Assembly (NCBI GenBank): GCA_013816505.1
Contig: JACDEG010000003.1
Location: 1 to 41,064, forward strand
DNA from: Pyrinomonadaceae bacterium
GTDB lineage: Bacteria > Acidobacteriota > Blastocatellia > Pyrinomonadales > Pyrinomonadaceae
Reading direction: 5' to 3'
Length of the DNA stretch: 41,064 bases
Shown: one piece after another, positions 1 to 41,064 of the stretch
Layout: the number at the start of each line of letters is the position of its first letter
How positions within the stretch are numbered: the stretch's first letter is position 1
Position numbers and translations under genes: made by a program
The notes under the pieces: model-generated
Told to the model about the DNA's origin: nothing
Seen by the model: the letters and a program-made list of their open reading frames with translations, nothing else
Database searches by the model: none

Positions 1-54
1 TTGCCCGCCAACGAGCCGTAAGCGAGTCACACTCTTCGCGCTTTCGCGCTCATG

Positions 55-71
55 GCGGGCAGGATGCCCGC
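55..71. repeat. Short perfect palindrome GCGGGCA-GGA-TGCCCGC, resembling a common dispersed intergenic repeat (…GCGGGCAGGATGCCCGCGCTCCCAG…)
   Basis: 7-bp perfect arms with 3-nt loop read directly; surrounding translation has the SAGILPA motif often produced by this type of dispersed repeat. Confidence 0.5.
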
Positions 72-148
72 GCTCCCAGCGACAGGCAATGGCAACCTGC
101 TGTAATTTGTGCGGCTCGCCATCGCAACTAATCTTTCAATCGTCACTT

Positions 149-1405
149 CTACTCTGCCCGCGCCGCGGACGTTTGCAGTAGTTCGCCCGTTGGCACACCG
201 TGCGTCACTTGCGCGCGCCGGCATCCTTCGACGAAACTCTGCGCGACCTTATCCCACCCGAAATTTTCCCTCACCGCCGTGGCCGCGCGCACGCTGAATT
301 TCGCAGCGTAGTCGGCGTCCGTCAGCACACGCACCACTGCGTCGGCGAACGCTTCCGGCGCGTCGGCGAGGATGATCTCGGTTCCGTCTCTGACTGGCAG
401 GCCCTCGGCTCCGATGGTGGTCGAGACGACCGGCTTCTCCATCGCCATCGCTTCGTAGATTTTCAGGCGCGTGCCGCCGCCGATTCTGATCGGCACGACG
501 TAGGCAGCGGCGCGGTCGATGTACGGACGCACATCGTCCACCCGCCCGGTCACAACGATTGACGAATCGCGTCGACTCAACTCGACGAGACTCGGGTACG
601 GATTGCGCCCGACGATGGTCAGGGTCACGCCGGGCACCGCTCTTTTTATCAGCGGCAGAATCTGTTCGGTGAAGTAGTGTATCGCGTCCTGGTTCGGAAG
701 CCAGTCCATCGAACCGGTGAAGACGAGATTGTGCGCGTCGCGCGGCTCGCGCCGGTCGGGACGGAAGTAATCGGTATCGACGCCGGTCGGCACGTCCGAC
801 ACCTCCGCGATTCCGTACTCGCTCCGCATGATCTCGCGGTCTTCGCGCGAGACCGCAATCACGTGGTCGAAGCGTCGACAGGTCGCGCGCTCAAACGCAT
901 GAGTCTTACGCCATTGATCGTAGAGGTAAGCCTTCTTCAACGGGTTCGACTGCACCTGATAGTGGCGCTTCCAGATCATCGCCTCGACGTTATGCTGAAA
1001 CAGCACCGTCGCGCACTCGATGCGCGACGGAACATTGATGCTCGGCGTCAGGAAATCGCAGACCAGCATATCGAACGCGCCGCCCCGCGTCAGCTCGGCG
1101 ACTTCGCGCATCATTTGCGCCGACTGGTACTTCTTGATTGCATACGGCAATGGCGACACGAGGTTGCCGGCCAACTCGGCGTAGAACCCGGACGAAAACT
1201 TGGCGCGCGTATGGTGCGGCACACACACCAGTTCCTGACAGTATTCGTCGGCGAGCCTCCGCGCGTCCGCCGATTCGCCGTCGTCAAGCGTCAGGTACGT
1301 GATGTGGTGCTCGCGCCTAAGTTGCTTCAACATATGGTAGGTGCGAATCTTGCCGCCTTTGTCGACCGGGTGCAGCAGTTCGGTTTTGAGCCACAGGATG
1401 CGCAT
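149..1405 (-). CDS. Glycosyltransferase family 4 (group 1), similar to the PEP-CTERM/EpsH-associated sugar transferase type
   Basis: 418-aa ORF, ATG start; N-term ILWLKTELLHPVDKGGKIRTYHMLKQL, C-terminal GGGTRLKIYEAMAMEKPVVSTTIGAEGL donor-binding motif of GT4. Confidence 0.9.
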   Translation of the reverse strand: MRILWLKTELLHPVDKGGKIRTYHMLKQLRREHHITYLTLDDGESADARRLADEYCQELVCVPHHTRAKFSSGFYAELAGNLVSPLPYAIKKYQSAQMMREVAELTRGGAFDMLVCDFLTPSINVPSRIECATVLFQHNVEAMIWKRHYQVQSNPLKKAYLYDQWRKTHAFERATCRRFDHVIAVSREDREIMRSEYGIAEVSDVPTGVDTDYFRPDRREPRDAHNLVFTGSMDWLPNQDAIHYFTEQILPLIKRAVPGVTLTIVGRNPYPSLVELSRRDSSIVVTGRVDDVRPYIDRAAAYVVPIRIGGGTRLKIYEAMAMEKPVVSTTIGAEGLPVRDGTEIILADAPEAFADAVVRVLTDADYAAKFSVRAATAVRENFGWDKVAQSFVEGCRRAQVTHGVPTGELLQTSAARAE

Positions 1406-1432
1406 CTTCGAATCGCTTCTTATTACTCAGCC

Positions 1433-1592
1433 GTGACAGGTGACAGGTGACAAGTGACAGGAGGGTTTAGATGCTGTGCCGCACGCGGCGAGTTCTTTGA
1501 GCCAGCAGCCTAAGCGAAAAGTTACCGGCTTCGCTCGGAGAAACTCACCTGCCTTAACTCTTTCTTGTCACCTGTCACCTGTTACCTGTCAC
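1433..1592. repeat. Inverted-repeat element, four GTGACAG-type heptamers per arm (arms 1433-1460 and 1565-1592)
   Basis: Left arm GTGACAG GTGACAG GTGACAA GTGACAG; right arm on opposite strand GTGACAG GTAACAG GTGACAG GTGACAA; about 25/28 paired by eye. Confidence 0.85.
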
Positions 1593-1594
1593 TT

Positions 1595-3589
1595 TTAAGC
1601 GACGACCGGTTCGGCGCGCACCGCCGGATGCGGCACGAACTGCGGCACGTCGATGCTCTCGCCGTCGATGAACTGCCGTTGCCACATCTCGAAGTTGACG
1701 AGCGACCAGAGACGCTCGGCGTGGTTGCCGGCGCCTGCTTGATGCTCCGCGACTATCCGGCGCACGAACCCCTGATCGAATAATTCGCGTGCGGCAGTGC
1801 GCTCGCCAAGCACATACTCGTCGATGACCGAACGAAACTCGCCGCGGAACCACGCCCCGACCGGCACCGGAAAGCCCATCTTCGGGCGGTTCAGAATCGC
1901 TTCCGGCAGCACGCCTTTCATGCTCTGGCGCAGAACGTACTTGGTCGTCCAGCCACGCAGTTTCATCCGCTCCGGCAGGCGCGACGTGAACTCGACCAGC
2001 TTATGATCGAGAAACGGCACGCGACTCTCGATGGACGCCGCCATACTCATTTGATCCTGCTTCATCAATAACTCGTGGAGGTATGTTTTCATGTCGGCGT
2101 AAAGGAGTTGGTTGAGCAGACTGCGGGCGTCGGTGCCGGCGATGTAGCGCCGCACGCCGGCGTACGGGTCGAGCGAGTCGCCGGCACGCTCCTTAACCTC
2201 AGAGGTCAGCATGGCCCTCTGCATGTGGCGCGGAAAAACGGCAAAGTTATCGAAGTAGATGCTCTCAATGTCCGGTTCGAGGCAGAGGAAGGTGCGCGAC
2301 AATTTGCCACGCGCCTTCGATCCGGCGGGCAGAGCTTCGATTCCGCGGCGAACCGCACTCCGCAAACCATCGCCGGTCCAAGAGTGGTAACGGGCGCCGA
2401 GCGCGAGGTTAAAGATCGTTTTGCGATAGCGTCCATAGCCGGCCATCAACTCGTCGCTGCCCTCGCCGGTCAACACCACTTTGACGTGCTCGGCCGCGAG
2501 CCGCGAAACGAAATAGAGCGCGACGCTCGAAGGGTGCGCGAGTGGCTCGTCTTCGTGCCAGACGAGTTTCGGCAGCGCGGCGAAAAAGTCCTGCGGGCTG
2601 ACGACGACCTCGTGATGATCCGTCTGGTAGGCGTCGGCGACGAGGCGCGCATACTCAAGCTCGTTCGCTTCGCGCTCGGCGAACGCGACCGAGAAAGTTT
2701 TGATCGGCTCTTTGACCATGCCGCTCATCACTGCCGCAATGGCCGACGAATCGATGCCGCCTGAAAGGAACATGCCGAGCGGCACGTCGGCCATCAGGCG
2801 CAAGCGGACAGAGGTGTGAAAAAGCTCCGTCCACTCCTCGACGTAATCCTTGTCACTCTGCGCGCGGGGACCGGGACCGGCCCCGTTTCCCTGATCGTCG
2901 CCACCGGCGAACTGCACGTCCCAGTATTTTTTGATTTGGACGCGCCCATCGCGCCACAGCAGCGTGTGACCGGGCAACAACCGCTTGACGTTTTCAAACA
3001 ACGTCTCTTCGCCGGAGGTCGCGTGGTTGGCGAGGTAGTCTGGCAACACGCCGTAGTTTAGTTGCGGCGTAACCGCTCCCGCCGCGAACAATGCTTTGAT
3101 CTCCGACGCGAAATAGAGCGAGCCATCGTCAGTATGGACATAGTAGAGCGGCTTCACGCCGAGCCGGTCACGAGCAATGAATAGCTCACGCTGACGCCGA
3201 TCCCAAATCGCGAACGCGAACATCCCACGCAGACTTTCGACGACCCGCTCACCATCCTCTTCGTACAGGTGGAGAATCGTTTCCGTATCGCAATGCGTTC
3301 GGTAACGGTGGCCGCGCGCTTCGAGTGCTGGCCGAAAGTCGGCGTGGTTATAAATCTCGCCGTTGAAGACAATGTGTAGCGAGCCGTCTTCGTTCGGCAT
3401 CGGCTGATGGCCGGCGGCGACATCGACAATGCTCAGGCGACGGTGACCGAGTCCGACCGGGCCGTCGACGAACACACCGCTGTCGTCCGGCCCGCGGTGC
3501 TTGATGACATCGCGCATCCGCTCAAGCGTCGGCACGTCGACCTCGCGACCCGACCGACTCGAAAATGCTACCCCGTTAATTCCACACAT
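1595..3589 (-). CDS. asnB: Asparagine synthase (glutamine-hydrolysing) family amidotransferase, paralog 1
   Basis: N-terminal MCGINGVAF (Cys2 glutaminase), HRGPDDSG, FNGEIYN, FLSGGIDSS PPi loop. Confidence 0.95.
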   Translation of the reverse strand: MCGINGVAFSSRSGREVDVPTLERMRDVIKHRGPDDSGVFVDGPVGLGHRRLSIVDVAAGHQPMPNEDGSLHIVFNGEIYNHADFRPALEARGHRYRTHCDTETILHLYEEDGERVVESLRGMFAFAIWDRRQRELFIARDRLGVKPLYYVHTDDGSLYFASEIKALFAAGAVTPQLNYGVLPDYLANHATSGEETLFENVKRLLPGHTLLWRDGRVQIKKYWDVQFAGGDDQGNGAGPGPRAQSDKDYVEEWTELFHTSVRLRLMADVPLGMFLSGGIDSSAIAAVMSGMVKEPIKTFSVAFAEREANELEYARLVADAYQTDHHEVVVSPQDFFAALPKLVWHEDEPLAHPSSVALYFVSRLAAEHVKVVLTGEGSDELMAGYGRYRKTIFNLALGARYHSWTGDGLRSAVRRGIEALPAGSKARGKLSRTFLCLEPDIESIYFDNFAVFPRHMQRAMLTSEVKERAGDSLDPYAGVRRYIAGTDARSLLNQLLYADMKTYLHELLMKQDQMSMAASIESRVPFLDHKLVEFTSRLPERMKLRGWTTKYVLRQSMKGVLPEAILNRPKMGFPVPVGAWFRGEFRSVIDEYVLGERTAARELFDQGFVRRIVAEHQAGAGNHAERLWSLVNFEMWQRQFIDGESIDVPQFVPHPAVRAEPVVA

Positions 3590-3700
3590 AATTAGTCAGG
3601 CAAAAGTGAAAGCCGGTCACGACAGTGAATTTGTTTGTTTTTGAATCGAGACATAGAAAAATGGTTGAGCGGCGAGCGAGTGGCGCAGGCAAATATTTTT

Positions 3701-3793
3701 AACACAGAGACACAGAGAGGAATTACAGAGGGCACAGAGCAAGATTAATCGCTTTACTCTGTGCTCTCTGTGTGACCTCTGTGCCTCTGTGTT
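3701..3793. repeat. Inverted-repeat element with four CACAGAG-like units per arm
   Basis: + strand AACACAGAGACACAGAGAGGAATTACAGAGGGCACAGAG … ACTCTGTGCTCTCTGTGTGACCTCTGTGCCTCTGTGTT; arms complementary over about 38 nt. Confidence 0.85.
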
Positions 3794-3873
3794 ATGTCGG
3801 TGTCCCATTCTCATATGCTCTGAGTTAGAACTGAAAGCCGTTTGATCGGGTGATTAAGATTTCGCACTTCGCG

Positions 3874-6465
3874 TTAAACCAGAATCGCCGTTGCCGTCGG
3901 GTCTGACGCTTCAGATCGACATCGCCCGTCGACGAAATGGATCATCGCTTCGCCGCTCGTCGTGATCGGCTCGCCGTTGATGACCGCACGCCGCCGACCG
4001 CGCGCATCGACGCTGAAACTTTCGCCCGCGTCAATGTCGATTTGCACGTCGCCCTCCGCGAAGCGTACCGCGACGTGACCGACACGCCGCGCCGCCGTAA
4101 AGACCTCGCGATTGTCGAATCGAAAAGTTCGCCCATCGATCAGCACAAATTCACTGAGCACTTCCGCGCGCGGCGCATCGTCAGTCAGACGCGCCCATGT
4201 CCACGCAAAATCGGATTTAATGCGCGGCGTCTCAACAATCAACTCGCCGCCACCTAACACGAGCATGTCGCGATGCGCGCCTTCACCCATCTCAAAGGCA
4301 CGCCCGTTGACCGCTTCGATTTGGCGCACGCGCGTTTCAGCGTCGTGCCCGGCGACACGCGGCACAAGGAACGTGACGAACTCCGTTGCGCCCGTCGCTT
4401 CCGCCGAATAAGAATAGACCGGCGCGGCGACTCGCTCGCGGTAACAACGCGAAACCCAGCCGTCGCCATGCTGCCACGCGCCGCCCGCGCCGAAAGCAGA
4501 CAGTTCCATGCCCGGCGCGTTGCCGCTTCCGATCTCGCGTACCGACAGCGCACCGTCGTTCTGCGCTGCCGTCTCTGGCTTGGCGTCCGGAGCAAAATGA
4601 AAGTGCAGGTCGTAGCGGTGTGTCCCCGCGCTGGCAACACGGTCACGCACCATCCAGTAATCGTTTTTAAGAAACAGCACCGAGCGCGTGTGCGTCGCCG
4701 GCGAAGCGAGCCGCGCATAGCCGTCGTGCGCGCCCTCGAAAAAGTCGAATCGCCGCGACGCGACCCACGTCCGCGGCGTCGCCCGTGCGACGTGCCGCCA
4801 CGTGAACGTGCCGCCCGGCGCCGACGAAGATTCACCATCGATGGTCAGCGTGTTGTGCGCCGCCGAGGTGCGAAAGTAATCGCGCACCTCGCTTGCCCCG
4901 GTGTATGTGTACGTGCCCGGATCAATCAGTATGGTGCGTCCGCACGCAGCCAACTCGAATGCGAGCATGTCGGCGTGCGCGTGACCGCAGTTAAGCGTCC
5001 CGTGCGGGCCACAGTCAATCAACATGTAGTTGGCGGAAGACTCCCACCCGTCGCGCATCACGTAGTAGCCGCCGTCAGGGAAGGCGCGCGAAGTCTGCGC
5101 CGGCGGGTGTGCTTCGATGCGGTCGAAGTCGCGCAATCCTTCGGTGCCGAGCAGCCATAAAGTTTCTTCAGCGGCTTCGCCGGCGACGTGCTTATAGTCG
5201 GGCCGCGCGAAGAGCGCCGCGCCGGTCGAGAGTGCCGCGCGGAAGTCGTTCGCCGGGCGCTCGTCGAGCATCACCAACCGACCGCCGTCGTCATCGCCGA
5301 AGAACGGCGTCGTTCCATCAGGCCGCGTGATGTACATCAAATGATCGAGCAGCGCCGTCAACTTGCCTGGCAGTCGATGCTCCGATTCGACTTCTGACTC
5401 GGCTTCCGACCCGACTTCGGACCCGCCCGATTGGGCCGCACTGCTGTTCGCCCGCGCGAGGATGTAGAGGTGCGTGTAAAAGTCTGTGGTGTAGCGATGG
5501 TAGTAACTCGACTGCTCGAAGTAGACGCCGTCCGGTCGCACGTGCCAATCGAGCGCGTTCATCAAGATGCGCTCGCCCGTGGCGCGCCACCTCCCGGCGC
5601 ACTTGAGTTCCGGCAGCACGGTTCCGAGGTAGAACAGGCCGAGCGCCTCGCCGGTCAGATGTGTGTTCGGGCTGAAGTAGGTCGAGAGGTACGTCTCTAA
5701 GTGGCGGCCATGCAGGAAGAGAGCTTTTAAGATATTGAGAAACAGCGCGGGCGTCAGGTGCGGCGAGTCTCTGAAGAAGTGCAGCGCCCACAGCCACGCC
5801 ATCGAGCGAAACGCAACTTCGAGACTGCTCGCCCAGTTGATGCCGATCTTCGGTGGGTTATGCTCCATCCAGTCCGCGACGTGGCGTGCGAACGTTCGCG
5901 CATAAAGCTCGTCGCCGGTGTACAGGTACGCCCGTCCGAGCGTCATCAAATACTGTTGACGATTTAATTCCCAAGTGATCTTTTTGTCGCCCGTCACATC
6001 GACGTTGAGGTAATCAATTCGGCTCCAATGAATAAGCGGCGCACGCTTATTCGCGAGCGGTTCGAAGTGCCAGTCAACGGGGTCGCCAAACGACAGGTCG
6101 TGCAGCCCCAGCAAATCGAACTTGCCTTCGACGACGCGGCGCGCTCGCTCGATGACTCTCTCTTCCGACTCCGGCCAACGCCGCCGCAACTCATCGACGG
6201 TCGCTTTCGATTGGGCGAAGCCGGCGAAGAAACTCGGCGACGTGCGCGCGCGGAAATGTGCGAGCAACCCTTCGGCGGAGATTGGGAACTGACCGAGCCG
6301 CGCGGCGTCGATTGATTTGAGGAACGCTTCATCATTCGGCAGCCGCGACTGTGCTGACCAGCCGCGCCGCTCCGCAAGCGCCGCCACTGCCTGCGCGCCG
6401 CGGACGCGCATCTCGTCAAAGCCGCGCCCCTTCAGACTCTTTAATTTTATAATCACTCCACCCAT
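3874..6465 (-). CDS. Heparinase II/III family protein (polysaccharide lyase-like)
   Basis: Long ORF trimmed to internal ATG at 6465 (MGGVIIKLKSLKGRGFDEMRVRG); contains NTHLTGEALGLFYLG, YYHRYTTDFYTH, GHAHADMLAFEL and RTILIDPGTYTY motifs typical of the family. The upstream 113 aa of the ORF-track call is Arg/Ser-rich and overlaps the next GT. Confidence 0.88.
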   Translation of the reverse strand: MGGVIIKLKSLKGRGFDEMRVRGAQAVAALAERRGWSAQSRLPNDEAFLKSIDAARLGQFPISAEGLLAHFRARTSPSFFAGFAQSKATVDELRRRWPESEERVIERARRVVEGKFDLLGLHDLSFGDPVDWHFEPLANKRAPLIHWSRIDYLNVDVTGDKKITWELNRQQYLMTLGRAYLYTGDELYARTFARHVADWMEHNPPKIGINWASSLEVAFRSMAWLWALHFFRDSPHLTPALFLNILKALFLHGRHLETYLSTYFSPNTHLTGEALGLFYLGTVLPELKCAGRWRATGERILMNALDWHVRPDGVYFEQSSYYHRYTTDFYTHLYILARANSSAAQSGGSEVGSEAESEVESEHRLPGKLTALLDHLMYITRPDGTTPFFGDDDGGRLVMLDERPANDFRAALSTGAALFARPDYKHVAGEAAEETLWLLGTEGLRDFDRIEAHPPAQTSRAFPDGGYYVMRDGWESSANYMLIDCGPHGTLNCGHAHADMLAFELAACGRTILIDPGTYTYTGASEVRDYFRTSAAHNTLTIDGESSSAPGGTFTWRHVARATPRTWVASRRFDFFEGAHDGYARLASPATHTRSVLFLKNDYWMVRDRVASAGTHRYDLHFHFAPDAKPETAAQNDGALSVREIGSGNAPGMELSAFGAGGAWQHGDGWVSRCYRERVAAPVYSYSAEATGATEFVTFLVPRVAGHDAETRVRQIEAVNGRAFEMGEGAHRDMLVLGGGELIVETPRIKSDFAWTWARLTDDAPRAEVLSEFVLIDGRTFRFDNREVFTAARRVGHVAVRFAEGDVQIDIDAGESFSVDARGRRRAVINGEPITTSGEAMIHFVDGRCRSEASDPTATAILV

Positions 6466-6517
6466 CGAAGTCGTTGCACCGGCGGTCACGAGAAAAGATT
6501 CCAAATTAAACACAGCC

Positions 6518-7747
6518 TCACGCCCGCGTCGAGGATCGTTGTTCGTTGCCTCCGCCGCGGGTCGCGGGGACGCCCGGTGATGGCGACGCCATTGCTTTCG
6601 TCGTCTTCGTCGTCGCCAGCAGTCGCTCGTACAAATTCTCGATTCGTTCGAGCTGTGCCTCGCACGAAAACTTTTCTTTGACATCGAGCAGGCCCCGCGC
6701 GCCCATCCGCCGGGCGAGTTCCGGGTCGCGCAGCAATGAGACGATCCGCGCCGCCATCGTCTCGTCGTCTTCGGGTGTGACGACGTAGCCGGTCTCGCCG
6801 TCAATCACCGCTTCGCGCGCGCCGCCGATGTCGGTCGCGACGACGGGTCGCGCGGCGGCCATGTACTCAACGATTGAGTTAGAGAATCCTTCGACGCCCT
6901 TCGAACTGAGCACGCATACGTCGGAGATTGCCAGCAGGTCTGAAACTCTGGCGCAGCGGCCAATGAAGAAGGTGTCCGGCTCCAAGCCGAGTTGCGCAGC
7001 GAGCGAGCGCAACGATGGCACCTGCTCGCCCTCGCCGGCGAGCACGAACGCCGCCCCCGGCACCTCCTCACGAACGCGCCGCGCCGCGCGCAGGAATGTT
7101 GCTTGATCTTTCATCGGGTGGCGCATGTTCGCCACAATCGTCACGAAGCGCCGCCCCATCGCCACCGGCAGGCTAAGGGCGGCCAGCGTCGCCGCGCGGT
7201 TCAAGTCCGGCTGTGGCGCGACGCGAGTCGTGTCCATGCCGTTGTAGACGGTGACGACTTTCGCGGGCGGCAGACCCTCTTTAATCAACTGCTGGCGAAT
7301 CGCCTCGGCGTTTGCGACGACGGCGTGCGCGAGTCCGTAGGCGCGGCGCTCGACCCACCTTTTCGCGGGCGAGCGGATGCCGTCGGACTCGCGGCGCGAC
7401 GCGATTCGCGCCGGGATGCGGGCGAGCGCGGCGGCGGTCATCCCGAAGATGTTGGTGTAGAAGTCATGCGCGTGTACCAGGTCGATTTGCCGCTCGCGCA
7501 TAAACGCGGCGAGGCGACGCAGTTGCGATGCGGTATTGCGATTGTAAAAGCTGGTGAGCGGGAACTCCGGGATGTCGCCGAGGCCGAGCCGCTCAACCTC
7601 TGCGCGCAACGGCCCCTGACCGCTCAGGCAGGCGACATGCACGCGATAGCGGCCGCCGCCGTGCAGCAGGCGCGTCAACTGCACCGTCTGGCGTTCGGTG
7701 CCGCCCTGATTGAAACTGTCGATCAGTTGTAAGATGTTACCCTTCAA
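6518..7747 (-). CDS. Glycosyltransferase family 4
   Basis: 409-aa ORF (TTG start in track): DSFNQGGTERQTVQL, DLVHAHDFYTNIFGM, GFSNSIVEYMAAARPVVATDIGGAREAV. Confidence 0.9.
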   Translation of the reverse strand: MKGNILQLIDSFNQGGTERQTVQLTRLLHGGGRYRVHVACLSGQGPLRAEVERLGLGDIPEFPLTSFYNRNTASQLRRLAAFMRERQIDLVHAHDFYTNIFGMTAAALARIPARIASRRESDGIRSPAKRWVERRAYGLAHAVVANAEAIRQQLIKEGLPPAKVVTVYNGMDTTRVAPQPDLNRAATLAALSLPVAMGRRFVTIVANMRHPMKDQATFLRAARRVREEVPGAAFVLAGEGEQVPSLRSLAAQLGLEPDTFFIGRCARVSDLLAISDVCVLSSKGVEGFSNSIVEYMAAARPVVATDIGGAREAVIDGETGYVVTPEDDETMAARIVSLLRDPELARRMGARGLLDVKEKFSCEAQLERIENLYERLLATTKTTKAMASPSPGVPATRGGGNEQRSSTRA

Positions 7748-7759
7748 GTCCCGTTGTCC

Positions 7760-8731
7760 TCATTCCTTGACGAACACGAACTCGTTACAGCCCAGCCCGA
7801 CGCCGCCGCATTTGAGTTTCGTCAATCTGAACCCGCGCGCGCTGTAAAAGTCGAAAATCTCGTCGGGCGTCGCCACCTCATATGGGTAGCCGCCGACCCA
7901 ATCGACGATGTCGTGCCAACGGCTCATCCCACGCCGCTGGTAATACTGCGTCCACGATTGAACGTACTCCTGCGGGCGCAGCAGCAACAGCGAGCGCAGC
8001 ATCGCCTTCGCTTCATCGGGTGCGGCGACGACGAGCGTAAACGGCAGCCGCATCGCGCGCGGCAGACTGTTGTACTTTCGCTTGATCCACTTCCAGCGCG
8101 TGGCCTGGCTGCCGGTGTCGTTGTAGATCGCGACGAACAGACGGCCACCCGGCGCGACCGGCAGACGTGCGTTATCCAGCGCCTTCCACATTTCGCCGGT
8201 GTGGTGCAGCACGCCCCACGAATAGACGATGTCGAACTTGCCGAGTGAATTCAGATAGCCGGCGTCGAGCGCGGAGTTCTGCTCGACCGTCCAGTTTGAA
8301 TCGTCGGGGAAAAAGCGTCGCTTCATCTCCGCCGTGCAAGCGACTGAGTGCGGGTCATAGTCGAACGAATGCACACGCGCGCCGAGGCGCCGTGCCGCGA
8401 GGCTGGAAAGGCCGCTGCCGGAGCCGATGTCGAGAAAGCTTTGGCCCGCCAGGCTGTCGACCTCAAGCATCATCCGCAGCGCCCCCTCAGCTTCGGCGAT
8501 GCGATTGTCGTCGAGCCGTGACAGGAAGCGGCTCCAGTTCTTTCCAAACTCGAAGCGCAACTCGCGCTCGACGCCGGCAACTGGTGACGCGCCGGTCACA
8601 TTGCCGGTCACATCGTCTGTCAACTTGGTCAATGTGGCGTGACTGTTATTCGTCGGCATTGTTTCTGCCCTCTGCTTTCCACCATGCTTTCCACCAAAGG
8701 TCACTTGCGCGCGCGCGGGCGATTCGCTCAA
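7760..8731 (-). CDS. Class I SAM-dependent methyltransferase
   Basis: SFLDIGSGSGLSSLAARRLGARVHSFDYDP (motif I), FDIVYSWGVLHHTGEMWKAL. Confidence 0.88.
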   Translation of the reverse strand: MSESPARAQVTFGGKHGGKQRAETMPTNNSHATLTKLTDDVTGNVTGASPVAGVERELRFEFGKNWSRFLSRLDDNRIAEAEGALRMMLEVDSLAGQSFLDIGSGSGLSSLAARRLGARVHSFDYDPHSVACTAEMKRRFFPDDSNWTVEQNSALDAGYLNSLGKFDIVYSWGVLHHTGEMWKALDNARLPVAPGGRLFVAIYNDTGSQATRWKWIKRKYNSLPRAMRLPFTLVVAAPDEAKAMLRSLLLLRPQEYVQSWTQYYQRRGMSRWHDIVDWVGGYPYEVATPDEIFDFYSARGFRLTKLKCGGVGLGCNEFVFVKE

Positions 8732-8742
8732 GCGGAAAAAAT

Positions 8743-10695
8743 CTACGCCACCACCGGCATCAGACCGGCGGTCGCGTGGCGGGCCGCGCGCGCAACGCCG
8801 CCGCCCGTCTCGTCAACGAATGCGCGGTGCCACAGTTCGAGCATCAGCAGCGTCCACAGTGCCGGTGCGTGGTCGCGCCGTCCGCGTTCGTGCTCATCAA
8901 GCAGCGTGTTGACGTAAGCCTGCTCGACATAGCCGCGTTGCCGCGTGCGTGATTCGGTGAGCGTTTCGCGAATGCGACTGCGCAGTTGATTGTTGATCCA
9001 CTCCTGGAGCGGTACGCCGAAGCCCTGTTTGGGTCGGTCGAGAATCTCCGCCGGCACAAAGTCGCGAATCGCACGCTTGAAGATGTACTTCGTCTCCAGC
9101 CCGCGCAGCTTCATCGAGGCCGGGATACGCGTCGCAAACTCGATCAGCTTGTGGTCGAGCAGCGGCGCGCGGGCTTCGAGCGACACGGCCATGCTCATCC
9201 GGTCAACCTTCGTCATGATGTCGCCCGGCAGATAGGTTTTGCTGTCGAGGTAGAGCATCGCGTCGAGCGGCTCGCCTGTCTGGGGCCGCGCGGCGTAATC
9301 ACGGAAGCGCGCCGCTGCGTCGGTCGTCCCCAAGCGTCGGCGGAAATCGCCGGTGTACAACGACGGTTTGTTGAGTCCGGTGAAGACCGAGACGCTATCG
9401 ATGTAGCGGTCGACCGGGTCGAGCGCGACATTGTTCAGGTAGTTGCGTCCCCACGCGCCATGCGGCAAGTGGCGACTGAGCGGCTGCATCAAACCGCGCC
9501 GGACGAAGCGAGGAAGATTGGCGAAGCCACTTCGCTGACGGTCGATCACGTAGCGCGTGTAGCCGCCGAACAATTCGTCGCCGCCGTCGCCGGAAAGCAC
9601 CACGGTGACGTACTCGCGCGCCATCTTCGAAACCATATAAGTCGGTATCGCCGACGAGTCAGCGAACGGCTCGTCGAAGTGCCACGCCAATTCGTCGACG
9701 ATGCCGCAGATGTCCGGCGTCACGATGAACTCATGATGGTCGGTGCCGAAATGTTTCGCCGCCACCCGCGCGTATTTCAATTCGTCCCAACTGTCTTCGC
9801 GGAAACCGATGGAGAAAGTTTTGACCGGGCGATTTGTATGACGCGCCATCAGGCCGACGACTGCGCTCGAATCAATGCCGCCGGATAGAAATGCGCCGAG
9901 TGGCACATCAGCGATCAGGCGCAGCCGCACCGACTCGTCGAGCAGCGCGCGCAACTCGTCTACGTAATCTTCTTCCTGACGCACGCCGCTTGCGTCCGCC
10001 GCGCCGCCGAAGTCAAAGTCCCAGTACGAGGTGACGGTCACGTCCGCTCCGTCGAAGAAGAGGTGATGGCCGGGCGGGAGTTTATGAATGTCTTGGAAGA
10101 TGCTGAGCGGGTCGGGCACGTAGCCGAACGTCAGGTAAGAGTCGACGGCCTCGGCGTTCGTCTCGCGCCGGACGCCGGGGTATTCGAGGAGCGACTTTAA
10201 TTCCGAGCCGAAGACGAACGTACCCTGCGGCGTGACCGTGTAATAGAGCGGTTTCTTGCCGACGCGGTCGCGGGCGACGAACAGCTTTCGCTCTCGCGCG
10301 TCCCACAACGCGAAGGCGAACATGCCGCGCAGGTGCTCGACGCAGGCCGCGCCGTACTCTTCGTAAGCGTGAACAATCGCCTCCGTGTCGGAGTGCGTCT
10401 GAAAGCGGTGGCCGCGCATCTCTAAGTCGGCTTGCAGTTCACGGTAGTTGTAGATTTCGCCGTTGAAGACGACGGTCGCCGTGCCGTCGCGACAACCAGA
10501 GAGCGGTTGATGCCCGCCCGCAAGGTCGATGATCGAGAGGCGACGCATGCCGAGCGCGACCTCCGCCGTGACCAGCGTTCCCTGCTCGTCCGGCCCGCGA
10601 TGCGTAATCACCTGGCACATGCGGTCCAGCACGACGGCGCGCTCCGACCCCGTGACCAGGCTATCTGTTCCGACAAATCCAGCAATGCCACACAT
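8743..10695 (-). CDS. asnB: Asparagine synthase (glutamine-hydrolysing) family amidotransferase, paralog 2 (exosortase/EPS-associated type)
   Basis: MCGIAGFVG, HRGPDEQG, FNGEIYNYRELQ, FLSGGIDSSAVVGLM. Confidence 0.95.
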   Translation of the reverse strand: MCGIAGFVGTDSLVTGSERAVVLDRMCQVITHRGPDEQGTLVTAEVALGMRRLSIIDLAGGHQPLSGCRDGTATVVFNGEIYNYRELQADLEMRGHRFQTHSDTEAIVHAYEEYGAACVEHLRGMFAFALWDARERKLFVARDRVGKKPLYYTVTPQGTFVFGSELKSLLEYPGVRRETNAEAVDSYLTFGYVPDPLSIFQDIHKLPPGHHLFFDGADVTVTSYWDFDFGGAADASGVRQEEDYVDELRALLDESVRLRLIADVPLGAFLSGGIDSSAVVGLMARHTNRPVKTFSIGFREDSWDELKYARVAAKHFGTDHHEFIVTPDICGIVDELAWHFDEPFADSSAIPTYMVSKMAREYVTVVLSGDGGDELFGGYTRYVIDRQRSGFANLPRFVRRGLMQPLSRHLPHGAWGRNYLNNVALDPVDRYIDSVSVFTGLNKPSLYTGDFRRRLGTTDAAARFRDYAARPQTGEPLDAMLYLDSKTYLPGDIMTKVDRMSMAVSLEARAPLLDHKLIEFATRIPASMKLRGLETKYIFKRAIRDFVPAEILDRPKQGFGVPLQEWINNQLRSRIRETLTESRTRQRGYVEQAYVNTLLDEHERGRRDHAPALWTLLMLELWHRAFVDETGGGVARAARHATAGLMPVVA

Positions 10696-10804
10696 GTGCT
10701 CTTAATCCTCTTCCGCCGCCGCCGCGTCCCCAAGCTCTTTAACTCACCATCTCACCGGTCATAAATCATGCTTGCCGTGACATAAGCTCAAAAACATCCC
10801 CCTG

Positions 10805-12010
10805 CTAATTACTCTCAAACTGTCTGTCGCTGTCAACGGCCGCACGGCTGACAACAACCCCCTTATCAATTCCAAGCATCTCGCGATAAAGATCGGAGAT
10901 GCTGTCGGCGAAATGCTCTTTACTAAAATTTGTTTTAATGAACTGACGAGCCAACCGACCGATGATAGTGGCGCGCGCTTCGTCATGGAGCAATGAAAGA
11001 ACCTGCGCTGCCAGTTGCTCGTTGTTCTGATGTGAAAAAAGCAGCCCCGTTTTTCCGTCAATGATGATTTCCGGAATACCATCGACGGCGGTGGCGATGA
11101 CTGGCTTCCCCTGAGCCATCGCCTCCAGAATCACCAATGGCAGACCTTCCCAGTGTGTACTGAGGACGAATATATCCATCGCATTTACTAGGCGCGGGAT
11201 GTCCTTACGAAAATCTGTGAAGATAAAATAATCAGCGACTTTGTTCTCGGCAAGCATCTTTTTTACTTCTTCATAGTGCGCGCGATGCTCTTCACGACTC
11301 GAATAACCGCCGACGATGACAAAGCGGACATTAGGTTCAGCGGCGACGACATCCCGCGCCGCCCTGGCCAGCGTTCGATAATCCTTTTGCGGGTCGATGC
11401 GGGCAACCATACCGACAATTTTGGCCGTGTCCGGGATGCCGAGCTCGCGTCGGACATCCTGCTTAGCGGTGGCACGAATGACATCTGATTGAAGGTCGGC
11501 GTCGATCCCATCATAGACCACAACACCGCGTTGGGATGGAACGCGGAATGAGAACCGCCGCCATGTGTCCTGCGAGACAAAAGCGAACTTGTTGACCAGG
11601 CGCAGACCTCTGCGGTCGAAACGCCCGATGTTTTCATAACGATTTCTTACATGGCAGAGAATTGGTAAGCCTGCCAATCGACCAGCGGCCGCTGCGAACC
11701 GCGCCGCCAACACGTCCGAGCAGTGAACCAGATTGATCTTTCGACGCTTGAATTCACCGGCTAGTTGTAACGAAGCGCGCAGGAATGTTTGTGGCCGCCG
11801 TAGGCTTAGCTCAATTGGCTCATAAAGAGCCGTCTCAAAACCACCTTCAGCAAAAAAATCGATCACCGATGTTGACTCATTCTGACAGAACGCGATGTTT
11901 TTAAACTGATTTCCCTCTATTGCTTGCGCGATACGCCGTGTTGCGTGCTCAGTTCCGCCGACGGCGCTCCACGGCAGAATATGCGCGATGTTGTAAAGGT
12001 GTTCGGACAT
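10805..12010 (-). CDS. Glycosyltransferase family 4
   Basis: ATG at 12010 (MSEHLYNIAHILPWSAVGGTEHATRRIAQ); C-terminal STHWEGLPLVILEAMAQGKPVIATAVDGIPEII. The ORF-track N-terminal extension begins at GTG and is a GT2 remnant. Confidence 0.9.
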   Translation of the reverse strand: MSEHLYNIAHILPWSAVGGTEHATRRIAQAIEGNQFKNIAFCQNESTSVIDFFAEGGFETALYEPIELSLRRPQTFLRASLQLAGEFKRRKINLVHCSDVLAARFAAAAGRLAGLPILCHVRNRYENIGRFDRRGLRLVNKFAFVSQDTWRRFSFRVPSQRGVVVYDGIDADLQSDVIRATAKQDVRRELGIPDTAKIVGMVARIDPQKDYRTLARAARDVVAAEPNVRFVIVGGYSSREEHRAHYEEVKKMLAENKVADYFIFTDFRKDIPRLVNAMDIFVLSTHWEGLPLVILEAMAQGKPVIATAVDGIPEIIIDGKTGLLFSHQNNEQLAAQVLSLLHDEARATIIGRLARQFIKTNFSKEHFADSISDLYREMLGIDKGVVVSRAAVDSDRQFESN

Positions 12011-12099
12011 GTTAATGGCTTTTACGAAGAACCCGAGAATATCCCCACCCGCGAAGGCGAGGCGTGCAGAGCGCGCTTTGCTGCCGCCGGGTTTACTAA

Positions 12100-12364
12100 C
12101 AATCGACACATTGAAACCTTTGATCGACCGTAGAACATCACGGCGATAAACCACGGTCGCCGTATAACCGACGTAGTTACTGTGCAGAAGCGCCAGGTAA
12201 TGATCCTCTCTAACATATGGCAAAGGGTCGAATGTACTGTGGGTCATCAAACATGATGAGCCGCCGCTCTGCCCGAGACGAATGTGCACTCCGGATTATT
12301 TTGTAGGTGTCTTAAACCGGTTTCGAGAGCATTCGTTGTCGGTCTTGGGAAGACTATCAGATTC
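12100..12364 (-). pseudogene. Decayed fragment of a family 2 glycosyltransferase, frameshifted
   Basis: Minus strand frame a: NALETGLRHLQNNPECTFVSGRAAAHHV* (stop 12247-12249); frame b continues THSTFDPLPYVREDHYLALLHSNYVGYTATVVYRRDVLRSIKGFN; together they match the middle of a GT2 A-domain. Confidence 0.7.
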
Positions 12365-13201
12365 TTAACTGGCCACCACTTTTGCGTCTGCCGCTTTCGG
12401 TTTTCTAAGCTTCCGCTTAACCGCTTTGATTGTTTTCCCCGGCAGTGCGCTCACTATTTTTTTGAAGAAATTTACAGTCTGCCCCAGCGGCATGTTGTTA
12501 AGATCAGGCGTCTCCATCATATTTGTGTAATTCTTTAGCGCATCCATTTTGGTAAGATAGTTTTTAGGATGAACATGCGACAGCGCGGACTGCTCGACGC
12601 ACTCTGCCTCCCGCTGAAGCCGCGGATAATTTTCCAAATGATTCTGTTCAATAAATAAGAAGATATTCTGCGCGTACCACCATCTCACTCGGTCGTTATT
12701 CCAGAATTTTTTGCGGATGCAGTCGATGACTTTGTACCCCTGCGCTGAAAAAAGCTCGTTCCAATACTCCGGCCACTGCTCGTTGATGTGATCGGTCCCG
12801 CCCTGGTAAGGAACGGCCGCCGAAAAAAGGACGACCGGCCCAAGATTCGTCAGCGACTCGATAAACGTCGCCGCACACTCGACGGGGAGGTGTTCAGCCA
12901 CCTCAAGCGAAACGACTAAGTCGTAATGATCGTTTATGTGCAGCGGTTGTTTCAGGTCTTTCGCCTGGAACCGCTCGGCCTCGACCTGTAGCATGCGACG
13001 GTCCACGTAGTCGCCATCTACCCCCATGAAGTTTTCGACGCCGCACTCCTTAAAGACCGACAGCCAGGTTCCGACCCCGCACCCGACGTCGATCACACTT
13101 CTGGGACGGATCAGTTCGCAAACGAAAGGGACGATTTCCCTGGCCGAACTTTTCGACTCCGCCTGTTGCCAATTATAAAATTCTTCGGTGTAAGGCTGCA
13201 T
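12365..13201 (-). CDS. Class I SAM-dependent methyltransferase
   Basis: RSVIDVGCGVGTWLSVFKECGVENFMGVDGDYVD, YDLVVSLEVAEHLPVECAATFIESL. Confidence 0.9.
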   Translation of the reverse strand: MQPYTEEFYNWQQAESKSSAREIVPFVCELIRPRSVIDVGCGVGTWLSVFKECGVENFMGVDGDYVDRRMLQVEAERFQAKDLKQPLHINDHYDLVVSLEVAEHLPVECAATFIESLTNLGPVVLFSAAVPYQGGTDHINEQWPEYWNELFSAQGYKVIDCIRKKFWNNDRVRWWYAQNIFLFIEQNHLENYPRLQREAECVEQSALSHVHPKNYLTKMDALKNYTNMMETPDLNNMPLGQTVNFFKKIVSALPGKTIKAVKRKLRKPKAADAKVVAS

Positions 13202-13442
13202 TCAAGTTCCCCTTCTCAGTAATCGAATCGGCGTTAAAGCATCTGCTCTGAATCAACCGCTGGATGGTGATTGGCAGTCGGCGCTGATCTGCCAATGAAC
13301 TCGCCTCTCTAAGACTCCCTTTCTCGGCATCAAACAGCGTCCCCCTTGAAACAGTCTCTCTAACGGTAGTCGCGTCTCTCAATCCTCGCGGGCCGGGTCG
13401 TAATTAAAGTTGCCGACCCGTGTACGACGGCGAATGCCTTCA

Positions 13443-14687
13443 CTATCGGAGCAACAGTTCGGCGCTCTCGGTGCTGCTGACGCTTCTCTCTTGTGTGATG
13501 CGCCACTCGTGCGGCATGTAAAACGTTCCGCGCGAAACCTTTCCCGCCCCGACGTGGAACATCGCGCAACGGTACTGCCAATCGATCAGCTCCGACGGCT
13601 CGTGTCGCTGTATTGCCGCGTCGATGTAATAGGTATCGACCTGCAATCCCAACTCGGCGCATGAAAATTCGACCTCGCCCCGCCCCGCTTCAAGGTCGAT
13701 TCGCCCGTGGCTCAAACCGGTGCTCAGTTGGCACTTCAACTCCCCGTTGCTCGCATAAAAGAAGACCTCAAAAATGGCATCGGGGATTTGCTCGTGCGAC
13801 TTATACTTGAGACGTACTGTGACCGGACTGCCGGTGCTGGCCGTCGACGTTTCGCGTCCCACGGCGTCGTAGAAATCAAGCGACGTGATCTCGGCCCGTC
13901 TCGACATTTGTTCGTTGCTCCAACTGGGCGGCCCCGACGGCACGAAGTCGTTCGCCGTTCGCCGGTACTCCGCGATGACCTCGGCGGGCGCGCCGCTGGC
14001 GACTACCTCGCCGCGCTCCATCAGCAGCACCCGGCTGCATAGCTTCTCGACCGCGCTCAGGTCGTGCGAGATGAAGATGATCGTCTTGCCTGACTGCCGC
14101 AAATCTTTGACCCGCTGCAAACACTTCGCTTGAAAGGCCGAGTCGCCGACCGCCAGTACTTCATCGAGCAGCAGGATATCCGGGTCAAGGTGTGCTGCTA
14201 TCGAGAAACCAAGCCGCACGTACATCCCTGACGAGTACCGCTTCACCGGCGTGTCGATGAACTGTCGGACACCCGCGAACTCGATGATGCTGTCCAGCTT
14301 CCCGCCGATGTCGCGTCGCCGCATCCCCAGAATCGACCCGCTCAGATAGATGTTCTCGCGCCCCGTCAACTCCGGGTGGAACCCCGACCCGACCTCGATC
14401 AGCGCCGACAGCCGCCCGTCGATTGTGATCTCGCCGGAGGTCGGCGCGGTAATGTTCGCCAGCAGCTTCAGCACCGTGCTTTTACCCGCCCCGTTGTGGC
14501 CGATGATGCCGAGCGCCTCGCCGCGCCGCACCTCGAAGCTCACGTTCTTGACGGCCAAAAACTCCTGCGGGGGCCGCCGCAAATTTTGCAGCCGGCGCAC
14601 TAGCGGGTGGCGCGCGCTATCGCCCGCAGGCGCCTCTTGGCGGATCAGATACTTTTTCGTCACAAGGTCAAACTTAAGGTCAATCAT
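13443..14687 (-). CDS. wzt: Polysaccharide ABC transporter ATP-binding protein with C-terminal Wzt-type carbohydrate-binding extension
   Basis: Walker [16 protein letters not shown], signature [16 protein letters not shown], Walker [14 protein letters not shown]; extra ~170-aa C-terminal domain. Confidence 0.92.
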
Positions 14688-14798
14688 AATTTACTCATAG
14701 GGTTGGCTCCGCTAGTGCCGGCGGACGCGAAACGCGAGTGCCAAAAAACCCGCGGGCCTGAAACGCCGTTGACGAACTGCTCTCAGTTTGGTTGAGCT

Positions 14799-15686
14799 TT
14801 AGACAACGTCAGCTACCGTCGCCTCGACGTGCTTGAAATAGATGTACATGAGAGGGAGCAGGATCAAGGAGACCAGAGCGGACGCGCCCAGCGCCCGGAA
14901 GTTGGGCGGGGTGCCCTGCAACAGGACATTACGGAAGCCTTCGATGACGCCGACTGTCGGGTTTAAATCGTAGATGGGGCGCAGGCGCTCCGGCACGGCA
15001 GAGAGCGGATAGATGATTGGGGTCGCGAACATCCACACCTGAAGCAGCAGCGGCATCGCCACGCCCACATCGCGGAACCGCACCTGCACCGCCGACATGA
15101 ACAGCGACATCGCCAGCGCAAAGATTGTCAATACCAGAATGATCGGGACGACATAGAGAAAGTTGAGCGTGATCGGCGCGCGGTAGTAGATCATCAGACC
15201 GGCCAGCACGAGGGACGCAATCAGGAAATCAAAGAGGGCGGCGAGGACATAGGTCACCGGCAGAATTTCACGCGGGAAGTAGACCTTCGTGACGAGGTGA
15301 GAGTGGCTCACCAGTCCGTTCGTGGCGGTGCTCAGCGCCGTCGAAAAGTATGTCCACGGCAGCAGCCCAGTGTAGGCGAAGAGCGGGTAAGGGATATCGT
15401 CGCTCGGCATTCGCGCCACGACCGAAAAGATCAACGTGTAGATCAGCATCAGCGACAGCGGTTGCAGAATCGCCCACGACAAACCCAGCACCGACTGCTT
15501 GTAGCGCACCTTGATGCGATGCACGGTCAGCGTGTACAGCAAGTCCCGATACTCAACCAGCTTCGTCAATTGTTGAAGCATACCCGCGAACGAGAACGCC
15601 GGCGCCCGGATGACCGTCACCCGGCGGTCCCCTTTCCGGCCTGACAACGCCCCGCCAACCGGAGCGGATGAAACATCAATTGACAT
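14799..15686 (-). CDS. wzm: Polysaccharide ABC transporter permease (ABC-2 type)
   Basis: YRDLLYTLTVHRIKVRYKQSVLGLSWAILQPL, multiple TM segments, NPTVGVIEGFRNVLL; adjacent to wzt. Confidence 0.93.
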   Translation of the reverse strand: MSIDVSSAPVGGALSGRKGDRRVTVIRAPAFSFAGMLQQLTKLVEYRDLLYTLTVHRIKVRYKQSVLGLSWAILQPLSLMLIYTLIFSVVARMPSDDIPYPLFAYTGLLPWTYFSTALSTATNGLVSHSHLVTKVYFPREILPVTYVLAALFDFLIASLVLAGLMIYYRAPITLNFLYVVPIILVLTIFALAMSLFMSAVQVRFRDVGVAMPLLLQVWMFATPIIYPLSAVPERLRPIYDLNPTVGVIEGFRNVLLQGTPPNFRALGASALVSLILLPLMYIYFKHVEATVADVV

Positions 15687-15742
15687 ATTTGACGAAATTC
15701 CTTTTTAACTTCTCACCGAATACGATGGCGGTTTTCAATTGC

Positions 15743-15817
15743 TTACGACAGTTGAGAGGCTTTCCTCGTAACCGTCGGTCAAAACGTTAAGACAGCGCTC
15801 ATAGACCGCCTCTCAAC
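15743..15817 (-). promoter_or_regulatory. Candidate structured 5' leader of wzm: two interleaved perfect inverted repeats
   Basis: TTACGA 15743-15748 / TCGTAA 15766-15771 interleaved with GTTGAGAGGC 15751-15760 / GCCTCTCAAC 15808-15817; lies 57-131 nt upstream of wzm ATG. Confidence 0.35.
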
Positions 15818-15977
15818 GGGCGTAACCCGAAGCGCAATTAGCTGTCAGACGTTTAATAGGTTGGGCATTTCAATAAAGGTTCCCTTACAGGTGACTCCGG
15901 TGTTTTGAGTAATGAACGATCAGCGAGCGGTCAAAAAATTTGCCGCCCGCCGAGCCTCGAACGGAGAAGGACGACTC

Positions 15978-17015
15978 TCACGACTGCTTTTTGGCGCTGG
16001 CGAACGAGCGGACGAACGCGCCGATCTCGCCGAGCGTCCCACGCTCTTTGGTGGCGGCAAAGTCTTCGCGCCGCTTTCGAAAGTAACCGGCGAAAAACCG
16101 GAGTTCGGTTTCGTGGGCGAAAGCGCGTTCCGCATCGCCGCCTAGCGCGTGCTTCAGCCATCCCAGCGCGTCCACCGCCGCCTGTCGGTAAAGATGGGCC
16201 GGAACGTCAAACAGTCGCCCACTGCCCGACCGCTCGATCTCCGCGAGGCGCATCTTCGCCAACAGATACCCGTGCCCCCAATGCCACTTGCGGTGATACG
16301 CCTTCGTCACTCGTTCCGCCTGCACGTCGGCGATGATGAACAGGTCGGGAAGGTAGAGGCCCTTCCCACCGGCATCCCAGATGCGTGTCAGAAACTCGTG
16401 ATCCTCCGTCCCGCAGACGCTGCCTTTGAAGTGTTGAAACTCCGGTGAGAACAGTCCCACTTTATTGAACACGTGGCGGCGGACGCAGAGACTGGCACCG
16501 ATCAGACAGACCGGGTTTTCGGTGTCGGCGTAAAAGGGTTGGTCGCCATAATCGACGAGCGCGAGCGGCGACCAGTGGCGCTGGGTGAGCCACGCGGGCG
16601 GCTCCTTCTCCCACCGCGGCAGCGTCTTGCCGCCGACGAAATCGACCTCCGGGTGTTCGTCAAGCGCGCGTTTGTTGGTCGCCACCCAGTTGCGCTCGAC
16701 CCGCACGTCGTCGTCCGTGAAGGCGACAATGGGCGCGCGGGAGTTGGCGATGCCGGCGTTGCGCGCGTGCGACAGTCCCTGCTTGCCCTCGAAGACGTAA
16801 TGCAAATTGTTGTGCCCGCGCGCGATGAACGATTCGATCACCTGCCGCGTTTCGTCTCTGGAATTGTTATCAACGACGACCACCTCGTAGCTTAAGCTGT
16901 CCGCCTGCTGGTCGAGGACGCTCTCCAATGCCGCCGGCAACAGCTTACACCGGTTATACGTGCAGATGACTACCGAAACGTCGAATTGCTGAGTCATGTC
17001 TAATTCTGCTTTCAT
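15978..17015 (-). CDS. Glycosyltransferase family 2
   Basis: FDVSVVICTYNRCKLLPAALESVL, YEVVVVDNNSRDET, GLSHARNAGIANSRAPIVAFTDDDV. Confidence 0.93.
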   Translation of the reverse strand: MKAELDMTQQFDVSVVICTYNRCKLLPAALESVLDQQADSLSYEVVVVDNNSRDETRQVIESFIARGHNNLHYVFEGKQGLSHARNAGIANSRAPIVAFTDDDVRVERNWVATNKRALDEHPEVDFVGGKTLPRWEKEPPAWLTQRHWSPLALVDYGDQPFYADTENPVCLIGASLCVRRHVFNKVGLFSPEFQHFKGSVCGTEDHEFLTRIWDAGGKGLYLPDLFIIADVQAERVTKAYHRKWHWGHGYLLAKMRLAEIERSGSGRLFDVPAHLYRQAAVDALGWLKHALGGDAERAFAHETELRFFAGYFRKRREDFAATKERGTLGEIGAFVRSFASAKKQS

Positions 17016-17235
17016 GCTGATTGCGGCCCGACGGTTTTACGCTCGCTCACAGGACAACGCATCTCTTGACGATTGTCTGTCGGGATTACTACGTTCAATT
17101 CCATGGCTAAACACCATCCACTCCCAGAATCGCTTGGGTCCCCACCGACGACGGGCGGCGACTCCCCCGCCGAGCGATTGCAGTTCGTCTTTCCGAGCCT
17201 ACCTGCGCGAATTTTCGGCAGCGCGTCACGCCTTT

Positions 17236-18258
17236 TCACCTGCTCACTGAGATGGTGATCCGATTCGTGGAGTCTGGGCGACGAAGCCGGTAAACATATT
17301 GCAGCAGGCCGGGGGCGAACCGCAGCCCTAAGATGACGGCCCGAAGTTTCAAGCTGCTGTGATAGTTGCTGGCAGACTTGAACAGCGCCACCGCTTGATC
17401 GTAGTGTCCGGCCATCAATGCCTGCTTTCCACTCTCCAAGGCGAGGCCCGCCCGAGACCTCTTGATTTGTTGGTCGATGATCCGCCGCGCAGTCTGTGAC
17501 ACGGGCAAAGTGTTCAAAAATTTTTCGTAAACTTCGATTTGACTTTCCAGCAAGCCAGCGACGTTTGCGGCCAGACTGACGGAGTGCATCCGGTGCCGCG
17601 CGATCACCTTCTGCTGGTAGGTGATGCGCCCGCCGCGGTGCGCCAGACGGACCCACAAATCAAAGTCCTCGGAACGAATGAACCTCTCGTCGAACAGCCC
17701 GGCGTCGATCAACGATTGCCTCTTCGCCACAGTGCACGACGTATGCACCGTACACTCTAGCCCCAGCAGGCTTTCAAAGGTGACCGGCCCCCGCGAGGGA
17801 ACGGTTTGCATGAATGTCTTCCCGACCAAGTCGGAGTCGCCGAACAGCAGAGAGTCCGCGTAGATCAAGTCCACCGTCGGGTCCGCCCGTAGAACCTCCA
17901 TCTGCTCGGCCAGGTAATCGGGTAGCCAAACGTCGTCGCTGTCGAGAAGCGCGACGTACTCACCGCGCGCGTGCCGGATCGCCACGTTGCGGGCGCTACT
18001 CGGGCCCCGGTTCTGCTGCGTGATGTAGATGATGTGCTCGCGGTACGGTTCGAGCGCCCGTTCGAACTCCTCCGTGTCCGGCGAGCCGTCGTTGACCACG
18101 ATGATTTCGTAACCAGTGAATGTCTGGGCCAGCACCGAGTCGAGCGCCTCGCCGATGTACCGGGCGACGTTGTAGGCGGGCATGATGACGCTCACGGTCG
18201 GCGCCGCCGTCGCGGGCTTTCGCGCTTGCTCCGCCGGCATAATTACAGCCTCCGGCAT
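17236..18258 (-). CDS. Glycosyltransferase family 2
   Basis: PTVSVIMPAYNVARYIGEALDSVLAQT, IIVVNDGSPDTEE, ARNVAIRHARGEYVALLDSDD; ATG at 18258 overlaps upstream TGA (TGATG). Confidence 0.93.
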   Translation of the reverse strand: MPEAVIMPAEQARKPATAAPTVSVIMPAYNVARYIGEALDSVLAQTFTGYEIIVVNDGSPDTEEFERALEPYREHIIYITQQNRGPSSARNVAIRHARGEYVALLDSDDVWLPDYLAEQMEVLRADPTVDLIYADSLLFGDSDLVGKTFMQTVPSRGPVTFESLLGLECTVHTSCTVAKRQSLIDAGLFDERFIRSEDFDLWVRLAHRGGRITYQQKVIARHRMHSVSLAANVAGLLESQIEVYEKFLNTLPVSQTARRIIDQQIKRSRAGLALESGKQALMAGHYDQAVALFKSASNYHSSLKLRAVILGLRFAPGLLQYVYRLRRPDSTNRITISVSR

Positions 18259-19478
18259 CAACTATGACCTCTCTTCGCAGTAACAATAAAATCAGCGTCC
18301 GCAACGGCCGGGGGCGTAACCGGCTCGCGGATCGGCTCCCAGCGCGCATACCTCTCACCCCGCAGAAATTTATAGAAAGCGATCACCGACGCCAGGTTGG
18401 CGAGCACGAAGTAATGCGGCAGCGAAAGGAGCCGGCTCCGGATTCCCCTTCTTTCGAGCGCCCAACCGAGAGCCGCCGCCGCGTAAAAGAAGAGTTGAGC
18501 AATCAGCACTGCGAGGAAGAGAACGGAGCGCACGGCGAGCAGCGCTGAGGTGAGCAGGATCACCGCCAACAGGAACGGGACGAGATAGCGGAGAACCTTG
18601 TGCGAGATTAACTCGACGGCGTAAAAGCCGCTGCGCAGCGGATTCATCATCGCCCGGTGGCGCCACAAATCGGTGAAGGTCTGCGCGATGACGCGCACGC
18701 GCATCCGCATCTCTTTGTCGGTTTGCCGGTTCGTCTCTTCGGTACAGACCGCCCCCGGCTCGTAGATTGTGCGCAAGCCCTGCTCGACCATCTTGGTGGC
18801 GATGATGAAATCGCTGCACGCCTCGTGATAGAGCGGCACGTAGGCGGAGCGGCGCACGGCGTAGAGGCACCCTGAGACGCCGATCAGCGAGCAGACGCGG
18901 CTCTCATGGCGCTTCAGAAACATTTCGTAGCCCCAGTAGGATTTGGCACCGCGTCCAACGCTCGACGCAGTGGGGTCAACATAGATCAAGCGCCCGGCGA
19001 CGCACCCGATTGACGAATCGGCGAAGTTCGGCATCATCACCCGCAGCACGTCCGGCTGGTAGAGCGTGGTCGCATCGGAGAAAAGGATGAATTCGCCGCG
19101 CGCCTGCTCGACGGCCGTATTCTGCGCGGCCGTTTTGCCGAGTCGCTCCGCCTGCCGGTGAAGGCGTACACCACGCGCCGCGAACCGTCGCGCGATTTCG
19201 TCCGTCCGGTCGGTCGAACAGTCCGAGGCGACAATTACTTCGAGCTTGTCTTGCGGGTAATCAAGCAATAAAGTGTTTTCGAGCTTGGCGGCTAAGTCGC
19301 GCTCCTCGTTATACGCGGTGATGATCACACTGACGCTCGGCGTCCAGTCCTTCTTCCGCACGACGCGCGAGCGCACGCTGCTCGCCACCAGCAACAGCAA
19401 GGGGTAGCCGAGGTACGTGTAAAAGAGCACGACCACGCTCGACCAGAAAATAGCTTCCGCTAACCGCCAGCTATGCAT
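18258..19478 (-). CDS. Membrane-associated glycosyltransferase family 2 (cellulose-synthase-like topology)
   Basis: PSVSVIITAYNEERDLAAKLENTLLLDYP, GEFILFSDATTLYQPDVL, E…QTD.EMRMRVR motif, C-terminal TM segments. Confidence 0.9.
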   Translation of the reverse strand: MHSWRLAEAIFWSSVVVLFYTYLGYPLLLLVASSVRSRVVRKKDWTPSVSVIITAYNEERDLAAKLENTLLLDYPQDKLEVIVASDCSTDRTDEIARRFAARGVRLHRQAERLGKTAAQNTAVEQARGEFILFSDATTLYQPDVLRVMMPNFADSSIGCVAGRLIYVDPTASSVGRGAKSYWGYEMFLKRHESRVCSLIGVSGCLYAVRRSAYVPLYHEACSDFIIATKMVEQGLRTIYEPGAVCTEETNRQTDKEMRMRVRVIAQTFTDLWRHRAMMNPLRSGFYAVELISHKVLRYLVPFLLAVILLTSALLAVRSVLFLAVLIAQLFFYAAAALGWALERRGIRSRLLSLPHYFVLANLASVIAFYKFLRGERYARWEPIREPVTPPAVADADFIVTAKRGHS

Positions 19479-20985
19479 CTTTCCACTGTCCGCTTGGAAC
19501 GCTAATCTCAGGGAGGATTGGTTGATGGGGGTATTGGGATTTGGCCTTGGTGGGGATTTTTTTTGGGGCTAAGTCTAAATCCTCGACCGCGTACACCTCG
19601 CTCGCGTACATCCGCCGCAGGCACACGGCGTAAGCGATGATGTAATAGACGTACCACAGGTATGCGACAGAGGCAAAGAAACTGGTCACCATGTAACTGA
19701 GCAAACTAGCCTGCACCCCGACGGCGAGATAATAATAGTGCAATCGCTGGCGGTCGCCGTAAGTCTCCTGCTCGATCCGCCGCAGTCGCCAGAGTGGCGA
19801 TAGCATGAACGTCATGTAAAAGAGGAACGCCGGGATTCCCAACTCCGCCGAGACCTGCGTGTACGCGTTGTGGCTGACGAGTTCATGAATCGATACGGTG
19901 TGGAAATTACCCATGCCGAGGCCGAAGACCGGGTTAGCCAGCGTGGACTTGAGCGAAATGATGAGAATGTCCTGGCGCGTGCTGGCCGAGGCCACCGGGT
20001 CGAGACTCTTATCGAAGATAGAAATGATGCGGAGGGCGTAGTTGCCAGGCGCAAGTCCGATGAACAGCGCGGCCGCGACGGTGCCCACCAGCCCGACGGT
20101 CAGCCGGTTTCGCCGTCCGAGTTTCCACGCCAGCACCCCCGCCGCCGCCATCAGGCCGAGGAACCCACCGCGCGAATAAGTCACCACCGTCCCGATCACC
20201 AATAGCACGACGCACACCGCGGATAGAACTTTGGTAATGGAGTGGCGCGCGTTTATCGTAAAAACTACGGCGATTGGGATCATCATCACCAGATGAATTG
20301 CCATGTCATTGGGGTTGCCGAACATGTTGCCAATTAACCCAGCCACACGGTAACCCTCGACGGTGAGATTGCCGGACCGATAGTCGTTAAAGGCATTCAC
20401 GCTGAGCAACACGCCGACCGCCAGGGAGAGGAAAATAATTCCCTTCAAGCGCCGCTCGGTGCGCACCACGTTAATCATCACGATGAAGACCAAGACGGCC
20501 TTGATGAACGAATCATTGAAAGTCATCCATGCTTCGAGCGGGTTGATCGCCAGTGGTATCGACAGCAGTGCCGTCACACCGAGCAGCAACAGCGCGGTCA
20601 CTTCGCGCGTGCGCACCGTCAACCGGCCCTCCAGCACAAACTGAGTCGGGACGAAGATGATTAGTGTCAGAATGGCAATCCAGAAAGTGCCGGTCGAAAG
20701 GAAAGCGAGGGCCGGGAAAAGCTCGTACGGGCGGAAGTAAAGCATGACCGTAAACAGGAACAGCCCGATGTAGCTGATCATGTGGCCACGCTTCATCACC
20801 CAGCGCTTCGCGTCGCCAACCGCGCCGTGTTGGTGGCCGCCGCCGACACCATCCCCGTCACCGTTTCGATCCGTTAATTGACTCTCGACAGCCGGTGACG
20901 AATCGGCAGTGTCGCTCGCAGCACGGCGTCCTCGCCCGGAACGGACGATAGGCTCGTAATCAATGATTTGGTTCTTCGATGGCAT
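19471..20985 (-). CDS. O-antigen ligase/polymerase-like membrane protein
   Basis: ATG at 20985 (MPSKNQIIDYEPIV); many TM segments; FGLGMGNFHTVSIHELVSHNAYTQVSAELGIPAFLFY Wzy_C-type motif. Confidence 0.88.
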   Translation of the reverse strand: MPSKNQIIDYEPIVRSGRGRRAASDTADSSPAVESQLTDRNGDGDGVGGGHQHGAVGDAKRWVMKRGHMISYIGLFLFTVMLYFRPYELFPALAFLSTGTFWIAILTLIIFVPTQFVLEGRLTVRTREVTALLLLGVTALLSIPLAINPLEAWMTFNDSFIKAVLVFIVMINVVRTERRLKGIIFLSLAVGVLLSVNAFNDYRSGNLTVEGYRVAGLIGNMFGNPNDMAIHLVMMIPIAVVFTINARHSITKVLSAVCVVLLVIGTVVTYSRGGFLGLMAAAGVLAWKLGRRNRLTVGLVGTVAAALFIGLAPGNYALRIISIFDKSLDPVASASTRQDILIISLKSTLANPVFGLGMGNFHTVSIHELVSHNAYTQVSAELGIPAFLFYMTFMLSPLWRLRRIEQETYGDRQRLHYYYLAVGVQASLLSYMVTSFFASVAYLWYVYYIIAYAVCLRRMYASEVYAVEDLDLAPKKIPTKAKSQYPHQPILPEISVPSGQWKDA

Positions 20986-21199
20986 GCCCGGCGCTTTTGA
21001 CCCCACCAATTTCTTACCAATGCTCCGAGTGACTTGGCGCACACGCAATGTGCAATATAAAACTAAAAGATGCCCGAAGGCAAAAACACTCCCGCCCTCG
21101 AGCAATCCTAAAGACGCCCCATTATAACGTCGGGGAAAATCTGACGCCGTTGGTGTGGCGTCCAGACTGATGTCCGGCACGACCCACGGCGGGCGCAAC

Positions 21200-22537
21200 T
21201 CACACCGCAACGCCCTCTTCGTCACTGACCACCACCAGCGTGCGGACACGCTCGCCGAGCGCGGTCTCAAAGCGGCGCGCCTCTTCGATCTCATTGAAGG
21301 ACAGTGCGCGTAACTGCTGTTCGATGCGGCGGCGGTAGTCAGAGACGAGCGAGTCCGAGACGTTCAGCCGCGCGGCTGCTTCCAATTGCGTGATGTGTGT
21401 CGGGCTGAGGTAACAGTGCCACAGGACGCCGAGCATCCGGTCATACTGTTTGGTCTTGCCGCGCACCGCGCCGTGCAGTCCTTTCAAAAACTGGTCAACG
21501 AACCCGGCGGCCTCGCGCTCTGACTCGATTCGCAGCAGCGATTGCTCAGGGTTCTCGCGCCCGTCGACCGGCTCGAACTGCCGCCCACCGTCGTCATCCC
21601 CATCGGCGCCGAGCGGCACCAGATAGATGTCCATCACCGGCAGACGCGACATCACGAGGCTGCGCAGAGACCGCACGTCAACCGGTGCGTCGCATGCTTC
21701 GAGCACGCTAATAATTAAATCTTCGAGGTCGGAATTGCTGATGATGATCTGCGCGTCGCCGGTACAACCGACCATCCGCGTGTCGCGCTGGCGCACCGGA
21801 ATCGTATGCGCTCTCTGCTCGAGTTCGTGCGCGTGACGGCGCGGCTTGTGGTCGTGCCACTCGCTGAGGCCGTAGACGCGGTCGACGAGACGGCGATGCG
21901 GCTCGTCTTCCGGCGGCCCGCCGCTGCCATCAAAGCGGCGGAAGTTGGCGCTCGACTGAATGATCGTCGAGATTCGTCGTGCCAGGCGGTAAGATTCGGG
22001 GTGGCGCTTGCGCAGTTCCGCAGTGAGCAGGTTGGTCAGCTCGATCTGGCTGATCTCGCACTCAATTTCCGCGTCCGTCATCTCGGTGTCGAGATAGTGC
22101 TGGAATCGATCTTTGCCGAGGAGCGTCACGAAAAGCTCCTGCGTCAGATCAACGTAGGCGCTGCCGCGATCCCCCTCTTCGACCAGCAACCCGGCGCTGT
22201 GCGACGCCCGCACCAATGGGTGATTGCTGACGATGCGCTGCATCTCCGTCCACAACCGGCTGACATCGGAGCGGCGCAGACTATCGACCCACGGCCCATG
22301 ATGGCGCGGCGAAGCGCGCTCCGCGGGCGCGACAGCACGCCGCGCCCGTAACGATGCCGGCTCATCGGCAGCGGTGATCGTGGGGTCGTTCAAGCGATGA
22401 TATTGCTCGTCTGATGTTACAGTCATGTTAGGGATAATCATTGTCGGATGGGAAATTTTATTGAGCACTTTGAGGCCTTTTTTCTGCCGGGGGCATAGCT
22501 TTGTCCGTAGCGCTCGAACGCGGCCCGCCGTTGACAT
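21200..22537 (-). CDS. Uncharacterised protein with sigma-70-like features (putative regulator)
   Basis: YVDLTQELFVTLLGKDRFQHYL resembles sigma region 2; C-terminal HITQLEAAARLNVSDSLVSDYRRRIEQQLRAL resembles a region-4-like HTH. True start may be a downstream ATG (e.g. MTVTSDEQ). Confidence 0.55.
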   Translation of the reverse strand: MSTAGRVRALRTKLCPRQKKGLKVLNKISHPTMIIPNMTVTSDEQYHRLNDPTITAADEPASLRARRAVAPAERASPRHHGPWVDSLRRSDVSRLWTEMQRIVSNHPLVRASHSAGLLVEEGDRGSAYVDLTQELFVTLLGKDRFQHYLDTEMTDAEIECEISQIELTNLLTAELRKRHPESYRLARRISTIIQSSANFRRFDGSGGPPEDEPHRRLVDRVYGLSEWHDHKPRRHAHELEQRAHTIPVRQRDTRMVGCTGDAQIIISNSDLEDLIISVLEACDAPVDVRSLRSLVMSRLPVMDIYLVPLGADGDDDGGRQFEPVDGRENPEQSLLRIESEREAAGFVDQFLKGLHGAVRGKTKQYDRMLGVLWHCYLSPTHITQLEAAARLNVSDSLVSDYRRRIEQQLRALSFNEIEEARRFETALGERVRTLVVVSDEEGVAV

Positions 22538-23323
22538 TTTGTCGCATGGGATTTCCCGCCGTTGTCGGGGGTAGGAGAGGGCGACATTTTACACTATCCG
22601 AACGTAAATGCCAGGCCAGCGCGTCAGACTTCGGGAACAGGTGGGGATAACCTTCGTTGCACGCTCTCTTGTTTCTCACCAACGCTGAATGAGCGCCTCG
22701 GCCCCTCACCGCCGACCATCTACTTAACTTTAAGGCCGAATGCTGGCCCGATGCGCCGGGCATCTTACGTCGTTGGGGTGTTGAGAAGAGCTGAGAATGG
22801 GTGCTTGACCTTACGGCATGATAAAGACCGCCAGTGTGCCTTGAAGGCAGAATGCGGCTTGCGTTGAAGCTTTCAGATGCCAAGCTCCAAGATAACCGTC
22901 CCGAATTGAAAACCGCACTTGTGATTGTGACCGCGAAAGGAATGAGTGCGGTCAGGTGGTAAGAAAGGACAGAAAGCTTTTATGCTCCCTGCCGACAGTC
23001 AGGATGTTACCAGCAAAGGGCGTGATGAGCAACATGTTTTTGCAATCCCGATAAAGTGCTGACAAAAGCGCAGTAGGCAGGCGAGATGCGGCAACGCGGT
23101 TATGGAACTTTCGAGCGATTGAAACTTTTTCTTGGCAGGTTAACCGAATCTTTACTAAGCGCTCATTCAAAATATGGGTTGCTGCGGTAGCCTTCTACCT
23201 CAACTGACTATTTGCCCTGGCCTGCTACTGTGCCTGTCATCGAGGGAGTTGCAGGGGCGCCGGATGTGCTAAAGCACGACTGGCTCTCTGGCGTCATCAA
23301 TCCAAAAAGATAGAGGAAGCACC

Positions 23324-23647
23324 ATGCATACTTCGAGCACAGTCCGCTTCAGGAAACTAAAGGGCTGTCCGTCTGCCGAGACGATTCTGCTTTTCGTTGA
23401 AACAAAACTCGGGCTTGAGAAGCAACAAGAGGTGGCGACGCACCTCGCCGCGTGCGATTTCTGCGGTGCGGAGATGCATCTGCTGGTCAACCATTGCGCG
23501 ACCGTCAGCGGCTTCTTTCAGTTGTGCGAGATGCCTCTGCCCCTGCAACGTCTCGCCGAAAACATCCTCGGCAGCGAGACTTTCACACTGGTGAAACTCG
23601 TCGAAAAGGTTCATGGAACCGACCGGCTGTCACTGACCGACGCATAA
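23324..23647 (+). CDS. Small zinc-finger (ZAS-type) anti-sigma-like protein
   Basis: 107 aa; HLAACDFC fits Hx3Cx2C; AGAGGAAG ribosome-binding-like sequence upstream of ATG; only convincing plus-strand gene. Confidence 0.65.
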   Translation: MHTSSTVRFRKLKGCPSAETILLFVETKLGLEKQQEVATHLAACDFCGAEMHLLVNHCATVSGFFQLCEMPLPLQRLAENILGSETFTLVKLVEKVHGTDRLSLTDA

Positions 23648-23762
23648 CCTCTCTCCGAACGATGTACTCGGCAGCTTCGCCGAAAACCACAGCATCAACC
23701 ACGCCGGCCACAACCCCGCCCTGTCTTCGACGCGAAGCGGGCGCTCAAGCTTCGGTCTCCAA

Positions 23763-25598
23763 TCAATCGTCTTTCGCCGACGCGCCGTTGTACAACTCTT
23801 CAATCGTGTCATGATACTTCTCGTCCACCACACGCCGCTTCACCTTCAGCGTCGGCGTCAACTCGCCGCCGTCGATGGAAAACTCTTCAGAGAGTAGAGC
23901 GACGCGACGCACGCGCTCGTAGTCGGCGAGCGCGGAGGTCAACTGCGCCACTTCACGCTGCACCAATTTGATCGCCGCCGGATGGCGTCGCCAAGCGGCG
24001 CGGGTCGGCTGCGTTTCGTCGGCGGGCGGTGGGATGGCGCTGGCGAGCGCTTCCCAATCAGGGACGATCAGCGCCGCCACTTGCTTGCGCCCCGCCCCGA
24101 TGACGACCACCTGGTTGACGAGCGCGCTCTGTTTAATCAAGCTCTCCAACAACTGCGGCGCGACATACTTCCCGTTCGACAACTTGAACAACTCTTTCTT
24201 CCGGTCGGTGATATAAAGTCGCCCCGCTTTGTCGAGCCGACCGACATCGCCTGTCTTGAACCAACCATCCTTCGTAAACACGGACGCCGCTTCGTCGGGT
24301 TTGTTGTAGTAGCCGCTCATCACATTCGGCCCGCGCACCAGTATCTCGCCCTCCGCGTCAATCTCGACTTCGATGCCGCGGAACGGGAGTCCGACCGACC
24401 CGACCTTGTTGCTGTCGGGGCGGTTCGCCGCGACGATGCAGGTCTCGGTCATTCCGTAGCCCTGTAGGATGCCGATCCCCGCGCCGAGGAAGACGTAAGA
24501 GAGGGCAGGCGACAGTGGCGCCCCGCCGGAGACGAAGTAGCGCAGACGTCCGCCGACCCCCTCGCGCCATTTCGCAAACACCAGACGGTTGGCGATTCCC
24601 TGTTGGATTTCGAGCAGTGGCGGAACCGCTTCGTGCCGGTCGCGCAGTTCGGCGTACCGCTGGCCGACACCGAGCGCCCACGTAAATAGTTTCTCGCGCC
24701 ACCCGCCCGCCGACGTGCCTTTCTTGATGATGCGGTGATAGACCTTCTCGAACAGGCGCGGCACGGCGGTCATGATCGTCGGTCGCACCTCACGCAGATA
24801 CTCGCCCACTTGATCGAAGGACGCGGCGTAGAAGGTCGAGACACCGTTCCAGCAAAAGACGTAGTAGACCGTCCGCTCGAAGATGTGCGATAGCGGCAGC
24901 ACGGAGAGCGAGATGTCAGCCGCAGTGATTGGCAGCGCGCTCGAAATCGCGATTACGTTGGAAACGAAGTTGGCGTGCGTCAGCATCACGCCCTTCGGCT
25001 CGCCGGTCGTGCCCGACGTGTAGATGATGGTCGCCAGGTCATCGCCCCCGACCGTTTTCAGGTGACGATCAAACGCCTGTGGGTCGAGACGGTCAAGTTC
25101 GGCGCCGCGGCGTTCGAGCGCTTCGAGCGTCATCGTGTCGACGCCCGCTTCGGCAACAGCCCCGTCGAAGAAAACAATTCCTTCGAGCCGCGCAGCGCCC
25201 TTGATCCCTTCTTGCGCGTGCCTGAAGACCTTGCGCCCCGAAATGAACAGCAGGCGCGCCCCTGAATCATCAAGGATGAATCGCACCTGGTCGGGAGGCT
25301 GCGTCGTGTAGATGGGGACGTTGACGGCACCGAGGCTGAGGATGGCGAGGTCGACAATCGACCAGTCCGGACGGTTTTCTGAGAGCAGCGCGACGCGGTC
25401 ACCCTTCATAACGCCGAGGTCGGCCAGTCCGGCCGCGACCGCACGCACGCGCGTGGCGAACGCTTCCGCCGAAAGATGCAACCACGCCCCCCCATGCTTG
25501 AAATTAACGGCGTCCGGCTTCGCGTGCCGGCGCATCGCGCCCAAGCACAGTTCGGGGATGGTGGCCGGGGTCTGAGCGGTGTCGGTGGGTCGAGTCAT
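23763..25598 (-). CDS. Long-chain fatty-acid--CoA ligase (AMP-forming), FadD15-like
   Basis: TIIYTSGTTGEPKGVMLTHANF, GYGMTETCIVAANRP, WFKTGDVGRLDKAGRLYITDRKKELFKLSNGKYVAP; ATG at 25598. Confidence 0.93.
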   Translation of the reverse strand: MTRPTDTAQTPATIPELCLGAMRRHAKPDAVNFKHGGAWLHLSAEAFATRVRAVAAGLADLGVMKGDRVALLSENRPDWSIVDLAILSLGAVNVPIYTTQPPDQVRFILDDSGARLLFISGRKVFRHAQEGIKGAARLEGIVFFDGAVAEAGVDTMTLEALERRGAELDRLDPQAFDRHLKTVGGDDLATIIYTSGTTGEPKGVMLTHANFVSNVIAISSALPITAADISLSVLPLSHIFERTVYYVFCWNGVSTFYAASFDQVGEYLREVRPTIMTAVPRLFEKVYHRIIKKGTSAGGWREKLFTWALGVGQRYAELRDRHEAVPPLLEIQQGIANRLVFAKWREGVGGRLRYFVSGGAPLSPALSYVFLGAGIGILQGYGMTETCIVAANRPDSNKVGSVGLPFRGIEVEIDAEGEILVRGPNVMSGYYNKPDEAASVFTKDGWFKTGDVGRLDKAGRLYITDRKKELFKLSNGKYVAPQLLESLIKQSALVNQVVVIGAGRKQVAALIVPDWEALASAIPPPADETQPTRAAWRRHPAAIKLVQREVAQLTSALADYERVRRVALLSEEFSIDGGELTPTLKVKRRVVDEKYHDTIEELYNGASAKDD

Positions 25599-25673
25599 GG
25601 TGAGAAGCGATGAGCGATGCGCGCGGCACGGCAATCAGGTGAAGGCGAAAGACGGCTGCCGTCGACTCATCGT

Positions 25674-27611
25674 TCACTGTTTAGTCGTGACTCTCTCAGC
25701 GAAGTAATCGACGGTGCGCTTCAGTCCCTCGCGCAGTTGGATCGCCGGCGACCAGCCGAGCAACTGTTGCGCGCGCGTGATGTCGGGCCGTCGCTGTTTC
25801 GGATCATCCTGCGGTAGCGGACAGTGGCGCACCTTCACGTCGGCGCCGCACACCAGCGCAATCTCTTCGGCCAATTGCCGCATCGTAAATTCGCCGGGGT
25901 TCCCCAGGTTGACCGGGTCGTGAATGCCGTCGGTGTTCATCAAACGAATCAGGCCCTCGACTAAGTCATCGACGTAACAGAATGAGCGCGTCTGCTCGCC
26001 GGTGCCGTACAGCGTTAGTTCCTCACCACGCAGCGCCTGCACAATGAAGTTCGAGACGACGCGCCCGTCATTCTCCAGCATGCGCGGCCCGAACGTGTTA
26101 AAGATGCGCGCGATGCGCGTGTCGACGTTGCTCTGCCGGTGATAATCCATCATCAACGTTTCGGCGAGACGCTTGCCTTCGTCGTAGCAGTTGCCGCAAA
26201 ACAGCGCTTTGCCGTTTCTTCTCACGTAAATCACATGGTTAGGAACATTCACACAATAAACATATCCGTCATAAGGCTGTATTGCTCTAGCCGGATATGT
26301 TGGCGTCCTGAACCTGCTATTCAAACGGTTGAGGATGTGGATTCGGTAAACCGGTCTTTGTTTTCTTTCATCGCTGATCGCAATGTTTCCCGCATAGCCT
26401 ATCTTTAGAAGCAACTGCTGGAAATCACTGATGAGTTTGGGCGAATTGCTGTAGTAGGTGTCACCTTTCTCGTTACCGTCACCCAGCATCATCGCGTCGA
26501 ACAAAATACCAAGTTGCCGCTTCGAGAGCGACAACAGTTCGACCGGGACGTACTTCTCGTGAGACTTACCGAACTGGGACAGGTAGTAGTAAAGCTGCTT
26601 GTTTGTAATACAAAACTGGTGGTCAAAACTATCAACGAAATTGAAGGGAAGCTTTTGCAGGCACGTTTCAATCTTCTCGCAGTTTTGCCCATGCTTGGTT
26701 TTGTCCTGAGCGATCAACACACGGTAATTACCAGCTTGCTTATTGGTGCAACCTTCGGTGATGTAGTACCCGAAAAACTCAAGCCAATCATCCATCTTCA
26801 CCTTCTCGATGAACGGGGCTTTGGCATTCCTTCGCGCTTCTTCATCGAACGGGAAATTGAACCAGTCTTGTTCTGCTGCCTTGTAGTTAACGACTTTGAG
26901 CATCTGGGCGCGTTTCCAATTGATCGCTGAAAACGCTGGGATCAATTCAAACTCGCTAGCATCTCTCCTCTGAACATACATTTTGTGGTTCGGAGTAACT
27001 AGCAGATCGCAGTTGTTATTTTTGAAATGAATTAATTCTCCGATGTACCTCTGTTTGATGACTTCAGTAGGCCGGTGATATTCGATCTCATGAGATTTTG
27101 TGAGAGTCGCTATCTCATCATCTTCAGTCACGTCAGGGAAATACTTCCAACCATCTCTGGTCAGCACTTCTGTGTCTGCGGAAAAGCAACTGCGAATCCC
27201 AATCGGGTTGACGTTGCCCCAGTAAGCCTCTGTCTGCGGATGCACCTCCGGGTCGCCGTAGACCTCTGATGTCGAGGCTTGCAGGATGCGCGCCCTGACC
27301 CGCTTCGCCAAACCGAGCATGTTGATTGCGCCCATCACGCTGGTCTTGACGGTCTTGACGGGATTGTATTGGTAGAAGACCGGCGACGCGGGGCAGGCGA
27401 GGTTATAAATCTGATCCACTTCAAGCAGGATCGGCTCAGTGACGTCGTGGCGGATCAATTCAAAGCGCGGGTTGCCAAGCAGGTGAAAAATGTTCGCGCG
27501 CCGCCCAGTGAAAAAATTGTCGAGGCAGATGACATCGTGCCCGTCGTCGATTAGTCGCTCACACATGTGCGAGCCGATAAAGCCCGCGCCGCCCGTCACT
27601 AATATTCTCAT
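25674..27611 (-). CDS. UDP-glucuronate decarboxylase (UDP-xylose synthase, SDR family), intein-containing precursor
   Basis: [14 protein letters not shown] NAD motif, [43 protein letters not shown], …NPIGIRS|intein|[12 protein letters not shown]; exteins total 312 aa. Confidence 0.95.
   Translation of the reverse strand: [645 protein letters not shown]
26190..27188 (-). mobile_element. Intein, 333 aa, HINT splicing domain plus [9 protein letters not shown]-like homing endonuclease
   Basis: Block A [14 protein letters not shown]; block B [20 protein letters not shown]-like [11 protein letters not shown] and [14 protein letters not shown]; blocks F/G [25 protein letters not shown]. Splice junctions read at codon level: TGC 27186-27188 to AAC 26190-26192, +1 Cys 26187-26189. 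Confidence 0.96.
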
Positions 27612-27662
27612 TGTCGAATTGAGCCTTTCATTCCGCTCCGCAGATGTTGATTCCGAAGACCT

Positions 27663-29261
27663 TTAATTGTGCGTCGTGTCCACCGTCGCCGTCGCCGCGG
27701 CGGGCGTCTCTCCGGGCAGGCTCGCCGGGTGGTTGGCGCCACTACTGACCTCACCACGTCCCTCACCACGCCGCCGCCGCCGTCGTCGTCGCTTTTCGAT
27801 GGTGGGCTGTTGTTCGACCCGCCCGTTGATCGTCGCCAGTGCGGCGAGCAGCAGAAACAGCAGCGCGTTGGAAGTGGTGTGCAGTGTGAAGTCGAAGAAG
27901 CTGTGCACCAGCACCGCGAAGCACCCGGCGAGCGCGCCGGTCGCCACGCCGCGCCTGAACTTGTCCTTCGAACGTGCGCGCGCGAATCCCATCCGGAACA
28001 GCATCACCAGGAAGAACAGGCCGAGCACCGCGCCGAGGATGCCAGCGTCAGAGACCACTTGCAGGTAATCGTTGTGCGCCTGTTCGAGCCGGTACAGGCC
28101 GCCGCGCGTGTCGTAGCGCGGGTAGGCGACGCTGAACGCGCCGAGGCCGGTGCCGGTCAGCGGGTGATGACGGATGATGTCCAGCGTGGTCTGCCAGAAG
28201 TGGACGCGCCCGGTGGTCGGGTCGTCGGCGTTGACGGTGCCGACGAAGCGGCTGAGCGATTCTTCGCCGCCGAAGAAAAGCGCCGTGAAGAGAATGCCGA
28301 CGAGCACCGCCGCCCCCAGCCCGGCACTCACCGCCGCGAGCCGCACGCGCCCTTCGCGGTCAAGTTTCCCTTCCCGCTCCGCCCGCCGCCAGCGTGCGGC
28401 AACGAACACGGCGAACAGGAAAAAGATTTCGGCGATGAGGCTGATGATGCCGCCGCGCGAGTTGGTCATAATCAGCGCAATGCTCATCACTAGCGACGAG
28501 AAGCCGTAGAGCAGGCGCCAGTCACGATGCACACCACCCGCCAGCAGCAGGCCGAGCGGCAGACCGAGGATCAACTCCATGTACCCCGCGAAGTGGTGAC
28601 GGTTGATGAACGGGCCGAAGCCGAGACTCTGTGTCGATTCGCGGAGGCCGAAAATCTTATCTGGGCTGACGAAGAACTGCATCAGCGAAAAGAGCGCGAG
28701 CGCGAAGCCGAATATGATAATTGTGCGCGCGACCAGGCGCAGGCGGCGCGGCGTGTCGATGAAGGCCAGCGACGACGCAAAGTAGACGAAGAGCGCCGCG
28801 ATCTGGATCAGCACGATGCGCGTCGTGTACGGGTCAAGCGACAGACTGCGCACCGGCTCGCCCGCCGAGACATCGGCGACCGCCTGGCTGACGGCGGCGC
28901 CCAGTGGCAGCAACTGCACCGCGCCGATCAGCAGCAGGCCGAGTAGCGGCAACTGTAGGACGTTGCGACTGAATCGCAGGCGCCGGCTGCGCCACGCATC
29001 GACGTACCAGAAGAACACGACCAGCCCGGCGCCCGCTTGAAACAGGCCGAGCGACCAGCCATGTACTGTGCCGAAGGCGACCGTCGAAAGCACCACCGCG
29101 AGGCACAGCGTCAGGATGATGAAGCGGCTTGCCAGCGTCCGCACCGGCCCGGCGGCGGCGTCCGTGCTAAGCGGGTCCGCGAGTGCTTGCGTTGTCGCGG
29201 CGGGTTCCGCTGTCCGCGCCGGAACTATTGCCTCGGCTGGGTTGGAAATCGAAGTGGTCAT
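27663..29261 (-). CDS. O-antigen ligase family membrane protein
   Basis: Multiple TM segments; LTGTGLGAFSVAYPRYDTRGGLYRLEQAHNDYLQVVSDAGILGAVLGLFF. Start could alternatively be GTG at 29144, which avoids overlap with the upstream gene. Confidence 0.88.
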   Translation of the reverse strand: MTTSISNPAEAIVPARTAEPAATTQALADPLSTDAAAGPVRTLASRFIILTLCLAVVLSTVAFGTVHGWSLGLFQAGAGLVVFFWYVDAWRSRRLRFSRNVLQLPLLGLLLIGAVQLLPLGAAVSQAVADVSAGEPVRSLSLDPYTTRIVLIQIAALFVYFASSLAFIDTPRRLRLVARTIIIFGFALALFSLMQFFVSPDKIFGLRESTQSLGFGPFINRHHFAGYMELILGLPLGLLLAGGVHRDWRLLYGFSSLVMSIALIMTNSRGGIISLIAEIFFLFAVFVAARWRRAEREGKLDREGRVRLAAVSAGLGAAVLVGILFTALFFGGEESLSRFVGTVNADDPTTGRVHFWQTTLDIIRHHPLTGTGLGAFSVAYPRYDTRGGLYRLEQAHNDYLQVVSDAGILGAVLGLFFLVMLFRMGFARARSKDKFRRGVATGALAGCFAVLVHSFFDFTLHTTSNALLFLLLAALATINGRVEQQPTIEKRRRRRRRRGEGRGEVSSGANHPASLPGETPAAATATVDTTHN

Positions 29262-30534
29262 ACCAAACTTTCCCGAAAATCGGACACGTTGATTGTCCGC
29301 AGTCTTGTCGTGTGATGCGTACGGTGACGGCCTCTGAGTTAACCGGCACGCTGAACTCCAGCGTCACCTCCTGCCACTCAATGCTGCCATTAGGGAGCGG
29401 CGTCGAGGCGGCCAGCACGCGCGACGGGTCGGTGGAGTCCACCACGTCGACGAGCGGCGTGCTGACGCTCTTCAGGTCCTCGGCGCGAACCCAGAAGGTG
29501 AGGCGGTACTTAGCCTGCGGCTCGACCACCACGATCTGCGCGATGCCCTTGAACTGCGGCGAGGTTGGCTCGTTAAAGACGATGCGCACGCCCCGCGCGC
29601 CGTCGCGGTGGGTGCGTGTGTCGATGGCGACCTGGGTCTGGCCGCCGGGCGGCATCTGCCACCCGAAGAGGCTGGTGCCCGCCCGGCCAATATTGTTCTC
29701 GAAGCTGCCGTTGGCGAGTTTTCCCACCGCGAGTTCACTCTCGCCAGTGATTTCGCGGTGCGTGGCGAGGGCCGCGATGAAGCGTTTGTTCACCGCCAAC
29801 GTGCCGAGCAGTCGCTCGCCGGCCGGACGCAACTCCCTCTTCTCCTGCGCGCTGAAACTCGACCAGACGCGCAGGGCCTCGTCGAGCCGCTTTTGGTTGG
29901 CGAGACTCTCGACGATCTCGCCGCGCACCGCCGGCGTGTTCCCGAAGGCCTCCGCCACCGCCTTGAAGTCGTTGCCAAAGACGCGCCACGCCAGCCCCAT
30001 CACCGGCGGACGCAAGCCCGGGTCGGCCTCGCTCGCGCGGCGCAGTTCCGCGAAGGCTTCGTCCGTCCGCTCCTGCCGCAGCAGCACGTTGCCGAGGTGC
30101 CAGCGCGGGTAGGCATACGCCGGGGCCAACTCGACGGCGTGCCGCAGCGCCCGCTCGCTGCCGGGCAGGTCGCCCGCCTGGCGGCGCGCGTTCCCCAACT
30201 CGACCCACAGGCGGTAGTCGTTCGGTGAAAGACTGGTGGCGCGCTCGTACCCGCGCAGCGACTGCTCCAAGTCTTCCGGCAGAAAAGTTTTACGCCGCAG
30301 CACGGCCAGCGTGAAGTGCGCCTGCGGGTCGTCGGGCGCGAGCCGCGTCGCGCTGCCCGCCATCTCGACATCCGCCGGATACGACGCCATCGTGTTGCCG
30401 ACAAACCAACGGGCGCCGGTCCACACGCCGGCCAGCACCAGCACCACCGGCACGGCCAGCAGCACACGTCGCCAGAGCGGTTCGACGCTCAAAAGTTTTA
30501 ATTGCTCGGGTTTAGTTTCCGGCCCACTCGACAT
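29167..30534 (-). CDS. Membrane-anchored TPR protein with C-terminal jelly-roll/CBM-like domain
   Basis: N-terminal TM, repeats such as ERATSLSPNDYRLWVELGNARRQAGDLPGSERALRHAVELAPAYAYPRWHLGNVLL, then ENNIGRAGTSLFGWQMPP…RLTFWVRAEDL…WQEVTLEFSVP. Confidence 0.8.
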   Translation of the reverse strand: MSSGPETKPEQLKLLSVEPLWRRVLLAVPVVLVLAGVWTGARWFVGNTMASYPADVEMAGSATRLAPDDPQAHFTLAVLRRKTFLPEDLEQSLRGYERATSLSPNDYRLWVELGNARRQAGDLPGSERALRHAVELAPAYAYPRWHLGNVLLRQERTDEAFAELRRASEADPGLRPPVMGLAWRVFGNDFKAVAEAFGNTPAVRGEIVESLANQKRLDEALRVWSSFSAQEKRELRPAGERLLGTLAVNKRFIAALATHREITGESELAVGKLANGSFENNIGRAGTSLFGWQMPPGGQTQVAIDTRTHRDGARGVRIVFNEPTSPQFKGIAQIVVVEPQAKYRLTFWVRAEDLKSVSTPLVDVVDSTDPSRVLAASTPLPNGSIEWQEVTLEFSVPVNSEAVTVRITRQDCGQSTCPIFGKVWYDHFDFQPSRGNSSGADSGTRRDNASTRGPA

Positions 30535-30638
30535 AAGTTTGATCTCACATCACTGCAACCTTCAGAGGTTGCCGTCAAATGCTGCCACGCGCCACTTATC
30601 ATGCGGCGCGGGTGGCGCCGTGGATACGATTCCATTTT

Positions 30639-32453
30639 TCAATTGACGTCATCATCACCGGTGAGCGACTCGATCTCAATCCGCATCCGCTTCAACGCGA
30701 CGTGCGCCTCTTCGCAGTCGCGCAGGATTTCCCGGACGCGATGCTCCGAAAATTGCGCGCTGGAGATTAACACCTCCTCGACCTTTTGATCGGCGCAGAC
30801 GCCGCGCAACGCGCCGTTACCGCCGAAGACGCGGAAGCCATGAACGACTTTTCCCGCCTTCAGCGGATCATCATCGACAAATCCGACCGGCACGTACCGC
30901 AGCCGTGGGTTGTTCAGCATCTCGCGGAGCAGCAGATCGCCGGCGTCGCCCGCGCCGTAGATCAGCACCCGCCGCCCGACGCCTGACGCGTGCGGCGTCG
31001 GCAGTATTTGGCGGAACAAGCGAAAGGCCATGCGGCTCCCCGCCAGCATCATCAGCAACAGCATGCCGTCAATCACGAAGACGGTGCGCGAGAAACCTTG
31101 GAAGCGGAACGCGAACAGAATCGCCAGCACGCTCCCCAGCGAGCCGAGCGCCACCGCCTTCGCGAACACGATAAAGTCGTCGACGCTGGTATAACGCCAG
31201 ATGCCGCGATAGACGCCCGTCACAAGGAAGGCCGCCATCTTGATGAAGACCAGCACCGGCACGGTTTGCAGGAAGAGTTGCCGCGTGCCGCTCTCCGCCA
31301 GCGACCCGAACAGCAGCGCGTACGCGCCATAGTAGGCGAGGATAATCAGGACCACATCGAGCAGCACTTCGAAGAAGCGTCGCTTGTACGACAAATCGAT
31401 TAAAAACGCGAACAGCGCTTTATCGCGGACCGCTTTGATCTCGCTCTCGTCATACACCTTGACGCCCGCGAGGTAGACGCCGAGCAGCGTCAGCACCACC
31501 GTGAAGCCGAGGATCGCGGCGAGACTCGTATCGATTTTCGAGTCGCGCACCAACAGCGCGAGCATTCCCGAAAGCGCCGCGAAGCCGTAGAGCATCCACA
31601 CCGCGCGACGCTCCGACATCCCCAGCGCGACGAGTCGGTGCGACGTGTGGTCGCGCCCGCCCTGCGACGCGGAGCGCCCGGCCAACTTGCGCAGGATGGT
31701 GACGAACGTAGTGTCGAAGATGGGCACGAACAGAATCAGCACCGGCACCGCGAGCACCGGCAGGAACGAACGCGAGCGCCCGCCCGCCGCACTCAACAAC
31801 GCCGTGCTCGACAGAAAGAATCCGACGAACATCGAACCGCAGTCACCCATAAAGATTGACGCCGGATACGAGTTGTAGATCAGGAATCCAATGAGCGCGG
31901 CGGCGAACACGCCGAGCATCAATGCCTCGTTCGGCTGCCCGTTAGCGAGAAAGCTGAAGGCCAGCGTGGTCGAAGCGATGGCCGCGATGCCGGCGGCGAG
32001 TCCGTCCATGTTGTCGAGCAGGTTGACCGCGTTGGTGATGCCGATCAGCCAGAAGATCGTGATCGCCATGTTGAGCGGGGCCGAGGCTGTCCACGGCAGC
32101 GTCAGGCCGTAGTAAATCACCAGTGCCGCGCCCATCACCTGCCCGATCAATTTCTGGTACGGCTTGATGCGCAGCACATCGTCGACCAACCCGACCGCGA
32201 ACAGGAACGCGCTCGCCGCGAGCACCACCAACGTGGACGGCGTGTGTTTGAGCGTCGCGAGTTGGGCCAACGCGACGCTCAGAAAAATCGCCACACCGCC
32301 CAACATCGCCGTCGGCTTTTTATGCCAGCGGTCTGCCTTCGGGCGCGCCACCGCGCCGACGCGACGCGCCAACGCCCGCACCAGCGGCGTCAGGGCCAGC
32401 GCGAGCGCGAACGACAGGGCAATAGCGTACGGTGACAGTGAGTTCGAAAACAT
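30639..32453 (-). CDS. Fusion: WecA/TagO/MraY-type polyprenyl-phosphate sugar-1-phosphate transferase plus FlaA1/CapD-like TM and nucleotide-binding region
   Basis: GLVDDVLRIKP, NAVNLLDNMDGLAAG, IFMGDCGSMFVGF, GRDHTSHRL (PNPT motifs) followed by KRRFFEVLLDVVLIILAYYGAY and RRVLIYGAGDAGDLLLREML…VGFVDDDPLKAGKVVHGFRVFG. Confidence 0.9.
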   Translation of the reverse strand: MFSNSLSPYAIALSFALALALTPLVRALARRVGAVARPKADRWHKKPTAMLGGVAIFLSVALAQLATLKHTPSTLVVLAASAFLFAVGLVDDVLRIKPYQKLIGQVMGAALVIYYGLTLPWTASAPLNMAITIFWLIGITNAVNLLDNMDGLAAGIAAIASTTLAFSFLANGQPNEALMLGVFAAALIGFLIYNSYPASIFMGDCGSMFVGFFLSSTALLSAAGGRSRSFLPVLAVPVLILFVPIFDTTFVTILRKLAGRSASQGGRDHTSHRLVALGMSERRAVWMLYGFAALSGMLALLVRDSKIDTSLAAILGFTVVLTLLGVYLAGVKVYDESEIKAVRDKALFAFLIDLSYKRRFFEVLLDVVLIILAYYGAYALLFGSLAESGTRQLFLQTVPVLVFIKMAAFLVTGVYRGIWRYTSVDDFIVFAKAVALGSLGSVLAILFAFRFQGFSRTVFVIDGMLLLMMLAGSRMAFRLFRQILPTPHASGVGRRVLIYGAGDAGDLLLREMLNNPRLRYVPVGFVDDDPLKAGKVVHGFRVFGGNGALRGVCADQKVEEVLISSAQFSEHRVREILRDCEEAHVALKRMRIEIESLTGDDDVN

Positions 32454-32533
32454 GCCTTAGTTTGAGGGGGTCGATCTGTTCGAAAGCCTGGAAAAGCTAT
32501 TCGATGTGTCCTGAGAAATCAAGCACGGAAAGA

Positions 32534-32723
32534 AGTCTGGAGTCTGGAGTCTGGAGTCTGAAGTCAAATCACCGAAAGTCTATTCTCCCTGATGTGCGTC
32601 ATCTTTCCGCCCCTCGCGTGTATAGAAGCAACAATCTCTCGACAACGACCTTCAACCTCGCCACCTCAGCACTCACACATCAGGTTATCCCGACTCCCGA
32701 CTTCAGACTCCAGACTCCAAACT
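32534..32723. repeat. Inverted-repeat element, AGTCTGG-type heptamers (arms 32534-32561 and 32696-32723)
   Basis: Left arm AGTCTGG x3 + AGTCTGA; right arm on opposite strand AGTTTGG AGTCTGG AGTCTGA AGTCGGG (a fifth AGTCGGG follows). Confidence 0.85.
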
Positions 32724-32728
32724 ATCTT

Positions 32729-33697
32729 TCAGCGCCCGCTGTGATATGCGATGACCTTTTGCAGAATTCCGTCCAGCGTCATTTCGGGGTGGAAGCCGAC
32801 CTGCGCGTCGATCTTTGTGATGTCGGGAACGCGGCGCGGCATGTCTTCGAAGCCTTCTTCGTAAGCTTCGTCGTAGGGCACCAGCACGATCTCAGAGTCG
32901 GAATTGGTCAACTCCTTGACGCGGTGCGCGAGTTCGAGGATCGAAACCTCTTCGTTCGAGCCGATGTTGAAGACCTTGCCGACCGCGCCGGGGTCGTCCA
33001 TTAACTTCACGAGCGCGCCGACGATGTCGCCGACGTAGCCGAAGCAGCGCGTCTGCTGGCCGTCGCCGTAGACCGTCAGCGGACGGCCCGCCAGCGCTTG
33101 CCTGACGAAAGTCGGAATGACCATCCCGTACTGCCCGGTCTGGCGCGGCCCGACGGTGTTGAAGAGGCGCACAACGATGGTCGGCAGTTTCTTCTCGCGC
33201 CAGTACGCGAGCGCCAGAAATTCGTCAATCGCCTTCGAGCAGGCGTAGCTCCAACGCCCCTTGACGGTCGCGCCCATCACCAAATTTCCGTCCTCGCGAA
33301 ACGGCACCTGGTCGCTCAGGCCGTAGACCTCCGAGGTCGAAGCGATCAGCACCTTCTTCTTCTTCTTGTTGGCCACCGCCAGCACGATCTCTGTGCCGCG
33401 CACGTTGGTCTCGATGGTGCGCACAGGGCTTTCGACGATTAGCTTGACGCCGACCGCCGCCGCCAGGTGAAAGACCACGTCGCACTGATCGACCAGTTCG
33501 GCGATGACCGGATGATTCTGCACCGTGTCGATGGTGTAGTGAAAACGCTCATGCTTCTTCAGGTGCGCGATGTTGTCGATGCTGCCGGTTGACAGATCGT
33601 CGATCACATGCACCTCGTCACCGCGCTCGATGTAGGCGTCGGACAGATGTGAACCGATGAATCCCGCCCCGCCTGTAATCAATACTCGCAAATTCAT
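32729..33697 (-). CDS. NAD-dependent epimerase/dehydratase (SDR family)
   Basis: ITGGAGFIGSHLSDAYIERGDEV, ASTSEVYG, YACSK catalytic motif, RLFNTVGPRQTGQYGMVIPTFVRQAL. Confidence 0.92.
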   Translation of the reverse strand: MNLRVLITGGAGFIGSHLSDAYIERGDEVHVIDDLSTGSIDNIAHLKKHERFHYTIDTVQNHPVIAELVDQCDVVFHLAAAVGVKLIVESPVRTIETNVRGTEIVLAVANKKKKKVLIASTSEVYGLSDQVPFREDGNLVMGATVKGRWSYACSKAIDEFLALAYWREKKLPTIVVRLFNTVGPRQTGQYGMVIPTFVRQALAGRPLTVYGDGQQTRCFGYVGDIVGALVKLMDDPGAVGKVFNIGSNEEVSILELAHRVKELTNSDSEIVLVPYDEAYEEGFEDMPRRVPDITKIDAQVGFHPEMTLDGILQKVIAYHSGR

Positions 33698-33704
33698 TCT
33701 CCTT

Positions 33705-35033
33705 TTAAATCCGCTGCCCTGATGAGTTGCTGCTTTGATGAACCGCCACCGTCGTGGGCCGCAGCAGGTCGTTGTATAAATTGCTGATGTCGACGACCAG
33801 CCGTTCCTTCGAATAGTTATTTCTCACGAACACGTGCCCGCGTTCGCCCAACTCGGCCCGCAGATTTTCGTCGCCGATGATTCGCCGGAGCGCGCGGCTG
33901 AAAGCTTGCGCATCGCCGGCGGGCACTCTCAGGCCGCGCTCACAGATTAGATAACCGTCGTCCTGTGCCGGCTCCGTCGAAGTCGGATGCCGTGCGACAG
34001 GGCCGAGCAGATCGACCACGCCGCCAACCGCCATCGCCACGACGGGGCGCGCGTTCGCCATCGCTTCGATCAGCGTCAGTGGCGTCCCTTCATTGCGCGA
34101 AGTCAGTGCCACGACATCGAGCGCGGCGTAGAAATTCTCCGGGTCGTCGCGCAAGCCGGTGAACATAACATCTTCGTCGACGCCGAGCACGCGCGCACGC
34201 GCTTCGAGAGAGGGCCGCAAGTGTCCGTCGCCGACGATCAGAAAGCGCACGCGCGACGATGATGAGACGGTTGTCGCCGCGCGTTCCATCCGGCCCGACT
34301 CCTTTTTGTAGAGCGCGACGGCCTCAAGGAACAACTCGTGGTTTTTAATCTCCGTCAATCGCCCGACGACGCCGATCAGCACCGAGTCGTCCGTGATGCC
34401 AAAGGCTTCGCGCGCCTCCGCCCTCCGCTCCGACCACTTATCGAACGCGCCGAGATCGAGGCCGAGCGGGATCACCGCGAACTGCGAGTCGCGCCCGACG
34501 CCGAACTCTGTGTGTATCTCGCGGTACTGCTGCGGGCTGATGACGATGATGCGGTCGGTCGCGAGGCGCGCCAGAATCTTTTCGATGGTGAGGAAGAAAC
34601 GAGTCTTCGCCGCACCGTAGTAACTGTGAAAGACGTGCCCGTGATACGTGTGCACGAATCGGCAGCGGCGCGGACGAGCGAATAACATGCCCGGCGTCAG
34701 CCAGCGATAACAGAGTCCCGCGACGCGCCCGACCGTCCCCGCCTTCGCCGTGTGCGTGTGCACGATGTCCGGGCGCTCGCGCCGCAGCAGGCGATAGAGT
34801 TTCCAAACCGTTACCGCGTCACGCCACGAAATCTCGCGGCTCATCTCCGGGAGGACCTGCGGCACGACGCCCAGCGCGCGGACGAAGTAGCTCATGTCAT
34901 CCTCGCCCGGTGGCACGACGCCCGTCACCAGCACCGATTCATACCCGGCGCGCGGTAGCTCCGCCGTCAGCCACGCGACGTGGCGCGCGGGGCCGCCGAC
35001 GTTCAGCCGCGCAATGATGCGGACTACCTTCAT
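33705..35033 (-). CDS. Glycosyltransferase family 4
   Basis: VVRIIARLNVGGPARHVAWL, DIVHTHTAKAGTVGRVAG, SRNEGTPLTLIEAMANARPVVAMAVGGVVDLL. Confidence 0.94.
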   Translation of the reverse strand: MKVVRIIARLNVGGPARHVAWLTAELPRAGYESVLVTGVVPPGEDDMSYFVRALGVVPQVLPEMSREISWRDAVTVWKLYRLLRRERPDIVHTHTAKAGTVGRVAGLCYRWLTPGMLFARPRRCRFVHTYHGHVFHSYYGAAKTRFFLTIEKILARLATDRIIVISPQQYREIHTEFGVGRDSQFAVIPLGLDLGAFDKWSERRAEAREAFGITDDSVLIGVVGRLTEIKNHELFLEAVALYKKESGRMERAATTVSSSSRVRFLIVGDGHLRPSLEARARVLGVDEDVMFTGLRDDPENFYAALDVVALTSRNEGTPLTLIEAMANARPVVAMAVGGVVDLLGPVARHPTSTEPAQDDGYLICERGLRVPAGDAQAFSRALRRIIGDENLRAELGERGHVFVRNNYSKERLVVDISNLYNDLLRPTTVAVHQSSNSSGQRI

Positions 35034-35038
35034 AAAGC

Positions 35039-35131
35039 GGGGGTCGGGGGTCAGGAGCCGGGGGCCGGGATAATATGAAGAACTAACTGCAATCTTCTCA
35101 ACTGACCCCTGGCCCCCGACCCCCGACCCCT
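35039..35131. repeat. Inverted-repeat element, GGGGGTC-type heptamers, four per arm (arms 35039-35066 and 35104-35131)
   Basis: Left GGGGGTC GGGGGTC AGGAGCC GGGGGCC; right on opposite strand AGGGGTC GGGGGTC GGGGGCC AGGGGTC. Confidence 0.85.
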
Positions 35132-35133
35132 AT

Positions 35134-35673
35134 TTAATCTTCCATCGTGAAGATCGTCGCGGGATCGTCCTCGTGCCTGATCTCGTCCACTTCTTCGCGG
35201 CGGCCTTCGCCCATGAAGAGACGGTTCGGGCAGTTGATAACGATGCCGGGAACGTGCCCGATGTTGCGGTAAGCGTGCGCGACGCCCTTCGGGACGATCA
35301 CCGATTTCGCGCTGTCCTCGCCGACGAAAAGCGTCATCACGTGCCTGTACGTTTCAGAGTCGGGGCGGTTGTCCCACATCCGCATCTTGAAGTTCGACGG
35401 CCCGATGAAGCAGAAGAGGTCGGCTTGATCGACGTGCTCGTGCGGCCCGCGTTGGACACCCGGCATCGACGCCGAGACGTAGTTCATCCGCGGGTGAAAC
35501 TCCGCGTCCAGTTCGTCGTGGCGGAACAATTCGGCCAGCCATCCGCGCTCGTCGACGAACTTGCGCAAATCGCGCACGACGACGCCCTGAATCTTGCCGC
35601 GCTTGAACGGCGATGCGGACGACGCCGCAGAGGAAAGCGACGCGGTTGACGAAGGCTTAGGCTTTGGCTGCAT
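35134..35673 (-). CDS. dTDP-4-dehydrorhamnose 3,5-epimerase-like (RmlC-type cupin) protein
   Basis: IQGVVVRDLRKFVDERGWLAELFRHDEL, RGPHEHVDQADLFCFIGPSNFKMRMWDNR, VPKGVAHAYRNIG. Confidence 0.85.
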   Translation of the reverse strand: MQPKPKPSSTASLSSAASSASPFKRGKIQGVVVRDLRKFVDERGWLAELFRHDELDAEFHPRMNYVSASMPGVQRGPHEHVDQADLFCFIGPSNFKMRMWDNRPDSETYRHVMTLFVGEDSAKSVIVPKGVAHAYRNIGHVPGIVINCPNRLFMGEGRREEVDEIRHEDDPATIFTMED

Positions 35674-36409
35674 CGATGACCTCCACTTTGTTCGCGCCGG
35701 TTTCGGCGACGAGGTTCGAAGCGTGCAGCAAACTCTCGAACGTGCCGGCGTCGGTCCACCAGCCGTCGAGTTCGTCCCACGTCATTTCGTCGCGCTCGAT
35801 GTAGGCGTTGTTAACATCGGTGATCTCCAATTCGCCACGTGCTGACGGCTTCAGAGTACGCACGATGTCGAACACCTGCGCGTCATACATATAGACACCG
35901 ATGACGGCATAATCCGACTTCGGCGCTGACGGCTTCTCTTCAATCCGCAGCACACGTTTGCCTTCGATCTCCGGGACGCCGAACCGCTGCGGGTCAGTGA
36001 CTTTCTTTAAGAGAATCTTCGCGCCGCCGCCCTGATGCCGGTACGCACGCACCGCCCGGTGGATATTCCCCTCGATGATGTTATCGCCGAGCACGATGCA
36101 GAGCGGCTGACCTGCCGCGAAATGCTCCGCCAGCGCGAGCGCATCAGCGATGCCGCCCTCGCCCTCTTGGTACGTGTAGTTGAGATGCTTCAGGCCGAAC
36201 GCCTTACCGTTGCCGAGCAGTTTAAGAAAGTCCCCGGCCGAATTCCCGCCGGTCACGATCATGATGTCCTCGATGCCGGCGTTAACCAGCGTTTGAATCG
36301 GATAGTAGATCATCGGCTGATTGTAAACAGGCAGCAGGTGCTTGTTCGTCACCGCCGTCAACGGCCTCAAACGCGACCCGAGGCCCCCGGCTAATACGAC
36401 CCCTTTCAT
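35657..36409 (-). CDS. Glucose-1-phosphate thymidylyltransferase-like sugar nucleotidyltransferase (RmlA family)
   Basis: MKGVVLAGGLGSRLRPLTAVTNKHLLPVYNQPMIYYPIQTLVNAGIEDIMIVTGG; overlaps next ORF by 17 bp. Confidence 0.93.
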   Translation of the reverse strand: MKGVVLAGGLGSRLRPLTAVTNKHLLPVYNQPMIYYPIQTLVNAGIEDIMIVTGGNSAGDFLKLLGNGKAFGLKHLNYTYQEGEGGIADALALAEHFAAGQPLCIVLGDNIIEGNIHRAVRAYRHQGGGAKILLKKVTDPQRFGVPEIEGKRVLRIEEKPSAPKSDYAVIGVYMYDAQVFDIVRTLKPSARGELEITDVNNAYIERDEMTWDELDGWWTDAGTFESLLHASNLVAETGANKVEVIDAAKA

Positions 36410-36499
36410 TCAATAGCCTCCTCAGAAAAGTAGTGACAAATACTGGGTAGATAAGTCGGAGCAGAATTTTCTCGTGTCGCCACGGCCCCTCGTCGCCCG

Positions 36500-38389
36500 T
36501 CATCGGTCTATGAATCTTTTGAACCACAACTCAAGCATCAACAGCGTCCAGAGTTGGTGTGCATGATCGCGCCGTCCGGTGATGTGATCCTCGACCAATC
36601 GCGTCACTGTCTCCGGCTTAAAGTAACCACGCCGCAGGCTTTGCTCGGCGAGCAGTGTTTCGCGCAAGAACTCTTTCATCTCGCCGCGGAACCAGTGGCC
36701 GATGGGAACGCCGAATCCCATCTTCGCCCGTTTCAGATTCTCGGCGGGCAACAGCTTTTTCAGCACTTGCTTCAACAAATACTTGGTCGTCCGCCCGCGC
36801 AGTTTCAGATTCTCCGGCAGCGCGGCGGCGAACTCTATCACGTGATGGTCAAGAAACGGCGAGCGCGCTTCGAGCGAGACGGCCATGCTGGCAATGTCAA
36901 CTTTGACCAGCAGGTCATTCGGCAGGTAGGTCATCGTGTCGGCCAACATTGAGGCGTCGACGATGCCGCCGGCGCCGTTGGCGTGCGCGAACCACGGTGC
37001 GAGAAAGTCAGCGGCCTGGTGCCCGCTCATCCGCCGGCGGAACTCGTCCGTGTACAAATCGTCCTTCGCCCGCGCATCGAACACGCTGACCCAGCGCATG
37101 TACCGCTCGACCGTTGGCAGCGAAGCGGCGCTGACGAACCGCTTGATGTCGCGCGCACGGCTGCGGCGCAACTCGGACGAAGGGAGCAACTCGATGGCCG
37201 ACTCAATCAGCGGGCGGCGCACGATGCCGGGCAGCTTGCGGTACGTTTCAGCGAGCCGCATCGCCGCGTAGCGCTCGTAACCGGCGAAGCATTCGTCGCC
37301 GCCATCGCCATTTAAGGCGACCGTGACATGGCGGCGCGTCTCCCGTGCGACGTAGTAAGTCGGAATCGCGGACGAGTCGGCGTACGGCTCGCCGTAGTGC
37401 TCGACCAGTGTCGGCAGAACTTCCAACGCGTTCGGACGGACGATGAATTCGTGGTGCTCTGCGCCGATATGCTCGGCGACGCGGCGCGCGTGATGCAGTT
37501 CGCTGAAGTCCTGCTCTTCGAAGCCAATTGAAAAGGTCTTAACCGGCGCTGCACTCTCCTGGCTCATCAGCGCAACGACGGCGCTCGAATCGACGCCGCC
37601 CGACAGGAACGCGCCAAGCGGCACCTCCGAGATGAGCCGGACTCGCACCGCGTCGCGCAACAACGCGAGTGCCCGCTCGCCCGCTTCGTGTTCGTCGAAC
37701 TGCTCCTTCTTCGTAAAGTCGGGATGCCAGTAGCGTTCGATTCTGACTTCGCCGTGGCGGTCGAACGTCAGCGTATGCCCCGGCTCCAGTTTTCTGATGG
37801 CGCGGTACGCGGTCAGCGGCGCCGGCACGCACATGAAAGTTAAGTAGTAATGAATCGCTTCGGGCTGGATCTCGCGGCTGATGTCCGGGTGTTCGAGGAG
37901 CGCGCTGAACTCGGAGCCGAAGATTATCTGGCCGCCCGTCAGCGCGTAGAGCAAAGGCTTCTTCCCGACCCGGTCGCGCGCCAGGAAGAGTTGTTCTTTG
38001 CGCTCGTCCCAGATGGCGAAGGCGAACATGCCGCGCAGGTGCTTCGGGCAGTCCGTGCCGTATTGATCGTAGGCGTGGATGATCGCCTCGGTGTCGCTGT
38101 CGGTGTAAAACCGGTGGCCGAGCTTTTCGAGCCGCGCCCGCAACTCGCGGTAGTTATAGATTTCGCCGTTGAAGACGATCCACGCGGTGCGGTCGGCGTT
38201 GTGAATCGGTTGCTGCCCGCCCGCGAGGTCGATGATCGCGAGCCGCCGCATCGCCATCCCGACGCGCCCGTTCACATACCGCCCGTCCTCATCTGGCCCG
38301 CGGTGACGCAGCGCCTCGCACATCCGCGCGAGCACGCCTTCGTCAACTGCCGTGTCGCCGGGGCGCACGATGCCTACGATTCCACACAT
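36500..38389 (-). CDS. asnB: Asparagine synthase (glutamine-hydrolysing) family amidotransferase, paralog 3
   Basis: MCGIVGIVRPG, HRGPDEDG, FNGEIYNYRELR, FLSGGVDSSAVVALM. Confidence 0.95.
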   Translation of the reverse strand: MCGIVGIVRPGDTAVDEGVLARMCEALRHRGPDEDGRYVNGRVGMAMRRLAIIDLAGGQQPIHNADRTAWIVFNGEIYNYRELRARLEKLGHRFYTDSDTEAIIHAYDQYGTDCPKHLRGMFAFAIWDERKEQLFLARDRVGKKPLLYALTGGQIIFGSEFSALLEHPDISREIQPEAIHYYLTFMCVPAPLTAYRAIRKLEPGHTLTFDRHGEVRIERYWHPDFTKKEQFDEHEAGERALALLRDAVRVRLISEVPLGAFLSGGVDSSAVVALMSQESAAPVKTFSIGFEEQDFSELHHARRVAEHIGAEHHEFIVRPNALEVLPTLVEHYGEPYADSSAIPTYYVARETRRHVTVALNGDGGDECFAGYERYAAMRLAETYRKLPGIVRRPLIESAIELLPSSELRRSRARDIKRFVSAASLPTVERYMRWVSVFDARAKDDLYTDEFRRRMSGHQAADFLAPWFAHANGAGGIVDASMLADTMTYLPNDLLVKVDIASMAVSLEARSPFLDHHVIEFAAALPENLKLRGRTTKYLLKQVLKKLLPAENLKRAKMGFGVPIGHWFRGEMKEFLRETLLAEQSLRRGYFKPETVTRLVEDHITGRRDHAHQLWTLLMLELWFKRFIDR

Positions 38390-38390
38390 G

Positions 38391-39812
38391 TTACGAATCC
38401 GTTCCGTGCGACAGCCCGCCGCGAGCCGCGGCCGCCACTTCCGCCTCTCGCGGAATCGGCACTGTTGCCCGCCGGCGCCCCGCCGCCCGCGACAACTCTT
38501 TTTCGCGCGCGGCCTGTTCCGCCCGCTCCTCGCTTCGTTCCTTAAGCAGAGCGTAACCGACCGCGACGAAGATAAAATAAAAGACCAGAAGTTGCGCGCG
38601 CTGGCGGTAAGCGGTGCCGACGTTGCCCTGGAACATCGAGTACGAAAGTGTCAACATGCTCGTAAAGATCAGAATCGGCAGCGCCTGACGCAGCCGATAT
38701 CTGACGGTAAACCACCCCCCCAACACGAGCATCGGGAAAGACACCCACCACACCACCATCTCGGGCAAGGTCATGCTCTGCCGAATGTTTGTAATCTGAA
38801 ACTGCCACGGGAACGGAGCGAACAGGAGGTATGTCATGCCTACCGGGATGACGCTGATTGCGCCGAAGGTTGTTGACACGTCTACATCCTGACCGAAACC
38901 GGAGCGCGCCGATTGGGCTTGGTCCAATCGGCTGCGCTGAGCGGCCTCAAGGTTTCCGTATCGTTCGAACTGCACGCTTGCTCTGCGCAGTACGCCGAGG
39001 TAAGTCAAGGTGAGGCCGAGACAAACAACGATAACAAATTGGCGCATCAACCCCTGTCCCGTGACTGGGCGCATGCCAATGACGAAAGAGCCGCCGATGG
39101 CCACTAACAGCATGTAAAAGATATAGAACCGCAGACTCAGGATGCCGAACAACGCGAGTGCTAAGGCGGCGAGGTACTTGTAGGTTAACTTCTCATCTAA
39201 CTTCAGCGTCGCGAGCATTGCCAGTGCCAGCAAAAAAACGGTCGGCCCGTCTTTCAGACCCTGCGACGACCACAACACCAACGAAGGAAAGAAGGCCACG
39301 GAGTAAGCGGCTAGGCGCGCCACTTTTGCGTTTTGAAAGATGTGTTGCGCGCACAAATATATCACCGGCGCGGTGGCCGCTCCGAGCACGGCATTGACGA
39401 ACTGCACGGCAAGCATGTTGCGCCCGACCAAACTGTAAACAGCGGCCACCATGTAGAGCATGCCCCAGCCGCCGCCTCCGCTGAAAAAGTCGATAGTAGC
39501 TTGATGGGCTAAGTCGCCCTCCCAAATTCTAAGCAATGAATAGCCGAGTTCATCGTAAGTGGTCGCGTCGCCGCCAAAGAACTCCTGCATCTTGAGTACG
39601 AAGATCACCGTGCCGATAACCATTCTGACGAGCAGGCCGGCGACAAACAATCGAAGCAGGAACTCTTTGTCAATTTTAATTTTCCAAATGAAAAATCCGG
39701 CGACAAAAGCCGTACTGGCGCAAACAGCCACCGCCGACGCGCCATATGTCGGCACGAAAACGGCGATCAGAATACATAAGACAAGTGCTGATAAAGCAAG
39801 CAGCGCATTCAT
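38391..39812 (-). CDS. Polytopic membrane protein, GT39/ArnT-like glycosyltransferase candidate
   Basis: Many TM segments; FFGGDATTYDELGYSLLRIWEG and VNAVLGAATAPVIYLCAQHIFQNAKVARLAAYSVAFFPSLVLWSSQGLKDG resemble the GT-C (PMT_2-like) layout. Confidence 0.65.
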   Translation of the reverse strand: MNALLALSALVLCILIAVFVPTYGASAVAVCASTAFVAGFFIWKIKIDKEFLLRLFVAGLLVRMVIGTVIFVLKMQEFFGGDATTYDELGYSLLRIWEGDLAHQATIDFFSGGGGWGMLYMVAAVYSLVGRNMLAVQFVNAVLGAATAPVIYLCAQHIFQNAKVARLAAYSVAFFPSLVLWSSQGLKDGPTVFLLALAMLATLKLDEKLTYKYLAALALALFGILSLRFYIFYMLLVAIGGSFVIGMRPVTGQGLMRQFVIVVCLGLTLTYLGVLRRASVQFERYGNLEAAQRSRLDQAQSARSGFGQDVDVSTTFGAISVIPVGMTYLLFAPFPWQFQITNIRQSMTLPEMVVWWVSFPMLVLGGWFTVRYRLRQALPILIFTSMLTLSYSMFQGNVGTAYRQRAQLLVFYFIFVAVGYALLKERSEERAEQAAREKELSRAAGRRRATVPIPREAEVAAAARGGLSHGTDS

Positions 39813-39897
39813 AATTACGTTACTGCGAAGCGCCCGATCACCGAGGGGTTGTCACCACCCGTCAACAGACTTGAGCGCCTCTGAAACCATCTTGGTC

Positions 39898-40623
39898 TTA
39901 AAGATCATCCGGCAAATCGGGGCGTGTCTTGTACTCGATTAAGGAACAATCATCCGGGTTCAGCGGCTTGATTGGTTTCGCCGGCACGCCCACGATTAAA
40001 CAGTTCTCGCCTTCCAGTTGCCCGGTAATCACAGACCCGATGCCGACCACGCAGCGCGAGGGTATGACGCCACCCGGCGCGATGCGAATCTCGGAACCGA
40101 TGTAAGTGAACGAGCCGATTCGAATCGGGCGCGTCCGCTGTCGGTTGTGCGTCCACAGAGACGAGTTGCGCCCGCCGAGGACGGTACGCCGCCCGATCTC
40201 CACGCGGTCGGTAAAGTCTATTTTGTGACCGGTCGTGATGATGCTCCCGTCGCCGAGTAAGAATCGCGGCTCCGCGACGTTCACGATGTCTGGTTCGGGG
40301 ATCGAATTGATCTCGTTCATCCTGATGATCTCAGCGTAACGACCGATGCGGACTTCGTCGCCACCGCGCAATATATTCAGGTGGCCGATGCGCGCGTGAT
40401 CGCCGACGGTAAACTGTTTCACTCCAAAAACCAAATTCAGATGGCCGATGCTGACGCCATCCTGAATGTCGCATTCTTTCGCGTCGATGATGCTTAACCC
40501 GATGCGCACCCGTCTGCCAATACGATAGCCGAAGAACAAGCGGTAGCAAGGAACTTTGAGAAATGAAGGGAGCAGCGCGCATAAGGCCAGCAAGATCAGC
40601 CGCGATTTTCTCTTAAGGCTCAT
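39898..40623 (-). CDS. Left-handed beta-helix (hexapeptide) acyltransferase
   Basis: Hexapeptide-like pattern RIGHLNILRGGDEVRIGRYAEIIRM…IRIGSFTYIGSEIRIAPGGVIPSRCVVGIGSVITGQLEGENCLIVGVPAKPIKPL. Confidence 0.85.
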   Translation of the reverse strand: MSLKRKSRLILLALCALLPSFLKVPCYRLFFGYRIGRRVRIGLSIIDAKECDIQDGVSIGHLNLVFGVKQFTVGDHARIGHLNILRGGDEVRIGRYAEIIRMNEINSIPEPDIVNVAEPRFLLGDGSIITTGHKIDFTDRVEIGRRTVLGGRNSSLWTHNRQRTRPIRIGSFTYIGSEIRIAPGGVIPSRCVVGIGSVITGQLEGENCLIVGVPAKPIKPLNPDDCSLIEYKTRPDLPDDL

Positions 40624-40687
40624 TCCCTCCGCTTCCCCTCACCCGCACCGGACTTTGACACCGCCGCCGCCTTCGTCAACTGCCAAT

Positions 40688-41064
40688 TCAAGCTGCAGAC
40701 AAACCGGAGGAGACCGCGCCGCGCAACGCTCGCGCGAGTTTATCGGCCTGCATCGGCACCGTGTAATTTTGTAAGGCGTGTTGCCGCCCGGCCTCTCCCA
40801 TGCTTTTGCGCAAATCGGGATTCGACAACAGGGCAGCTATTCTATCGCGCCATTCGTCCGGTGACGATGCGTCAAAGTGAGTTCGTCCCAACTCCCCCGT
40901 CTCCGCGCAAGCCCCCACCGGGGTGACGACGTAAGGAATGCCGACGGCCATGTACTGGATCGCCTTGAAGCCGGACTTGCCCGCCGACCATGCGTCCGGG
41001 ATGATCGGGTACAGTCCGATGTCGAAGGATTGAAAGTCCTCGACCTCGCGCCCTAGACTCCACT
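40688..41064 (-). CDS. Glycosyltransferase family 4, C-terminal part (continues beyond window edge)
   Basis: Frame open to window end: WSLGREVEDFQSFDIGLYPIIPDAWSAGKSGFKAIQYMAVGIPYVVTPVGACAETGE. Confidence 0.88.
   Translation of the reverse strand, partial: WSLGREVEDFQSFDIGLYPIIPDAWSAGKSGFKAIQYMAVGIPYVVTPVGACAETGELGRTHFDASSPDEWRDRIAALLSNPDLRKSMGEAGRQHALQNYTVPMQADKLARALRGAVSSGLSAA

Follow-up and report, generated by a model that had tools for sequence, protein, structure and literature searches.

A heptamer-array hairpin beside an RmlC-like gene of a Pyrinomonadaceae bacterium as a probable copy of a REPIN-like miniature element

The 41,064-nt stretch of Pyrinomonadaceae contig JACDEG010000003.1 analysed here (the window) carries, in the gap between the genes of an RmlC-like epimerase and a family 4 glycosyltransferase (GT4), a hairpin with arms built from tandem heptamers. 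This hairpin is not locus-specific: intergenic inverted repeats with a period of 7 nt form a common genomic class in the host genome and its relatives. The window hairpin is probably one copy of a REPIN-like class of miniature non-coding mobile elements, lodged beside a stop codon, and as such neither a conserved translational regulator nor a quadruplex. Mobility of its own heptamer family is suggested by analogy with families of related genomes.

The window hairpin and its class

The hairpin comprises 92 bases and fills the 100-nt gap between the two genes (Table 1). Direct reading of the sequence bears out the initial annotation, which had described inverted heptamer arms occupying nearly the whole gap, and the distances that it gave, 2 nt from the right arm to the RmlC-like stop and 5 nt from the left arm to the GT4 start, hold as well (TAA at 35134–35136, ATG at 35031–35033 on the reverse strand). 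The arms follow the unit GGRGYCR and are 88% complementary across 25 nt in an inverted-repeat search. The predicted fold of the sense (minus) strand has an energy of −64.5 kcal/mol, as compared to −40.4 ± 4.0 kcal/mol for shuffled sequences (z −6.0), and none of 200 shuffles folded as well. The lone heptamer GGGGGTC is not enriched in the window, with 5 occurrences seen against 3.8 expected; the improbable part of the hairpin is the array and its inverted pairing, not the lone heptamer. At their feet the arms start with GGGG after unrelated flanks, where a GTAG or CGTC tag is absent, and the sense strand directly 3' of the 3' arm reads GCTTTATG, with no intrinsic-terminator U-run. A comparison of the window with Rfam 15 gave 0 matches above the gathering score.

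Table 1. Features of the window hairpin, its neighbouring genes and further heptamer hairpins of the window
Feature	Coordinates	Strand	Description
Left arm	35039..35069	+	GGGGGTC GGGGGTC AGGAGCC GGGGGCC + GGG; from sequence and repeat search
Loop	35070..35102		~33–41 nt by pairing; inner small stem GAAGA / TCTTC
Right arm	35103..35130	-	minus-strand reading GGGGTCG GGGGTCG GGGGCCA GGGGTCA; plus-strand letters TGACCCC TGGCCCC CGACCCC CGACCCC; adjoins RmlC-like stop; holds canonical G4 motif
RmlC-like dTDP-sugar epimerase	35134..35673	-	PF00908; upstream of hairpin
Family 4 glycosyltransferase (GT4)	33705..35033	-	PF13439/PF13692; downstream of hairpin
GGAGTCT-dialect hairpin	32541..32723		loop 133 nt; intergenic gap two genes downstream of window hairpin
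GTGACAG-dialect hairpin	1433..1592		loop 106 nt; loop 84% identical, inverted, to copy at L206:4138

A BLAST search of the window gap against the host genome found many further places that match the arms only; the loop does not recur. A degenerate three-heptamer pattern had 32 matches in the host genome and its reversed control 3. Arms of the GGGGTC family number 28 in this genome, with a fixed outer phase (GGGG first, as in the left arm of the window) and unrelated flanks. In another genome of the phylum (G100), 91 matches to the reversed control pattern, CYGGGGRCTGGGGRCTGGGG, apparently represent a further G-rich dialect of period 7.

The 7-nt period is a general property of such repeats. 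Among lags 4–20, lags 7 and 14 (twice 7) stand out for exact tandem runs in the host genome and in G002, and the lag-7 enrichment is weak in G019. The arms of intergenic inverted repeats show an identity of 0.41–0.57 at lag 7 versus about 0.25 at other lags, and inverted repeats are 10–60 times denser in intergenic than in coding sequence. A pooled sample of six genomes and 40 loci (the genomes being draft MAGs with genes called by a simple in-house script) contained 886 gaps of 30 nt or longer, and 104 of these hold a heptamer inverted repeat, versus 1 after shuffling. The density of such repeats varies between 0 in 200 kb (G021) and 13.7 per 100 kb (G010), and each genome holds several unrelated heptamer families, or "dialects". 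An inverted repeat of a non-heptamer kind, TAACACAGAGACACAGAG / CTCTGTGCCTCTGTGTTA, lies at 3700–3794 of the window, with CACAGAG-like motifs in other loci.

The members of the class measure about 60–190 nt and consist of inverted heptamer-array arms flanking a loop, a hairpin form that is retained across every dialect. The first arm is C-poor on either strand, with more G than C in 83 elements and more C than G in 12 (p 3e-14). Same-dialect arms in G010 follow one another in forward-then-reverse order only and are nearly always paired, and no solo arm far from a partner was found in the 305 kb of this genome examined. The elements are placed close behind genes: the median distance is 5 nt from the upstream stop codon to the element and 19 nt from the element to the next start, and 72 of 87 co-directional cases lie nearer the stop, as opposed to 15 nearer the start (p 3e-10). 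This position is not merely an avoidance of ribosome-binding sites, since the bias persists where at least 80 nt of flank is free (17 cases versus 2).

Of 396 genomes sampled across the phylum, 13 contain the GGGGTC dialect; they belong to several families, and the host genome is the only carrier among those sampled in its own family. The GTCAGTT dialect occurs in 25 of the 396. This patchy recurrence of dialects in distant families could reflect convergence as well as transfer.

Turnover at orthologous sites

The order of the RmlC-like and GT4 genes is conserved in many genera of the family. Where the gap between them measures 70–150 nt, it holds a heptamer hairpin in most genera, and the heptamer is nearly always a different one (among them GAGCAGT, AGTTTTC, GTCAGTT, GGAGTCA, ATTTCGG, GATTGCG and GTAGTCA); in element-free orthologs the gap is mostly about 3 to 40 nt. 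A strict detector scored 13 of the 25 GT4-upstream gaps measuring 30 nt or more as filled; with gaps of all lengths the count is 13 of 35, versus 17 of 164 among the remaining co-directional gaps in these loci (p 3e-4). In the host genome, a paralogous rmlA–rmlC pair of about 80% DNA identity (L143:356-2762) carries a single GGAGTCT-type arm in the matching place, interrupted by an adjoining IS66-like transposase gene (family named by eye). Genes were also seen within the RmlC–GT4 gap of some loci: a HicB/HicA-like toxin–antitoxin pair, recognized by eye, in the 445-nt gap of L123, and an aminotransferase-like gene in L083 and L112. In L129, long TAGTCTAGCGAGTC arrays (14 nt, 2 × 7) stand on one side of the gap and AGACTCG-type units on the other.

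The turnover can be followed most closely in the genomes of two congeneric species, G040 and G041, whose loci (L082 and L100) are very close in the GT4 tree and whose coding DNA is about 95% identical. Over a 9-kb stretch, the first gap contains an element directly behind a stop codon in G040 and is empty in G041; the RmlC–GT4 gap is filled in both, with different dialects; and in a third gap the units are of the GGTGAAT type in one species, of the CGTGAAT type in its sister. The first gap of an outgroup, L077, holds yet another element, so that the empty gap of G041 may represent a loss. TGAT flanks both sides at one clean filled/empty site, a single case that may be due to chance.

Genome-wide, matches to a 19-mer of the GTCAGTT dialect number 145 in G040 versus 11 in G041, a 13-fold difference; conversely, the CGTGAAT dialect has 60 matches in G041 versus 31 in G040. 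Alignment of 13 orthologous sites of G040 elements to G041 revealed 4 with a shared element and 9 without. At the 4 shared sites the arrays differ by 7, 7, 14 and 21 nt, and at least 3 of the 9 other sites hold a hairpin of another dialect in G041. Some G040 copies are nested in the loop of an older hairpin; in L267, L271, L285 and L287 of this genome, younger GTCAGTT elements apparently sit in loops of older GATGAAC-dialect hairpins. The G040 GTCAGTT family has a common loop core, TTCAAGAC..TCTTTAGCAACTCG.GTGA...CCACATG, and includes 19 pairs of similar loops versus 0 in each of ten shuffles. This shared core indicates that a defined unit is copied as the family spreads.

Alternative explanations and mode of spread

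The initial annotation had noted that the GT4 gene has no room for a normal Shine–Dalgarno (SD) sequence outside the stem, and had suggested that the hairpin reduces or couples translation. The structural part of this proposal stands, as the stem is predicted to be very stable, its arm comes within a few nucleotides of the start codon, and no SD-like sequence lies outside it. The absence of an SD at GT4 is nevertheless ordinary, because most called starts of the host genome are without an SD-like 4-mer (present at 97 of 273, or 36%, versus 10% of control positions). The heptamer also differs or is missing in orthologs and in the sister species, and the RNA stem bears no sign of selection, G-U wobbles (40) not being in excess over A-C mismatches (33) on the sense strand of co-directional elements. 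A locus-specific hairpin acting on GT4 translation is thus quite improbable; an effect on GT4 expression is possible, and would be incidental given the turnover of the elements. The annotation's further idea, that the G-runs could form a quadruplex on the plus strand, has to be corrected as to the strand: the plus-strand string needs a 9-nt loop. The canonical motif (four G-runs of at least 3, with loops of at most 7 nt), GGGGTCGGGGGTCGGGGGCCAGGGG, is predicted from sequence on the minus (sense) strand only. A functional quadruplex there would have a parallel in Xanthomonas and Nostoc, whose G-rich heptameric repeats have been studied as quadruplex formers (PMC4692102), but many of the heptamers found at the same site in other genera are A/T-rich or mixed and unable to form one, and a long hairpin would be a competing fold for either single strand. 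This explanation is hardly credible for the window element.

Another possibility is that the hairpins are selected 3'-end elements, i.e. bidirectional terminators, Rho barriers or mRNA stabilisers, with a free sequence and possibly spread by copying, and retained for their function. The position next to stop codons and the hairpin shape common to all dialects agree with such a role, as does the lower frequency of elements in gaps between divergent genes (6 of 109 versus 98 of 777, p 0.04). However, a T-rich stretch (5 T or more among the 8 nt 3' of the stem) follows only 10 of 88 co-directional copies, the equality of G-U and A-C pairs gives no hint of a maintained RNA stem, and the sister species differ in presence at 9 of 13 sites. 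Loss of Rho was considered as a cause of the abundant hairpins and rejected, as Rho was found in the relatives searched; with Rho throughout, such terminators are not obviously needed. A function at 3' ends consequently appears rather doubtful as the main reason for the elements. It is also conceivable that short intergenic quasi-palindromes grow in place and do not transpose, with replication slippage and template switching adding to them and evening out their sequence 7 nt at a time. Such a process would produce the differences of exactly 7, 14 and 21 nt seen between orthologous arrays; the arms within one element match slightly better than arms of different copies (0.97 versus 0.88–0.97), and the loops of the G010 dialects are largely unrelated. 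Conversely, near-identical arms of 20–30 nt at many sites of one genome, the 13-fold expansion of a single dialect in one of the species and the conserved loop core all need copying between sites. Slippage accounts for the 7-nt steps, not for the spread of one dialect, and growth in place is an unlikely explanation of the class as a whole.

According to the favoured explanation, a mobile miniature element, the window copy would have arrived in the RmlC–GT4 gap by the process seen in the sister species, and would persist there as a gap just behind a stop codon tolerates insertion. In the sister species, copies are gained or lost, swapped for other dialects and nested, and arrays grow or shrink by whole 7-nt units. 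In the transcript, the hairpin of the window copy would be chiefly incidental, although it may slightly influence mRNA ends or how strongly the second gene is expressed. The copies of the GGGGTC dialect have hardly any loop sequence in common, which is unexpected of a recently copied unit. Transposition as a unit together with the loop was accordingly rejected as a rule for every dialect; it fits GTCAGTT in G040 and some GTGACAG pairs, and hardly the GGGGTC or G010 dialects.

The REP-associated tyrosine transposases (RAYTs, Y1 HUH) were considered as mobilisers. The host genome has 10 Y1_Tnp matches, with no heptamer hairpin of the window's kind in the flanks examined, and a Y1_Tnp search of G010, G040 and G041 gave no match (in draft genomes, where absence is not absolute). 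Membership in the RAYT/REP system was rejected on these observations, and the mobilising enzyme is probably not a RAYT, since Y1 HUH genes are undetected in the genomes with the densest or the most recently expanded elements. A plasmid search for long perfect arrays returned no match with the low-complexity filter on, and is hence uninformative. More speculatively, the elements may constitute a class of mobile hairpins independent of RAYTs, whose 7-nt unit, inverted layout and C-poor first arm would be fixed and whose heptamer sequence would be free, with dialects that coexist, burst and replace each other at stop-proximal sites.

Relation to known repeats and implications

Cyanobacteria contain short heptamer repeats (STRR) and small mobile dispersed repeats in their intergenic regions, and the elements described here resemble the descriptions of these, as short intergenic heptamer or mobile repeats. 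A study of cyanobacterial repeats (Elhai 2008) is cited in PMC2884548. The heptameric G-rich repeats of Xanthomonas (GGGNATC) and Nostoc (GGGGA[C/T]T) are intergenic, with one heptamer type per genome studied, and have been interpreted as quadruplexes (Rehm 2015, PMC4692102). Those of Xanthomonas often form convergent inverted pairs with the G-rich arm first, in a gene context mostly kept between two species (PMC4692102). Tandem intergenic units of 7 nt are common to these repeats and the present elements, as is the inverted pairing in the case of Xanthomonas, whereas the window unit is GGRGYCR, many unrelated heptamers of which only some are G-rich occur per genome, and sister species show turnover. 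The TAACTGA repeats of Beggiatoaceae, Cyanobacteria and Bacteroidetes comprise 169 sets, one of them inverted, upstream of start codons (MacGregor 2015, PMC4679880). They too are intergenic and patchy with a 7-nt unit, and the reverse complement of that unit, TCAGTTA, closely resembles GTCAGTT; nearly all of them are direct, while the elements here are inverted.

REPINs are REP doublets that form hairpins (Bertels and Rainey 2011, PMC3116915). Like them, the present elements have conserved ends in an inverted doublet that encloses a variable spacer; they are dispersed outside genes, form several families per genome and differ in abundance between lineages. The ends differ from REPIN ends in being heptamer arrays, which shift in 7-nt steps, rather than GTAG-tagged REPs, and in G040, G041 and G010 there is no detected RAYT to accompany them. 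Among the GTAG and CGTC REPs described in PMC3733652, the latter likewise are small palindromic repeats without a dedicated transposase, but with stems of 8–9 bp, a CGTC tag and no heptamer arrays. No description of such elements in Acidobacteria was found in the limited set of literature searched.

Heptameric intergenic repeats of cyanobacteria, Xanthomonas and Beggiatoaceae have thus been noted before, with no agreement as to their origin. The G040/G041 pair catches the elements mid-turnover: one dialect has recently expanded, sites are filled in one species and empty in the other, elements replace one another and arrays change in 7-nt steps. The mechanism thereby becomes open to test by comparison. 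The results also show that an intergenic hairpin at a single locus is no sure sign of conserved regulation. More generally, they suggest that REPIN-like elements can proliferate where a RAYT is undetected, and a RAYT-independent class, if true, would imply an enzyme or a template-driven process that counts seven nucleotides across distant bacterial groups.
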